From positions 1 to 64,000 of the forward strand of contig NZ_MEFG01000026.1 of NCBI RefSeq assembly GCF_001724715.1: a stretch of 64,000 nt of DNA. Direction: 5' to 3'. The notes beneath the pieces were generated by a model. It searched no databases. It was not told the origin of the DNA and was given only the letters and a program-made list of their open reading frames with translations. This document shows positions 1 to 64,000 of this stretch, piece after piece; position 1 is the first letter of the stretch; every line of letters begins with the position of its first letter. Origin of the DNA: Sphingomonas sp. SCN 67-18. GTDB taxonomy: Bacteria > Pseudomonadota > Alphaproteobacteria > Sphingomonadales > Sphingomonadaceae. The translations under genes were made by a program, and so were the position numbers.

Positions 1-75
1 CTCATCATAAGCTCCCTTCCAGGAGCTTGAATCACGACCACCCCAAAAAGGGAATCCCATTTATGAGTTTGTGAC
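1..75 (-). mobile_element. probable end of an IS5-like insertion sequence (partial)
   Basis: This stretch has clearly lower GC than its surroundings and interrupts a TonB-receptor reading frame. On the minus strand it carries a 7-bp inverted repeat (AAGCTCC at 28-22, GGAGCTT at 15-9, loop of 6). The second arm contains a GGGAG ribosome site just before ATGATGAG at 8-1. A hairpin that hides the transposase start is a known device of insertion sequences. A start reading MMS is what I remember for IS5-family transposases common in alphaproteobacteria, but only two or three codons are present, so the family is inference. CTAG at 76-79 at the junction fits an IS5-group target. The element runs off the left edge. 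Confidence 0.45.
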
Positions 76-1190
76 CTAGTGAAATATTGGGCGAAGCCGC
101 CCGCATCGGCATAGATGGCGTCATATTGCACCGCATAATCGGTGTAATCGGTCATCGAATCGAGCTTGCGGTCCAGATAGGCGCCCGCATAGGTCAGGTC
201 GAAATTGCCGATCCTGCCCTGGATGGTCAGCGCGGCCTGCACCCAGCGGTCATGATAGTTTTCCGGCAGGAAATGCTGGACCTGCAGATCGCCCACCTTG
301 GGATCGTAGCCAAAGACGCCATGGGTCTTCTGGTCCTGCCCCATCACCGTCGGCAGGATGGTCCAGTTGTCGTCCAGGTCGATCTTCAGCGCCGCGCGGC
401 CGCCAATCTTGTCATAGTCATTATAATCCTTCTTCACCTGCGCGGCATTGTCGATGGTGAGGCCGTTCAGGAAGGTGCGGGTGCCCGGCACATTGTCGAT
501 ATAGCCCGCGCCATGTTCAGCCCAGCCGACCAGCCGCAGCGCGGCGCTGGGCGAAAGCGGAATGTTGACGAAGCCTTCGCCCGAATAGCCTTCCCCGCCA
601 TGGCGGATGGTGTTGGCCTGGATATTGAACGCGGCGTCGAAGCCGCTCGCATCCGGCTTGTTGCTGATGATGCGCAGCACGCCTGCCTCCGACGATGCGC
701 CGTAGAGCGTGCCCTGCGGGCCGGACAGCGCCTCGACGCGGGCGACGTCGTAAATATGTACGTCCAGCGTGCCGCCGATGGTCGTCACCGGCTGCTCGTC
801 GAAATAGACGCCGACGGTGGGCAGCGGGCCGCTATGGTTGAAGTCGCTGTTGCCGCCGCTCGCCAGCGCGACGCCGCGCATATAGACGTTGGTCTGGCCG
901 GGCTGGGTGCTCTGGAAGGCAAGGCTGGGCAGCAGCTTGGCGTAATCGGTGAAATTGTTGATGTTCTGCTGTTCCAGCTTCTGGGTGCCCAGCGCCTGGA
1001 TGCTGATCGGCACCGTCTGGAGGTTCTCCTCGCGCTTCTGCGCGGTGACGATGATGTCGCTGTCGTCGCTGACGGCCGGGCGGGCGGCGCTGTCCTGCGC
1101 CATCGCCATGCCGGGCGCCGAGAGCATCGTCGTTGCCAGCAATGCCATGCCGGCGGCACGGCTCAATCCGAATTGTTCATTGGTGCGCAT
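76..1190 (-). pseudogene. TonB-dependent receptor, N-terminal ~370 codons, interrupted by the IS-like end
   Basis: This is an outer-membrane receptor for TonB-energised uptake of an unknown substrate. A signal peptide is visible (residues 1-31, ending GMAMAQ), followed by the sphingomonad-type segment DIIVTAQKREENLQTVPISI that marks the TonB box and plug start. The plug domain follows (about 50-170, with GPQGTLYGASSEAG and RIISNKPD), then the first barrel strands. The frame stays open to the left edge, but after AQYFT near position 76 it turns into low-GC sequence unlike a barrel, so I read the gene as broken at about a third to half of the usual 700-900 residues. If the left edge is only a contig end, the chromosome copy could still be intact. 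ATG at 1190 is chosen because the signal peptide starts there. Confidence 0.75.
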
Positions 1191-1311
1191 GCGCACAGTC
1201 CTCCCCAAGACATTATGGCTGAGGTGTCTGCCCGTCTTCGGGGGGCGTCAAATCCAATGCTGTGCAGGGGGATCGCCCGCGCAACGATTTATCCGGCTTG
1301 TTGCGAAAATA

Positions 1312-2949
1312 TCACGACAGGTCGGGCGGGACCTGCGGATAATGGTCCAGCACCGGCCCCAGCGCCGCCCGCATCGGATCGAGCCAGCGCGCATAGGGGC
1401 GCCACTGGTCCATCCCGTCCCGGTTGATCGGCCGGCGCACCTGTTCCGAACTGGCGGTGCCCACGGCGCGGGCATTTTCGTGGAAGCGCAGGCAGGCGGG
1501 ATCGAAGGGCAGGCCCAGACAGGCGAGCAGGCGGCGCACCGTGCCCTCGGTATCGGCGATCATATCCTCGTGCAGCACGCGGTGGACCCGGCCGGGCAGC
1601 ACCGCGTCGATATGCGCCATCAATGCCACATAATCGCGATAATAGCGGCCGATATCCTCCTGCGCGTAGGTGAATGCCTGTCCGCGCGCGAAATATTGGC
1701 GGAAATTGGAAAAGCAGCAGTCCAGCGGATGGCGGCGCGCGTCGATGATCGCGGCCTTGGGCAATATGGCGTGGATCAACCCGATATGCGCCCAGTTGTT
1801 GGGCAGCTTGTCGATGAACATCGGCCGGTCCGTCTTGCGGCGGATGCGGGTGCGTTCCAGATAATCCGCGCCCATCGCGGCCAGCGCATCCCGGCTCTTT
1901 CCGGCAAGGGCCGCGGGCCAGGCGTCGCGCGTGCCCAGTTCCGCCGCGATCGCCGGCATGTCTGGCAGCTCCGCCGTGCCCTCTATGGCGGGGTGGCTGG
2001 ACAGAATCTGCTCGATCAGCGTCGATCCGGCACGCGGCAGGCCGAGGATGAAGATCGGCGCGGCGGACGGGCAGCCGGCATCCGCCCGCGCGGCGAAGAA
2101 TGCGGGGGTGAACAGCGCCCGGGCGCGCGCCACATGGGCGCTCGTCTCATCCGCGCTGTAGGGCAGGCCCGCCCGCTTCAGCCGGTTGCCCTCGGCATAT
2201 TGGGCAAAGGCGGCGGCCGCATCGCCTTCATCGCCATGCGCCTTGCCCAGCGCGAAGTGCAGATGAATGCGGTCCTCCTCGCCAAGCCCCGGCGTCTCCA
2301 GCGCGCGCGCCATGGCGGCGATATCGTCGGCGTCGAAGCGCACCGTCTTCAGGTTGGCAAGGCTCCACCACAATTCGCCCAGCGTCGGCGATATGGCCAG
2401 CGCGCGGCGATAGGCGGCGATGCTCTCCTGCTGACGGCCGACCGTCTTCAATATATGGCCGTAGCTCATCCAGACGCGCGGCTGTTCGGGCAGCTTCTCG
2501 AGCACCGCCGCATAGATGCCCAGCGCCTCGTCATAGGCGCCGATCCGCCCCAGCGCCGCCGCCTTCAGGTTCATCGCTCCCGCCTCGCCGGCGCGGTCCA
2601 CCGGCAGCGCGTCCAGCACGGCAATGGCCTCGGCGGGGCGGTTCTGCTTGTAGAGCACGGTCGCCAGGTTGGCGCGGGCGGCGGCGAAGCCGGGCGCCAG
2701 CTCCAGCGCGCGGTGGAGCAGGTTCTCCGCATCACCGTATCGGCCGATCCGCGCGGCAAGCTCGGCCATCATGCGGATGGCGGCAATGTCCGTCGGCCGG
2801 TCCTTCAGCCGCGCCCTGAGCAGCCGCTCGGCGACCGGCAGGTCGTTGTCGACCAGCGCGGTGGCGGCCTCGATCAGCACCGGATCGAACAGCGCGGCGC
2901 CGCTCACCTCCTGGGCCGCGGACGGGGGCTGGGTGGATGGATCGGACAT
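1312..2949 (-). CDS. tetratricopeptide-repeat sulfotransferase family protein
   Basis: The N-terminal half (residues ~25-250) is helical TPR-like sequence, with repeats such as AERLLRARLKDRPTDIAA and YGDAENLLHRALELAPGFA. The C-terminal half is a sulfotransferase domain: PIFILGLPRAGSTLIEQ near residue 297 is the PAPS 5'-phosphosulfate loop, and DARRHPLDCCFSNF looks like the 3'-phosphate-binding region. Such proteins are common in sphingomonads and presumably transfer sulfate from PAPS to a protein or small acceptor; the acceptor is unknown. No signal peptide or membrane segment is seen. I prefer the ATG at 2949 (MSDPSTQPP) over one eight codons upstream. The gene follows the TonB receptor's upstream side on the same strand with a 120-bp gap, so it is not clearly co-transcribed with it. 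Confidence 0.85.
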   Translation of the reverse strand: MSDPSTQPPSAAQEVSGAALFDPVLIEAATALVDNDLPVAERLLRARLKDRPTDIAAIRMMAELAARIGRYGDAENLLHRALELAPGFAAARANLATVLYKQNRPAEAIAVLDALPVDRAGEAGAMNLKAAALGRIGAYDEALGIYAAVLEKLPEQPRVWMSYGHILKTVGRQQESIAAYRRALAISPTLGELWWSLANLKTVRFDADDIAAMARALETPGLGEEDRIHLHFALGKAHGDEGDAAAAFAQYAEGNRLKRAGLPYSADETSAHVARARALFTPAFFAARADAGCPSAAPIFILGLPRAGSTLIEQILSSHPAIEGTAELPDMPAIAAELGTRDAWPAALAGKSRDALAAMGADYLERTRIRRKTDRPMFIDKLPNNWAHIGLIHAILPKAAIIDARRHPLDCCFSNFRQYFARGQAFTYAQEDIGRYYRDYVALMAHIDAVLPGRVHRVLHEDMIADTEGTVRRLLACLGLPFDPACLRFHENARAVGTASSEQVRRPINRDGMDQWRPYARWLDPMRAALGPVLDHYPQVPPDLS

Positions 2950-3188
2950 CGGAAAATTCAGGCCCCCGGGCATCGCTCGGTCGATCGATATTGCATCTTG
3001 CCGGGCGGCGCCATGGCGCGGGTCCGGGGCGGCCGGAAAATCATCTCCGTGGTTAATAAAACTCGTCGTGCCCCGTTTCGAAACGCGCTACGGATGGACC
3101 GTCTTGTAACGGGCTTTCCCCTTTTCACGGCCATATTTCCGGGCGACGGGCCGCCAACGGAAAGCGGGCGAGGGGCGGGCCGATTCGC

Positions 3189-4577
3189 ATGGAGCGGTCT
3201 ATGATGGGGGCAGGTCTTCTTCGGGAATCAAAGGGCTTATCCGGCCGGCGCATCCGCCGGCTGACGGGAGTGTTGCTGGCCGCGGCGGCGATGCTCCCGG
3301 TCGGCGGGGCGGTGGCGCAATCGACCTATGGCCCGGCCGCACCGGCGCGCGCGCGCGCCGCGCAGGCGCCGGTGGCGCTCGCCCGCCCGGGCGGGGTCAG
3401 CGCGGAGCTGGCCGATGCCGCCGGCCGCGCCAGCGAGACCTATCCCTCCGTCCGCGCCGGGCGGCTGGCGGCGCAGGCCGCCGGTTCCGATACGGACGCG
3501 GCGAAATGGCTGCGCTTCCCCAGCGTCTCCGTGGAGGCGCTGGCCTTCACCGGCGACCACCGGCTGGTCGGCGACCGGGATTTCACCACCAGCATCGTCG
3601 TCGATCAGCCCCTTTATGCGGGCGGGCGGATCGGCGGATCGATCAAGCGCGCGCAGGCGATGCAGCTGCTGCGCGAAGTGCAGGTGGATGAAACCCGCCG
3701 CGACGTGGCGCTGCGCGTGACGCAGGCCTATTTCGATCTGGCGCGGGCGGCGCGGCGCACCGTGCTGCTGAGCGCGGGGCTGGAAGAGCACCGCCGCCTG
3801 GTCGATTCGATCTCGCGCCGGGTGGAGCAGGAGATCAGCCCGCGCGCCGACCTGGAACTGGCCCAGACCCGCACCGCGCAGGTGGCGCAGGATTTCGCCG
3901 CCAGCGAGGCACAGCGCGCCGCAGCGCTGCAACAATTGCGTGAACTGGTGGGCGATCCCAACTATGATCCCGGCGCTGTTCCCCGCTACGACGCGGCGGT
4001 CCACCACCCCGATCCGCAGGGCGCGATCGACCAGGCGCTGACCTGCGATCCCCGCCGCCAGCGGTTCCAGGCGGAGGCGCTGGTCGCCCGCGCCGATGTG
4101 AAGGTTGCCCAGTCGTCGATCATGCCGAAATTGAGCGCGCAATATTCGCATAACGAGATTACCGGCAACCGCGTGGGGCTGGTGCTGCGCGCGCAGACGG
4201 ACGGCGGCCTCTCGCAATTGTCGGCGGCCGAGGGCGCGCGCCTGCGCCGCGATGCCAGCGACGTACAGATCGCCGTCGCCGAGCGGGAGCTGCGCGAGAC
4301 GATGGCGCTGGACCTGCTGGAAAATGTCTCGATGCGTGATCGGATCGCCAGCAATGCGGCGGCGGCGGTCGGCGCGCGGGCGGTAACCGATTCCTACCAG
4401 CGCCAGTTCGTCGCCGGGCGGCGGACCTGGCTGGACGTGATGAACGCGGTGCGCGAGGCGACCGGCGCCGACATCGCCCAGTCGGACGCGGAAGTGGCGG
4501 CGATGGCGTCGGCGGCGCGGCTGTTGCTGCGCAGCTGCCGCTGGCAACCCCAGGCGGGTGAAACGATCCCCAGATGA
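3189..4577 (+). CDS. TolC-family outer-membrane protein of a type I secretion system
   Basis: This 462-aa protein has a signal peptide (cleavage probably after GGAVAQ, near residue 38) and then the repeated coiled-coil helices of the TolC/OEP family. Segments such as DVALRVTQAYFDLARAAR and RRTWLDVMNAVREATGAD are the typical TolC helices. It would form the outer-membrane channel. Its end overlaps the next gene by four bases (ATGA), and a HlyD-like adaptor follows that, so the three form one secretion operon. ATGs at 3201 and 3204 are alternative starts. No secreted substrate with RTX-like glycine repeats is visible in the window. Confidence 0.88.
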   Translation: MERSMMGAGLLRESKGLSGRRIRRLTGVLLAAAAMLPVGGAVAQSTYGPAAPARARAAQAPVALARPGGVSAELADAAGRASETYPSVRAGRLAAQAAGSDTDAAKWLRFPSVSVEALAFTGDHRLVGDRDFTTSIVVDQPLYAGGRIGGSIKRAQAMQLLREVQVDETRRDVALRVTQAYFDLARAARRTVLLSAGLEEHRRLVDSISRRVEQEISPRADLELAQTRTAQVAQDFAASEAQRAAALQQLRELVGDPNYDPGAVPRYDAAVHHPDPQGAIDQALTCDPRRQRFQAEALVARADVKVAQSSIMPKLSAQYSHNEITGNRVGLVLRAQTDGGLSQLSAAEGARLRRDASDVQIAVAERELRETMALDLLENVSMRDRIASNAAAAVGARAVTDSYQRQFVAGRRTWLDVMNAVREATGADIAQSDAEVAAMASAARLLLRSCRWQPQAGETIPR

Positions 4578-6673
4578 TCAGCGGCCTGCTCGCCCTCGTT
4601 CCCACCCTTGCCCGCCAGCGCGGCATAGAGCTTGCCCCCAACTGGGCGGCGAACATGCTCGATGCCGAAAGCTTCGAGGGGCCGGACGGTCTGCACCTGC
4701 TCACCGAGCGGGCGGGATGGGACGAGCCGATCCGGCTGGGCGACCGCCCGCGCGCAGACGAATTCCCATTGCTCGTCCATACCGAGGGGCGCGGCTGGGC
4801 GATTGCGGGCCAGTGGGACAGCCATGAAACCATTCGCGTCGTCAGCGAACATGGGCTGGACAGCATCGCCTATTCGAGCGCCAGCACATTCTACGACATC
4901 GAGATGCCGGATCCGATCCGCAAGAACGAATCCCCGCGCGCCGCGAGCATCTTCTGGAAGGCGCTGCTGAAGCGCAAATCGGTGTTCGTCAGCGCCGCCG
5001 TGGCCACGGTGGTGGCCAACATCATCACGCTGGCGACGTCGCTCTATTCGATGCAGGTCTATGACCGGGTCATCCCGGCCGCCGGCTATTCCACCCTGTG
5101 GGTGCTCACGGTGGGCGTGCTGGTGGCGCTGGCCATCGATTTCGCGCTGCGGGCGACGCGCGCGCTGATGATCGAGCGGGAATCGACGCGGATCGATTTC
5201 GACGTTTCCGAATTCTTCTTCGCCCGTTCGCAGGCGGTGCGGCTGGACGCGCGGCCGCCGGGCATCGGCACCATGGCGGCCCAGCTGCGCGGGCTTGAGC
5301 AGGTGCGCGGGCTGATGTCCTCCGGTTCGCTGTTTCTGGTCGCGGACCTGCCCTTCGCCCTGCTGTTCATCCTCGTCATCGCCGCGCTGGGCGGGGCGGT
5401 GGCGCTGGTGCCGCTGATCAGTTTCCCGATCGCGCTGGGGCTGGCCTTTCTGTTCGCCTGGCTGATCCGGGGGGATACCAACCGCGCCCAGATCAGCGGC
5501 AACCGCAAGAACGGCCTGCTGGTCGAGACGCTGGACGCGGCCGAGACGGTCAAGGCCAATCGCGGCCACTGGCACATGCTGGGCCGCTGGAACCAGCTGA
5601 TGGACGAGGTCCATTATGCCGAGGATCCGGTGAAGCGCTGGTCGTCGATCGCCGGGTCGATCTTTTCCACATTGCAGCAGCTTTCCTATGTCGCGCTGAT
5701 CGCCTGGGGCGCGGTGGAGGTGATCCACGGCAACATGACCATGGGCGCGCTCATCGCCTGCGCGATCATCGCCGGGCGGGTGAACGGCCCGCTGGTGACG
5801 ATGCTGCCCAACCTGATCGTCCAGTGGGGCTATGCCCGCTCGTCGCTCAGGGCGCTGGACGCGATCCTCAGGCTGCCGCTGGACGATGCGCCCGGCATCA
5901 TCAACCTGCGGCCGGAACGCATGGTCGGGCCGCTGAAGCTGGAGCAGGTGAAGTTCGGCTATCCCGGCGCGCGCGAGGATATCGACGTGCCCCGGCTCGA
6001 GATCAGCTATGGCGAGCGGGTGGCGATCATCGGCAGCGTCGGGTCCGGCAAATCGACGCTGCTCAGGCTGATGGCCGGCCTCTATGCGCCCGGCGAAGGC
6101 ACCGTGCTGCTGGGCGGGCTGGACATGGCGCAGATCGCGGCGGACACGCTGCGCCGCCATATCGGCTATCTGCCGCAGGATTTCCGGCTGGTGAACGGCA
6201 CGCTGCGCGACAATCTGCTGCTCGGGCTGGGCGATCCGGGCGATGACGTGCTGATGGATGCGGCCGCCCGCACCGGGCTGGACCGGATGATCGCATCCCA
6301 CCCGCGCGGGCTGGAACTGCGGATCGAGGAGGGCGGGCGCAGCCTTTCCGGCGGTCAGCGCGCGCTGACCGGGCTGACCCGGCTGATGCTGGCGCGGCCC
6401 AGGCTGCTGCTGCTCGACGAGCCGACCGCCAATCTGGACCAGACCACCGAGAATGCGGCGCTGGGCGCGCTGGGCGAGGAAATGGACGAAAACGGCACGC
6501 TGATCCTCGTCACCCACAAGCTGCAGCTGCTGTCCATGGTCAACCGGGTGATCGTGATGGCCGGCGGGCGCGTGATTTTGGACGGCGCGACCAAGGATGT
6601 CGTCGCCCGGCTGCAAGGGCGCGCGGGCAAGGTGGCCAAGGTGGACAGCCTGCCCACGGCGGGATCGGCCTAG
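4574..6673 (+). CDS. type I secretion ABC transporter (permease/ATPase)
   Basis: The 699-aa inner-membrane exporter has three parts: an N-terminal ~130-residue C39-peptidase-like region without an obvious catalytic Cys-His pair, a membrane domain (residues ~140-430), and an ATPase domain. The ATPase shows Walker A GSVGSGKST (~490), signature LSGGQRALTG (~590) and Walker B LLLLDEPTANLD (~610). The length and a degenerate peptidase-like head match the LssB/LapB-type exporters, which do not cleave a leader. It sits between the TolC-like and HlyD-like genes with overlapping stops and starts, so translation is probably coupled. The substrate is unknown. Confidence 0.9.
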   Translation: MISGLLALVPTLARQRGIELAPNWAANMLDAESFEGPDGLHLLTERAGWDEPIRLGDRPRADEFPLLVHTEGRGWAIAGQWDSHETIRVVSEHGLDSIAYSSASTFYDIEMPDPIRKNESPRAASIFWKALLKRKSVFVSAAVATVVANIITLATSLYSMQVYDRVIPAAGYSTLWVLTVGVLVALAIDFALRATRALMIERESTRIDFDVSEFFFARSQAVRLDARPPGIGTMAAQLRGLEQVRGLMSSGSLFLVADLPFALLFILVIAALGGAVALVPLISFPIALGLAFLFAWLIRGDTNRAQISGNRKNGLLVETLDAAETVKANRGHWHMLGRWNQLMDEVHYAEDPVKRWSSIAGSIFSTLQQLSYVALIAWGAVEVIHGNMTMGALIACAIIAGRVNGPLVTMLPNLIVQWGYARSSLRALDAILRLPLDDAPGIINLRPERMVGPLKLEQVKFGYPGAREDIDVPRLEISYGERVAIIGSVGSGKSTLLRLMAGLYAPGEGTVLLGGLDMAQIAADTLRRHIGYLPQDFRLVNGTLRDNLLLGLGDPGDDVLMDAAARTGLDRMIASHPRGLELRIEEGGRSLSGGQRALTGLTRLMLARPRLLLLDEPTANLDQTTENAALGALGEEMDENGTLILVTHKLQLLSMVNRVIVMAGGRVILDGATKDVVARLQGRAGKVAKVDSLPTAGSA

Positions 6674-7845
6674 TGGCGATGCGCAGGCGGCAGATCGGCG
6701 ACCAACGGGCGCCCGCGATCATCATCGCGCTCTCCACCCTTGCGGTGGTGGGCTTCATCCTGTGGGCGCTGTGGGCGGAGCTGGACCAGATCGCCCGCGC
6801 CCATGGCCAGGTGATTCCCAGCGGCCGGGTGCAGGTGGTGCAGAGCGCGGACGGCGGGGTGATCAGCCGCATCCTGGTGCGCGAGGGCGACCGGGTGAAG
6901 CGCGGCCAGCTGCTGGTGGTGCTGGAAAAGGTGAGCATCAACGCATCGGTGGACGAAAGCGCGGCACGGGTGGCGGGGCTGAAGGCGCAGCTGGCGCGGA
7001 TCGAGGCGGAATTGTTCGATCGCCCGCTCCGCTTTCCGTCCGACGTCGCGGGCTATCCCGAATTCGTCAACAACCAGCGGATGCTCTATGCCAAGCGGCG
7101 GCAATCGCTGAATTCCGAACTGCAGAGCCTGCGCCATTCGCTGGGGCTGGCGCAGGAGGAAATGAACATGACGCGCCCGCTGGTGGCGAGCGGCGACGTC
7201 AGCCGTGCCGACGTGCTGCGGATGCAGCGTTCCGCCTCTGAGATCCAGAGCCAGATCACCAGCCGCCGCAACGCCTATCTGCAGGAATTGCAGGCCGAAT
7301 TCACCCGCACCGAGGAAGAACTGGTCAGCGCGCAGCAGATGCTCACCCAGCGCGCCGAGGGGCTGGGCAATACCGATCTGCGCGCGCCGGCGGACGGGAT
7401 CGTCAAGAATGTGCGGCTGACCACGGTGGGCGCGGTGCTGCAGCCGGGCGGCGAGGCGTTGCAGATCGTGCCGACCGGCGACGCGCTGATCGTCGAGGCG
7501 CAGATCTCGCCCAGCGACATCGCCTTCGTCCATGTCGGCCAGACGGCGTCGGTCCGCTTCGACGCCTATGATTCATCCATTTACGGATCGGGCACCGGCC
7601 GGGTGACCTTCGTCAGCCCGGATACGCTTTCGGACGATCGGCCGGGCGGGCCGCCCGCCACCTATTATCGCGCGCATCTGAGCGTCGATACCGGCAAGAT
7701 GCGCCCGCGCCAGCCGGGTGAGACGATCATCATCCAGCCCGGCATGACCGCCACGGTGGAGATCAAGACCGGATCGAGCACCGTTTTCCGCTATCTGACC
7801 AAGCCGATCCTGAAAACCACGGCGGAGGCGATGAGCGAGCGTTGA
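6673..7845 (+). CDS. HlyD-family periplasmic adaptor of type I secretion
   Basis: The 390-aa membrane-fusion protein has one N-terminal membrane helix (residues ~17-38, IIIALSTLAVVGFILWALW), a lipoyl/barrel-sandwich half (GRVQVVQSADGGVISRILV), a long coiled coil (~90-220), and the returning half (TDLRAPADGIVKNVRLTTVG), then a beta-barrel with FDAYDSSIYGSGTGRVTFVS. It bridges the ABC exporter and the outer-membrane channel. The GTG at 6673 overlaps the exporter's TAG by one base; ATG at 6679 is a close alternative. It ends the operon; a convergent PilZ gene follows after 8 bases. Confidence 0.9.
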   Translation: MAMRRRQIGDQRAPAIIIALSTLAVVGFILWALWAELDQIARAHGQVIPSGRVQVVQSADGGVISRILVREGDRVKRGQLLVVLEKVSINASVDESAARVAGLKAQLARIEAELFDRPLRFPSDVAGYPEFVNNQRMLYAKRRQSLNSELQSLRHSLGLAQEEMNMTRPLVASGDVSRADVLRMQRSASEIQSQITSRRNAYLQELQAEFTRTEEELVSAQQMLTQRAEGLGNTDLRAPADGIVKNVRLTTVGAVLQPGGEALQIVPTGDALIVEAQISPSDIAFVHVGQTASVRFDAYDSSIYGSGTGRVTFVSPDTLSDDRPGGPPATYYRAHLSVDTGKMRPRQPGETIIIQPGMTATVEIKTGSSTVFRYLTKPILKTTAEAMSER

Positions 7846-7853
7846 GCGCCCGC

Positions 7854-8216
7854 TCAGGCGGCTGGCGCGTCCGGCTCGCCGGGGCCGTCGTCGGCGGTCT
7901 TCATCTCGTCGCTGCCCAGTATCGCCATCTGCGTCTCGTCGAGCCGCTGGATGAATTCGCCGCTCAGCCGCCCCGGTTCCGCGCGGACCAGCCGGGCGCG
8001 GATCTCGCCGAGGCCGGGCAGGGCGATCGCCACCACGGAGGGAACGCGATATTCCTGCACGCAATTGCCGGAAAAACCCACGGCGGAGACGTTGGTCACG
8101 TCGATCGCGACATTGGGATAGCCGAGTTCGCGGATCCGGGTTTTCAGCACCACGCGCTTGCGGCGGCTGCGGCGATCCTCGACGTTGAATGCGCCCGCAT
8201 AGATATGTTCCGTCAT
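7854..8216 (-). CDS. PilZ-domain protein (probable c-di-GMP receptor)
   Basis: A 120-aa single-domain protein. Both halves of the c-di-GMP-binding signature are present: an arginine-rich RRSRRKRV stretch (residues ~15-22) and TNVSAVGF (~41-48), which fits the (D/N)xSxxG motif. This suggests it binds the nucleotide. The target is not indicated. It ends 8 bp from the end of the type I secretion operon, facing it. A regulatory link to adhesin export is tempting but rests on position alone. The C-terminal 20 residues are acidic and low-complexity. Confidence 0.85.
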   Translation of the reverse strand: MTEHIYAGAFNVEDRRSRRKRVVLKTRIRELGYPNVAIDVTNVSAVGFSGNCVQEYRVPSVVAIALPGLGEIRARLVRAEPGRLSGEFIQRLDETQMAILGSDEMKTADDGPGEPDAPAA

Positions 8217-8360
8217 CCCCGGTCCCGTTGTTTATGCTACCCCCGCTCAATATGGCGCGGCGGGATTAAAAATCGGAAAACGGGGCGCGCACATCGCCGT
8301 TGTGATGGCTTCCGGCTGGCCGTATTGGCAGGGTCTGTACTTTGTCCCGGGAGCAGCACG

Positions 8361-8885
8361 ATGCGTATCCTCCTCTTGTCTGCCCTTGCCGCCGGCGCAT
8401 TCGCCGCCCTGCCCGGCCCGGTCGCCGCGCAGGACGGGATCGATTGCGCCACCGCCACCGTCATCCTGCCGCCCGAGCTGGCGGACTGGAACCAGCGCGA
8501 GCCGCTCCACGCCGCGGGCGCGGTTTCCGGCGTTGAGACGGCGCCGCTCTCCGTCGGCGTCGCGGTCGACGCCCGGCTGCGGCCGGCGGCCGATGTGCGC
8601 TACGTCGCGCCGCCGCAACGGGCGGACAGGGCCGGCGGCCATGGCGGGCTGTTCAGCTTCGAGGTCGCCCAGCCCGGCACCTACCGGATCGCGATGGGCG
8701 GATCCGGCTGGATCGACGTGCTGAACGGCGGCCGCCCGGCCTCCACCTCGGCGCACGGCCATGGCCCGGCCTGCTCCGCCATTCGCAAGATCGTCGATTT
8801 TCCGCTCAATCGCGGGCGCTATGTCGTGCAGGTGACGGGCAATCCGGAAGCCAGCGTGGCGCTGCTGATCGCCCGGCTGCCATAG
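8361..8885 (+). CDS. small secreted protein of unknown function at the head of the molybdate operon
   Basis: A 174-aa protein with a clear signal peptide (MRILLLSALAAGAFAALPGP, cleavage after VAAQ). The mature part is about 150 residues and probably all beta: it has an FEVAQPGTYRIAMGGSGWID segment and ends VQVTGNPEASVALLIARLP, resembling small beta-sandwich periplasmic proteins. Two cysteines remain (DCATATV near the N terminus and PACSAIRKIVD). It lies 4 bp before modA on the same strand, so it is probably in the mod operon and may act in the periplasm. I do not recognise the family. ATG at 8361 is chosen because a signal peptide starts there, although the frame is open far upstream. Confidence 0.75.
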   Translation: MRILLLSALAAGAFAALPGPVAAQDGIDCATATVILPPELADWNQREPLHAAGAVSGVETAPLSVGVAVDARLRPAADVRYVAPPQRADRAGGHGGLFSFEVAQPGTYRIAMGGSGWIDVLNGGRPASTSAHGHGPACSAIRKIVDFPLNRGRYVVQVTGNPEASVALLIARLP

Positions 8886-8889
8886 GGAG

Positions 8890-9717
8890 ATGACGGCCAT
8901 GGCGCAGCTTATGGGGATGACAAGGCGCCGGGTGCTGGGCGCCGCCGCGGCGCTGATCCTCGCGCTGGCGGGCGGCGGCCCGGCCTTGGCCCAGGACAAG
9001 GCGTCTGCCCAGGACAAGGCGCCGATCACCGTGTTCGCCGCCGCCTCGCTCACCGATTCCCTGCAGGCGGCGGGCAAGGCCTATACCGCGCGCGCGGGCG
9101 TGCCGGTGCGCTTTTCCTTCGCGTCGAGCGCGGTCATCGCCCACCAGCTGGAAAGCGGCGCGCGGGCGGATCTGTTCATTTCCGCCGACACCGCCTGGAT
9201 GGACTATGTGCAGACCCGTGGCCTGATCCAGCCGCAGAGCCGGCACGATCTGCTGCGCGGGCGGCTGGCGCTGGTCGCGCCCCGCGCCAGCCGGGTGCGC
9301 CTGTCCATCGCGCCGCGTTTCGCGCTGGCGCAGGCGCTGGGGCCGCGCGGGCGGCTGGCGGTGGGCGATCCCGATTATGTGCCCGCCGGCCGCTATGCCC
9401 GCGCCGCGCTGGAAAAGCTGGGCGTCTGGCAAAGCGTGGCCGACCGGCTGGCGCGGGCGGACAATGTCCGCGTCGCGCTGGCCTTCGTCTCGCGCGGGGA
9501 AGCGCCGCTGGGCATCGTCTATGAAACCGATGCGCGGATCGACCCCGGCGTGCGCGTCGTCGGCCTGTTCCCGGAAAACAGCCATCCGCCGATCGTCTAC
9601 CCCGCCGCCGTCACCCGCAATGCGGGCGCGGGTGGGCGCGGTTTCCACGCCTTCCTGCGCGGCGCGCAGGGCCAGGCGATCTTCCGGCGCTACGGGTTCC
9701 GCAGCGGCGGCGGATGA
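8890..9717 (+). CDS. modA: molybdate ABC transporter substrate-binding protein
   Basis: The 275-aa periplasmic molybdate/tungstate binder. The N terminus (MTRRRVLGAAAALILALAGG at residues ~10-29) has twin arginines and looks like a Tat or Sec leader ending PALAQ. The mature part opens with ITVFAAASLTDSLQ, the ModA oxyanion-binding signature, and includes FASSAVIAHQLESGARADLF and a typical GDPDYVPAGRYARAALE segment. A short repeat of AQDKA sits after the leader. It overlaps modB by four bases, which supports one operon modA-modB-modC. Its product would feed molybdenum cofactor enzymes, one of which (20.9 kb) lies in this window. Confidence 0.93.
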   Translation: MTAMAQLMGMTRRRVLGAAAALILALAGGGPALAQDKASAQDKAPITVFAAASLTDSLQAAGKAYTARAGVPVRFSFASSAVIAHQLESGARADLFISADTAWMDYVQTRGLIQPQSRHDLLRGRLALVAPRASRVRLSIAPRFALAQALGPRGRLAVGDPDYVPAGRYARAALEKLGVWQSVADRLARADNVRVALAFVSRGEAPLGIVYETDARIDPGVRVVGLFPENSHPPIVYPAAVTRNAGAGGRGFHAFLRGAQGQAIFRRYGFRSGGG

Positions 9718-10400
9718 TGCTGGGCGCGGGGGAATGGAGCGCGCTGGGGCTGAGCCTGGTCATCGCGGCGCGCGCCGTGGCCTTCGGCCTGCCGATCGCC
9801 GTCGCCATCGGCTGGGTGATGGCGCGCAAGCGCTTTCCCGGCCGCACGCTGCTCGATGCGATGATGCACGCCTCGCTCATCCTGCCGCCGGTGGTGGTCG
9901 GTTTCCTTCTGCTGCTGCTGTTCGGCGCGCAGGGGCCGGTTGGATGGCTGCTGGCGCGGTTCGACATCCAGCTCGTCTTCACCTCGGCGGGCGCGTCGCT
10001 GGCCGCCGGGGTGATGGCATTTCCGCTGATGCTGCGCGCCGCGCGCCAGGCGATAGAGGCGGTCGACCCGGCGCTTGAGGCCGTTGCCGCCGGGCTTGGC
10101 GCCGGCTTTTGGGACCGCACGTTCAGCATCACCCTGCCGCTCGCCGCGCCCGGGCTGGTCGCCGCCGCGATCATCGGCTTCGCCGCCACGCTGGGCGAAT
10201 TCGGCGCGGTCATCACCTTTGCCGCCAATATCCCCGGCGAAACGCAGACGCTGGCGCTGGCCATCTATTCGGCCTTGCAGGTGCCGGGCGGCGAAGCGGC
10301 GGCGCTCCGGCTTTCGGCCGTCTCCTTCACCGCCGCCATCGCCGCGCTTGTCCTGTCGGAAATGCTGCTCGCCTATGGCCGGCGACGGGCGGGCCGCTGA
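9714..10400 (+). CDS. modB: molybdate ABC transporter permease
   Basis: The 228-aa inner-membrane permease has about five to six hydrophobic segments and the EAA loop region (LEAVAAGLGAGFWDRTFSITLP, around residues 122-143), where it contacts the ATPase. The segment GFAATLGEFGAVITFAANIP is highly typical of ModB. It overlaps modA by four bases and is followed by modC after 2 bp. The length matches the family. Confidence 0.93.
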   Translation: MMLGAGEWSALGLSLVIAARAVAFGLPIAVAIGWVMARKRFPGRTLLDAMMHASLILPPVVVGFLLLLLFGAQGPVGWLLARFDIQLVFTSAGASLAAGVMAFPLMLRAARQAIEAVDPALEAVAAGLGAGFWDRTFSITLPLAAPGLVAAAIIGFAATLGEFGAVITFAANIPGETQTLALAIYSALQVPGGEAAALRLSAVSFTAAIAALVLSEMLLAYGRRRAGR

Positions 10401-10402
10401 CC

Positions 10403-11239
10403 GTGCTGACCGTCGCGATCCGCAAGCAGCTGGGCAGTTTCGCGCTCGATATCGCCTTTGCAGGGCCGGGCGACGGGGTGACCGCGCTGTTCGGCCCGTC
10501 CGGGGCCGGCAAATCGGCGACGCTGGCGGCCATCGGCGGCACCGGCCGGCCGGATGCCGGGCATATCTCGCTGAACGGCGAAGTGCTGGTCGACATTGCC
10601 GGGGGCGTCAACGTGCCGGCGGAGCGGCGGCGGATCGGCTGGGTCTATCAGGATGCCCGGCTGTTCCCGCACATGCCGGTGCGCGCCAACCTGCTCTACG
10701 GTTTCCGCCGGGCGCGCGGGCGGCGGCGGATCGCGGTGGACGATGTCGTCGCCGTGCTCGCCATCGGCCATCTGCTCGACCGCCGCGTCGCCGCGCTTTC
10801 GGGCGGGGAGCGGCAGCGGGTCGCGCTTGGCCGCGCCCTGCTCAGCCAGCCGGACCTGCTGTTGCTGGATGAGCCGCTGGCTGCGCTGGACGAGGCCCGC
10901 AAGGCGGAGATTCTCGGCTTCATCGCCCGGCTGAAGGCGGAATTCCGCCTGCCGATGGTCTATGTCACGCACAGCATGGCGGAGGTGCGGGCGATTGCCG
11001 ATCATATGGTCCGGCTGGATCAGGGCCGGGTGGTTGCCGATCATGCGATTGCGGGCGGCGGCATCGATCCCGCCACGGTGGGCGCGGACAGGGTCGAGGC
11101 GCTGGTCGTCGGCAGCGATGAGCAGCGCGGCACCACCGAGGTGGAGGTGGACGGCCGGCGATTTGCCGTTCCGCTGCTCGCCTCCGCCCCCGGCGACCGC
11201 ATCCGCATCGCCGTGGTGAAGCCGGGCGCGAGTGACTGA
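10403..11239 (+). CDS. modC: molybdate ABC transporter ATP-binding protein, short form
   Basis: A 278-aa ATPase with Walker A GPSGAGKS (~residue 32), the Q-loop YQDARLFPHM, signature LSGGERQRVALGRAL and Walker B LLLLDEPLAALD. It energises ModB. ModC proteins are usually about 350 residues with a C-terminal TOBE (molybdate-binding, regulatory) domain. Here only about 60 residues follow the ATPase core (RGTTEVEVDGRRFAVPL), so the TOBE part is shortened to one lobe or a remnant. GTG at 10403 is the only sensible start after the modB stop; longer in-frame extensions lie inside modB. Confidence 0.9.
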   Translation: MLTVAIRKQLGSFALDIAFAGPGDGVTALFGPSGAGKSATLAAIGGTGRPDAGHISLNGEVLVDIAGGVNVPAERRRIGWVYQDARLFPHMPVRANLLYGFRRARGRRRIAVDDVVAVLAIGHLLDRRVAALSGGERQRVALGRALLSQPDLLLLDEPLAALDEARKAEILGFIARLKAEFRLPMVYVTHSMAEVRAIADHMVRLDQGRVVADHAIAGGGIDPATVGADRVEALVVGSDEQRGTTEVEVDGRRFAVPLLASAPGDRIRIAVVKPGASD

Positions 11240-11295
11240 AGGCCGGGGATTTTCCGGCATTGACGCGGGCGGCACGCGGTCGCAAAGCGCCCGCC

Positions 11296-12297
11296 ATGCG
11301 CTTCTTTTCCGATAATGCCGCGCCGGCCTGCCCGGCCGTGCTTTCCGCCATCGCCGGGGCCAACACGATCGACACCGCCTATGACGGCGACGCGTGGAGC
11401 GCGCGGCTGGACGGGGCGTTTTCCGACCTGTTCGAAACCCGGGTCCGCGCGCTGTGGGTGACGACGGGGACGGCCGCCAATGCGCTGGCGCTGGCCGCGC
11501 TCTGCCCGCCGCACGGCAGCGTCATCTGCCACCGCGACGCGCATATCCAGAATGACGAATGCGGCGCGCCGGAATTCTACACGCACGGGGCAAAGCTGCT
11601 GCTGGCGGACGGCCCGGGCGCCAAGCTGACGCCGGATGGCATAGCGGCGGTGGCGGGCGGCATCCGCAACGATGTCCACCAGGTGCAGCCGGCAGCGATC
11701 TCCATCACCAACGCCACCGAATATGGGCTGGCCTATACGCCGGACGAAGTCGCCGCCATCGGCGATCTCGCCCGCGCGCGGGGGCTTGGCCTGCACATGG
11801 ACGGCGCGCGCTTCGCCAACGCCATCGTCCATCTCGGCTGTGCGCCGGCGGACGTCACCTGGCGCGCCGGGGTGGATATATTGAGCTTCGGCTTCGTCAA
11901 AAATGGCGGCCTGTCGGCGGAGGCGCTGATCTTCTTCAAGCCCGAACTGGCCGATGCGACGCTTTATCGCCGCAAGCGCGCCGGGCACCTGCTGTCCAAG
12001 GGGCGCTATATCGCGGCGCAGATATTGGCGATGCTGGACGATGATGTCTGGCTGGCCAATGCGCGCGCGGCCAATGGCGCAGCGGCGGCGCTGGCGCGGG
12101 CGGCGGGCGATCGGCTGGTCCACCCCGTGCAGGCGAACGAACTGTTCCTCAGGGTCAGCGCGGCGGAGGCGGCGGCGCTCCGCGCCCAGGGGTTCGATTT
12201 CTATGACTGGGCGCCGGGCGAGATCCGGCTGGTGACCAGCTGGGATCAGGGAGAGGCGTTCGTCGCGCCGCTGGCCAGCGCGATCGCCGCCCTGTGA
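11296..12297 (+). CDS. low-specificity L-threonine aldolase (beta-eliminating lyase family)
   Basis: A 333-aa PLP enzyme cleaving threonine/allo-threonine to glycine and acetaldehyde. The start MRFFSDNAAPACP is the family N terminus. The PLP lysine lies in SFGFVKNGGLSAEALIFF, which matches the bacterial KNG-type aldolases. The metal- and PLP-contact region HMDGARFANAI is present. It is a soluble cytoplasmic protein. It starts 56 bp after modC and overlaps the following transporter by four bases (GTGA). An upstream in-frame start at 11260 would add a basic dozen residues without homology. Confidence 0.9.
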   Translation: MRFFSDNAAPACPAVLSAIAGANTIDTAYDGDAWSARLDGAFSDLFETRVRALWVTTGTAANALALAALCPPHGSVICHRDAHIQNDECGAPEFYTHGAKLLLADGPGAKLTPDGIAAVAGGIRNDVHQVQPAAISITNATEYGLAYTPDEVAAIGDLARARGLGLHMDGARFANAIVHLGCAPADVTWRAGVDILSFGFVKNGGLSAEALIFFKPELADATLYRRKRAGHLLSKGRYIAAQILAMLDDDVWLANARAANGAAAALARAAGDRLVHPVQANELFLRVSAAEAAALRAQGFDFYDWAPGEIRLVTSWDQGEAFVAPLASAIAAL

Positions 12298-13211
12298 GCG
12301 AAACCCCGCTCAGCCCCGCGCAGCGCGCGCGGGTGGTGATCCCGTTCCTGCTGGTCACGCTCATCTGGGGGTCGACCTGGCTGGTCATCACCGATCAGCT
12401 GGGGGTCGTCCCGGCCAGCTGGTCGGTCACCTATCGCTTCACCGTCGCCAGCATCGCCATGTTCGCCTATGCGGCATGGGTGGGCGCGCCGCTGCGGATC
12501 GAGCGGCAGTCGATCGCCTTCGTCGTCATTTTCGGCGTGTCCCAGTTCATGCTCAATTTCAACTTCGTCTACCGGGCGGAACAGCATGTCACGTCCGGGC
12601 TGGTGGCGCTGGTCTTCGCGCTGCTGATCGTGCCCAACGCGGTGCTGGGGCGCATCTTCCTGGGCCAGCGGCTGTCCGGCGCGTTCATGGCCGGGTCGGC
12701 GATCGCCATCGCCGGGCTGGCGCTGCTTTTCTCGCATGAGCTGGAGACCGCCCATGCCGGCCCGGCGGCGGTGCTCACCGGCATCGCCTTCACCGTGGCG
12801 GGCGTGCTTTCAGCCTCTATCGCCAATGTCATGCAGGGCAGCCGCCGGGCGCACGGCATTGCGCTGCCCACCATGATGGCGTGGGGCATGGCGGTGGGGG
12901 CGCTGGCGGACGGGGCCTATGCCTGGGCCACCATGGGGCCGCCGGTGGTGGAGATGCGCCTCGGCTATTTCGCCGGGCTGCTCTATCTGGGCCTGTTCGC
13001 CTCCGCGATCGCCTTTCCGCTCTATTTCGGCATCGTCCGGGCGATCGGCCCGGCGCGCGCGGCCTATACCAGCGTGCTGATCCCGGTCATCGCCATGGCG
13101 CTGTCGACGCTGTTCGAAGCCTATATCTGGTCGTGGGAGGCGGCGCTGGGCTGCGCGCTGGCGCTGGCCGGGCTGGTCGTGGCGTTGAGCGCGCGCAGGC
13201 CGGCGCGATAA
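12294..13211 (+). CDS. EamA/DMT-family transporter
   Basis: A 305-aa inner-membrane protein with about ten hydrophobic segments arranged as two EamA repeats. The first begins FLLVTLIWGSTWLVITDQLG, the canonical DMT opening; the second begins after the HAGPAAVLTGIAFTVAGVL segment. Members export metabolites or amino acids; the substrate cannot be read. The GTG start overlaps the threonine aldolase stop, so the two are translationally coupled, and a role in threonine/glycine or aldehyde-related export is only an inference. Its last 91 bases overlap the end of the convergent SDR gene. Confidence 0.88.
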   Translation: MSETPLSPAQRARVVIPFLLVTLIWGSTWLVITDQLGVVPASWSVTYRFTVASIAMFAYAAWVGAPLRIERQSIAFVVIFGVSQFMLNFNFVYRAEQHVTSGLVALVFALLIVPNAVLGRIFLGQRLSGAFMAGSAIAIAGLALLFSHELETAHAGPAAVLTGIAFTVAGVLSASIANVMQGSRRAHGIALPTMMAWGMAVGALADGAYAWATMGPPVVEMRLGYFAGLLYLGLFASAIAFPLYFGIVRAIGPARAAYTSVLIPVIAMALSTLFEAYIWSWEAALGCALALAGLVVALSARRPAR

Positions 13212-13975
13212 TCGGGATAAGCGGGCGCCCAGCCGAGCAGCCGCTTCGCCTTGCGGTTCGAGATGCGGCGGTTCTCGGCATAAAAGGCCAGCGCCGCCGG
13301 TGACAGCCCGGCCAGCGCCGGGGCGCTGAGCGGTGGCGGCGCCACGCCCAGCAGGCCGCAACCATAATCGATCACCGCATTTTGCGGGGCGGGGTGGTCG
13401 TCCGCCAGATTATAGACGCCGGCCGGGCCGTGCAGCGCCGCGATCACGCCGCCCGCGATATCGTCGACATGCACGCGGCTGAACACCTGCCCGGGCAGGG
13501 CGATGCGGTGCGTCCGCCCCGCCCTGATCCGGTCCAGCGCGGAACGGCCGGGGCCGTATATGCCGGGCAGGCGGAACACCCGCACATGATCGCCCAATGC
13601 CTGCCAGGCCAGGTCGGCGGCGGCGCGGGCGGACCGCCGCCCGCCGCCCACCTCCGCGCTTTCATCCACCCAGGCCCCGCCGGTGTCGCCATAGACGCCG
13701 GTTGAGGACAGATAGCCGATCCATCCGGCCGGGGCGGCGGCGATGGCGGGGCCGAAGCCGGCGAGCACGGGGTCGCCATCATCGTCCGGCGGGGCGCTGG
13801 ACAGGATGTGCGTGGCATCGGCCAGCGCGGCGGCGATGGCGGCGCGATCGTCGAAGCCGATGATCCCTGCGCTCCCCGTGCGCCGCACCGCGCTGATCCG
13901 CCAGCCCATGGCGCGCAGCCGGGCGGCGATGCGGGCGGCGCTGTACCCCAGGCCGAAGATCAGCATATGGCTCAT
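13121..13975 (-). CDS. NAD(P)-dependent epimerase/dehydratase-like SDR (YeeZ-like)
   Basis: A 284-aa extended short-chain dehydrogenase-like protein. The Rossmann opening LIFGLGYSAARIAARLRA holds the glycine-rich loop, and GYLSSTGVYGDTGGAWVDE is the usual active-site stretch with S/T and Y; FSRVHVDDIAGGVIAAL follows. These proteins are annotated as sugar-nucleotide epimerases, but substrates are unknown. The fold normally ends near AYPDYRAGLRAL; the last ~20 residues (rich in S, A, P) overlap the end of the DMT transporter on the other strand by 91 bp. It is divergent from pepN with 65 bp between starts. Confidence 0.85.
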   Translation of the reverse strand: MSHMLIFGLGYSAARIAARLRAMGWRISAVRRTGSAGIIGFDDRAAIAAALADATHILSSAPPDDDGDPVLAGFGPAIAAAPAGWIGYLSSTGVYGDTGGAWVDESAEVGGGRRSARAAADLAWQALGDHVRVFRLPGIYGPGRSALDRIRAGRTHRIALPGQVFSRVHVDDIAGGVIAALHGPAGVYNLADDHPAPQNAVIDYGCGLLGVAPPPLSAPALAGLSPAALAFYAENRRISNRKAKRLLGWAPAYPDYRAGLRALNATTSPASASAQPSAASHDQI

Positions 13976-14040
13976 CGCCCCTCCTTAGCAGCGGCGGCGC
14001 GCCAAGCCCATTGTTTCGATTCGGGCCGCCGCCTAGATGG

Positions 14041-16635
14041 ATGGACATGGAACAGTCAGCCGCCGTCAGCGCGCCCAGCGTCACCCGTCGCGATGCCTAT
14101 CGCCCGCCGGAATGGCTGGTGCCGGAAATCGCGCTGGATTTCGCGCTCGATCCCGCGGCGACGCGGGTGTCCGCCCGGCTGGAGGTGACGCGCAACGGCG
14201 CCCATGCCGCGCCGCTGCGGCTTGCCGGTGAAGGGCTGACGCCACTGGCGGTGCGGGTGGACGGCGCGGATGCGCCCTGGCGGATGGACGGCGGCACGCT
14301 CGTCGTCGATCTGGCGGGCGATGCGCATCTCGTCGAGACCGAAGTGGAGATCGCGCCGGATCGCAATACCCAGCTGATGGGCCTTTACGCCTCCGGCGGG
14401 CTGCTCTGCACCCAGTGCGAGGCTGAAGGGTTTCGCCGCATCACCTTCTTCCCGGACCGGCCGGACGTGCTCAGCCGCTATCGGGTGCGGATGACGGCGG
14501 ACAAGGCGGCCTATCCGGTGCTGCTGGCCAATGGCGACCATGTCGGCGAGGGCGACCTGCCCGGCGGGCGGCACTGGGCGGAATGGCGCGATCCCTTTCC
14601 CAAGCCCTGCTACCTGTTTGCGCTGGTGGCGGGCGATCTGGTCGCCAATCGCGACGTGTTCGTCACCATGTCCGGCCGGGCGGTGGCGCTGGGCATCTGG
14701 GTGCGCGCGGCTGACCTTGCCCGCACCGATCACGCCATGGACGCGCTGAAGGCGGCGATGACGTGGGACGAGCGCGTCTATGGCCGCGAATATGATCTGG
14801 AGGTGTTCAACATCGTCGCCGTCGACGATTTCAATTTCGGCGCGATGGAGAATAAGGGCCTGAACATCTTCAACGCCCGCTACATATTGGCCGATCCGGA
14901 TACCGCCACCGACGCCGATTACGACGCCATCGCCGGGGTGGTCGCGCATGAATATTTCCATAACTGGTCGGGCAACCGCGTCACCTGCCGCGACTGGTTC
15001 CAGCTTTCGCTGAAGGAAGGGCTGACCGTGTTTCGCGATCAGCAATTCTCGGCCGATCAGGGGTCGCCCGCCGTCAAGCGGATCGAGGATGTCCGTGTGT
15101 TGCGCGCCGCGCAATTCCCGGAAGATGCCGGTCCGCTCGCCCATCCGGTGCGGCCGGACACCTATATCGAGATCGCCAATTTCTACACCGCCACCATCTA
15201 CAACAAGGGCGCGGAGCTGATCCGCATGATGGCGACGATGCTGGGGCCGAAGCGGTTCCGCGCCGGAACCGACCTCTATTTCGCGCGCCATGACGGGCAG
15301 GCCGTGACCTGCGAGGATTTTGTCGCCGCGATGGAAGCGGGCGGCGATATCGATCTCTCCGCCTTCCGCCTCTGGTATCGCCAGGCGGGCACCCCGCGCG
15401 TCCGGGCCGATCTGGTGCATGAGCCGGATGGCGGCCGCGCGGTGCTGAAGCTGGCGCAGGCGGTGCCGGCGACGCCGGGTCAGCCGGACAAGCTGCCCAT
15501 GCCGATCCCGCTGCGCGTCGCCCTGTTCGGTGAAAAGAGCGGGCGGCGGATCGGCGAGGAACGGCTGGTGGTGCTTGACGCGGCGTCCAGCGAGATCGCG
15601 TTCGATGGGGTAAGCGAGCGGCCCGTCCTTTCCATCAATCGCGGCTTTTCCGCGCCGGTGGTGGTGGAGACGGACCGTCCCGCGGCGGACCTTGCTTTCC
15701 TGTCCGCCCATGATGACGATCCCTTCGCCCGTTATGAGGCGATGCAGCAGCTGATGGTCGACACGCTGGTGACGGCGGTGGCCAGCGGTGCGACCGACCA
15801 TGATCCGGTGATCGCGGCGGTGCGCGAGACGCTGGACGATGCCGCGCTGGACAAGGCGTTCATCGCCGAGGCGGTGCTGCTGCCGTCTCCCGCCTTCATC
15901 GGGGATCAGATGCTGGTCGTCGATCCGGAGGCCATCCACAAGGCGCGCGAGGCGCTGGGCCGGGCGCTGGGCGAAACGCTGATCGCGCGGTGGCGCGCCG
16001 CCTATGCCGATGCCGGGGCCAGCCGCTTCGGCCTGTCGCCGGCGGACAAGGGCGCGCGGCGGCTCAGGTCGGTCGCGCTCGGCTATATTCTCGCCAGCGG
16101 CGCGGACGACGGGGCGGCCATTGCCTATCGCCAGTTCGAGCAGGCGGACAATATGACCGACCGGCAGGGCGCGCTCACCCTGCTGGCGCACAGCGCCGCG
16201 CCTGAGCGGGACGGCGCGCTGGAGGCCTTCCACGCCCGTTATCGCGGCAATGCGCTGGTGCTGGACAAATGGTTCACCACCCAGGCGGTGTCGTTCCGCG
16301 ACGATACGGTGGATGCGGTGATGGCGCTGGCCCGCCACCCGGATTTCACCCTCGCCAACCCCAATCGCGTCCGCGCGCTGGTGGGGGCGTTCGCCGCCAA
16401 CCAGCGCGCCTTCCACGATCCGTCCGGGCGCGGCTATGCCTTCCTTGCCGACACGCTGATCGCGCTCGACCGGCTGAACCCGCAGACGGCGGCGCGGCTG
16501 GTGCCCCCGCTCGGCCGCTGGCGCAGGCTCGACGCGGCGCGCGCGGCGTTGATGAAGGCGCAGCTGGAACGCATCGTGGCGACGCCCGGCCTGTCCCGCG
16601 ACGTGTTCGAGCAGGCGTCGAAAAGCCTCGCCTAA
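14041..16635 (+). CDS. pepN: aminopeptidase N (M1 family)
   Basis: An 864-aa zinc aminopeptidase of the E. coli PepN type, which trims N-terminal residues from peptides in the cytoplasm. The substrate-binding GAMEN motif is at about residues 269-273. The zinc site HEYFHNW starts at residue 303, and LKEGLTVFRDQQFS supplies the second glutamate. The C-terminal helical domain is complete, ending VFEQASKSLA. ATG at 14041 or 14047 gives the family N terminus; a TTG further up is unlikely. Its TAA overlaps the stop codon of the convergent GNAT gene. Confidence 0.95.
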   Translation: MDMEQSAAVSAPSVTRRDAYRPPEWLVPEIALDFALDPAATRVSARLEVTRNGAHAAPLRLAGEGLTPLAVRVDGADAPWRMDGGTLVVDLAGDAHLVETEVEIAPDRNTQLMGLYASGGLLCTQCEAEGFRRITFFPDRPDVLSRYRVRMTADKAAYPVLLANGDHVGEGDLPGGRHWAEWRDPFPKPCYLFALVAGDLVANRDVFVTMSGRAVALGIWVRAADLARTDHAMDALKAAMTWDERVYGREYDLEVFNIVAVDDFNFGAMENKGLNIFNARYILADPDTATDADYDAIAGVVAHEYFHNWSGNRVTCRDWFQLSLKEGLTVFRDQQFSADQGSPAVKRIEDVRVLRAAQFPEDAGPLAHPVRPDTYIEIANFYTATIYNKGAELIRMMATMLGPKRFRAGTDLYFARHDGQAVTCEDFVAAMEAGGDIDLSAFRLWYRQAGTPRVRADLVHEPDGGRAVLKLAQAVPATPGQPDKLPMPIPLRVALFGEKSGRRIGEERLVVLDAASSEIAFDGVSERPVLSINRGFSAPVVVETDRPAADLAFLSAHDDDPFARYEAMQQLMVDTLVTAVASGATDHDPVIAAVRETLDDAALDKAFIAEAVLLPSPAFIGDQMLVVDPEAIHKAREALGRALGETLIARWRAAYADAGASRFGLSPADKGARRLRSVALGYILASGADDGAAIAYRQFEQADNMTDRQGALTLLAHSAAPERDGALEAFHARYRGNALVLDKWFTTQAVSFRDDTVDAVMALARHPDFTLANPNRVRALVGAFAANQRAFHDPSGRGYAFLADTLIALDRLNPQTAARLVPPLGRWRRLDAARAALMKAQLERIVATPGLSRDVFEQASKSLA

Positions 16636-17144
16636 AGCGCCAGCCGCATCACCAGATCATGGTCCACCTGGTCGCCGACCGCGAAGGGCGCGGTGCCGGC
16701 CTGCACGAAGCCGTAACGTTCATAGAAGCGGATGGCGCGGCCATTGTCCGTCCACACGCTCAGATATAATGCGGGCGCCCCCTCCCGCCGCCCGGTATCG
16801 ATCGCCCAGTCGATCAGCGCTTGCGCCACGCCGCGCCCGTGCCAGCGTTTCAGCACGTAGAGCCGCTTGATCTCCAGCGATCCGGTATCGTGGTCGACGG
16901 GCAGGCCCATCGGTTCCAGCAGGATGAAACCGGCGATGGCGCCTTCGTCCTCGACCAGCATGATCCGGTGGGCCGGATCGCCGATCTGCGCGGCAAGCCC
17001 GGTCGGGCCGAACGCGCTGGCGAGAAAGGCGCTCATGTCCGCCGCGCCATAGGCATGGCCGAATGTGTCGATGAAGCATTGCCGCGCCATGGCGGACAGC
17101 GGGTCGCCATCGCCGATGATGGCGGGGCGGGGGGTGAAGCTCAT
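16632..17144 (-). CDS. GNAT-family N-acetyltransferase
   Basis: A 170-aa acetyltransferase. The acetyl-CoA-binding core is LYVLKRWHGRGVAQALIDWA (residues ~90-110, the R/QxxGxG/A region), followed by LYLSVWTDNGRAIRFYERYG, the classic GNAT motif B. Substrate unknown. The ATG at 17144 overlaps the stop of the midA-like gene (ATGA), so this is the last gene of a leftward lgt-midA-GNAT operon. Longer readings upstream lie within midA in another frame. Confidence 0.9.
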   Translation of the reverse strand: MSFTPRPAIIGDGDPLSAMARQCFIDTFGHAYGAADMSAFLASAFGPTGLAAQIGDPAHRIMLVEDEGAIAGFILLEPMGLPVDHDTGSLEIKRLYVLKRWHGRGVAQALIDWAIDTGRREGAPALYLSVWTDNGRAIRFYERYGFVQAGTAPFAVGDQVDHDLVMRLAL

Positions 17145-18202
17145 GCGAATCCCTCCGGTTCGGGCCAGTCGGGCGCGGTGACGGCAAGGGCGCGGAACAG
17201 GGCGCCCATCGCGTCGGGCGCGGTCAGCCTGGCCGCCGCCGCCGCGATCTCCGCCGCGCGCTCCGGGGCCTGGCGGCGGAGCGCCTCGGCCCGTTCGGCG
17301 ATGCCCAGCCGGTCCAGCCATTCGCCCTGCCCCACAGGCCCTGTGATCCGGCACCCCGCCACCCGCGCCGCCGCGCCCAGCGTGCCGAAATCGACATGGG
17401 CGGTCAGGTCCTGCTCCCCCGGCCTGTCGAACGGATTGGCATAGGCATGGCCGCTGACCGCCTGCAGCGTGTCGCCCAGCGCCGGGCCTTCATAGCCGTA
17501 ATCGACGATGATCGCCGCGCCGCCCTGCGCCTTCAGCCGGGCGGCGAGCGCGGTCATCAGCGCCACGGATTCGGGCGACGTCTCGATGATGCTGCCCGGC
17601 GGCGCTTCGCCCAGATGGGCGGGGACGATGCCGTCCACCGGCGTGCCACCCGCAATCGGCAGGAACAGCGTGTCCTGGCAGGCGACCAGCCGTTCGCGCC
17701 AGTCCGCGCCGGTGCGGACGATCTGGCGGATCGGCAGGGCGTCGAAAAACTCGTTGGCGACGATCAGCAGCGGCGCGTCGCCCGGCAGGGTGGCGATGCC
17801 ATCGTGCCAGGTCGCCTGCGGATGGCGCTCCGCCTGTGCGGCGCGCAGCACCGGGCTGGTCTCGACGAAATGGACGGCGGGGGTCAGGTCCGCGCCCCGC
17901 ATCGCCCGCAGCGCATCGGCCGCCAGCGTGCCGCGCCCCGGGCCAAGCTCGACATAATGAGCGGCGGCGGGCCGTCCCGCCCGGTCCCACAGGTCGGCCA
18001 GCCAAAGGCCGGTCAGCTCGCCGAACATCTGGCTGATCTCCGGCGCGGTGGTGAAGTCCCCGCCCGTGCCCAGCGGATCGCGGGTCGCATAATAATGGGC
18101 GTTGGCCGCGGCCATGAAATAGGCGACCGGCATCGGCCCTGCCATGGTGATGGCGCGGGCCAGCCGTTCGGGCAGCAATGGCGCGGGCGGATCTGCGGTC
18201 AC
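17141..18202 (-). CDS. MidA/NDUFAF7-type SAM-dependent methyltransferase
   Basis: A 353-aa class I methyltransferase of the former DUF185 family. The mitochondrial homologue NDUFAF7 methylates an arginine of complex I subunit NDUFS2 during assembly; a similar role here is inferred. The family's N-terminal signature YYATRDPLGTGGDFTTAPEI and the SAM-binding ELGPGRGTLAADAL are visible, along with IVANEFFDALPIRQ. GTG at 18202 lies 7 bp after the lgt stop; a reading from 18244 would overlap lgt by 35 bp and adds unrelated residues. Confidence 0.9.
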   Translation of the reverse strand: MTADPPAPLLPERLARAITMAGPMPVAYFMAAANAHYYATRDPLGTGGDFTTAPEISQMFGELTGLWLADLWDRAGRPAAAHYVELGPGRGTLAADALRAMRGADLTPAVHFVETSPVLRAAQAERHPQATWHDGIATLPGDAPLLIVANEFFDALPIRQIVRTGADWRERLVACQDTLFLPIAGGTPVDGIVPAHLGEAPPGSIIETSPESVALMTALAARLKAQGGAAIIVDYGYEGPALGDTLQAVSGHAYANPFDRPGEQDLTAHVDFGTLGAAARVAGCRITGPVGQGEWLDRLGIAERAEALRRQAPERAAEIAAAAARLTAPDAMGALFRALAVTAPDWPEPEGFA

Positions 18203-18209
18203 GGCATCG

Positions 18210-19070
18210 TCAGGCGACGCTCTCGTCCCCCGCAACCGGGACAACGCGCGCGCGGCGGCGCTTGGCGGTGGCGATCAGGTAGATGCCGCCGGCGATCATC
18301 GGCACGCTGAGCGTCTGGCCCATCGACAGGCCCCACCACAGATGCTCCAGCCCGGCGTCCGGCTCGCGCACCAGTTCCACCAGGAACCGGCTGGTGCCGT
18401 AAACGGCGAGGAAGGTGCCGACCAGCTTGCCCGGCTGGTAGCGGGCCTGGGTTTTCCAGAACATCATATAGAGGATGATGAACAGCAATATCCCCTCCAG
18501 CCCCGCCTCGTAAAGCTGGCTGGGGTGGCGCGCCACGTCGCCCGCGCGGGGAAAGACCACCGCCCAGGGCAGGTCTGTCGCGCGGCCCCACAGCTCGCCG
18601 TTCACGAAATTGGCGAGTCGGCCGAAGAACAGGCCGAAGGGCACGCAGCAGGCGACGTAATCGTGGATTCGCAGCCAATCGAGCTTGTGCTTGCGGGCCA
18701 GCCAGATGATCCCCAGCGACACGCCGATGACGCCGCCGTGGAACGACATGCCGCCTTCCCACAATTTGAACACGTCCAGCGGATGGGCCAATATTTCCGG
18801 CTTGTAGAACAGCACATAGGCGGCCCGCCCACCCAGGATGATGCCAAGCGTGGCATAGAAGATCATGTCGTCGGCATGGCGGCGGGCCAGCGGCGCGCCC
18901 GGCTGGGCGATCAGCTTGAGCAGGTACCACCAGCCCAGCATGATTCCGCCGATATAGGCCAGCGAATACCATTTTATCTGGAAGAAACCGAGGTCGAGCG
19001 CCACCGGGTCCAGGCCCAATGTGTCGAAATGCAAGGCGGCCGTAGCGTCGGCGAGAATGGGCAGGATCAA
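18210..19070 (-). CDS. lgt: prolipoprotein diacylglyceryl transferase
   Basis: A 286-aa inner-membrane enzyme adding diacylglycerol to the lipobox cysteine of prolipoproteins, the first step of lipoprotein maturation. About seven membrane segments are visible. The signature [13 protein letters not shown] (residues ~150-162) carries the essential Arg/Asn/Glu, and [13 protein letters not shown] follows. The opening [15 protein letters not shown] is also typical. It is first gene of the leftward operon with midA and GNAT, and is divergent from the acyl-CoA ligase gene (68 bp between starts), so promoters of both probably lie in that gap. Confidence 0.95.
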
Positions 19071-19138
19071 GGCTTTCCCCCAGGGCTTTGCGCCCTCATA
19101 GTGCGATAAAAGAACGAGACCAAGAGGAAGAGGAGCCT

Positions 19139-20851
19139 ATGCCATCCGCACTTGATCTTCGCATGGACGCGATCGTTGGAACGCTCGTCGCCGCGGGCGG
19201 CCCCATGGCGGTCGATACCGTTGAGCAGAACGGCCTTTCCCTGCCGGTCATCACGGTCGCGCCGCCGGCGCTGCCTTATTATTTCGCGCATTTCTGCGCC
19301 CAGCACGGGGCGGCGGATTTTCTCGTCACCGATGACGAGCGGCTGAGCTTCGCCGCCGTCTATGCGCAGGCGCGCGCCGTGGCCGGCGCGCTGGTCGACG
19401 GGTTCGGGGTGAAGCGGGGCGATCATGTCGGTATCGCCGCGCGCAACGCGCCGGGCTGGATCGTCCTCTATATGGGCATCGTCATGGCCGGCGGCGTCGC
19501 CACGCTGCTGAACGGCTGGTGGCAGTCGAACGAACTGGCGGACGGCATTGCCGATACCGACACCCGGCTGGTCTTTGCCGATCCGCCCCGCGCCCGGCGG
19601 CTGGCCGATGCGCCGCGCGCGCACGGCGCGGAGGTGGTGGTGATCGACGTCGCCCTGCCGATCGCGGAAGCGGTAGCCCCGGTGATGGCGCGCGGCGGCG
19701 GGGCGGAGACGGCGCTGCCGCAGCTGACCGGCGCGGACGACGCGACCATCCTGTTCACATCCGGCTCCACCGGCCAGTCCAAGGGCGCGATATCCGATCA
19801 CCGGGCCGTGATGCAGGCGACCTTCAACTATCTGGTCCAGACGCTGATGGCGCTGGAACTGGTGACGCAGGACGGCAACCCGCCGACGCTGCAGCCCGCC
19901 ACCCTGCTCAACGTGCCGCTGTTCCACGTCACCGCGGAAATCCCGGTGCTGCTGCAAAGCTTCGCCATGGGCCGCAAGCTCGTCCTCATGCCCAAATGGG
20001 ACGCGGAGGAGGCGATGCGGCTGATGGAGAAGGAGAAGATCACCTATTTCGTCGGCGTGCCGCTGATGAGCTTCGAGATCCTCAACCACCCCAACCGGTC
20101 CAGATACGATATATCCACCGTGGCCGATTTTGCCGCCGGCGGCGCGCCCCGGCCGGTCGAGCATGTCAAGCGGCTGAAGGAGGAGATGGGCGGCGCGCAC
20201 CCGTTGATCGGCTATGGGCTGACGGAAACCAACGCGGTCGGCTGCGGCAATTTCCGCGACAATTACCTCGCCAAGCCGAACAGCACCGGCCGCGCTTCCG
20301 CCCCGCTGGTCGACCTCGCCATCCTCGACGATGCGGGCCGGCCGGTGCCGCAGGGCGAACGCGGCGAGATCTGTATCCGCAGCATCTGCAACTTCCGGGA
20401 ATATTGGAAGAACCCGGCGGCGACGCGGGCCGCCTATACCGACGACGGTTATTTCCGCAGCGGCGACGTCGGCTATCTCGACGCCGACGGCTATCTGTTC
20501 ATGGTCGACCGCAAGAAGGACATCATCATCCGCGGCGGCGAGAATATCAGCTGCCAGGAGGTCGAGGCCGCCATTTACGAACATCCGGCCATCGTCGAGG
20601 TGGCGGTGTTCGGGCTGGTCGACGAACGGTTCGGCGAAGTGCCGGGCGCGGTGATCGCGCTGGGCGAGGGCGAGGCGATCGTGCCGGAGGCGCTTCTCGC
20701 CTTCCTCGCGGAGCGGCTGGCCGCGTTCAAGCTGCCGGCGCGGATCTGGGTTTCGGAGACGCTGCTGCCCAAGCTCGGCACCGAGAAGATCGACAAGGTG
20801 AGCCTGCGCGCCAGATATCGCGCCATCGCCGAAGCGGAAGCGGCCGGCTGA
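19139..20851 (+). CDS. acyl-CoA synthetase (class I adenylate-forming, AMP-binding)
   Basis: A 570-aa enzyme activating a carboxylic acid to its CoA thioester through an acyl-AMP. The P-loop-like motif ILFTSGSTGQSKGA (near residue 205), GYGLTETNA, and the hinge/late motif YLFMVDRKKDIIIRGGENIS with the catalytic lysine region KLPARIW...GTEKIDK are all present. Substrate (fatty acid, aryl acid) cannot be told. ATG at 19139 is preceded by AGGAAGAGGAG, a strong ribosome site. No signal peptide. The reading frame continues upstream but without a ribosome site. Confidence 0.9.
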   Translation: MPSALDLRMDAIVGTLVAAGGPMAVDTVEQNGLSLPVITVAPPALPYYFAHFCAQHGAADFLVTDDERLSFAAVYAQARAVAGALVDGFGVKRGDHVGIAARNAPGWIVLYMGIVMAGGVATLLNGWWQSNELADGIADTDTRLVFADPPRARRLADAPRAHGAEVVVIDVALPIAEAVAPVMARGGGAETALPQLTGADDATILFTSGSTGQSKGAISDHRAVMQATFNYLVQTLMALELVTQDGNPPTLQPATLLNVPLFHVTAEIPVLLQSFAMGRKLVLMPKWDAEEAMRLMEKEKITYFVGVPLMSFEILNHPNRSRYDISTVADFAAGGAPRPVEHVKRLKEEMGGAHPLIGYGLTETNAVGCGNFRDNYLAKPNSTGRASAPLVDLAILDDAGRPVPQGERGEICIRSICNFREYWKNPAATRAAYTDDGYFRSGDVGYLDADGYLFMVDRKKDIIIRGGENISCQEVEAAIYEHPAIVEVAVFGLVDERFGEVPGAVIALGEGEAIVPEALLAFLAERLAAFKLPARIWVSETLLPKLGTEKIDKVSLRARYRAIAEAEAAG

Positions 20852-20900
20852 CCCGCTTTCGCTCTCGCGAAAACCGCGCGGCCTGTCTATCAACCCCGTC

Positions 20901-23129
20901 ATGAAGGGGACGATCACGCGGCGGGGCCTGTTGGTGGGCGGCGGGCTTGGCGCCGGGCTGTTGATCGCATGGTCGGCCTGGCCCCGCCACTATGCGCCAA
21001 ATCTGGTCGCGGCGCCCGGTGAAACGCTGTTCAACGCCTGGCTGAAGATCGGCGAGGACGGGCATGTCACGGTGGCGGTGCCGCAGGCGGAGACCGGGCA
21101 GGGCGTCTATACCAGCCTGCCCCAGATACTGGCCGACGAGCTGGGCGCGGACTGGCGGACCATCGCGGTCGAGGCAGCGCCGATCAACGCGCTCTACGCC
21201 AACAGCCTGATCGCCGGCGAGGTGGCTGAGGCGCTGGTCCCGGTCCTGCCGAACGGGCTGGCCGGTGAATATGCGCGCCGTTCCGCGCTGATGGTGACGG
21301 CCGGTTCCACCTCGATCCGCGCTTTCGAGCAACCGTTGCGCGATGCGGGCGCGGCGGCGCGGGTGCTGCTCTGCAAGGCGGCGGGCGCGCGCTGGGATTC
21401 GCCGTGGGAATCCTGCGATACCCGCGGCGGCTTCGTCATGCTTGACGACAAGAGGCTGCGCTTCGGCGAGCTTGCGGCGGAGGCGGCGACCTTTTCGCTG
21501 CCCGATCCGCTGCCCTATCGCGTCGCCACCGAATATCGGCTGACCGGGCGTTCGCTGCCCCGGCTGGACCTGCCCGCCAAGATCGACGGATCGGCCAATT
21601 TCGCTGCCGACATCCGCCTGCCCGGCATGGTCTATGCCGCCGTCCGGCAGGGGCCGATCGGCGACAGCCGGCTCGTCCACATCGACAAGCCGGCCGCCGA
21701 CAAGGTGATCGGCATGCTCTCCATCGTCGAAAATCCCGGCTGGGTGGCGGCGGTGGCGACCAACTGGTGGGCGGCCAACAAGGCGCTGACCGCGCTCGCG
21801 CCCCGGTTTGAAACCCCCGGCCCGCTGGTGGACGGCGCCGCGCTGGAGGCCGCGCTGGAGGCGGCGCTGGACGGCGACGGCCAGCGGCTTGAAAAGCGGG
21901 GCGACCTGCCGGCGTCATTTGGCGGCGCGACCATCCATGTCGCCGATTACAGCGTCGCGCCCGCCGCTCATGCCGCGCTGGAGCCGATGACCGCGACGGC
22001 GGACTGGTCGCGCGACATGCTGGAATTGTGGATGCCCACCCAGGCGCCGGGCCGCGCCCGCGCCGCCGTTGCCCGCGCCCTCGGCATCGGCGTGGACCGG
22101 GTGGCGATCCACCCGATGATGGTCGGCGGCGGCTTCGGCCGCGCGCTGGAAAGCGATGCGGCGGTGCAGGCGGCGATCATCGCCCGATCGCTGAAGCGCC
22201 CGGTGCAGCTGGTCTGGTCGCGGGTCGAGGACATTATCCACGATCGTTTCCGTGCCCCCGCCCACGCCCGCATGGCCGCCCGCCTGCGCCAGGACGGCCG
22301 TATCGACGGCTGGCTGGCGAAGATTTCCGCGCCCGCCACCGGCCGCGCGCTGGCGCGCCGCCTGCTGGACGGGGAAGGCGGCGCCCGCGCGGTGCTGGCG
22401 GTCGCCGGCGGCGCGGACCGCAGCGCGATTTCCGGCGCGGTGCCGCCCTATGCCATCGCGCATCTCGCCATCGATCATCACCCCGCCGATATCGGCATCC
22501 CCACCGGCTATTGGCGATCGGGGGCGGACAGCTACACCGCCTTCTTCACCGAATGTTTCATCGATGAGCTGGCGCGCGTGGCGCAGACCGATCCCTTTTC
22601 CTATCGCATGAGCATGCTGGGCGGCGCGCCGCGCCTTGCCCGCTGCCTGTCCACCGCCTCGGCGCTGGGCGGGTGGCAGGGCGGCGGGGCGGGCACCGGC
22701 CAGGGCATTGCCTGCCATTCGTCGCGGGGCAGCCATGTCGCCGTCGTGGCGGAGGCGCATGTCTCCGCGGCGCAGAAGATCGTCGTCGACCGCATCGTCG
22801 CGGTGGCGGACGTCGGCCGGCAGATCAATCCCGATCTCGTTCGCCAGCAGATCGAGGGCGGCATCGTCTTCGGCATGGCCGCGGCGCTGGGCGCATCGCC
22901 GGGTTTCGCGGACGGGCTGACGGAGGCGCGCACGCTGCGCGATCTGGCCCTGCCCATTCTGGCCGACATGCCGGATATCAGCGTTCAGCTGATCGCCAGC
23001 GACGCGCCTTCCGGCGGGGCCAGCGAAATCGCGGTGCCGCCCGTCGCGCCCGCCATCGCCAACGCGCTCTACGCGGCCAGCGGCCGGCGGCTGCGCGATC
23101 TTCCGCTCCGCATCGGCGGCGACGGATGA
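20901..23129 (+). CDS. Tat-exported molybdenum hydroxylase large subunit (isoquinoline oxidoreductase beta-like)
   Basis: A 742-aa xanthine-dehydrogenase-family molybdopterin protein. The N terminus TRRGLLVGGGLGAGLLIAW is a Tat-like leader. ETGQGVYTSLPQILADELG and MVGGGFGRALESDAAVQAA are the cofactor-binding segments of IorB-type enzymes. Near the C terminus, GGASEIAVPPVAPAIANAL keeps the glutamate that acts as catalytic base in the family. IorB normally pairs with a small [2Fe-2S] subunit encoded next to it; none is visible here, so the electron acceptor is unknown. It overlaps hemH by four bases. Substrate not predictable. Confidence 0.88.
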   Translation: MKGTITRRGLLVGGGLGAGLLIAWSAWPRHYAPNLVAAPGETLFNAWLKIGEDGHVTVAVPQAETGQGVYTSLPQILADELGADWRTIAVEAAPINALYANSLIAGEVAEALVPVLPNGLAGEYARRSALMVTAGSTSIRAFEQPLRDAGAAARVLLCKAAGARWDSPWESCDTRGGFVMLDDKRLRFGELAAEAATFSLPDPLPYRVATEYRLTGRSLPRLDLPAKIDGSANFAADIRLPGMVYAAVRQGPIGDSRLVHIDKPAADKVIGMLSIVENPGWVAAVATNWWAANKALTALAPRFETPGPLVDGAALEAALEAALDGDGQRLEKRGDLPASFGGATIHVADYSVAPAAHAALEPMTATADWSRDMLELWMPTQAPGRARAAVARALGIGVDRVAIHPMMVGGGFGRALESDAAVQAAIIARSLKRPVQLVWSRVEDIIHDRFRAPAHARMAARLRQDGRIDGWLAKISAPATGRALARRLLDGEGGARAVLAVAGGADRSAISGAVPPYAIAHLAIDHHPADIGIPTGYWRSGADSYTAFFTECFIDELARVAQTDPFSYRMSMLGGAPRLARCLSTASALGGWQGGGAGTGQGIACHSSRGSHVAVVAEAHVSAAQKIVVDRIVAVADVGRQINPDLVRQQIEGGIVFGMAAALGASPGFADGLTEARTLRDLALPILADMPDISVQLIASDAPSGGASEIAVPPVAPAIANALYAASGRRLRDLPLRIGGDG

Positions 23130-24133
23130 CCGTCCCCGCCGATCATCCGCCGGTCGCGGAACCCCGCATCGGCGTGCTGCTGGTCAATCTGGGCACGCCG
23201 GACGCACCGACGCCCGCCGCCGTGCGCCGCTATCTGGCGCAGTTCCTGTCGGATCCGCGCGTCGTCGAAATCCCCGCGCTGCTCTGGCAGCCGCTGCTGC
23301 ACGGCATCGTCCTGCGGACCCGGCCAAGGAAATCCGCCCACGCCTATCGCCAGATCTGGACCGATGCCGGGTCGCCGCTGGCTGTGATCACCGCCGCCCA
23401 GTCCGCCGCGCTGCAGGGCGCCTTCGGCCCGGATGTGATGGTCGACCATGCGATGCGCTATGGAAAGCCGGCGATCGCGGACCGGCTGGCCGCGCTGAAG
23501 GCCGCGGGGTGCGCGCGCATCCTGATCGCGCCGCTCTATCCGCAATATTGCGCCGCGACCACCGCGACCGCCAACGACGCCGCCTTCGCCGCGCTGGCGG
23601 AGATGCGCTGGCAGCCGGCGGTCCGCACGCTGCCGCCCTATCATGACGACCCGGCCTATATCGCGGCGCTGAAGGCTTCGCTGGAAAGCGGGCTGGCCGC
23701 GCTAGATTTCACGCCGGATGCGGTGCTGCTCAGCTTCCACGGCATGCCGCAGCGCACGCTGGCGCTGGGCGACCCCTATCACTGCCATTGCCTGAAGACA
23801 GCGCGCCTGCTGTCGGAAGCGGCGGGGCGCGATCTCATCCTTTCGTTCCAGTCGCGCTTCGGCAAGGCCAAATGGCTTGAACCGGCGACGGATGCCACGC
23901 TGGCCGCGCTGCCCGGCCGGGGCGTCCGCAAGCTGGCGGTCATGGCGCCCGGATTTTCTGCCGACTGCCTGGAAACATTGGAGGAACTGGCGATCCGCGG
24001 GCGCGCCGCCTTCCATGCCGCCGGGGGTACGGATTTCGCCTATCTGCCCTGCCTGAACGCGGGTCAGGGCGGCGTCGCCCTGCTTCGTCATTTAGTATCG
24101 CGCGAGCTTGAAGGCTGGTCGCGCCTCTCCTAG
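23126..24133 (+). CDS. hemH: ferrochelatase
   Basis: A 335-aa enzyme inserting Fe2+ into protoporphyrin IX, the last step of haem synthesis. The opening GVLLVNLGTPDAPTPAAVRR, the catalytic-histidine motif LSFHGMPQRTL (~residue 200) and the acidic FSADCLETLEEL (~270) are canonical. ATG at 23126 overlaps the stop of the molybdoenzyme gene (ATGA), implying co-translation. The transcript may continue into phaB, whose TTG start follows after 34 bp with its own ribosome site. Confidence 0.95.
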   Translation: MTVPADHPPVAEPRIGVLLVNLGTPDAPTPAAVRRYLAQFLSDPRVVEIPALLWQPLLHGIVLRTRPRKSAHAYRQIWTDAGSPLAVITAAQSAALQGAFGPDVMVDHAMRYGKPAIADRLAALKAAGCARILIAPLYPQYCAATTATANDAAFAALAEMRWQPAVRTLPPYHDDPAYIAALKASLESGLAALDFTPDAVLLSFHGMPQRTLALGDPYHCHCLKTARLLSEAAGRDLILSFQSRFGKAKWLEPATDATLAALPGRGVRKLAVMAPGFSADCLETLEELAIRGRAAFHAAGGTDFAYLPCLNAGQGGVALLRHLVSRELEGWSRLS

Positions 24134-24167
24134 TCTCGCCCCTAACGTACAGATAGAGGAGGCTGAT

Positions 24168-24890
24168 TTGGCACGCATAGCGATCGTTACCGGCGGCACG
24201 CGCGGCATTGGCGAGGCGATCAGTCTCGCGCTGAAAGATCTGGGCATGACGGTGGCCGCCAATTATGCGGGCAATGCGGAAAAGGCGAAGGCCTTCACCG
24301 ACCGCACCGGCATCAAGGCCTATCGCTGGGACGTGGGCGATTATGACGCCTGCCAGGCCGGGGTGAAGCAGATCGAGGCCGATCTCGGCCCGGTCGACGT
24401 GCTGGTCAACAATGCCGGCATCACCCGCGACGGCACGATATTGAAGATGACGCACGAGATGTGGGACGAGGTGATCCGCGTCAATCTGGGCGGCTGCTTC
24501 AACATGGCGAAGGCGGTGTTCCCCGGCATGCGCGAGCGCAAATGGGGCCGCATCGTCAATATCGGGTCGATCAACGGGCAGGGCGGCCAATATGGCCAGG
24601 TCAACTACGCCGCCGCCAAATCCGGCATCCACGGCTTCACCAAGGCGCTGGCCCAAGAAGGCGCGCGCGCCGGCGTGACCGTGAACGCGCTCGCCCCGGG
24701 CTATATCGATACGGACATGGTCGCCGCCGTTCCCGCCGACGTGCTGGAAAAGATCGTCGCCAAGGTGCCGGTCGGCCGGCTCGGCCAGGCCAGCGAGATC
24801 GCGCGCGGCGTCGCCTTCCTCTGTTCGGAAGATGGCGGCTTCATCACCGGGTCTACGCTGTCGATCAACGGCGGGCAGCACATGTACTGA
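24168..24890 (+). CDS. phaB: acetoacetyl-CoA reductase (NADPH-dependent SDR)
   Basis: A 240-aa classical short-chain dehydrogenase reducing acetoacetyl-CoA to (R)-3-hydroxybutyryl-CoA for polyhydroxyalkanoate synthesis. Motifs: TGGTRGIGEAI (NADP loop), NNAGITRD, and the catalytic Ser-Tyr-Lys set NIGSINGQ / VNYAAAKSG. The ending TGSTLSINGGQHMY is specific for the PhaB group and separates it from FabG. The start is TTG at 24168, 5 bp after GAGGAGG; an upstream start lies within hemH. No PHA synthase is in the window. Confidence 0.9.
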   Translation: MARIAIVTGGTRGIGEAISLALKDLGMTVAANYAGNAEKAKAFTDRTGIKAYRWDVGDYDACQAGVKQIEADLGPVDVLVNNAGITRDGTILKMTHEMWDEVIRVNLGGCFNMAKAVFPGMRERKWGRIVNIGSINGQGGQYGQVNYAAAKSGIHGFTKALAQEGARAGVTVNALAPGYIDTDMVAAVPADVLEKIVAKVPVGRLGQASEIARGVAFLCSEDGGFITGSTLSINGGQHMY

Positions 24891-25132
24891 TGATGCGGGA
24901 CGGCGGCCCGGTGAAGCGTTCGGTGACGATCGCCGGACACCAGACCTCGATCAGCCTCGAGCCGCTGTTCTGGGACGCGCTGGCGGCGGAGGCGGCGGCG
25001 CAGGCGCTGCCGCTCAACGCGCTGGTCGCGCGCATCGATCTGGAACGCATAGAGGCGGATGTGCCCCCCAATCTGGCCAGCGCGATCCGCGTCTGGCTGT
25101 TCCGCCGCGCGCTGGCGCGGACGGACGCTTAG
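24890..25132 (+). CDS. ribbon-helix-helix domain protein
   Basis: An 80-aa protein whose stretch KRSVTIAGHQTSISLEPLFW and following helices match the RHH_4-type domain found in alphaproteobacteria. The beta strand RSVTI would contact DNA if it binds as a dimer. It starts in the phaB stop (TGATGATG) so both are coupled. A regulatory role on PHA genes is conceivable but not shown. An N terminus at 24893 is equally possible. Confidence 0.8.
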   Translation: MMRDGGPVKRSVTIAGHQTSISLEPLFWDALAAEAAAQALPLNALVARIDLERIEADVPPNLASAIRVWLFRRALARTDA

Positions 25133-25173
25133 GGGGCACATTCATCAGGGCGGCGCATCGCCGCCCGGCCTGC

Positions 25174-26085
25174 TTACCAGTTAGACGGGCTGTTCTGCGC
25201 GGTCTGCAGACCGTCCACCGCCTTGCTGACCAAGATGTTCACCGAAACCCGGCGGTTCTGCGCCCGGCCTTCGTCGGACTCATTGTCCGCCTGCGGATCC
25301 GCCTCGGCCATGCCGGTCGGCGTCAACATGCGATAGGGCGCCCAGCGGCAATGCTGCTGCAGATAATTGACCACGCGCGCGGCCCGCTTTTCGCTCAGCA
25401 CCTGGTTATAATCCTCGTCGCCGACCGAATCGGTATAGCCGACGACCAGCAGCAAGGCGTTGTTGGTGCCGTCGGCCTCCCGCGCGGTGGCGCAGATCTC
25501 GCTCTCCGCCTGCGCGGACAGCTGCCAGCGGCCGGTGTCGAAATAGACGTTGGTGGTGCGCTTGACATTATACTGGTCGATGTCGCCGACGCGGCCGCGC
25601 AGCGCTTCCGTCGCGGCGCTCTGCTCGGCAAAACCCTGCGCTGTGCCATTGCGGATCATCGCCGCGGTCTGCAGATCGGTGTTGCGCAGCCTGATGCGGC
25701 TGGCGATCAGGCCATCGCCCCACTGCACCGTCTCGACGGTGACGGGCAGGCCGTTGAGCAGCGATTTTTGCGAAAGCGCGTCGCGCTTGAGGCCCAGAAA
25801 GCCACCGCGCCCGCGAATTTCAGTGCCTTCGCTCAGGACGATGACCGTTTTGGTCTCGTCGGCGCCGGTCACCTGCATCTTGCCGCTGTTGCGCGCGGAG
25901 ATGATGCCTTCGATCGCCGGGCCTTTCGGCAATCCGGCAAGATCCGCCGGCGGCGTGCCATAGACGTTGATCGGATCCGCACCGTCGGCCTGGTCCGGCT
26001 GCTGCGCATATGCCGCGCCCGAAGCCGATACCGCCAACATGGCGGAGATGAGGAAGATTGCTGACCTTCTCGAGGGGACACCCAT
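25174..26085 (-). CDS. OmpA-family outer-membrane/peptidoglycan-associated protein
   Basis: A 303-aa envelope protein with signal peptide (cleaved after GAAYAQ). The N-terminal half (~30-170) is a beta-rich region of unknown role; the C-terminal ~110 residues are an OmpA-like domain: TNVYFDTGRWQLSAQAESEI, VVGYTDSVGDEDYNQVLSEK and RAQNRRVSVNI, which holds the peptidoglycan-binding Asp/Arg pair. It would tether the outer membrane to the wall. A good ribosome site (AAGGAG, 26094-26099 on the minus strand) precedes the ATG. It is convergent with the RHH gene. Confidence 0.9.
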   Translation of the reverse strand: MGVPSRRSAIFLISAMLAVSASGAAYAQQPDQADGADPINVYGTPPADLAGLPKGPAIEGIISARNSGKMQVTGADETKTVIVLSEGTEIRGRGGFLGLKRDALSQKSLLNGLPVTVETVQWGDGLIASRIRLRNTDLQTAAMIRNGTAQGFAEQSAATEALRGRVGDIDQYNVKRTTNVYFDTGRWQLSAQAESEICATAREADGTNNALLLVVGYTDSVGDEDYNQVLSEKRAARVVNYLQQHCRWAPYRMLTPTGMAEADPQADNESDEGRAQNRRVSVNILVSKAVDGLQTAQNSPSNW

Positions 26086-26537
26086 TATTTTGCTCCTTCA
26101 AACCGCAGCGGCCGCCGCCTTATGTGCGCGACACCTCGTCCCGCGGCCTCCCACGACTATGGGTTCGGCTGCAGGAACGCCTTGGCTGCTGTGGCCAAAC
26201 TATTTCGCACGGCAACGGTTCCGGCTCAAAACCGCCGGGCGCGCGTAAAGGCGCTGCGAAAGCCGACCGGAGCCGTGCGTGCGGCGAACCGAAGGAAAAG
26301 CCACGCCGACAGCCGCCTGCGCGGTGGAGATATGCAAGGTTTCCCGGGCAGCGCGCATCGCGTCTCGCGCCACAGGCTGGCGGACCGGAACGATTTTCGC
26401 GCCATGGTTCCGCCGCGCCACCGCCCGCGGCGTCGCTGCATAACCATTCCCGTCATTTTTCCGCCCGCCTTGGCACCTTTTTTCGGGTCGGCAATATCAT
26501 GCCTTGCATAACAAGATAGATTGGATAATATTTTCTC
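26086..26537. other. 450-bp intergenic region between ompA-like and padR genes
   Basis: This stretch separates two divergent genes and probably carries both promoters. Next to the PadR start the sequence turns AT-rich (about 26490-26537) with TTGCAT at 26504-26509 and GATAAT at 26524-26529; the 14-bp spacing is short for a sigma-70 promoter, so I do not call one. Frames of about 130 codons cross the region on the plus strand but have no ribosome sites or recognisable protein features. No repeat or RNA gene is seen. Confidence 0.4.
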
Positions 26538-26876
26538 ATGGAAACAGCATCCTGGCAGGCGCAACTCCGCAAGGGCGCGACCGAACTGATCATTTTGTCG
26601 ATCCTGAGCCGGGGCGAAGCCTATGGGCTCCAGATTCTTCAGACGGCGAATGCGGATGGCGATCTGGTGACGGACGGCGCGCTCTACCCGCTGCTGAATC
26701 GCCTTGAAAAAGCGGGAAAGGTCACGGCGCGCTGGGTCATGCCGGATGGAAGCGGCAACCCGCGCAAATATTACGCGCTGACTGATGAAGGGCGCCGCCT
26801 CGCCGCCGAAATGCGAAAGCTCTGGGTCGGCTTCCGGACCAATATCGCCGCTCTGGTGGAGAAGAATGATGCATGA
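26538..26876 (+). CDS. PadR-family transcriptional regulator
   Basis: A 112-aa winged-helix regulator. The PadR core is clear: LRKGATELIILSILSRGEAYGLQI (helix 1-2), GALYPLLNRLEKAGKV (recognition helix) and RKYYALTDEGRR (wing). These proteins usually repress a nearby membrane-protein or transporter gene in response to a ligand. It overlaps the following HAAS-like gene by 11 bp, the usual PadR/HAAS pairing. The start follows an AT-rich leader without a strong ribosome site, so the message may be nearly leaderless. Confidence 0.9.
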   Translation: METASWQAQLRKGATELIILSILSRGEAYGLQILQTANADGDLVTDGALYPLLNRLEKAGKVTARWVMPDGSGNPRKYYALTDEGRRLAAEMRKLWVGFRTNIAALVEKNDA

Positions 26877-27465
26877 TGTCGAAATCGGCGGGCAAGAGAT
26901 CGACGCCTATGTGCGTCGCCTGCTGTGGGCGCTGCAAAGCATCGATCTTGAGGATCGCCTCGCCATTTCGGGCGAAATCCACAGCCACCTGACCGATTGC
27001 GCGGCTCAGGGCCGGGATCGTCTGGCGGCTGCCATGGCGCGCCTCGGTCCGCCGCACCTGCTCGCGCGCCGCTATGTCGAGGATTATGAGCTTGCCGGCG
27101 CAATCAGCCGCGCGGTGCCGGCACAATTGCTGGCGAACATGGTCAACCGCGCCTCGCGAAGCCTTGGGGCGCTGGGCGCGACCTTCTCGGCGCTGTTGCT
27201 TTACCTTGTCGCCGCGGCGTTGGCCGTCATCGCGATAGCCAAGCCCATTGCGCCCGGCCATGTCGGGGCCTGGCACGGTTCCGCTGGCTGGCAGGCCGGT
27301 CTCATCGCCTCCCCTCCGGCCGGCGGTCTCGATATTCTCGGCTATTGGATCGTCCCGCTCGCCATGGCGCTGGCGCTATTCGCCTATCTCGCGGCGACGC
27401 AGCTGCTCCGCCTCGCGGGCGGCAGGGCGCTGCTCGCCCATATGGGGCGCCGCGCAGGCATTTGA
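26866..27465 (+). CDS. HAAS-domain membrane protein paired with PadR
   Basis: A 199-aa protein. Residues ~8-80 (YVRRLLWALQSIDLEDRLAI, then AAQGRDRLAAAMARLGPPHL) match the helical HAAS/DUF1700-like domain found next to PadR regulators. The C-terminal part has two membrane segments (LLLYLVAAALAVIAIAKPIA and WIVPLAMALALFAYLAATQL). Such proteins are thought to be the regulated partner of PadR; the function is unknown. ATG at 26866 (MMHDVEIGG) lies 3-4 bp after GAG-rich sequence and overlaps padR. Confidence 0.72.
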   Translation: MMHDVEIGGQEIDAYVRRLLWALQSIDLEDRLAISGEIHSHLTDCAAQGRDRLAAAMARLGPPHLLARRYVEDYELAGAISRAVPAQLLANMVNRASRSLGALGATFSALLLYLVAAALAVIAIAKPIAPGHVGAWHGSAGWQAGLIASPPAGGLDILGYWIVPLAMALALFAYLAATQLLRLAGGRALLAHMGRRAGI

Positions 27466-27571
27466 CGCTGGCAACCGGCACGCCCTGCTTACACGTACGG
27501 CGGAACAGGACGCCGCCCGGTGTCACGCCTCGCTTGCCCCGTCGTTCGCGCAGGCGGGATGCGTGTTCCGG

Positions 27572-30500
27572 TCAGCGCGCCAGCAGGCCCCGCGCCTGAC
27601 CGGCGATCTGGGCCAGCATGGCGGTGTTGGGCGCGGACGAGGCACGGGCGCGCTGGGCGATGGTGCGGAATGCCTCCGCCCGCGCCTTGTGCGTCTCCAG
27701 CCATGTCTCGACCAGCTTTTGCGGGTCGCCGTCCTTGGCGCGGGCCAGGAAATCCAGCCGGATCTGCTGGAAATCGCGGGCCAGCCCGGCGGTCAGCAGC
27801 CGCTCCCACGGGTCGGTCGGCTGCAGCCTGACCGCCGCCGCCTGCGCCCAGTCCAGCCCCAGCGTCTCGCCCAGCCGGGTGAAGGCGCGGGTGAGCACGG
27901 CTTCATCGATGCCGGTCCGCGCGCCGAGCGCCGCCAGCCCGACCGCGCCGTCCAGCTCGAACAGCCGGGCGACGCGCTGGACCAGCGCCTTGGGCGCGCC
28001 GGTGGCGGTCAGCTGCGCGATCAGCGCGCCGGATGCGCGCTGCCCTTCGCCGGACAGCAGGGCGCTGACCTGCGCGTCCAGCCGGGCGATGCCGGGCTGG
28101 AGCGCCTTGACCAGCGTGCCCGGCGCCTGGCCCGGCTCGGAATTGCGCAGCAGGTCGGCCATTTGGGAACGGAGCGCGATCGCCGTCTGCTCGAGCAGCA
28201 GCAGCCGTCCTTCCTCGCTGATCGTCGCGGCGTCGATCATCGCCCACAGGCCGGGCAGGTCGAACAGCTGTTCAGCGGCGGCGAAGGCGGCGGCGATGTC
28301 GGTCATCGACGTGCCTTCCTCCTCCGCCAGTTCGAAGGGGTGGATCACGCCCATCCGGTTGATCATCCGGTTGGCCACCTTGGTGGCGATGATCTCGGCG
28401 CGCAGCTGGTGCTCGTCGATCGCCTTGGCGAAGCTCTGCTGCATCTCCCTGGGGAAGGCGGCATGGAGCTGGGGCAGCAGCATCGGGTCGTTGCCCATCG
28501 GCCCGGCCTCGATCGCGGCCTGCAGGCCCAGCTTGGCGGTGGCCAGCAGCACCGCCAGTTCCGGCCGGGTCAGCCCGCGCCCGTCCTGCGCGCGGCGCAG
28601 CAGCTCGTCGTTCGACGCCAGCCCTTCCACCACGCGGTCGAGCTGGCCGCTGCTCTCGAAAATCTCGATCAGCCGGACATAGGAGGGCAGGTCGTCCGCC
28701 TTGCCGGCCTGCGCAATGGACAGCGCCAGCGTCTGCAGGCGGTTATCCTCCAGCACCAGCCGGGCGACGTCGTCGGTCATCCGTTCGAGCAGCGCGTTGC
28801 GGTCCTCGAAGCTCAGCCGGCCCTCGTTCATCTCGCGGTTGAGCGCGATCTTGATGTTCACCTCATTGTCCGAGCAATCGACGCCGGCCGAATTGTCGAT
28901 GAAGTCGGCGTTGATCCGCCCGCCCTTGCTGGCAAAGGCAATGCGCCCGGCCTGGGTGACGCCCAGGTTCGCGCCTTCGCCGACGATCCTGGCGCGGACA
29001 TCCTCGCCGTTCACGCGCAGCCGGTCGTTGCCCGCGTCGCCCACCTCGGAATTGCTTTCGGAGCGGGCCTTTATGTAGGTGCCGATGCCGCCGAACCACA
29101 TCAGGTCGACCGGCGCTTTCAGGATCGCGGAGATCAGCGCGGTCGGGTCCAGCTCGCTTTCGGCGATGTCCAGCGCGGCGCGCGCCTGTGCGCTCAGTTT
29201 GATCGTCTTGGCGCTGCGCGGGAAGACGCCGCCGCCCTTTGAGATCAGCTTTTCGTCATAATCCGCCCAGCTGGATCGCGGCAGCTTGAACAGGCGCGCG
29301 CGCTCCGTCCAGCTTTTCGCGGGGTCGGGATCGGGGTCGATGAAGATGTGGCGGTGGTCGAACGCGGCGACCAGCTTCAGCGTCTTCGACAGCAGCATGC
29401 CGTTGCCGAACACGTCGCCGGACATGTCGCCGCAGCCCGCGACCGTCGCCTCGTCCTTCTGGATGTCGACGCCCATCTCGGCGAAGTGGCGCTGCACGGA
29501 AACCCAGGCGCCACGCGCGGTGATGCCCATGCCCTTATGGTCATAGCCATGGCTGCCGCCGCTGGCGAAGGCGTCGCCCAGCCAGAAATTCCGCTCCAGC
29601 GCCAGCGCGTTGGCGACGTCGGAGAATTTGGCCGTGCCCTTGTCCGCCGCGACGACGAAATAGGGATCGTCACCGTCATGGGCGATCACCCTGTCGGGAT
29701 GCACCACCTTGCCGCCGGCGATATTGTCGGTGACGGAGAGCAAGGCGCGGATGAAGATGCGGTAGGATTCCGTGCCCTCGGCCAGCCATGCGTCGCGATC
29801 GGACGCATCGGGCAGCTGCTTGGGGAAGAATCCGCCCTTCGCGCCCGTCGGCACGATCACCGCGTTCTTGACGCGCTGCGCCTTCATCAGGCCCAGCACT
29901 TCGGTGCGGAAATCGTCGCGCCGGTCGGACCAGCGCAGCCCGCCGCGCGCCACCGCGCCGGTGCGCAGGTGGATGCCCTCGATGCGCGGGGAATAAACGA
30001 ATATCTCGCGCCACGGCACCGGCGCGGGCAGCCCCGGCACCAGCTTGCTGTCGAACTTGAACGCCAGCGCCTCCGCCGCTGCCGGCGAGAAGGCGTTGGT
30101 GCGCAACATGGCGGACACGACGCCGCGGATCAGCCGCAGGATGCGGTCGTCGTCCGCCGCGGCGACATTGGCGAGGCCCTTGTCGAGCGCCTTGTTGGCC
30201 GCATCGGTTTCCTGCGCCCCGTTCTTCGCCCGCGCAGGATCGTGCCGGGCATTGAACAGATCGATGATGGCCCCCGCCACCACCGGCGCCCGCCGCAGCG
30301 CATCTACCACAGTCGTCAGCCCGTAGGACAGGCCGGTCTGGCGCAGATAGCGGAACCATGCGCGGAACAGCACGACTGCGCCCGGCTCCAGCGCGGCGGA
30401 AACGATCAGCCGGTTGAAGGCGTCGTTTTCCGACCGGTTGGAAAGCACCGCAGCGATCGCCTTTTCGATGGTGTCGGCGCGCGCCATCAGCACGTCGGCC

Positions 30501-32236
30501 GCCTGCGCGCCGTCGAACTCCAGCAGGAAATCGTGGATGTAGCCAAGCTGGCCCTGGTCCAGCGCGGTCGGGATCTCCTCGATCACGCGGAAGCCGAAAT
30601 TCTCCAGCACCGGCACCGCGTCGGACAGCGGCACCGATCCGGCGCCGTTATAGACCTTCAGCCGCAATTGATGGGCGGCGTCGCTGCCCTCGCGGTGCAG
30701 CCGCGCGCCGCGATCGCTGTCGCTGTTCAGCGCCTGCAGGCGCAATATGTCGCGCGCCGCCTCGCCCGGCGAATAAGCGGTGCGGTAATGGGCCGGGAAA
30801 GCACCCGCATAGCGCAGGCCCAGCCGCGCGGCGCGGCCCGCCTCGCCCAGCCCGGCAAGGCTTTCCTCCACCGCCGGCGCCCAGCCGCGCATCATCTGCT
30901 CCAGCCGCGCGTCGAGCGCCGCCGTGTCGGGCATCTGCCCGCCCGCGCGCATGTCCAGCGTGTAGCGCATCAGCGCGACGACGCCGTCCTCCAGCGCGAT
31001 CGCCCAGCTCAATATCTTGGCATTGGCGGCTTCGGCCAGCATGTCGCCGATCTGCAAACGGCGCTGGGTCGATAGCTCGTCGCGCGGCAGCCAGACGAAG
31101 GCGAAGAGGTGGCGGCCCAGCGGGCTGGGCACCGTCACCAATTTGGGGCGCGGCCGATCCGCCAGCGACATGGATGTGAGCGCGACATTTTCCAGCGACT
31201 CGCCGTCGAAGGCGATCAGCAGGTCATGGGGCAGCGCGCTCAGCGCATGGCTCAGCGCCTTGCCGGCATGGCCGGCGGGGTCGAAGCCGTATTTCTCCTG
31301 CAGCGCCGCCAGCTGGGCGCGCAGCATCGGGATTTTCGCCGGCGCTTCGTTGAAGGCGGCGCTGGTCCACATGCCGGCGTGGATGGAGATGGCGGCGATC
31401 TTGCCGCCCTCGCGATGCGGCACCAGCACGAGGTCCAGCGGCACCCGGCGGTGTACGGTGGAGATGCGGTTGGACTTCAGCAGCAGCGGCGGCTGACCGC
31501 CGTCGCCGAACCATTTGAACGCCGCGTCGAGCGTCGCGTCGGCGAGAATTTCCGGCCCGTCGATCCGCGACAGGCCCAGCATGTCGGATCGCGCGCCGGC
31601 CCGGCTGCGCACTTCATGCGCCAGCAGGGTGAATTTGCGGTCGAGGAACCAGCGCAGCAGCGCCGCGCCCTCGCCGTCCGGCAGGCGCTCGGCATCGTTG
31701 CGCATCGCCGCCTGCAGCAAGGGCCAGTCCGTCACCGACGCGCGGACATGCGCCAGATTGGCGAGCAGCTCGTCCGTCAGGGCGCGGCGCTCGCGCGCGT
31801 CGGCGCGCTCGGTTTCGATATAGATGAAGGATTCGCGCCGCTCGCCGCTGCTGTCTGCCGGCAGGATCGCGGTCAGCTTGCCATCGGCATCGCGCCGCAC
31901 CGGCAGAACCGGGTGGATGATGCGGTGAATGGGCAGGTCGTGGGCGACGATCGTCGCGGCCACCGAATCCACCAGGAAGGGCATGTCGTCGTTGATGATC
32001 GCCAGCCGCATATAGCGCCGCCGGTCGCCCACGCCGACCGATTCCAGCGTCAGCGCGGGCGCGCCCGCCTTGCGCTGCTCCGCCGCTCTGGCGATGAAGG
32101 CGGCCGCCTCATCGCAGGCGGCCTTGTCGAAGGCGTCGATCTCCCCGGGCAGGGCGCCGTCCAGCAGCGCAGTCGCAATCACATTGCCCAGTTGCTTGTC
32201 CGACATTTCCGGTCGGTCGCGAGTCGCCGTCGCCAT
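27572..32236 (-). CDS. NAD-specific glutamate dehydrogenase, large (~180 kDa) type
   Basis: A 1,554-aa enzyme of the large NAD-GDH class, which deaminates glutamate to 2-oxoglutarate and ammonium for catabolism. The N-terminal ~650 residues hold ACT-like regulatory domains (NDDMPFLVDSVAATIVAHDL). The catalytic core follows: GGLRWSDRRDDFRTEVLGLM with its lysine/arginine pocket, KNAVIVPTGAKGGFFPKQLP, and the later Rossmann part GCGDMSGDVFGNGML. Length agrees with the family. It is a single-gene unit and convergent with the HAAS gene. The ATG at 32236 is typical though an internal M ten codons in (MSDKQLGN) could also serve. Confidence 0.95.
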   Translation of the reverse strand: MATATRDRPEMSDKQLGNVIATALLDGALPGEIDAFDKAACDEAAAFIARAAEQRKAGAPALTLESVGVGDRRRYMRLAIINDDMPFLVDSVAATIVAHDLPIHRIIHPVLPVRRDADGKLTAILPADSSGERRESFIYIETERADARERRALTDELLANLAHVRASVTDWPLLQAAMRNDAERLPDGEGAALLRWFLDRKFTLLAHEVRSRAGARSDMLGLSRIDGPEILADATLDAAFKWFGDGGQPPLLLKSNRISTVHRRVPLDLVLVPHREGGKIAAISIHAGMWTSAAFNEAPAKIPMLRAQLAALQEKYGFDPAGHAGKALSHALSALPHDLLIAFDGESLENVALTSMSLADRPRPKLVTVPSPLGRHLFAFVWLPRDELSTQRRLQIGDMLAEAANAKILSWAIALEDGVVALMRYTLDMRAGGQMPDTAALDARLEQMMRGWAPAVEESLAGLGEAGRAARLGLRYAGAFPAHYRTAYSPGEAARDILRLQALNSDSDRGARLHREGSDAAHQLRLKVYNGAGSVPLSDAVPVLENFGFRVIEEIPTALDQGQLGYIHDFLLEFDGAQAADVLMARADTIEKAIAAVLSNRSENDAFNRLIVSAALEPGAVVLFRAWFRYLRQTGLSYGLTTVVDALRRAPVVAGAIIDLFNARHDPARAKNGAQETDAANKALDKGLANVAAADDDRILRLIRGVVSAMLRTNAFSPAAAEALAFKFDSKLVPGLPAPVPWREIFVYSPRIEGIHLRTGAVARGGLRWSDRRDDFRTEVLGLMKAQRVKNAVIVPTGAKGGFFPKQLPDASDRDAWLAEGTESYRIFIRALLSVTDNIAGGKVVHPDRVIAHDGDDPYFVVAADKGTAKFSDVANALALERNFWLGDAFASGGSHGYDHKGMGITARGAWVSVQRHFAEMGVDIQKDEATVAGCGDMSGDVFGNGMLLSKTLKLVAAFDHRHIFIDPDPDPAKSWTERARLFKLPRSSWADYDEKLISKGGGVFPRSAKTIKLSAQARAALDIAESELDPTALISAILKAPVDLMWFGGIGTYIKARSESNSEVGDAGNDRLRVNGEDVRARIVGEGANLGVTQAGRIAFASKGGRINADFIDNSAGVDCSDNEVNIKIALNREMNEGRLSFEDRNALLERMTDDVARLVLEDNRLQTLALSIAQAGKADDLPSYVRLIEIFESSGQLDRVVEGLASNDELLRRAQDGRGLTRPELAVLLATAKLGLQAAIEAGPMGNDPMLLPQLHAAFPREMQQSFAKAIDEHQLRAEIIATKVANRMINRMGVIHPFELAEEEGTSMTDIAAAFAAAEQLFDLPGLWAMIDAATISEEGRLLLLEQTAIALRSQMADLLRNSEPGQAPGTLVKALQPGIARLDAQVSALLSGEGQRASGALIAQLTATGAPKALVQRVARLFELDGAVGLAALGARTGIDEAVLTRAFTRLGETLGLDWAQAAAVRLQPTDPWERLLTAGLARDFQQIRLDFLARAKDGDPQKLVETWLETHKARAEAFRTIAQRARASSAPNTAMLAQIAGQARGLLAR

Positions 32237-32371
32237 TTTTCTCCGCCTGATTAGTGGAGCTCGATTTTTCCGAGCCCTTCAATGGCTTTGATATGCGCCG
32301 GGCAAATGATTTGCTCAACCCTTGTGGGCGGATGAAGGGCGCTGAAGGCCCGAATCCGGTTGAAGCCGGCC

Positions 32372-33652
32372 CTATCGCCCGGTCTTGCGCACTGCGCGGT
32401 CGACCATCGCCGTATCGCCGAGCACCGGCGCAAGCACGGCCAGCGCGCCGCTGAGCGTGCGGCGGGCGACGAGCAGGACGAATTCGTCCTCGCCCGAGTC
32501 GAGTTCCACGATCGCCTGCGGCGGCATGGCGCGCAGCAGCGTGCGGGCCTCCTCCGTCCGGTCGGGCGCGGGGATGGGCGCGCGGGCGCGGCGTTCTGCC
32601 TGGACGGCGCCCTTCAGGCCGCCGTCAAAGCCTTCCAGATAGGAGCGGAACTGGCCCACCGGCACGGCATTGCGCCGGCCGTGGGAAAGGGCGGCGGCAT
32701 ATTCGGTCAGCCGCGTCTTGTCGTGCGCCACGCCGAAAACCAGCTTGACGATCGGCGTCATCGGCGCGCGCGCCTGGGCCTTCAGCCCGGCATCCTGCAG
32801 CAGCTCCGCATAATCCTCGGCGCGCTGGTCGGCGACGAGGGCGAAATCATAAGCGAGGCCCAGGGCCTTGTAGAGTGCGGCGCGGGTGCGGCCGTCATTG
32901 CGCCGGGCGGTCTCCGCGGTGGCGCGGGCGGCCGCCAGCCAGTCGCCCAGCTCGGCATCGTCGTCCAGCGGGCGCTCTTCGCCCTCGTCCTCATCCTCGC
33001 CGGCATCGAAGCCAGCCTGCGGTTCGGCATTGGGGCCGTCCGCCCATGCCCGCACCGGCTGCGCCGGGCGCGGGGTGGCGCGGATCGCCTGGTCCACTTC
33101 GAGCACCAGCTCGGCCGCGAGATCGATATCGGCCAGGTCCTTCCAGTTGATCACGCCATAGATGAAGTCGATCGTGTCCTCATCGGACGAGAAGGGCATC
33201 AATATGCCGCGATACATGGTCGTCACGCCGCGCTGGCCGACGAATTCGGCCTCGAAGCCGATGGGCGCGCGGTTGGCGATGATCTGGAGATAATGGTCGG
33301 TCAGGCGCGAGAGCAGCGAACGGCTCGGCACCTCGGCGACGCTGTGGGCGTTCTGGTCGAACCCGCATTCCTCGCGCAATGCCTTGCCGAGCCATGCGAT
33401 GGAGGGGTTCTCTATGCCGCCGCTGAAATCCAGCAGCACGCTGTTTGGCCCGAAATCGTCGATGCTCGCCGGATCGAGATCCTCGATCGACGGATAGGCG
33501 CGGCCGTCCAGCAGCGACACCCAATAATTATAGGCGCGGACATGCATGCGCCGCTCATCGGTGCCGATCGCCGGTGGCGCTTCGACCCCAACATCGTCGG
33601 CGTAGAGATCATGATCGGAATCGCCCCGATCGATCTCGTGCATCCTGTCCAT
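32372..33652 (-). CDS. PAS_5-like domain protein of unknown function
   Basis: A 426-aa soluble protein. The segment NYWVSLLDGRAYPSIEDLDP and the ~150 residues after it match the PAS_5-type domain common in alphaproteobacteria. No kinase, cyclase or helix-turn-helix output is visible. The remaining ~230 residues are alanine- and charge-rich with an acidic stretch (AGEDEDEGEERPLDDDAEL) and mostly helical. It likely senses something through the PAS fold, but the output is unknown. It sits upstream of the giant GDH on the same strand with 135 bp between. Confidence 0.75.
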   Translation of the reverse strand: MDRMHEIDRGDSDHDLYADDVGVEAPPAIGTDERRMHVRAYNYWVSLLDGRAYPSIEDLDPASIDDFGPNSVLLDFSGGIENPSIAWLGKALREECGFDQNAHSVAEVPSRSLLSRLTDHYLQIIANRAPIGFEAEFVGQRGVTTMYRGILMPFSSDEDTIDFIYGVINWKDLADIDLAAELVLEVDQAIRATPRPAQPVRAWADGPNAEPQAGFDAGEDEDEGEERPLDDDAELGDWLAAARATAETARRNDGRTRAALYKALGLAYDFALVADQRAEDYAELLQDAGLKAQARAPMTPIVKLVFGVAHDKTRLTEYAAALSHGRRNAVPVGQFRSYLEGFDGGLKGAVQAERRARAPIPAPDRTEEARTLLRAMPPQAIVELDSGEDEFVLLVARRTLSGALAVLAPVLGDTAMVDRAVRKTGR

Positions 33653-33989
33653 CGTCGATCCTCGCAGGTCGTCCCGAAACCCGGTTGTGCACCGGTGATG
33701 GTAAATGAACCGTAAAGTTGTCGGCCGGGGCCGGGTGGCCGTGCAGCGGGATTTTATTGCGATCGCGTTGTTTCAGTTCAGGACATCGGGCGAGCGGCAG
33801 CGAAACTGGCAAGGGATTCTAAGGACTTGCAGCAGGCTGATCGGCAATAAGACGTTTTTATACAATGCCTTAAGGTTAACGGCACGGATTGCCGAATCAT
33901 TAAGATTTTGGTAAGAAGTGCGCGACTCGAAATTGTAATTCGGGCAAGTGTTTGGGTTCGCACAACATTTTGGGGAAAAGGAAACGACC
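33653..33989 (+). promoter_or_regulatory. AT-rich leader region of the PEP-CTERM gene
   Basis: About 340 bp without a gene and much richer in A/T than its neighbours. A TACAAT box at 33861-33866 preceded by a T-run is the best -10 candidate, but no -35 at a normal distance is convincing. A 5-bp inverted repeat (CGGCA at 33880-33884, TGCCG at 33890-33894) and CGAAATTGTAATTCG near 33929-33943 may be protein-binding sites. The ribosome site GGGGAAAAGGA at about 33973-33983 precedes the ATG. Confidence 0.35.
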
Positions 33990-34664
33990 ATGCTTCGTAA
34001 AGCTTTGGCCGGTGCGCTCGGACTTGCTCTTATGTCCGGCACCGCATTTGCCGCCACTCAGGTATCCTCCACCGACTACGGCCTCGCTGCTCCGGCTGGC
34101 ACCGTGCTCGTCGATTTCAACGGCGGCAACCTGAACGGCTTCACCCTGACGGGGAACTACGCCTTCGTGAACAGCTCGGTCAGCGGCCAGTATGCCGCTC
34201 CGGCCGACAGCCCCACCACGCAGACCACCACCGACTATCTGGTCGTTCCCGGCCAGGGCGTCGATGGTTATGCCGACCTGTGGAGCGCGACCGGCTATCA
34301 GTCCGTCAGCTTCCTGTGGGGTTCGATCGACAATTATAACGATGTCCAGCTGCTCGACGCGGCCGGCAATGTCTTCGGCACCCTGTTCAACGGTGACGAT
34401 CCCAACATCGCTGATCCCAACGCGGATGGCGGCCAGTTTGGTGCGGCCACCAACCGTCGCGTGTTCTTCACGCAGCAGGCTGGCGATCCGCTGATCTACG
34501 GCATCCGCTTCAGCAACCACGGCGCGCGTGCGTTCGAGATCGAGAATGTCGCTTTCGGCGCCGTTCCGGAACCGACGACCTGGGCGATGCTGATCGCGGG
34601 CTTCGGCCTGGTCGGCGGTGCGATGCGTCGTCGCCGCACCAGCACGACGATGGTCACTGCCTGA
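33990..34664 (+). CDS. PEPxxWA-CTERM sorting-domain secreted protein
   Basis: A 224-aa secreted protein. Signal peptide MLRKALAGALGLALMSGTAF with cleavage after FAA. The mature part is polar beta-rich sequence with a concanavalin-like feel (VLVDFNGGNLNGFTLTGNYA). The C terminus is a PEP-CTERM tripartite signal: VPEPTTWAML, a hydrophobic helix (IAGFGLVGGAM) and RRRR. Exosortase-type systems process such tails; no exosortase is in the window. Codon use (GCT, CGT, GGT, AAC) is more biased than in neighbours, consistent with strong expression. A hairpin terminator follows directly. Confidence 0.9.
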   Translation: MLRKALAGALGLALMSGTAFAATQVSSTDYGLAAPAGTVLVDFNGGNLNGFTLTGNYAFVNSSVSGQYAAPADSPTTQTTTDYLVVPGQGVDGYADLWSATGYQSVSFLWGSIDNYNDVQLLDAAGNVFGTLFNGDDPNIADPNADGGQFGAATNRRVFFTQQAGDPLIYGIRFSNHGARAFEIENVAFGAVPEPTTWAMLIAGFGLVGGAMRRRRTSTTMVTA

Positions 34665-34688
34665 TCGTCTGATCGGTTGAAAATGGAG

Positions 34689-34722
34689 AGGGCCGGCCCG
34701 CGAGGGTCGGCCCTTTCCGTTT
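34689..34722 (+). terminator. rho-independent terminator after the PEP-CTERM gene
   Basis: An 11-bp stem (AGGGCCGGCCC at 34689-34699 with GGGTCGGCCCT at 34704-34714; one G-T pair) with a GCGA loop, followed by a short T-rich run. It lies 25 bp after the stop codon. Confidence 0.8.
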
Positions 34723-34733
34723 GGCTGGCGGAC

Positions 34734-34796
34734 ATCTGAGAGCATGTAATCTTTGTCCGCAGCCCTGGCTTTTCTCGCCTGTGCGTCAGTCAGCAT
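34734..34796 (-). pseudogene. remnant of a P4-type tyrosine integrase (first 21 codons only)
   Basis: On the minus strand, ATG at 34796 opens MLTDAQARKARAADKDYM, followed by LSD. This is the N-terminal arm-binding domain (PF13356, DUF4102) of P4/phage-like integrases, which normally continues LSDGGGLYLLV. Here the match stops after the aspartate and the sequence passes into the terminator of the PEP-CTERM gene. It lies 160 bp downstream of the 3' end of tRNA-Tyr and reads in the same direction, the usual arrangement when an island inserts in a tRNA. The remaining ~380 codons are gone, so no active recombinase is made. Confidence 0.75.
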
Positions 34797-34956
34797 GAGG
34801 CCGATACCCACACTCACGTTTCGCTGCCCCCAAAAATACCCCATGAAAGGGGCATCATTGGCCAGACGATCCCGGACAGCATCTGGCAGTGAGTATTGCG
34901 AATCCGCTCTCCGGAAGACGCTTTCGGCGTCTCCCGGACTGCTTCGGCGGAGATTT

Positions 34957-35042
34957 TGGTGGACAGGGCTGGATTCGAACCAGCGTACGCTTTCACGGGC
35001 AGATTTACAGTCTGCTGCCTTTAACCACTCGGCCACCTGTCC
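34957..35042 (-). tRNA. tRNA-Tyr (anticodon GTA)
   Basis: An 86-nt class II tRNA with a long variable arm. Acceptor arms GGACAGG (35042-35036) and CCTGTCC pair perfectly, the anticodon stem GCAGA/TCTGC encloses CTGTAAA with anticodon GTA, and the T arm reads GCTGGTTCGAATCCAGC. The discriminator A at 34960 is followed by an encoded CCA at 34959-34957. An integrase remnant lies just downstream. Confidence 0.97.
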
Positions 35043-35063
35043 ATGGCGCCAAAGCGAGGCGGC

Positions 35064-35092
35064 TCAATGGCGAACCGGGGCGGCTCTGTCAA
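35064..35092 (-). promoter_or_regulatory. probable promoter of tRNA-Tyr
   Basis: A perfect TTGACA box (minus strand, 35092-35087) lies 17 bp ahead of a weak -10 (CATTGA, 35069-35064). This would start transcription about 15 bp before the tRNA. The -35 is convincing, the -10 is not. Confidence 0.5.
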
Positions 35093-35165
35093 TCATCGGC
35101 GGCTTGCCTCCCGGCGTGGCGCATCCTAGGCGGAGCGCAGGACGCCATTGAAGGATCGGGTGACA

Positions 35166-35906
35166 ATGCGCAGGGGCCATCGGCCATCGAAACCGCAGGG
35201 CGGGCGGCCGCGCTTCTGGGGCCGCCATGCGGTGATCGCGGCGCTCGCCAATCCCGAACGGCGGGTGCACAAGATTTTCGGCACGCGCGAGGCGCTGGGC
35301 GCGCTCGATCTGCCGCCGGTCATGCAGATAACCTATGCGGACGTCGCTGATCTCGGCCGGATGGTGCCGCACGATGCGCCGCATCAGGGGCTGGTGATCG
35401 AGGTCGATCCGCTGGAGGATATCTGGCTGGGCGATCTGATCGATCAGGGCCGCGACGATCGCCGTCCGCTGCTGGTGCTGGATCAGGTGACCGATCCCCA
35501 TAATGTCGGCGCCATCCTCCGGTCCGCGGCGGCATTCGACGCGCTGGGCATCGTCACCCAGGACCGGCATTCGCCCCCCGAATCGGGCACCATCGCCCGG
35601 GCCGCGTCCGGTGCGCTGGAAATCATTCCATGGGTGCGGGTGGTGAACCTCGCCCGCGCGCTGGACGAGATCGGCGAGGCCGGCTTCTGGCGGATCGGGC
35701 TGGACGGCGATGCATCGCAGACGCTCGCCCAGGCCATGGGCGACGGCAAGACCGCGCTGGTGCTGGGGGCGGAGGGGGAAGGGCTGCGCCACAACAGCGC
35801 GGTCCATTGCGACGAACTGGCAAAGCTGCCGATCAGCCCGCGCATGGAAAGCCTGAACGTGTCGAACGCGGCGGCGATCGCCCTCTACGCCGCGACGACG
35901 CGCTGA
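35166..35906 (+). CDS. rlmB: 23S rRNA (guanosine-2'-O)-methyltransferase, TrmH/RlmB family
   Basis: A 246-aa SPOUT methyltransferase predicted to methylate G2251 of 23S rRNA. The opening FWGRHAVIAALANPERRVHK is the RlmB substrate-binding domain. The knotted SAM site is shown by LDQVTDPHNVGAILRSAAAF, LVLGAEGEGLRHN and ISPRMESLNVSNAAAIALY. ATG at 35166 lies 10 bp after AAGGA; the TTG at 35148 is an alternative. It faces the ferredoxin gene, with 10 bp between the stops. Confidence 0.92.
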   Translation: MRRGHRPSKPQGGRPRFWGRHAVIAALANPERRVHKIFGTREALGALDLPPVMQITYADVADLGRMVPHDAPHQGLVIEVDPLEDIWLGDLIDQGRDDRRPLLVLDQVTDPHNVGAILRSAAAFDALGIVTQDRHSPPESGTIARAASGALEIIPWVRVVNLARALDEIGEAGFWRIGLDGDASQTLAQAMGDGKTALVLGAEGEGLRHNSAVHCDELAKLPISPRMESLNVSNAAAIALYAATTR

Positions 35907-35916
35907 ATCCCCGGGA

Positions 35917-36234
35917 TCAGTCCTCGGGGGCGATGGTGACGCGCAGGCCGTCCATGGCTTCGCTGAACCGCAGCTGGCAGGACAGGCGCGATTCGCTGGT
36001 GCGGTGATCGGAACTGTCGAGCAGGTCGTCTTCGTCCTCGCCCATGGCGGGCAGCGCGCCGTCGAAGGACGGATCGACATGGACGTGGCAGGTGGCGCAT
36101 GAGCAGCAGCCGCCGCACAGCGCCAGAAGCTCGTCAAAGCCGTTGTCGCGGATCACTTCCATCACCGAAAGGCCCACATCGCCCTCGACGGTTTTTTCCT
36201 GACCGTCACGGGTGACGACGATAAGCTTCGGCAT
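35917..36234 (-). CDS. [2Fe-2S] ferredoxin, adrenodoxin type
   Basis: A 105-aa electron carrier. The cluster ligands are the C-x5-C-x2-C pattern in [13 protein letters not shown] (residues ~40-49) with the fourth in RLSCQL (~85). Adrenodoxin-like ferredoxins in alphaproteobacteria serve cytochromes P450 or Fe-S assembly; no P450 or isc gene is next to it, so the partner is unknown. Two extra cysteines in the loop are seen in this subgroup. Single-gene unit by position. Confidence 0.9.
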
Positions 36235-36316
36235 TTGAATCCCCTTCCTGTTGGGCCTAGCGGTAAGGCCGGCTGTGCTATGTCGCGCAGCTTTCGGTTT
36301 TTCAAGGCGGCAATTG

Positions 36317-36934
36317 ATGGGAATCTCAGCGGAAGATCTCAGGCGTTCGGTGGATGAGGTGGCGGCGATAGAGCCGGGTTTCGCCGGGGTGATCGGTCGG
36401 ATCGGCTATCCCGCGCCGCGTATCCGGGTGCCGGGATATGAAACCCTGCTGCGCACCATCGTCGGCCAGCAGGTGAGCGTGAAGGCCGCGCAATCGGTGT
36501 GGAACAAGCTGGACGGGCTGGTCGGCGGCGCGGCCGACCCCGCCAATATGGTGAAGGCCAGCGACGAGATGCTCAGGGGCGCGGGGCTTTCCCGGCAAAA
36601 GGCGGGCTATGCGCGCAGCCTGGCGGGCGAGGTGACCAGCGGCGCGCTGAACCTCTCATCCCTGCCGGCCGACGATGAGGACGCCATCGCCGCGCTCACC
36701 CGGGTCAAGGGCATCGGCCGCTGGTCGGCGGAAATCTACCTGCTGTTCGCCGAAGGGCGGCGCGACGTCTGGCCCGCGGGCGATCTCGCCATCCAGATCG
36801 CGGTCGGGCAGATATTGGGGCACGCGGAACGGCCGAGCGAAAAGGCCATCCGCACCCTTGCCGAGGCATGGCGGCCGCACCGCGGCGCGGTCGCCCTGCT
36901 TGCCTGGCACCATTATAACACCCCGGTGCTGTAG
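36317..36934 (+). CDS. DNA-3-methyladenine glycosylase II-like (HhH-GPD)
   Basis: A 205-aa base-excision repair glycosylase related to AlkA but with only the catalytic domain. The helix-hairpin-helix [18 protein letters not shown] and the catalytic aspartate in [14 protein letters not shown] (~residue 155) are intact, and the [18 protein letters not shown] helix is typical. It removes alkylated purines. ATG at 36317 agrees with the family N terminus; an earlier in-frame start adds unrelated residues. Confidence 0.9.
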
Positions 36935-37041
36935 CGCGTCGGGGCCGTATCGCGGCGGCGTGCCGGGCGCCTTGCAGCGCCGATCGGCGTCCCGATCGCG
37001 GGAGAGGCTTGCCCGCGAGGCATATCATCCTATCTGCCTTG

Positions 37042-39036
37042 ATGATGACACGCACCCCTTCCTTCTCCGCGCCCGGCCATTCGGCCGCGCCGGATGCCCC
37101 GCTGATCGAACGCGCCAGGCTGTTCGGTAATCCCACCCGCGCCCAGGGGCGGATCAGCCCGGACGGACGCCATCTGTCCTGGCTGGCCCCGCGCGACGGC
37201 GTGATGAACATCTGGGTCGCACCCATCGCGGACCCGGCCGCCGCGCGGCCGATGACGGCGGAAAAGACCCGCCCCATCCAGCAGCATTTCTGGGCGCCGG
37301 ACAGCAGCCGCGTCCTCTTCGTCCAGGACAAGGGCGGGGATGAGAATTTCCTGCTCTATAGCGTCGATGTCGCGACCGGCGTGGAGACGAACCTGACGCC
37401 GTTCGAAAATACGCGGCTGACGGTGGTGGGTTCATCGAACACCATCAAGGACCGCATCCTCATCGGCCTCAACAACCGCGATCCGCACTGGCACGACGTC
37501 CATAGCCTCAACCTGACCACCGGCGCCCTGACGGAGGTTATGCGTGCGGACGGTTATGCCGGCTTCCTGGCTGACGACGATCTGGACCTGCGCATGGCGC
37601 TGCGGCCCAATGCGGACGGCGGCATGGATTATTTCCGCATCACGGGCGGCACGGTGGAGGAGCAGCCCTTCGCATCGACCGGACTGGACGATTCGCTGAC
37701 GACCGCGCCGGCCGGCTTTACCACGGATGGCAGGACGCTCTACTGGCTGGACAGCCGTGGACGCGACACGGCGGCGCTGATCGCCCAGACGGTGGCGACG
37801 GGCGAAAGCCGGATCGTCGCGGAAAACCCGAAGGCCGATATCGGCGGGGTGATGACCAACCCGACGACCGGAGAGGTCGAGGCCTATTCGGCCACCTATC
37901 TGCATACGGAGTGGACGGCCATCGACCCCGCCGTCGCACAATCGCTGGCCTTCCTCGGGGCCAGGCTGGTCGGCGATATCACGGTCACGTCGCGCACCGA
38001 CGCGGACGACAAGTGGCTCGTCGCCAACGATCCGGTGACGAGCCCGCCCGCCGTCTATCTCTACGACCGCGCAAAGGGCACGCTGGACGTGCTTTATGTC
38101 AGCCGGCCGGACCTTCAGGGCGCGCCGCTGGTGCCCATGCACGCCCGTGAGATCCGGGCGCGCGACGGGCTGACGCTGCCCGCCTATCTCAGCCTGCCGC
38201 CGGGCTGCGATGCCGATGGGGATGGGCGGCCCGACAAGCCGGTGCCCATGGTGCTGCTGGTCCATGGCGGGCCGTGGGCGCGCGACCATTTCGGCTATAA
38301 CAGCTATCACCAGTGGCTCGCCAATCGCGGCTATGCGGTGCTCTCGGTCAATTTCCGCGGCTCGACCGGCTTCGGCAAGGCATTCATCTCCGCCGGCGAC
38401 CTGCAATGGGGCCGCAAGATGCACGACGACCTGCTGGACGCCGTCGACTGGGCGGTGGACGCGGGCGTCGCCGATGGCGATCGGGTGGCGATCATGGGCG
38501 GTTCCTATGGCGGCTATGCGACGCTCGCCGGCATGGCCTTCACGCCAACCCGCTTCGCCTGCGGCGTCGATATCGTCGGCCCATCCAATCTGGAAACGCT
38601 GCTCAAGACCATCCCGCCCTATTGGGCGCCGGTCATCGAACAGTTCCACAGGCGCATGGGCAATCCCGGCACGGCCGAAGGGCTGGCGATGCTCAAGGAG
38701 CGTTCGCCTCTATATGCCGCCGACCGCATCGTCAGGCCGCTGCTGATCGGCCAGGGCGCGAACGATCCGCGCGTCAACCAGGCGGAGAGCGACCAGATCG
38801 TCGACGCGATGAAGGCCAAGGGGATTCCGGTCACCTATGTGCTGTTCCCGGACGAAGGGCATGGTTTCGCCCGGCCGGAAAACAACATTGCATTCAACGC
38901 GGTCACCGAAGGCTTTCTGGCGAAATGCCTGGGCGGCCGCGCCGAGCCGATCGGCGACACGGTGAAGGCGTCGACCGCGCAGGTGCCGTGGGGCGCGTCC
39001 TTCACCCCCGGGCTGGATGCCGCGCTGGCGCAATGA
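37042..39036 (+). CDS. S9-family serine peptidase (acylaminoacyl-peptidase-like)
   Basis: A 664-aa prolyl-oligopeptidase-family enzyme. The N-terminal ~400 residues form the beta-propeller (FWAPDSSRVLFVQDKGGDEN). The alpha/beta-hydrolase domain follows with nucleophile GGSYGGYATLAG (~residue 495), aspartate in GQGANDPRVNQAES (~575) and histidine in FPDEGHGFARPEN (~610). No signal peptide, so probably cytoplasmic and acting on peptides. ATG at 37042 or 37045 is used; a TTG at 37009 is too close to its GGAGAGG to be likely. Confidence 0.9.
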   Translation: MMTRTPSFSAPGHSAAPDAPLIERARLFGNPTRAQGRISPDGRHLSWLAPRDGVMNIWVAPIADPAAARPMTAEKTRPIQQHFWAPDSSRVLFVQDKGGDENFLLYSVDVATGVETNLTPFENTRLTVVGSSNTIKDRILIGLNNRDPHWHDVHSLNLTTGALTEVMRADGYAGFLADDDLDLRMALRPNADGGMDYFRITGGTVEEQPFASTGLDDSLTTAPAGFTTDGRTLYWLDSRGRDTAALIAQTVATGESRIVAENPKADIGGVMTNPTTGEVEAYSATYLHTEWTAIDPAVAQSLAFLGARLVGDITVTSRTDADDKWLVANDPVTSPPAVYLYDRAKGTLDVLYVSRPDLQGAPLVPMHAREIRARDGLTLPAYLSLPPGCDADGDGRPDKPVPMVLLVHGGPWARDHFGYNSYHQWLANRGYAVLSVNFRGSTGFGKAFISAGDLQWGRKMHDDLLDAVDWAVDAGVADGDRVAIMGGSYGGYATLAGMAFTPTRFACGVDIVGPSNLETLLKTIPPYWAPVIEQFHRRMGNPGTAEGLAMLKERSPLYAADRIVRPLLIGQGANDPRVNQAESDQIVDAMKAKGIPVTYVLFPDEGHGFARPENNIAFNAVTEGFLAKCLGGRAEPIGDTVKASTAQVPWGASFTPGLDAALAQ

Positions 39037-39078
39037 GATCGCCGCGGCCGGGCGGTCCGGCCGCGGCGTCCCCCCCCC

Positions 39079-40566
39079 TTATGCGACGCCCGCGAAACGG
39101 AGCAGGTCGACCATCCTGAAGTCGTCGCCCTGTCGGCCGGGATCGACGGTGGGCAGGAAGGGCTGCCATTCCGGGTCCTGCGCGCGATAGGAGCTGCGAT
39201 CCCCGTCGATCAGCCCCAGGAACACCTCGGCGACAATGCGGCCGCCCACCGCACCCAGCCGCTCGCCGCTCTGCTGCACCGCAGCCTCGCGCAGGATGTA
39301 GAACCATAGCGGCGTATTGTCGTCCATGTGCCAGGGCTTCAGCATGGCCAGATCGGCCTTGGACAGCGGGGTCTCGCCCATCGCATTGGCGACGCGCTGG
39401 CCGGAAGGCAGCGAGAAGGTGAGGTGGCGCAGCAGGTTGCGCTGGGCCAGCGACGACGGGTTGGTCTTGGGATCCGGGTTGGATACGACGCTCGCAGGCA
39501 GGCGGAACAGCGCGGTGGAAAGCGTGGTGTCGATCTTCTTGCCCGGCTTCACCTCGCCGTCGCCGAGGTCGAAGAAGGTCGGCCAGTCGACAAAGCGCCG
39601 CTTGGCCCGGCAGCCGCCGGAAAGATCGTCCGGGTCGAGCGGGTTGGCCGGGTTTTCCTTGAAGATCATCGCGAAGAACGGCTGGTTGCCCGGATTGCCC
39701 TTGAAATTGGCGCGGTAGGAAGGGCGGATCTGGCTGTGGCCGAAACGATAGGCCGCGACGGAGAATTCCACCGGAATATAAGGCTCGTTGCGCCATTTGT
39801 AGAATTTGCGGCCGTTTTCGAGGATGTCGTTGACCAGCGCGTCGCCACAGGTCTTCTTCAGGAATTCGTGGACCACGATCCACTGATAATGCCAGCGCAC
39901 GATCCGCTGCGCTTCCGCGAACACCTCGCCCGGCGCGGTGAGGCCGATCTCGTTCTTCACATAATCGACCACCGCATTGTGGAAACGCAGGAACGCCACC
40001 TGCAGCTGGCAGATGATCAGATTCTCGTCGTCGCGCGGGTCGCCGATCAGCGCGGTCAGCTGGCTGTTGCGGGGCACGTCGTTCCGGCCCGCTGTGCCGG
40101 TCGGCTCCAGCAGGAACTTGATGCCCTGCCCGGCCTTCTGGTCGTAAAGGTGCGGGCTGGCCCCGGGGCCAGCGCCATAGACATTGTCCAGCCCCAGCGA
40201 CGGCGTGCGGAAATTGGCGATCTGCTCGGGGTCGGCCTGTCGTTCCAGGCTGGATGTCGGATCGAAGGTGATATCATGGTCCAGAAACTGGCCGAGAAAG
40301 GTCATGCCGGCGGACAGGTTGGGGTTGTTGCTGTTGTTGGCCGACAGGTTGAGGTCGGTGATCAGCAATTTGGGGTCGGCGCCCAGATTCTCGCCCGCGT
40401 CCATCGGCCCGCCGGGCGCACCGATGTCCAGCAGCGCCTTGCGGACCACGGGCGTGTCGGAGGAAAAGGCCGGCAGATTGCCGAACATCCTGCCGAAACG
40501 GCCTGAATCATAATAGCTTGATACGGGGGGGACGATGTCCCTGGGGTAGATGCCATGACGGGCCAT
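39079..40566 (-). CDS. animal-type haem peroxidase family protein
   Basis: A 495-aa member of the peroxidase-cyclooxygenase superfamily (An_peroxidase). The distal histidine is in FLGQFLDHDITFDPTS (~residue 95), a catalytic arginine and charged neighbour are in IGDPRDDENLIICQLQVAFL (~185), and the proximal histidine lies in VRWHYQWIVVHEFLKKT (~230). No signal peptide or RTX repeat is seen, unlike many secreted bacterial relatives. The role could be peroxide-dependent halide or phenol oxidation. ATG at 40566 follows AGGAGA by a few bases; upstream in-frame codons add a non-homologous leader. Confidence 0.88.
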   Translation of the reverse strand: MARHGIYPRDIVPPVSSYYDSGRFGRMFGNLPAFSSDTPVVRKALLDIGAPGGPMDAGENLGADPKLLITDLNLSANNSNNPNLSAGMTFLGQFLDHDITFDPTSSLERQADPEQIANFRTPSLGLDNVYGAGPGASPHLYDQKAGQGIKFLLEPTGTAGRNDVPRNSQLTALIGDPRDDENLIICQLQVAFLRFHNAVVDYVKNEIGLTAPGEVFAEAQRIVRWHYQWIVVHEFLKKTCGDALVNDILENGRKFYKWRNEPYIPVEFSVAAYRFGHSQIRPSYRANFKGNPGNQPFFAMIFKENPANPLDPDDLSGGCRAKRRFVDWPTFFDLGDGEVKPGKKIDTTLSTALFRLPASVVSNPDPKTNPSSLAQRNLLRHLTFSLPSGQRVANAMGETPLSKADLAMLKPWHMDDNTPLWFYILREAAVQQSGERLGAVGGRIVAEVFLGLIDGDRSSYRAQDPEWQPFLPTVDPGRQGDDFRMVDLLRFAGVA

Positions 40567-40696
40567 GATGCTCTCCTGTTGACGCAACAGACCACCGGAC
40601 CTGGAAACCCCCTGATCCGGCGCGCAACCCGAAAGCAATATTGGATGCTGCCCGCCTGTACGGCGAACATCATGTGACCTCTTTGAGTCATGACAC

Positions 40697-40724
40697 AGCT
40701 GTTCCCTCAAGCTGTTCCTGTCAA
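40697..40724 (-). promoter_or_regulatory. TTGACA box followed by two direct 9-bp repeats upstream of the peroxidase gene
   Basis: Reading leftward, TTGACA (40724-40719) is immediately followed by GGAACAGCT (40718-40710), four bases, and GGAACAGCT again (40705-40697). The repeats would occupy the spacer and -10 position of a promoter for the peroxidase gene, 130 bp upstream of its start. A regulator could bind them in tandem. The -10 itself is poor, so this is a candidate only. Confidence 0.35.
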
Positions 40725-40809
40725 TTCAGGGATGTCGCAAATATCCAATGCGCGCTCACCATGCGCCAGTCCGAATAATTATCGCGCCCGGCCTATGGTT
40801 TACTTTGGC

Positions 40810-41664
40810 TTAACTGGATTTGCGTGCCGGGATTTCCAGATTGTCGATCAGTCGGGTGCCCCCGATTCGCGCGGCGGCGAGCAACCGCGCGGGCCGGTCC
40901 GGCGCGGCGACGGGGCGCAGCGTCTCCGCATCGCACAGCGCGACATAGTCGACCGGGCCGAAACCCGCCTTTTCCAGCATGGCCACGGCGCGCGCGATGG
41001 CGGCGGCCGTATCCTCGCCCTGGCCGATCGCCGCCGCCGCCTCGCCAAGCGCGCGGGGCAGGGCGCGGGCGGCGGCGCGCTGTTCCGCGTCCAGATAGGC
41101 GTTGCGCGAGGACAGGGCCAGCCCGTCCTCGTCCCGCTGGGTGGCCACGCCGACGATCTCGATGCCGAAATTCAGGTCGCGCACCATGCGGCGGATGACG
41201 GCAAGCTGCTGGAAATCCTTCTCGCCGAACAGCGCGATATCGGGGCCAAGCTGGTTGAACAGCTTGGCGACCACGGTGGCGACGCCGTCGAAATGGCCGG
41301 GCCGCGCCGCGCCGTCCAGTCCGTCGCTCACGCCGCTTACCGATATGTTGGTGGCAAAGCCGTCCGGGTACATGGTCTCCACGTCGGGCAGCCACAGCAG
41401 CGCGCAGCCGGCGTCGGCCAGCATGGCGGCGTCCTTGGCGGCGCGGCGCGGATAGGCGTCGAGGTCCTCATTGGGGCCAAACTGGCGCGGATTGACGAAA
41501 ATCGAGGCGACGACATGGTCGGCGCGCCGCCGCGCTTCGGCCACCAGCGCCATGTGGCCGGCGTGCAGCGCGCCCATGGTCGGCACAAGCGCCACCGTGC
41601 CGCCATCCCTGCGGAATGCGGCCACGGCCTTGCGAAGCGCTTTCAATTGACGGACCGTTTGCAC
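40810..41664 (-). CDS. panC: pantoate--beta-alanine ligase (pantothenate synthetase)
   Basis: A 284-aa enzyme making pantothenate from pantoate, beta-alanine and ATP for CoA synthesis. HIGH-like ATP motif ALVPTMGALHAGHMALV (~residue 30), IFVNPRQFGPNEDLDAYPR, and the KMSKS-equivalent region DGLALSSRNAYLD are present. Length fits. It is divergent from mipZ with 86 bp between starts. Confidence 0.95.
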   Translation of the reverse strand: MQTVRQLKALRKAVAAFRRDGGTVALVPTMGALHAGHMALVAEARRRADHVVASIFVNPRQFGPNEDLDAYPRRAAKDAAMLADAGCALLWLPDVETMYPDGFATNISVSGVSDGLDGAARPGHFDGVATVVAKLFNQLGPDIALFGEKDFQQLAVIRRMVRDLNFGIEIVGVATQRDEDGLALSSRNAYLDAEQRAAARALPRALGEAAAAIGQGEDTAAAIARAVAMLEKAGFGPVDYVALCDAETLRPVAAPDRPARLLAAARIGGTRLIDNLEIPARKSS

Positions 41665-41750
41665 CGGGGTGCGGCCTCCGATATGGGCGGGAGGCGTTCT
41701 TTAGGGGGGCGCAGGGGCCTCGATCAAGAGAATAGGACGCAAGGCGACGC

Positions 41751-42539
41751 ATGGCATCTCACGGCGTTCATCATATCGTTTTCGCCAATGAAAAGGGCGG
41801 CACCGGCAAGTCGACGACGGCGGTGCACGTCGCCGTCGCGCTGGCGGCGACGGGCAAGCGGGTGGCGACGATCGACCTCGACCATCGCCAGCGCACGCTG
41901 GCGCGCTATCTGGAAAACCGCGCGGAGACGATCAAGCGCCGGGGCATCGCGCTGCCTCAGCCCAGCTTCCGCACCTTCGACGGCGAATCCGAGGCCGCGT
42001 TCGAGGCGGCGCTGGAGGAAATCGGCGCGGATGCGGACTTCGTCGTCATCGACACGCCCGGGCGCGACGATCCCTATGCCCGCATCGCCGCCACCCGCGC
42101 CAACACGCTGGTCACGCCGATGAACGACAGCTTCGTCGATTTCGACCTGATCGGCCAGGTCGATCCGGAAAGCTACAAGGTCAGCCGGCCCAGCTTCTAT
42201 GCCGAACTGATCTGGGATGCCCGCAAGGCGCGCGCCAAGACGGACGGTGTGACGATCGACTGGGTGGTGCTGCGCAACCGGCTCCAGCATATCGAGGCGC
42301 GCAACATGCGCCGGGTGGGCGACGCGCTGGGGCAATTGTCGAAGCGGGTCGGCTTCCGCCTGATTCCCGGCCTTGGCGAACGGGTCATCTACCGCGAACT
42401 CTTCCCGAGCGGGCTGACGCTGCTGGATATCGGCCATCTGAAGGATGTCGGCCTCAGCCATGTCGCCGCGCGGCAGGAATTGCGCGAACTGGTTTCCGCG
42501 CTGGCCCTGCCGGACGGCAGCGGAGGGGCGGCCGGCTGA
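41751..42539 (+). CDS. mipZ: division-site positioning ATPase MipZ
   Basis: A 262-aa ParA/MinD-like ATPase. The deviant Walker A is [20 protein letters not shown] (~residues 12-31) and [18 protein letters not shown] is the MipZ-specific switch region; [10 protein letters not shown] is Walker B. In Caulobacter MipZ forms a gradient from the poles and inhibits FtsZ. This is expected to place the division ring at midcell. It is followed by the J-domain gene with one-base overlap of stop and start. Confidence 0.93.
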
Positions 42540-42814
42540 TGGCCAAGCTGCTGCTGATCGCCGCGCTGGCGTTTATCGGCTGGCTGTGGTGGCGGGGGCG
42601 CAAGGTCCGGCTGGCGATGCCGTTGGAGGAAGCGCGCGCCCTGCTGGGCGTCGATGCCGGCGCGGACGGGGACGCGGTGCGCGCCGCCCATCGCCGCATC
42701 ATCGCCCGCGTTCACCCGGATGCGGGCGGCAGCGCCGATCTGGCCCGGCGGACCAATTTGGCGCGCGATCTGTTATTGGCGGATCTGGCCGGCCGGCCAC
42801 CCGCTTCCCGCTGA
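42539..42814 (+). CDS. small membrane-anchored J-domain protein
   Basis: A 91-aa protein with one N-terminal membrane helix (residues ~4-19, [15 protein letters not shown]) and then a J domain: [20 protein letters not shown], and the essential HPD in [13 protein letters not shown]. It would recruit and stimulate a DnaK partner at the membrane. Translation is coupled to mipZ (TGATGG), and phosphomannomutase follows after 17 bp. A link to division is only suggested by the coupling. Confidence 0.85.
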
Positions 42815-42831
42815 CCCATCGGAGTAGATTG

Positions 42832-44220
42832 ATGACCCACATATTCCACCCGACGACGCTGCGCGAATATGACATTCGCGGCATTGTGGGCGACACGCTG
42901 CACGCGGCGGACGCACACGCGATCGGCCGGGGCTTCGGCACGCTGCTGCGCCGGGCGGGCGGCACGCGGGTGGCAGTGGGCTATGACGGGCGGGCGTCCT
43001 CCCCGTCGCTGTCCGATGCGCTGGTCGACGGGCTTACCGCCAGCGGCGTCGATGTCGTCCGCATCGGCCTCGGCCCCACGCCGATGCTCTATTATGCGGA
43101 GGCGGTGCTAGAAGTGGATGGCGGCGTCCAGATAACCGGCAGCCACAATCCCGCAGATTATAACGGCTTCAAGATGGTGCTGAAGCAGCTGCCTTTTTAC
43201 GGCGAGGACATCCAGACGCTGGGCCGCATGGCGGCGGAGGGCGACTGGGATGAGGCCGACGCGCGCGGCACCGTCACCGATTTCGACATCATGGACGAAT
43301 ATGTCGACCGGCTGGTCGCGGGCTATGCCGGCGGCGCGTTCCGCATCGGCTGGGATGCCGGCAACGGCGCGGCCGGCCCGGTGATCGAGAAGCTGGTCAA
43401 GCTGCTGCCGGGTGAGCATCACCTGCTGTTCACCGATGTCGACGCGAATTTCCCCAACCATCATCCCGATCCCACCGAGGAGAAGAACCTGGCCGACCTG
43501 AAGCGGCTGGTCGCGGAGAAGTCGCTCGATTTCGGCGTGGCTTTCGACGGCGACGGCGACCGGATCGGCGCGGTGGACGGCAAGGGCCGCGTGGTCTGGG
43601 GCGATCAGCTGCTCGGCATTCTCGCCGAACCGGTGCTAAAGGCCGTGCCCGGCGGCACCATCATCGCTGACGTCAAGACGTCGCAGGCGCTTTACGACCG
43701 GGTGGCTGAGCTGGGCGGCACGCCGCTGATGTGGAAGACCGGCCACAGCCTCATCAAATCCAAGATGAAGGAAGTGGACAGCCCGCTGGGCGGCGAGATG
43801 AGCGGCCACATCTTCTTCGCCTGGGATTATTATGGTTTCGACGACGCCATCTACGCCGCGGTGCGGCTGATGGGCGCGGTCCGCATGTCGGGCACGTCGC
43901 TGACCGGGTTGAAGGACGCCATGCCGACCATGGTCAACACCCCGGAAATGCGCTTCCAGGTCGATGAAAGCCGCAAATTCGCGGTGGTTGACGAGGTGCT
44001 CGACCGGCTGGAGGCGGAGGGCGCGGACGTCAACCGGACCGACGGCGCGCGGGTGAACACGGCGGACGGCTGGTGGCTGCTGCGCGCCTCCAACACGCAG
44101 GACGTGCTGGTCGCCCGCGCCGAGGCGAAGGACGAGGCTGGCCTTGCCCGGCTGCTGGCGATGATCGACGCGCAGCTGGCGGCGTCGGGAATCCAGCGGG
44201 GCGAACAGGCCGGGCATTGA
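42832..44220 (+). CDS. pgmG: phosphomannomutase/phosphoglucomutase
   Basis: A 462-aa alpha-D-phosphohexomutase. The phosphoserine loop is [17 protein letters not shown] (~residue 105), the Mg loop [15 protein letters not shown] (~240), the sugar-binding loop [10 protein letters not shown] (~325), and the C-terminal phosphate site [14 protein letters not shown]. It supplies mannose-1-P and glucose-1-P for LPS and exopolysaccharide; in sphingomonads the pgmG product serves sphingan (gellan) synthesis. ATG at 42832 follows GGAG by a normal distance. Confidence 0.93.
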
Positions 44221-44249
44221 TTTGTTTCAGGCGGCACCGGCCCGCTCCC

Positions 44250-44292
44250 CCTCCCAACCGCCCGACAGGGTAACTTATGGGCGGTTGGGAGG
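44250..44292. terminator. perfect 14-bp inverted repeat between convergent genes
   Basis: CCTCCCAACCGCCC (44250-44263) and GGGCGGTTGGGAGG (44279-44292) pair without mismatch around a 15-nt loop. It lies 29 bp after the pgmG stop and 4 bp from the exonuclease stop, so it can end transcripts from both sides. The right-hand T-run is poor, so a rho-assisted or purely structural role is possible. Confidence 0.55.
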
Positions 44293-44296
44293 TTCC

Positions 44297-45298
44297 TCAA
44301 TCGTCCTCATCCTCATAACCCACCAGGTCCAGCGCCCGCGCCTTGATCTGGCGGGTCATGCACCAGTGGATCAGCGCGTCCTCCCGGCCGTGGGTCACCC
44401 ACACTTCGCGCGGCGCCAGTTCGGTCAGCGTATCGGTCAATTCCTGCCAGTCGGCATGGTCGGATATGATCAGCGGCAGCTCCACGCCGCGCTGCACCGC
44501 GCGCTGGCGCACCCGCATCCAGCCCGATGCCATGGCGGTGACCGGATCTGGCAGCCGGCGGCTCCAGCGGTCGCCCAGCGCGGAAGGCGGCGCGACGACG
44601 ATGTGCCCGCGCATCGCATCCTTCGGCGTGTCCGCCACGGGGCGAAGATCGCCCAGATCGACGCCGTGCGCGGCGTACAGATCGCACAGCCGCTGCATCG
44701 CGCCATGCAGGAAGATGGGGTCGGCATGGCCCATGTCGCGCAGTTCGCGGATCAGCCGCTGCGCCTTGCCCAGCGCATAGGCGCCCACCAGCACGCAGCG
44801 GTCGGGATTGGCGTGGAGCGCCGCAAGCAGCTTGGCCAGCTCGTCGCGCGTGTCCGGGTGACGGAAGACGGGCAGGCCGAATGTCGCCTCGGTGATGAAG
44901 ATGTCGCACGGCACCGGCTCGAACGGCGCGCAGGTCGGGTCCGCCCGGCGCTTATAGTCGCCCGATATCACCGCCCGCTCGCCGCGATGCTCCAGCACGA
45001 TCTGCGCCGATCCCAGCACATGGCCGGCGGGGACGAGACGCACGGAGACATCGCCCATCGCCACCGTCTCGCCATAGGCGACCGCGACGCCGCCGGGCTG
45101 GTCGCCATAGCGCGCGCCCATGATCGCCAGCGTTTCCGGTGTCGCCCACACCGCGCCATGGCCGCCGCGCGCATGATCGGCATGGCCATGGGTGACGAGC
45201 GCGCGCGGCTTGGGCTGTGAAGGGTCTATCCACGCATCGGCGGCGGGGATGTAGAGGCCCTCGGGGCGGGGGGTGATCCAGGATCCGAGGCGCGCCAT
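44297..45298 (-). CDS. ligase-associated DNA exonuclease (metallo-beta-lactamase fold)
   Basis: A 333-aa nuclease of the MBL/beta-CASP-like fold. The metal motif VTHGHADHARGGHGAVW (~residues 36-52) is HxHxDH; VISGDYKRRAD gives the later Asp, and IISDHADWQELTDTL the late His. It belongs to the Exo family found with Lhr-Core helicase, an ATP-dependent ligase and PdeM in a repair cluster characterised in Pseudomonas putida. Here the Lhr gene is nearby but divergent. The start ATG at 45298 is 5 bp after the stop of a small membrane-protein gene on the same strand. A far longer antisense frame is not a gene. Confidence 0.9.
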   Translation of the reverse strand: MARLGSWITPRPEGLYIPAADAWIDPSQPKPRALVTHGHADHARGGHGAVWATPETLAIMGARYGDQPGGVAVAYGETVAMGDVSVRLVPAGHVLGSAQIVLEHRGERAVISGDYKRRADPTCAPFEPVPCDIFITEATFGLPVFRHPDTRDELAKLLAALHANPDRCVLVGAYALGKAQRLIRELRDMGHADPIFLHGAMQRLCDLYAAHGVDLGDLRPVADTPKDAMRGHIVVAPPSALGDRWSRRLPDPVTAMASGWMRVRQRAVQRGVELPLIISDHADWQELTDTLTELAPREVWVTHGREDALIHWCMTRQIKARALDLVGYEDEDD

Positions 45299-45303
45299 CG
45301 CCT

Positions 45304-45741
45304 CTATATTGTGGTGTCTTCGCCCGTTTCCAGTGCCGCCCGGCTGTTGCCGAGCAGCCCGCCCAGCGCCGCCGCGCCGACCTTGATGGCGTAGGACATG
45401 CCTATCGGCCCCCAGGGGATGGCCTGGTTGGCGGAAAAGCCGAGCAGCAGGACGAAATCGATCAGCACGAAGAAGATGCCGATCAGCAGCGCCGCGATCA
45501 GGCCGCTGCGCCGGTCGCGGCCGCGCGCGATCAGCCAGCCGGCAAGCAGCAGCAACGGCACGCCGATAGCCAGGGTGATGGTCGGCGCGGCCTCGACGGC
45601 ATAGGCCTGATAGGCGGCGGCGCTCTGCCCCGGGTTGACGGCGGCGGCATAGGTCAGCACCCAGGCGACGGTCAGCAATGCGCTGATCACCGTCGCCGCC
45701 ACGGCATATAGCCCTGCGCGCACGACCAGTCCTGCCGTCAT
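45304..45741 (-). CDS. small four-helix membrane protein, unknown function
   Basis: A 145-aa protein with about four hydrophobic segments: VISALLTVAWVLTYAAAV, ITLAIGVPLLLLAGWLIA, LIAALLIGIFFVLIDFVLLL and a weaker one near IKVGAAALGGLLG. It ends 5 bp before the exonuclease start, so it probably shares its transcript, and it stands where the ATP-dependent ligase gene would be expected in the repair cluster. I do not recognise the family. ATG at 45741 (MTAGLVVR) is preferred to a longer reading. Confidence 0.72.
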   Translation of the reverse strand: MTAGLVVRAGLYAVAATVISALLTVAWVLTYAAAVNPGQSAAAYQAYAVEAAPTITLAIGVPLLLLAGWLIARGRDRRSGLIAALLIGIFFVLIDFVLLLGFSANQAIPWGPIGMSYAIKVGAAALGGLLGNSRAALETGEDTTI

Positions 45742-45820
45742 ATCCGATGCTCCCGTCCGCCGCGCTCCGTGCGCGCTCATCGATTGCACTTTGCGACGCG
45801 GCGCACGAAATGGAAAGCCT

Positions 45821-48238
45821 ATGATCGCGCCGCCTGCCCTGCCGGAACCGATTCAGCGCTGGTTCGCCGGCAAGGGTTGGGCGGTCCGCCGGCACCAGCA
45901 GGAGATGCTGGCGGCGGCGCGGGCGGGGCGCCATGCCCTGCTGGTCGCGCCGACGGGTTCGGGCAAGACGCTGGCGGGTTTCCTCCCCAGCCTTGCCGAT
46001 CTCGTCGCCAACCCGACCGACCGGCTGCACACGCTCTATATCTCGCCGCTGAAGGCGTTGGCGGTGGACGTGCAGCGCAACCTGATCGGCCCGATTGCGG
46101 AAATGGGGCTGGATATCCGCGTCGAGACGCGCAGCGGCGATACCCCTTCGGATCGCAAGGCGCGGCAGCGCGCGCGGCCGCCCCAGATGCTGCTGACCAC
46201 GCCGGAAAGCCTCAGCCTGCTGATCTCCTATCCGGACAGCGTCGCGCTGTTCGCGCATCTCGACACGGTGGTGATCGACGAAGTCCACGCCTTCGCCACG
46301 CAAAAGCGTGGCGACCTGCTCAGTTTGACGCTGGCGCGGCTGCAGGCGATCGCGCCGGGGCTGCGCCGGGTCGCGCTGTCCGCCACGGTGGCGGACCCGG
46401 ACGGATATCGCGCCTGGCTGGCGCCCCATGGCGATATCGGCAGCGTGGCGCTGGTCCGGGGCGATCCCGGCGCGGACCCGGATATCTCCATCCTGCTGCC
46501 GGAAGGCCCGGTGCCCTGGTCCGGCCATTCCGGCCGCTACGCCGCGGAACAGGTGATGGCGGAAATCGAGACGCACGGCACCACGCTGGTCTTCTGTAAC
46601 ACGCGCAGCCTGGCCGAGCTGATCTTCCAGGATTTGTGGAAGGTGAACAGCCTCCAGCTGCCCATCGGCATCCATCACGGCTCGCTCTCGCGCGAGGCGC
46701 GGCGCAAGGTGGAGGCGGCGATGGCCGACAACCGGCTGCGCGGCCTGGTGTGCACCGCCTCGCTCGATCTCGGGGTCGACTGGGGCAATGTCGATTGCGT
46801 CGTCCAGATGGGCGCGCCCAAGGGGTCGTCGCGGCTGCTCCAGCGCATCGGCCGCGCCAATCACCGGCTCGACGAGCCTTCGGAGGCTGTGCTGGTTCCC
46901 GGCAACCGCTTCGAATATCTGGAGGCGCGCGCGGCGCTGGACGCGGTGCAGGCGGGCGAGCTGGACGCCGACATCTTCCGCCCCGGCGGGCTGGACGTGC
47001 TGGCCCAGCACATCATGGCCTGCGCCTGCGCGGCGCCGTTCGAACGCGACGCGCTGCTGGATGAAGTCCGCTCCGCCACGCCCTACAGCGCGCTCGGCGA
47101 TGCGCTGTTCGATCGGGTGTTGGGGTTCATCGAATCCGGCGGCTATGCGCTGAAGGCCTATGACCGGTTCAGGCGGCTGACCCGCGACGGAGACGGGCGC
47201 TGGCGGGTCAGCCATCCCCGTTTCGTGGCGCAACACCGGCTGAACGCCGGGATCATCGTCGATGCGACCACGCTGGCGGTGCGCTTTCGCAACGGCCGCA
47301 AGCTGGGCACGGTGGAGGAATATTTCGCCTCCACGCTCAGCCCGGGCGACAGCTTCTTCTTCGCCGGGCTGACGCTGGAGGTGGAGCGGATCGATGTATC
47401 AGACCTGATCGTGCGGGCCAGCCGGCGGCCCGCGCGGGTGCCCACCTATGGCGGGTCGCGGATGCCGCTGTCGACCAACCTGGCGGAGCGGGTGCGCGGG
47501 CTGCTCAACGACCGGGCGGGCTGGGCGCGCTTCCCCGACGATGTGCAGGACTGGCTGCGGATGCAGGACCGGCGCTCCGCCCTGCCGCGCCCCGGGCAAT
47601 TGCTGGTCGAAACCTTCCCGCGCGACGGGCGGCACTATCTCGTCGCCTACAGCTTCGAGGGCTGGAACGCCCACCAGTCGCTCGGCATGCTCATCACCCG
47701 GCGCATGGAGACGCAGGGGCTGAAACCCGTCGGCTTCGTCGCCAGCGATTATGCGCTGGCCGTGTTCGGGCTGGAACCGGTCACAGATCCCGCCGCGCTC
47801 TTCTCGCCCGACATATTGGAGGATGAATTCGTCCAGTGGGTCCAGCAGTCCCACCTGCTGAAACGCGCCTTCCGCGAAGTGGCGGTGATCGGCGGGCTGG
47901 TGGAACGGCAGATCCCCGGCAAGCGCAAGACCGGGCGGCAGGTCACCTTTTCCACCGACCTCATCTATGACGTGCTGCGCCGCTATGAGCCCGATCATCT
48001 GCTGATGGACGCCGCCTGGGCAGACGCGCGGGCGCGGATGACCGATATCGGCCGGCTCGCCGACCTGCTCGACCGGGCGGTGGGCACCATGCTGCACGTC
48101 AGGCTGGACCGGGTCAGCCCGCTCGCCGTGCCGGTGCTGGTGCTGATCGGCCGGGAACGGGTTTCGGAAGGCTCGGCGGACGAGGCGCTGCTCATCGAGG
48201 CGGAGACGCTGGCGGCAGAGGCGATGCGGCCGGATTGA
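45821..48238 (+). CDS. lhr: Lhr-Core-type DEXH helicase (ligase-associated)
   Basis: An 805-aa superfamily 2 helicase. Motif I APTGSGKTLAGFL is near residue 44, motif II VIDEVHAFATQ near 152, motif III ALSATVAD, and the C-terminal RecA lobe has CTASLDLGVDWGNVD and QRIGRANHR. The remaining ~400 residues form the winged-helix and Lhr-Core domains. It is a 3'-5' ATP-dependent translocase by homology. The 805-aa length is the Core form, without the ~700-aa C-terminal part of E. coli Lhr. ATG at 45821 is chosen; it is divergent from the membrane-protein gene. Confidence 0.92.
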   Translation: MIAPPALPEPIQRWFAGKGWAVRRHQQEMLAAARAGRHALLVAPTGSGKTLAGFLPSLADLVANPTDRLHTLYISPLKALAVDVQRNLIGPIAEMGLDIRVETRSGDTPSDRKARQRARPPQMLLTTPESLSLLISYPDSVALFAHLDTVVIDEVHAFATQKRGDLLSLTLARLQAIAPGLRRVALSATVADPDGYRAWLAPHGDIGSVALVRGDPGADPDISILLPEGPVPWSGHSGRYAAEQVMAEIETHGTTLVFCNTRSLAELIFQDLWKVNSLQLPIGIHHGSLSREARRKVEAAMADNRLRGLVCTASLDLGVDWGNVDCVVQMGAPKGSSRLLQRIGRANHRLDEPSEAVLVPGNRFEYLEARAALDAVQAGELDADIFRPGGLDVLAQHIMACACAAPFERDALLDEVRSATPYSALGDALFDRVLGFIESGGYALKAYDRFRRLTRDGDGRWRVSHPRFVAQHRLNAGIIVDATTLAVRFRNGRKLGTVEEYFASTLSPGDSFFFAGLTLEVERIDVSDLIVRASRRPARVPTYGGSRMPLSTNLAERVRGLLNDRAGWARFPDDVQDWLRMQDRRSALPRPGQLLVETFPRDGRHYLVAYSFEGWNAHQSLGMLITRRMETQGLKPVGFVASDYALAVFGLEPVTDPAALFSPDILEDEFVQWVQQSHLLKRAFREVAVIGGLVERQIPGKRKTGRQVTFSTDLIYDVLRRYEPDHLLMDAAWADARARMTDIGRLADLLDRAVGTMLHVRLDRVSPLAVPVLVLIGRERVSEGSADEALLIEAETLAAEAMRPD

Positions 48239-48317
48239 AGCGCGACGAAGCGATCTTGCGAAGCGCATGAAACAGGCGTAATTTTCGAACTCCCGGCCCT
48301 TCGCAAAGGAGGCTGTC

Positions 48318-49289
48318 GTGATCGCTTCGTCCTGTCGCAAGCTTTTTGCCGCCGGTATCCTCATCGCCTTCGCCTGCGTGCCGATGGAGGCCGTGGCCGC
48401 GCCGCTGCTGTCGGTGACGCCCCCGGCGGCCGATCCCGCGGTGAACACATTGCTGCTGGGCGAGGACAAATCGGATCGGATGACGGTGCCCGTCACCATC
48501 GGCGGGCGCGGGCCGTACAGCTTCATCGTCGATACCGGGTCGGAACGCACGGTGATATCGTCGGAACTGGCCGAAATTCTCGATCTCGACCATGGCGGCG
48601 TCGTGAAGGTCCACAGCCTGACCGGCCAGGGGGAGACGCCGAGCGTCATCATCCCCAGCCTGCGCGTCAGCGATATCGAGACCCAATCCATCCGCGCGCC
48701 GACATTGGCCCGCGCCCATCTCGGCGCGACCGGCATATTGGGGCTGGACAGCCTGCGCTCGCGCCAGCTGCTGTTCGATTTCCGGCGCGGCACCATTTCC
48801 TTCGCCAGGGGTGTCGATGCGCGCGACCGCAACGATCCCGACGTCATCGTCGTGCGCGCACGTACCAAAAAGGGCCGCATGGTGCTGGGCGATGCCCGCA
48901 TCAACGGCCGCCGGGTTACGGTGATCCTCGATACCGGCGCGCAGATCAGCATCGGCAACGAGGCGCTGCGCCGTCAATTGTCCACCCAGCCGCGCACCTT
49001 CCACCCGGTCGGCAAGGTCGACGTGTTCAGCGTGCTCGGCGACAGGGTGAATATCGATTATGCACAGGTCCGCCGCATGGAGATCGGTCCGCTCAACATC
49101 GGCAACATGCTGATCGCCTTTTCGGACCTTCCGGCCTTCGACAAATTCGACGTCAGCGATCGTCCCGCCTTGCTGCTCGGCATGGATGTGATGCGGATGT
49201 TCGAGCGGGTTTCGATCGATTTTGAAAACCGCATACTGCGCTTCATCCCGCTCGATGAGGATCGCGGGTTCAGCGTGCGGCTCACCTGA
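48318..49289 (+). CDS. secreted retropepsin-like aspartic protease with two DTG sites
   Basis: A 323-aa protein with signal peptide (GTG start; cleaved near AVAAP at residue ~27). Two aspartic-protease half-sites occur in one chain: IVDTGSERTVISSEL (~residue 73) and ILDTGAQISIGNEAL (~210), each followed by the LGLDSLRS / LLGMDVMR psi-loop segment. So a single chain may form the pepsin-like two-lobed active site. The protein is predicted periplasmic. It lies between the Lhr helicase and pdeM, 80 bp after the former, on the same strand. A functional link to DNA repair is doubtful because the protein is exported. Confidence 0.85.
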   Translation: MIASSCRKLFAAGILIAFACVPMEAVAAPLLSVTPPAADPAVNTLLLGEDKSDRMTVPVTIGGRGPYSFIVDTGSERTVISSELAEILDLDHGGVVKVHSLTGQGETPSVIIPSLRVSDIETQSIRAPTLARAHLGATGILGLDSLRSRQLLFDFRRGTISFARGVDARDRNDPDVIVVRARTKKGRMVLGDARINGRRVTVILDTGAQISIGNEALRRQLSTQPRTFHPVGKVDVFSVLGDRVNIDYAQVRRMEIGPLNIGNMLIAFSDLPAFDKFDVSDRPALLLGMDVMRMFERVSIDFENRILRFIPLDEDRGFSVRLT

Positions 49290-49340
49290 GGCCGCATCCG
49301 ATGGCTTTTCAGGGCGCGGCTGCAGCCCTATAGCCGGGCC

Positions 49341-50003
49341 ATGGTTCCCTTTTCGTTCGCGCATCACCAGCTGGTCGCCCTGCCGCGCGGCGCGCTTTAC
49401 TGGCCGGCGCGGCGGGCGCTGCTGGTCGCCGACCTGCATCTTGAAAAGGCCAGCTGGTTCGCGCGCTTCGGGCAGATGCTGCCACCTTATGATTCCATCG
49501 CCACGCTGGCCGATCTGGCCGCGCTGCGGGCGGCCACCGATGCGCGCGAAATCTGGTGCCTTGGAGACAGTTTCCACGATGCGGCGGGCAGCGCGCGCCT
49601 GCCGGCGGATGCGCGCGCGCTGCTGCGGGGGCTGACCGCGGCGACCCGATTCAGCTGGATCGCCGGCAATCACGATGCCGGGCTGGGCGATCCGTGCGGC
49701 GGCGCGGTAGTGGCGGAAGCCGAAGTGGATGGGCTGGTGCTGCGCCATGAGGCCGATCCGGCCGATCCGCGCCCGGAGCTGTCCGGGCACTTCCACCCAA
49801 AGTTGCGGGTGACGCTGAAGGGGCGGAGCATGGCGCGCCGCTGTTTCGTGGCGACGCGGACCAAGCTGATCCTGCCGGCCTTCGGTGCGCTGACCGGCGG
49901 GCTCGACGCCGGCCATCCCGAGATCGTCCGCGCGGTCGGCGTGGGCGCGGAGGCGCTGGTCGCGCTGGATGACCGGCTGCTGCGCTTTCCCGTCGCCGCC
50001 TGA
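49341..50003 (+). CDS. pdeM: ligase-associated DNA damage response phosphoesterase
   Basis: A 220-aa calcineurin-type metallophosphoesterase with all motifs: LLVADLHLEKAS (DxH), WCLGDSFHD (GDxxxD), IAGNHD (GNHD), LRHEADP and LSGHFHPK. In Pseudomonas putida the MPE of this cluster is a manganese-dependent DNA nuclease. It lies downstream of lhr but separated by the retropepsin gene. ATG at 49341 matches the usual start. Confidence 0.92.
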   Translation: MVPFSFAHHQLVALPRGALYWPARRALLVADLHLEKASWFARFGQMLPPYDSIATLADLAALRAATDAREIWCLGDSFHDAAGSARLPADARALLRGLTAATRFSWIAGNHDAGLGDPCGGAVVAEAEVDGLVLRHEADPADPRPELSGHFHPKLRVTLKGRSMARRCFVATRTKLILPAFGALTGGLDAGHPEIVRAVGVGAEALVALDDRLLRFPVAA

Positions 50004-50008
50004 TCGGG

Positions 50009-50155
50009 TCAGATCAGGGTGGCGTAGGCCGCCTGGATCTTCGTCACCAGCACGTCCGTGCGCGCGCCCGGCTGCAACGCCAGGATCGCGACCGCGCCGA
50101 TGATGAATCCGCCCATGAAATTGCGGAACAGGTCTGAGCGCAGCAGGGTGCGCAT
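50009..50155 (-). CDS. 48-aa putative membrane peptide
   Basis: A short frame, MRTLLRSDLFRNFMGGFIIG then AVAILALQPGARTD and VLVTKIQAAYATLI, with a single hydrophobic segment (residues ~14-28). GAGGA lies about 8 bp upstream of the ATG. It faces pdeM with 5 bp between stops. I do not recognise it. The good ribosome site and clean N-in basic start suggest it is real, but only conservation would prove it. Confidence 0.5.
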   Translation of the reverse strand: MRTLLRSDLFRNFMGGFIIGAVAILALQPGARTDVLVTKIQAAYATLI

Positions 50156-50302
50156 GGCATCGTCCTCATTCTCGTCTTGCGCCGTCACGCATCGAGCGGT
50201 CCGGCGACTCGTCCGTGCCGGATTTTTGCTGTCCTTGCAGTGAACGGCGACACAGCGCCACGCCGTCCGTCGACGGGCAGGCGGGGCCGATCGAATTCCC
50301 GC

Positions 50303-53300
<2,998 letters not shown>

Positions 53301-53399
53301 TGCGCGCCCCTAATGGCAGCGCCCGGCCGGGCTTGCCAGTGGCGATGGCGCGGCGCATGGATTCCCCGCAGCCGGACGATATCGGCAAGGGGAGAATGC

Positions 53400-54779
53400 A
53401 TGGTTGCCAGCAGCTTCGATCTGTTCAAGATCGGCGTCGGTCCATCGAGTTCGCACACCATGGGGCCAATGACCGCCGCCGCGGATTTCGCCGCGCGGCT
53501 GGATGCTTTCGGGGTGCTCGACCGGGTCGAGCGCGTCGATGCGGCGCTGTACGGGTCGCTGGCGCTGACCGGCAAGGGCCACGCCAGCGACCGCGCCGTG
53601 CTGCTGGGGTTGAGTGGGGAGCGCCCGGCGACGATAGACCCGGACGCCGCCGAACGCATCGTCGCCGCCATCCGTGAGAGCGGCCGGCTGATGCTGGGCG
53701 GCGTCCATGCCATCGGCTTCGTCGAGGATCGCGACCTGCGCTTCCTGCAGCGCGAGCGGCTGGACTTCCATTCCAACGCCGTCACCTTCTCCGCCTTCGC
53801 CGCCGACGGCGCCGGGCTGGACCGGCGGACTTATTATTCGGTGGGCGGCGGCGCGGTGCTGGATGAGGATGCCATCGGCCGCAACGCTCCCCCCGAAGGC
53901 GGCTGGGACGTGCCGCACAATTTTCGCTCGGGCGCGGAGCTGCTCGCCATGGCGGCGGAAAGCGGCAAGAGCATCGCCGATCTGATGCGCGAAAATGAGG
54001 AAGCAGCACTTTCGCCGGAGGCGGTGTCCGCGCAGCTCCGCGCCATCCGCGACGCGATGGCCGCCTGCATCGATCGCGGCATGGCGGTGGGCGGCATCCT
54101 GCCCGGCGGGCTGAACGTCAAGCGGCGCGCCCCGGTCATCCTGCGCACGCTGATCGACCGGCAGGAACGGGCGCTCAGCGATCCGCTAACCGTGATCGAC
54201 TGGGTGAATCTGTGGGCGCTGGCGGTCAATGAGGAGAATGCGGCGGGCGGCAAGGTGGTCACCGCGCCCACCAACGGCGCGGCCGGCATCGTTCCCGCCG
54301 TGCTGCGCTATTATGAGCGTTTCTCGCCCAAGGCTTGCCCGGAAGGGGTGGAGGCCTATCTGCTCACCGCCGCCGCCATCGGCTCGCTGTTCAAGGAAAA
54401 CGCCTCTATCTCCGGCGCGGAAGTGGGTTGCCAGGGGGAAGTGGGCGTCGCCTGCTCGATGGCCGCCGCCGGGCTGGCCGCGGCGCTCGGCGCCACGCCG
54501 ATGCAGATCGAGAATGCCGCCGAAATCGGCATGGAGCATAATCTGGGGCTGACCTGCGATCCGGTGGGCGGGCTGGTGCAGGTGCCCTGCATCGAACGCA
54601 ACGCCGTGGGGTCGATCAAGGCGATCGAAGCCGCCCGCCTCGCCATGCTGGGCGACGGCACCCACCGGGTCAGCCTGGACCAGGTGATCGAAACCATGCG
54701 CAAGACCGGCCTCGACATGGGCGAGAAATATAAGGAAACCGCGCTGGGCGGCCTGGCGGTCAACGTGGTGGAGTGTTGA
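53400..54779 (+). CDS. sdaA: L-serine ammonia-lyase (iron-sulfur dependent)
   Basis: A 459-aa single-chain serine dehydratase converting serine to pyruvate and ammonia. The start [20 protein letters not shown] is highly conserved; the [4Fe-4S] cysteines are expected in [29 protein letters not shown] and [18 protein letters not shown]. The beta (N-terminal) and alpha (C-terminal) domains are both present. ATG at 53400 follows GGGGAG. A hairpin follows the stop. Confidence 0.93.
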
Positions 54780-54798
54780 GGGGGAACGCATCGCATTA

Positions 54799-54818
54799 AG
54801 CCCTCTCCCGCGAGGGCT
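54799..54818 (+). terminator. possible hairpin terminator after sdaA
   Basis: AGCCCTC (54799-54805) pairs with GAGGGCT (54812-54818) around a six-base loop, 20 bp after the sdaA stop. No U-run follows, so termination would be weak. Confidence 0.4.
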
Positions 54819-54840
54819 GAGTTGGGTAGCTGTGCGGTGG

Positions 54841-55059
54841 TTAGCGAACCTTTTTATAAGCTAAAAATAAGAGGTAAATCACAGGGCTATAAAGAATGGC
54901 CATCCAGATTAGCTGGGATATGAAACTGCTTATCGTGGTCGTTGTGTGAGGGATGTATTCCAGGTAAAAGGGAGGAGGTCCCCAAGCGCCGAGAAAAAGA
55001 GCGCAAAATAGACTGAGAATAACAAGCGCAATGAGGGTTATGGATTTTATTATCATCAT
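54841..55059 (-). CDS. small AT-rich membrane protein, unknown
   Basis: About 72 residues with two membrane helices (residues ~3-25, SITLIALVILSLFCALFLGA, and ~48-68, LIWMAILYSPVIYLLFLAY) and a loop between them, ending YKKVR. Base composition is near half GC, far below neighbours, suggesting recent acquisition. AAGGAG (55070-55065) precedes ATGs at 55059 and 55056; a GTG at 55065 overlaps the ribosome site and is less likely. It resembles an orphan immunity or toxin-antitoxin-type membrane protein only in size. Confidence 0.55.
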   Translation of the reverse strand: MMIIKSITLIALVILSLFCALFLGAWGPPPFYLEYIPHTTTTISSFISQLIWMAILYSPVIYLLFLAYKKVR

Positions 55060-55139
55060 CCACACTCCTTCTATTGGACGACATCTATCTTTCTTGATGT
55101 TGAGCTATGTTGAAAATTTTATGCCTCGCAGGTGATTGA

Positions 55140-55277
55140 TGGAATTTTTGGCTTTCGCCAGATTCAATATCGCATTCATCGGTTATGTTGGTGGAGGAAC
55201 GCGGCGGCACCTACAATTATCATCCCAAAGATCCTCAAATCAGCACGATAGCCTTTTGCGGCGTTGAAGATAGGTGA
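55140..55277 (+). other. possible gene remnant in the AT-rich island
   Basis: A 45-codon open stretch ending at TGA 55275-55277, with ATG at 55185 (MLVEERGGTYNYHPKDPQ, then ISTIAFCGVEDR). The composition suits a protein C terminus, but no start signal is convincing and I recognise no family. It may be the tail of a degraded foreign gene. The rest of the gap up to 55360 shows no feature. Confidence 0.2.
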
Positions 55278-55360
55278 TTCTCCGCCTTGGGTGCGGGCGG
55301 TTCGGCAGGACACTTACCCCGCCGCTTGCATCGCGCCCCTTGCGCCGCCATGTCCGGGGC

Positions 55361-56023
55361 ATGACGAGCCATCCGATGAAGGCGACGATCGTTCCGGTCA
55401 CGCCGCTTCAGCAGAATTGCACGCTGCTCTGGTGCACCGCCACCAACAAGGGCGCGTTCGTCGATCCTGGGGGCGATCTGCCCCGGCTGAAGGCGGCCGC
55501 CGCGCAGGCGGGGGTGGAGATCGAGAAGATCCTCGTCACCCACGGCCATATCGATCATTGCGGCGAGGCGGGGACGTTGGCGAAGGAGCTGGGCGTGCCG
55601 ATCGAGGGGCCGCACGAGGCCGACCGCTTCTGGATCTCCCGGCTGGACGATGACGGCCGCACATACGGCATCAACGGCAGGACGTTCGAGCCGGATCGCT
55701 GGCTGCAACATGGCGACACGGTGACGGTGGGCAATCTGGTTTTCGACGTCATCCATTGCCCCGGCCACACGCCCGGCCATGTCGTCTTCCACAATGCCGA
55801 ATCGAAACTGGCGCTGGTCGGCGACGTGCTGTTCCAGGGGTCCATCGGCCGCACCGATTTCCCGATGGGCAATCATCAGGACCTGCTCGATGCGATCACC
55901 GGGCGGCTTTGGCCGCTGGGCGGCGACACCGCCTTCGTGCCCGGCCATGGCCCGATGTCCAATTTCGCGCATGAACGGCGGACGAATCCCTTCGTCAGCG
56001 ATCAGGCGATGGCGGCGGGCTGA
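55361..56023 (+). CDS. MBL-fold hydrolase (glyoxalase II-like)
   Basis: A 220-aa metallo-beta-lactamase-fold enzyme. VTHGHIDHCGEAG is HxHxDH (~residue 65); PGHTPGHVVF, LVGDVLFQGSIGRTD and VPGHGPMSNF give the remaining ligands. The GRTDFPMGNHQDLLDAI segment is characteristic of the YcbL/GloB-like group that hydrolyses S-acyl glutathione or similar thioesters. ATG at 55361 or 55376 (MKATIVPVTPLQQN) is the start; upstream frame is spurious. Confidence 0.9.
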   Translation: MTSHPMKATIVPVTPLQQNCTLLWCTATNKGAFVDPGGDLPRLKAAAAQAGVEIEKILVTHGHIDHCGEAGTLAKELGVPIEGPHEADRFWISRLDDDGRTYGINGRTFEPDRWLQHGDTVTVGNLVFDVIHCPGHTPGHVVFHNAESKLALVGDVLFQGSIGRTDFPMGNHQDLLDAITGRLWPLGGDTAFVPGHGPMSNFAHERRTNPFVSDQAMAAG

Positions 56024-56057
56024 ACGGCTCGGGCAAGGTCGCCCGCCCGCGTCGCTG

Positions 56058-56525
56058 CTATTCCACCGATACCCTGAGCGACGGCATGGTGAAATTGCCG
56101 GCCGTGGTGGAGACAAGCTCGGTCTGCCCGGCCGCGCCGCGCTGCGCCAGATGCGGGATGGCGACGGCATAAAGGCCGAGGCCGAGCAGGATCAGCAGCG
56201 TCGCGCCGATGCCGAATTCGCGCAGGCCGCGCACCCCGTCCATGCCGAAACCATGGGCGATGCGCGCCAGCATGTAGAAGGCGCCCACCGCCCACAACCA
56301 CATGCTGGTGCCGTCCGCCAGCTCGATCAGGCCGATCAGGATCAGCACGAAGGGCGTATATTCGGTGAAATTGGCATGGGCGCGCATCCGCGCGGTCAGC
56401 CGGGCATTGCCCCCGTCGCCGATCGATATCTTCTCGGACATCCGCACCCGGCCGGTGCGGATCGCCAGCCAGATGTTGATCAGCGCCGCCGCGCCCGCCA
56501 TCGTCAACGTGATCGGCAATATCAT
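56058..56525 (-). CDS. MAPEG-family membrane protein
   Basis: A 155-aa protein with four membrane helices. The family motif ARMRAHANFTEYTPFVLILI (~residues 45-64) is clear, followed by MLARIAHGFGM. MAPEG proteins are glutathione-related membrane enzymes; the bacterial ones are mostly uncharacterised. Stands alone, convergent with the MBL gene. The ATG at 56525 (MILPITLTMAGAAAL) fits the first helix; a longer reading crosses the neighbouring promoter region. Confidence 0.88.
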   Translation of the reverse strand: MILPITLTMAGAAALINIWLAIRTGRVRMSEKISIGDGGNARLTARMRAHANFTEYTPFVLILIGLIELADGTSMWLWAVGAFYMLARIAHGFGMDGVRGLREFGIGATLLILLGLGLYAVAIPHLAQRGAAGQTELVSTTAGNFTMPSLRVSVE

Positions 56526-56575
56526 GGCCCTGCTCCCCTTGTGCCGCCAATACAGGTGCCACGACCACAGGATAC

Positions 56576-56603
56576 TTGCAACGGGTGGGAGAATCGCTAT
56601 AGG
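56576..56603 (+). promoter_or_regulatory. probable sigma-70 promoter of rpmF-plsX-fabH-ihfA
   Basis: TTGCAA (56576-56581), 16 bp, then TATAGG (56598-56603). Transcription would begin about 56610, roughly 105 bp ahead of rpmF. It lies in the gap between the divergent MAPEG gene and rpmF. Confidence 0.5.
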
Positions 56604-56716
56604 CCCACACTCGCTTGCGAACAGTCCGGCCGCCATGGTCCGCGGCCAGAAATGGCCGTAGCCAACGGCGGTTTTCCTGTCGCGCATTAGACAGATTCGA
56701 ATGGAGCCGTGCCGCC

Positions 56717-56896
56717 ATGGCAGTGCCAAAGAGAAAAACATCGCCTTCGAAGCGCAACATGCGGCGCAGCCACGATGCGCTGACTCCGGCGGCGTATCAG
56801 GAATGCCCGAATTGCGGCGAGCTGAAGCGCCCGCACAATCTGTGCCCGGCCTGCGGCCACTATAACGGCCGCGAAGTCGTCTCGTCCGAGAGCTGA
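56717..56896 (+). CDS. rpmF: 50S ribosomal protein L32
   Basis: A 59-aa ribosomal protein. [20 protein letters not shown] is the conserved start, and the zinc-ribbon cysteines are in [20 protein letters not shown] (two CxxC). It precedes plsX as in most bacteria. ATG at 56717 is fixed by the N terminus. Confidence 0.97.
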
Positions 56897-56928
56897 GCAC
56901 GGCTGCGGCCAATAAGGAGGAGCGGCCG

Positions 56929-57981
56929 GTGGGCGTCTCGCCTCGGATCGCAATCGACGCGATGGGCGGAGACGAGGGACTGGCCGTCATGCTTGACGGC
57001 GTCGCTCTCGCCCGCCGCCAGAATGACGGGCTGCGCTTCCTGCTGGTCGGCGACCGCGAACAGATCGAGGCGGGGCTGAAGACCCACCCGAATCTGGCCG
57101 CCGCTTCCGAGATCGTCCACGCGGACGAGGTGATTGGCGGCAACGACAAGCCCAGCCAGGCCATTCGCCGCGCCAGGACCACGTCGATGGGCCTTGCCAT
57201 CGCGGCGGTGAAGGACGGCAGCGCCGACGCGGCGGTTTCCTCCGGCAATACCGGCGCGCTGATGGCGATGGCGAAGATCGCGTTGCGCACCATGAAGGGC
57301 ATCGACCGGCCGGCGCTGGCGGCGCTGCTGCCGACGCTTGGCGACAATGACGTCGTGATGCTCGATCTCGGCGCGAATACCGAGTGCGACAGCGAAAATC
57401 TGGTCCAGTTCGCGGTGATGGGCGCCGCCTATGCGCGCATCGTCATGGCGCTGAAGCGCCCGCGCGTGCGCCTGCTCAACATCGGCGTCGAGGAGCTGAA
57501 GGGCACTGACGAGGTGAAGGAGGCCGCCGCCCAGCTGCGCGCCGCAAAGCCGCTCGCCATGCAGTTCGACGGGTTCATCGAGGCGGACCGGCTGGGCCGG
57601 GGGGAAGCGGACGTGATCGTGTCGGACGGATTCACCGGCAATATCGCGCTGAAATCCATCGAGGGCACCGCGCGCTTCATCACTGATCTGCTGCGCCGCG
57701 CCTTCACCAGCTCGCTGCGCTCCAAGGCCGGGTTCGCGCTGTCGCGGCCGGCCTTCCGCATGCTGAAGGTCCATCTCGATCCCAACAACCATAATGGCGC
57801 GGTCTTCCTGGGCCTGAACGGGATCATCGTGAAAAGCCATGGCGGGGCGGACGCGCAGGGCGTCGCCAACGCGATCGGCGTCGCGGCCAAGCTGGCGCGC
57901 GACGACATCAGCCGGCGGATCGCCGAGGATCTCGAAAATTTCCGGGCGCACACCCGCACCGTCCCGGCGGCGGCGCAATGA
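56929..57981 (+). CDS. plsX: phosphate acyltransferase
   Basis: A 350-aa enzyme making acyl-phosphate from acyl-ACP, first step of phospholipid synthesis. Conserved opening [20 protein letters not shown], then [16 protein letters not shown], and [20 protein letters not shown] at 56929 follows AAGGAGG by 9 bp. Its stop overlaps fabH by four bases. An acidic/soluble peripheral protein. Confidence 0.95.
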
Positions 57982-58937
57982 CCCGCCGCGCGGCCATATT
58001 GGGCACCGGCTCCGCCCTGCCGCGCCGCCGTGTCTCCAATGCGGAGCTGGCCGAAACCGTCGATACCTCCGACGAATGGATCGTCGAGCGCACCGGCATC
58101 CATTTCCGCCATATCGCGGGTGAGGGGGAGACGACCTCGACGCTGGCGACCGCCGCCTGCCGCTCCGCGCTCGATGCGGCGGGGATGGATTCGTCCGCCA
58201 TCGATCTGATCATTCTCGCAACGGCCACGCCGGACCAGACTTTCCCGGCCAGCGCCACCCGGGTGCAGACGGCGCTCGGCATCGACGATTGCGTCGCTTT
58301 CGACGTGCAGGCGGTGTGTTCGGGCTTTCTCTACGCGCTGTCGGTGGCGGAAAGCATGATCCGCGCCGGATCGGCCACCAATGCGCTGGTCATCGGATCG
58401 GAAACCTTCAGCCGCATCCTCGACTGGGAAGATCGCGGCACCTGCGTGCTGTTCGGCGACGGCGCGGGCGCGGTGGTGCTCGGCGCGGACGAGAGCGGGC
58501 GGGGCGTGCTGTCCACCAGGCTCCATGCCGACGGCCGGCATAATGAACTGCTTTATGTCGACGGCGGCCCGTCGACCACCGGCACCGTCGGCAAGCTGCG
58601 AATGAAGGGGCGGGAGGTGTTCCGCCACGCCGTCGTCAACCTGGCCAATGTGATGCGTGAAGCGGTGGAGGGCGCCGGCCTTGCCATGAGCGATGTCGAC
58701 TGGGTCGTCCCGCACCAGGCCAATGCGCGCATTCTCGACGCGACGGCGCGCAAGCTGGGCCTGCCCGCCGAACGGGTGGTGATGACGGTGGACCAGCATG
58801 CCAACACGTCCGCGGCCTCGGTTCCGCTGGCGCTGGACACCGCGGTGCGCGACGGCCGGATCGCGCGCGGCGACGTGATCGTGCTCGAAGCGATGGGCGG
58901 CGGCTTCACCTGGGGCGCTTCGGTTGTGCGATTCTGA
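57978..58937 (+). CDS. fabH: beta-ketoacyl-ACP synthase III
   Basis: A 319-aa condensing enzyme that starts fatty acid synthesis from acetyl-CoA and malonyl-ACP. The catalytic Cys is in [13 protein letters not shown] (~residue 113), His in [12 protein letters not shown] and Asn in [26 protein letters not shown] is the typical N-terminal segment. Coupled to plsX by overlap. Confidence 0.96.
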
Positions 58938-59052
58938 AGAATAACCGCAAAATTTTTTATGGCTGACCACTAAGCCCTGAAATCAAAGCTTTCCCCTACA
59001 TTCTCTGTGGTATAGGTTGTGCATTCCTTTCGAATCTAGAGTGGGAGATTCA

Positions 59053-59352
59053 ATGGTGAATGCAGGAACGTTGACTAGGGCAGATCTGGCAGAGGCACTT
59101 CATCGCGACGTGGGCTTGTCGCGGGCGGAGTCGGCCGGATTGGTGGAAAGGCTGCTGGGCCATATGTGCCAGGCGCTTTCCAATGGTGAAAATGTGAAGG
59201 TTTCCGGTTTCGGCAGCTTCGTCTTGCGCGACAAGGGCGAACGTGTCGGCCGCAACCCCAAGACCGGCGTCGAGGTGCCGATCGCACCGCGCCGGGTGCT
59301 GACCTTTCGGGCAAGCCAGATGATGCGCGATCGCATCGTCAAGGCGGGCTGA
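59053..59352 (+). CDS. ihfA: integration host factor, alpha subunit
   Basis: A 99-aa HU/IHF-family DNA-bending protein. [20 protein letters not shown] at the start, then [20 protein letters not shown] and [17 protein letters not shown] with the intercalating Pro arm, identify IhfA. Its partner IhfB is not here. ATG at 59053 fits; the leader (58938-59052) is AT-rich and may hold a promoter. Confidence 0.94.
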
Positions 59353-59363
59353 GGACGACGACA

Positions 59364-59747
59364 ATGACCGATGGCGCAGAAAAGTCTGATGGGGCTTTCC
59401 GCACCATCGGTGAATTGTCGGAGGATCTGGGGCTGCCGCAACATATATTGCGTTACTGGGAAACCCGTTTTCCCCAGCTCCGTCCTCTCCAGCGCGCCGG
59501 GAAAAGGCGTTATTACCGGCCGGCGGACGTCGCGCTGGTCAGGCGGATCGACGGGCTTCTGAACCGGGAAGGTTATACCATCAAGGGCGTACAGAAGCTC
59601 TTGGCGGGCCGCGCGGCGGGGGGTGCCGCGCCTGTGGCCTCGCCGCCGCCGCTGTCCAGCGCGCCGCCCGCGGCGCTGATCGCGGAACTGAAGCGCATCC
59701 GCGCATCGCTGGCGGTGGCGCTGGCCGAGGACGGCCGCGCGCTCTAG
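59364..59747 (+). CDS. MerR-family regulator (CarA/LitR-like N-terminal type)
   Basis: A 127-aa regulator. [20 protein letters not shown] is the MerR helix-turn-helix, followed by [20 protein letters not shown] and [16 protein letters not shown]. No effector domain beyond a short Pro/Ala-rich tail. It follows ihfA by 11 bp, the usual alphaproteobacterial order. Target unknown. Confidence 0.88.
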
Positions 59748-59779
59748 ATTTTCAGTCCCTGTGGATTTTCAGTCCCTGT
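59747..59779. repeat. tandem duplication of a 16-bp sequence at the sixA stop
   Basis: GATTTTCAGTCCCTGT occurs at 59747-59762 and again at 59764-59779 (period 17). The second copy covers the stop codon of the SixA-like gene; the first begins in the merR stop. It is probably a recent slippage duplication. Confidence 0.85.
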
Positions 59780-60311
59780 CCGGGCCAAGCTCGGCATCCA
59801 GGTCGCGCGGGCGCACGAACCGTTTCAGCACCGCGCTGTCGGCCGCCAGCGCGGCCCATTCGGTCACGTCGAATTCAAGCTCGGCAAGGCTCGCGGTCGG
59901 GAATTTTTCCTCGACATCGTCGCGCAGCCGGTCGTCGGCGCGATCGGGCACCAGCATCAGCACCAGATCCTCAAGCCCCGGATTATGCCCGACGAGCAGC
60001 AGCCTGTCGGCGCTGGCAGGGACTTCGCGGATCAAATCGAGCAGGGTGGCGGCGGAGGCGAGGTAAACCCGCCGGTCCCAGTTCGGCGCCAGCGCCTCGC
60101 CATAGCCGTCCCACACGTCGTTCAGCGTTTCCGCCACCCGCGCGGCGGGCGATGCGATGACGGCGTCGAATGTCAGCCCCTGGGCGCGCATGTGGCGGCC
60201 CATGGTGCGGGCCGCGCGCATCCCCTTGGCGTTGAGCGGCCGGTCGAAATCGCGGGCAACCATATCATCCCAGCCGGACTTGGCGTGGCGCAGCAGCGTC
60301 AGTGTTTTCAT
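59769..60311 (-). CDS. SixA-like phosphohistidine phosphatase
   Basis: A 180-aa histidine phosphatase. The catalytic motif LTLLRHAKSGWDD (RHG-like RHA) is at the N terminus, with LLLVGHNPGLEDLV as the second histidine. Removes phosphate from histidine of a phosphotransfer or similar protein. ATG overlaps the stop of the DinG-like helicase (ATGA), both leftward, so they are co-translated. Partner unknown. Confidence 0.88.
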   Translation of the reverse strand: MKTLTLLRHAKSGWDDMVARDFDRPLNAKGMRAARTMGRHMRAQGLTFDAVIASPAARVAETLNDVWDGYGEALAPNWDRRVYLASAATLLDLIREVPASADRLLLVGHNPGLEDLVLMLVPDRADDRLRDDVEEKFPTASLAELEFDVTEWAALAADSAVLKRFVRPRDLDAELGPDRD

Positions 60312-63034
60312 TCTTTCTCCGGCACGGCCTGTTCGGCCGAGACATGCCCCAAGTTGGTGACGGAGGAAAGACGCTGGCGCACCCTTTCCGCCGCCTCGTC
60401 TAGCGTCACGCGGGCAATGGGCGTGCCGGGCGGAAAGGCGGTGAGCAGGCGGGACGGCATGGCGGATGAGAGCATGACGAAACAGCCCTGGTCGTCCGCG
60501 CGGCGGATCAGCCGGCCGAACGCCTGGGCCAGCCGGGCGCGGACCAGCCGGTCGTCATAGGTGCTGCCGCCGCCCGCCAGCCGCCGCGCGGCGTGGAGCA
60601 CGCTGGGCTTGGGCCACGGCACCCCTTCCATCACCACCAGCCGCAGCGAATGGCCGGGCACGTCCACCCCGTCGCGCAGCGCGTCGGTGCCGAGCAGCGA
60701 GGCGCGGCTGTCGTCGCGGAAAATATCGACCAGCGTGCCGGTGTCGATCGGGTCGACATGCTGGGCGAACAGCGGCAGCCCGTCGCGCGCCAGCCGGTCG
60801 GCGATGCGGGCATGGACCGCGCGCAGCCGCCGGATGGCGGTGAACAGGCCCAGCGTGCCGCCCTCCGCCGCTGCGATCAGCCGGGCATAGGCGCCGGCCA
60901 GCTGGGCGATGTCGCCGCGCTTCACGTCGGTGACGATCAGCACCTCGGCCCGCTCCGCATAATCGAACGGGCTGGGCGCCTCGAACCGCAGCGGCGGCCG
61001 CCCGATATGCGCGCCGCCGCTGCGTGCCTCGGCCGAATCCCAGTCGCCGCCGCCGGTCAGCGTCGCCGATGTGACGATGACGCCATGGGCGGGCTTCAGC
61101 ACCAGATCGGCCAGCGGCCGGGTCGGGTCCAGCCAGTGGCGGTGCAGGCCGACATCATATTCGCGCCCCTCGATCCGGTCGACCGCCAGCCAGTCGACAT
61201 AATCGCCGTCCACCGGCCCGCCGATCCGCGCGACCAGCGCCAGCCAGCCGGCCAGCGTCTCGCTGCGCCATCCCAGGCTGGCGATCGCACCCTCGATCCG
61301 CGCCCGCGCCTGCCCGTCCATCCAGTCCGGCGCGTCCTCCAGCACCGCCTCCAGCCGCCGGCCCAGCTGCACCAGCGGGCGGAGCAGCGCGTCCAGCGCC
61401 TCCGCCGCCGGTCCGGCCGCCTCGACGATCGCGCCGTCCAGCGCGGCCATTTCCGTTTCAAGCCCATAGCCGGCGTCGCCGCCCGCATCGCGCGCGAACA
61501 CCGTGCCGCGCGCCGCCGCCAGCAGCGCCTCGATGGGGCCGAAGGGCGCGCCCTCGGCCAGCCGCGCCAGCCAGCCGTCGGACGGCAGCGCCTGCGCCGC
61601 ATGGGTGGCCGCCGCAATCGCCCGGCCGCCCTCCTCATCATAGCTGGCGACATCAGATAGCCGCGCCGCCAGCCCGCGCCGCCGCCCGCGCGCCGTGCCC
61701 TCCGGCCCCGTCACCCAGCGACGCAGCTCGATCGCCTCCTGCCCGGACAGCGCGGTCGAGAACATCGAATCGGCGGCGTCGAACAGGTGATGGCCCTCGT
61801 CGAAGATGATCCGGCCGGGGCGGCTGGCGGTTTCCCGCCCGCGCGCGGCGTTGACCATGACCAGCGCATGGTTGGCGATGACGATGTCCGCGTCCGCGCT
61901 CGCCCGCGCCGCCCGCTCGATGAAGCATGTGCGGTAATGCGGGCAGCCGGCATAGACGCATTCGCCGCGCCGGTCGGTCAGCGCGGTCGATCCGTTGCGC
62001 CGGAACAGCGTCGGCAGCCATCCGGGCAGGTCGCCCCCCACCATGTCGCCGTCCTTGCTATATGCCGCCCAGCGTGCGACGAGCTGCGCCAGCACCGCCG
62101 CGCGCCCCGCGAAGCCGCCTTGCAGCGCATCCTCCAGGTTGAGCAGGCAGAGATAATTTTCCCGCCCCTTGCGCACCACGATGCGCCGCTTGCGCTCGGC
62201 GGGGTCGGGGAACAGGCGCGCGCCCTCCCGGTCCAGCTGGCGCTGCAACGCCTTGGTGTAGGTGGATACCCAGACGGCGCCGTCCGCCTGCTCGGCCCAG
62301 AGCGAGGCCGGGGCCAGATAGCCGAGCGTCTTGCCGATGCCGGTGCCCGCCTCGGCCAGCAGCATGGCCGGCTCGTCGCGCGCCGCGCGGGGACCGAAGG
62401 CATGGGTCGCGGCCTCGGCATAGGCGCGCTGGCCGGGGCGGACCTCCGCGCCATGGCCGGTCAGCCGGTCCAGCCGGTCCAGCGCGTCGGCGGGCGCGAT
62501 GGAGACGGTGCGGGGCGCCGGGCGGGGCGGCTTCTCCTCCCATTCCGGCAGCTTCGCGAACAGCCAGCGTTCCGCCCGGGCGGGCGCGGCCAGCCGGTCG
62601 AGGATCGGCGCGGCCCACGGCCAGCGCAGCCGGGCGAGCGATTGCGCGCTGGTCCACGCACCCTCCTGTTCATGCCAGTCCGCCGCGCCGATCCGCTGCA
62701 GCAACGCCTCCGCCGCGCGGATCAGCAGGGCGGCGGCCGCCGCGTCGTCGGCGGGCGGGGCCTGGCCGATGGCGCGGGCCAGGCCCTTGGGCGTCGGCAC
62801 GGCGAAGCGGGCCGGGTGGATGAAGGCGAACAGTTCCAGCACATCCAGCCCGGACAGGTCTGGATAGCCCAGCCGCTGGCCGACAAGCGGCGCATTCAGC
62901 AGGATCATCGGCGTTTCCGCGGCCCGCGCGATCGCCTCGCCCCGGCCCACGGCGCGGGTTTCGCCGTCCGGTGTCGCGATCCAGATGCCGCCGTGGCTTG
63001 CGTGGAGCGAAGGATAAGGCAAATAGGCCGCCAT
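60308..63034 (-). CDS. DinG-like ATP-dependent DNA helicase
   Basis: A 908-aa superfamily 2 helicase of the DinG/XPD-like group. Walker [20 protein letters not shown] (~residue 225), the Fe-S cysteines in [27 protein letters not shown] (~370), Walker [13 protein letters not shown] (~410), and the C-terminal [14 protein letters not shown] (motif VI). It probably unwinds DNA with a 5'-3' polarity, including at stalled forks. Divergent from lysS with very short spacing. Confidence 0.92.
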
Positions 63035-63074
63035 TCGTCCCGTTATGACGGAAGCGAACGAAAGGGCAACATCG

Positions 63075-64000
63075 GTGAATGAATTGCGTGCAGCGGCGAT
63101 GGATTCGAAGGCATGGCCTTATGAAGAGGCGCGCAAGCTGCTGAAACGCTATGCCGGCGGCCCGCCCGCCAAGGGGCATGTGCTGTTCGAAACCGGCTAT
63201 GGCCCCTCCGGCCTGCCGCATATCGGCACATTCAACGAAGTGCTGCGCACCACCATGGTGCGCAACGCCTATCATGCGCTGTCCGACATCCCGACCCGGC
63301 TGATCGCGTTCAGCGACGATATGGACGGGCTGCGCAAGGTGCCGGACAATGTCCCCAACCAGGCGATGCTGGCCCTACATCTGGGCAAGCCGCTCACCCG
63401 CATCCCCGATCCGTTCGGCAAGTTCGAAAGCTTCGCCCATCATAATAATGCGACGCTGCGCGATTTCCTCGATCGCTACGGTTTCGATTATGAATTCCTG
63501 TCCTCGACGGACTGCTATGCCTCCGGCCGGTTCGACGACGCGCTGCGCGGGGTGCTCCGCGCCTATGACGCGATCATGGGGGTCATGCTGCCCACGCTGC
63601 GCAAGGAGCGGCAGGCCACCTATTCGCCGGTGCTGCCGATCAGCCCAAAAAGCGGCGTCGTGCTGCAGGTGCCGGTGGAGGTGGTGGATGCGGAGGCCGG
63701 GCTGATCCGCTTCGTCGACGATGGCGACGTGATCGAGCAATCCGCGCTGGGCGGCCTCGCCAAGCTGCAATGGAAGGTCGACTGGGCGATGCGCTGGGCG
63801 GCGCTGGGCGTGGATTATGAAATGGCGGGCAAGGACCTGATCGATTCGGTCGTCCAGTCGTCCAAGATCGCGCGGGTGCTGGGCGCCCGGCCGCCGGAAG
63901 GTTTCAACTACGAGATGTTCCTCGACGAAAAGGGGGAAAAGATCTCCAAGTCCAAGGGCAATGGGCTCAGCCTCGACCAGTGGCTCACCTATGGCCCGCA
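63075..64000 (+). CDS. lysK: lysine--tRNA ligase, class I (partial, cut by window edge)
   Basis: About 309 residues of the class I LysRS, common in alphaproteobacteria. The HIGH motif is [18 protein letters not shown], and KMSKS is in [14 protein letters not shown]. The remaining C-terminal ~200 residues lie beyond the window. Start: GTG 63075 after GAAAGGG is preferred; ATG 63045 and 63099 are in frame too. With 63045 the gap to the helicase start would be only 10 bp. Confidence 0.92.

Follow-up and report, generated by a model that had tools for sequence, protein, structure and literature searches.

A truncated P4-type integrase beside tRNA-Tyr in Sphingomonas sp. SCN 67-18 as the probable remnant of a degraded genomic island

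A stretch of 64,000 nucleotides from Sphingomonas sp. SCN 67-18 (contig NZ_MEFG01000026.1, positions 1 to 64,000; "the window") contains an intact tRNA-Tyr gene followed, on the same strand, by a 160 nt leader and by the first 21 codons of a tyrosine integrase. The locus is best explained, with a probability of about 0.9, as the tRNA-proximal remnant of a degraded island, the remainder of which would have been lost by a later deletion or rearrangement, not by excision. The integrase is indicated as P4-type, which we take to be the name for integrases combining the PF13356 arm domain with PF22022 and PF00589. The features of the locus are listed below, with the basis on which each was defined.

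33903-33931, minus strand: weak att-like repeat of the tRNA-Tyr 3' end, identical at 21 of 29 positions, with ACCAAAATCT exact (score against shuffled sequences)
33993-34664, plus strand: gene for a PEP-CTERM protein, bordering the scar (PF07589)
34687-34733, plus strand: junction, with a terminator-like hairpin (34687-34724) of the convergent PEP-CTERM gene (reading of the sequence; no terminator reported here by the consensus scan)
34734-34796, minus strand: P4-type tyrosine integrase, codons 1-21, "the stub" (DNA and protein profiles, codon comparison)
34797-34956, minus strand: putative island leader, 160 nt, attL-like arm and integrase promoter region (GC 0.58; window, 0.68)
34803-34843, minus strand: three G-boxes, TGGGGTA (34843-34837), TGGGGGCA (34832-34825) and TGGGTATC (34810-34803) (alignment of leaders)
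34910-34938, minus strand: stem-loop of 12 bp with a 5 nt loop and no T-run, just past the tRNA (z -2.2)
34957-35042, minus strand: tRNA-Tyr, anticodon gta, CCA encoded, the attachment target (ARAGORN; Rfam RF00005; synteny with an RlmB-like gene in relatives)

The stub peptide, MLTDAQARKARAADKDYMLSD, starts at an ATG at 34796, 160 nt from the tRNA 3' end. Twenty-five tRNA-integrase junctions, none of them from the genome under study, went into a DNA profile; the model is 331 positions long and reaches codon 80. It matches 34849-34733 with E=1.5e-18, the runner-up in the 64 kb window having E=0.13, and the match breaks off at model position 155, which corresponds to codon 21. A second profile, made from the proteins of 18 full integrases and searched against 1243 six-frame segments, has the stub as its sole match (E=0.00017), at model positions 1-21 exactly: these cover the start of the N-terminal arm-binding domain of the P4-type family. 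The next codon of the stub frame encodes a valine, a residue found at this position in none of 27 relatives. The catalytic domain is absent from the locus, which is, judged by these comparisons, an integrase remnant and not an integrase. The first-pass annotation, made by reading the letters, had placed the first 21 codons of a P4-type integrase here, downstream of an intact tRNA-Tyr and ending sharply before the terminator of the neighbouring gene; all of this is borne out, the homology stopping next to the terminator-like hairpin. The ATG of the stub is also the first codon of an open frame of some 300 codons (33900-34796, minus strand), antisense to the PEP-CTERM gene: this is likely an artefact of high GC content, which automatic annotation could call a gene.

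Selection was evaluated by comparing 20 stub codons with the 27 relatives, 25 from other genomes and two from the same genome. Synonymous differences (pS 0.46-1.08) exceed non-synonymous ones (pN 0.07-0.33), so the stub codons would once have belonged to a functional, selected gene. Position 18, lysine in all 27 relatives, is methionine in the stub; the codon pattern and this single change fit a fairly recent loss.

The leader is also recognizable on its own. Together with the stub it has a GC content of 0.565, against 0.679 for the window, and a profile of leaders alone ranks it first in the window (E=0.0014; second match, E=5.3). Leaders at the 25 other junctions are 133-173 nt long, 21 of them 153-160 nt. 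The earlier statement that distance and orientation are those of an island integrase is well supported. When one near-duplicate is removed, the motif TGGGGG is present in 20 of the remaining 24 leaders, against 5.5 expected from shuffled sequences, and its positions cluster near -43, -31 and -11 relative to the start codon. The three G-boxes of the window follow the same order, the second perfect and the first and third degenerate, about 5 nt farther from the start codon. They are probably arm-type sites, by analogy with intS of KplE1, a tRNA-inserted prophage whose attL overlaps the integrase promoter, and whose arm-type sites were tested, according to the available text of PMC2951348. There, as appears to be the case for this leader, the space from the tRNA to the start of the integrase holds both att arm and promoter; the sites of KplE1 are experimental, those proposed here putative.

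The same layout is seen in the members of the family sampled, where P4-type integrases mostly begin 153-160 nt past the tRNA, whichever tRNA it is, with TGGGGG before the start (leaders L124-L151). No description of it was met in a narrow search of open-access literature, as far as the text available for the papers covered (PMC3516476, PMC4383910 and PMC2801613 among them) extends. A consensus scan for promoters and terminators found nothing. The stem-loop just past the tRNA may be a tRNA trailer structure or a piece of the island arm; it was dropped as a candidate conserved element, strong hairpins being present in some, not most, of the other leaders.

Relatives of the stub were searched in 397 genomes of the family, and matches at E<=0.05 were found in 31, including the genome under study. 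For 25 of the 29 loci fetched from other genomes a tRNA gene (Ser, Lys, Leu, Met, Gln or Tyr) lies just upstream; none is shown for the other four (L134, L135, L146, L152). Most of the fetched relatives extend over the full integrase length; in three the homology breaks off early (L125, L148, L151), and among the rest there are frameshifts and truncations at contig ends. In the full ones PF13356 and PF22022 score over the cut-off, PF00589 either weakly or over it. The closest relative, L124, is located at tRNA-Lys and shares 17 of 20 residues with the stub. Wherever it was found in relatives, the 21-codon piece begins an integrase; the first-pass annotation had named its occurrence within a different conserved gene as the contrary case.

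Use of the tRNA-Tyr site was surveyed as well. Pairing of tRNA-Tyr with an RlmB-like methyltransferase is widespread in relatives. The 114 occurrences of the tRNA reduce to 102 distinct ones, of which 97 have at least 600 nt downstream. A tyrosine recombinase is found directly downstream in 14 of the 97. Seven are P4-type (L133, L088, L024, L065, L070, L052, L072), matched from a codon 160-187 nt past the tRNA onwards, a count more fairly given as 6 of 96, L133 having been included for its already known integrase; the other seven, of another type, are weaker matches starting at 205-253 nt. At the thresholds used, a short P4-type stub is found at none of the other tRNA-Tyr loci among the 97. 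No bias towards 5' stubs is claimed, since the query of the survey was the integrase start itself, which favours 5' remnants.

Within the same genome (a draft assembly of 79 contigs), a search with the L124 integrase points to tRNA-linked integrases in graded stages of decay. An intact one of 407 aa is located at tRNA-Gly (contig C14), and another, in a frame of 477 codons, at tRNA-Ser. At tRNA-Leu(cag) the C-terminal part is broken (C12, 145373-146185; L224), a middle stage of decay. A second stub, which has about 92 codons and is interrupted by a stop, begins 157 nt from tRNA-Lys(ttt) (C4, 71697-71969; L002, L225). The tRNA-Tyr stub is recovered by the same search, and one more weak match falls within a 555-codon frame of another integrase. 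The tRNA-Lys stub ends against a convergent transporter-like gene.

The att repeats of the tRNA 3' end, suggested by the first-pass annotation as a check, were not found in the same genome: its sole match to the 25 nt 3' end of tRNA-Tyr, at up to 3 mismatches, is the tRNA itself. Displaced copies were equally absent from the eight genomes searched, this one and the seven with full integrases at tRNA-Tyr. Each gives a single match with 0-1 mismatches, the tRNA-Tyr gene, and seven of the eight add one or two matches with 3 mismatches, which resemble the 3' ends of other tRNAs. Shorter repeats were sought within 6-39 kb downstream of six of the tRNA-Tyr loci with full integrases, and the best exact same-strand ones, of 8-10 nt, are at chance level for tens of kilobases. 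The test has little power, since relatives with an intact locus show no far copy either.

Taken together, these data suggest the following course of events. An island carrying a P4-type tyrosine integrase would have integrated at the 3' end of tRNA-Tyr by recombination. The tRNA would have been restored by the att sequence of the island, and a leader, with arm-type sites and promoter, would have come to lie after it, followed by the integrase gene in the same orientation. Ordinary deletion or rearrangement would then have taken everything from integrase codon 22 as far as the terminator region of the gene now adjacent, while tRNA, leader and 21 codons would have been retained, probably since a deletion into the tRNA would be harmful. 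The first-pass annotation had described the locus as the scar of an excised island: the remnant of a lost island is upheld, excision is not. Site-specific excision would take leader and stub too, so an internal deletion or rearrangement is needed. A precise-excision scar would have the tRNA directly joined to chromosomal sequence, whereas here leader and 21 codons persist. As the genomes searched include no other species of the same genus, the loss itself was not seen.

The two sides of the scar differ. The right side, with tRNA-Tyr, looks ancestral from its gene order, while the left side does not, so that a rearrangement may have taken part. The left neighbours are the PEP-CTERM gene, a gene without Pfam match and a NAD-glutamate dehydrogenase gene; none was seen beside tRNA-Tyr in relatives, at loci reaching 1.5 kb and, for some, up to 8 kb. 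The gene without Pfam match and the dehydrogenase gene are adjacent elsewhere, in all four loci examined and in L219. Homologues of the PEP-CTERM protein are found in 13 of 59 relatives, mostly through the motif alone, and the gene may be either native or the last cargo of the island. It was considered as a shared neighbour and rejected: the homologue near tRNA-Tyr in one relative (G003) sits on the other side, that of the methyltransferase, and is taken as a coincidence. The protein also has 17 matches on several contigs of its own genome, mostly to the C-terminal motif alone.

Two alternatives start from this left side. The stub might mark a chromosomal breakpoint within the integrase gene, produced by an inversion or translocation instead of a simple deletion. 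This is unlikely, though it would account for the absence of the glutamate dehydrogenase block next to tRNA-Tyr in relatives, one of which (G021) has it on another contig, beside tRNA-Thr. Against it, the search with the full relative L124 revealed no orphan P4-type C-terminal piece in the genome, and the PF00589 matches examined there belong either to other integrases or to those already placed at tRNAs; loss of the C-terminal part after the break would still be compatible. Less probable again is a mini-island of 1.05 kb (33903 to 34957), flanked on each side by a decayed att copy and carrying the PEP-CTERM gene as the cargo that remains. The restricted distribution of this gene is in its favour, as is the direct repeat at 33903-33931, just past the gene, whose score is reached by 6 of 300 shuffled sequences and by none of 81 other chunks of the window. 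The repeat is nevertheless doubtful as an att copy and is given little weight, since it was noticed before being tested; moreover, its middle would not make the tRNA-Tyr acceptor stem, and its divergence far exceeds the decay of the stub. It is located in an intergenic stretch of low GC content (0.525).

The remaining alternatives concern the stub and the leader themselves. Chance similarity, or membership of another gene, might be invoked since Pfam by itself assigns no family to the 29-residue piece searched here, and since the reading frame extends for about 300 codons without a stop; against the DNA and protein profile matches and the standard distance from the tRNA this is improbable in the extreme, and the long frame lies on the strand opposite a real gene. 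It is very unlikely, if somewhat less so, that the locus is a retained half attachment site, where tRNA, leader with its G-box arm sites and integrase start would be kept together for binding or attracting integrases of related islands, such as the intact one at tRNA-Gly, or where the leader would be a working tRNA 3' trailer. The tRNA-proximal end of a degraded island is thus the preferred reading.

Similar systems have been described. In the genomic islands collected by Islander, as presented in the available text of PMC4383910, the integrase adjoins a tRNA, and the island restores the 3' end of that tRNA; here, in contrast, 21 codons of the integrase are left and a displaced tRNA fragment is not established. 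The available text of PMC2605562 describes phage remnants of Xylella fastidiosa with integrase fragments at tRNAs, such as pd-r-2, of 407 bp, at tRNA-Val. These resemble the present locus in consisting of a few hundred bases with an integrase fragment by a tRNA, in a different host. As far as that text goes, integrase fragments beside tRNAs are already described as remnants, and the locus is a clean new example, an ordinary genomic scar.

Scars of this kind are missed by protein annotation, Pfam being blind to the tRNA-Tyr stub. In the sampled sphingomonads, the spacing (mostly 153-160 nt) and the G-box layout are usable as a probe for short island scars. The locus would represent a case of island decay proceeding from the cargo side, where the essential tRNA shields the attachment end.
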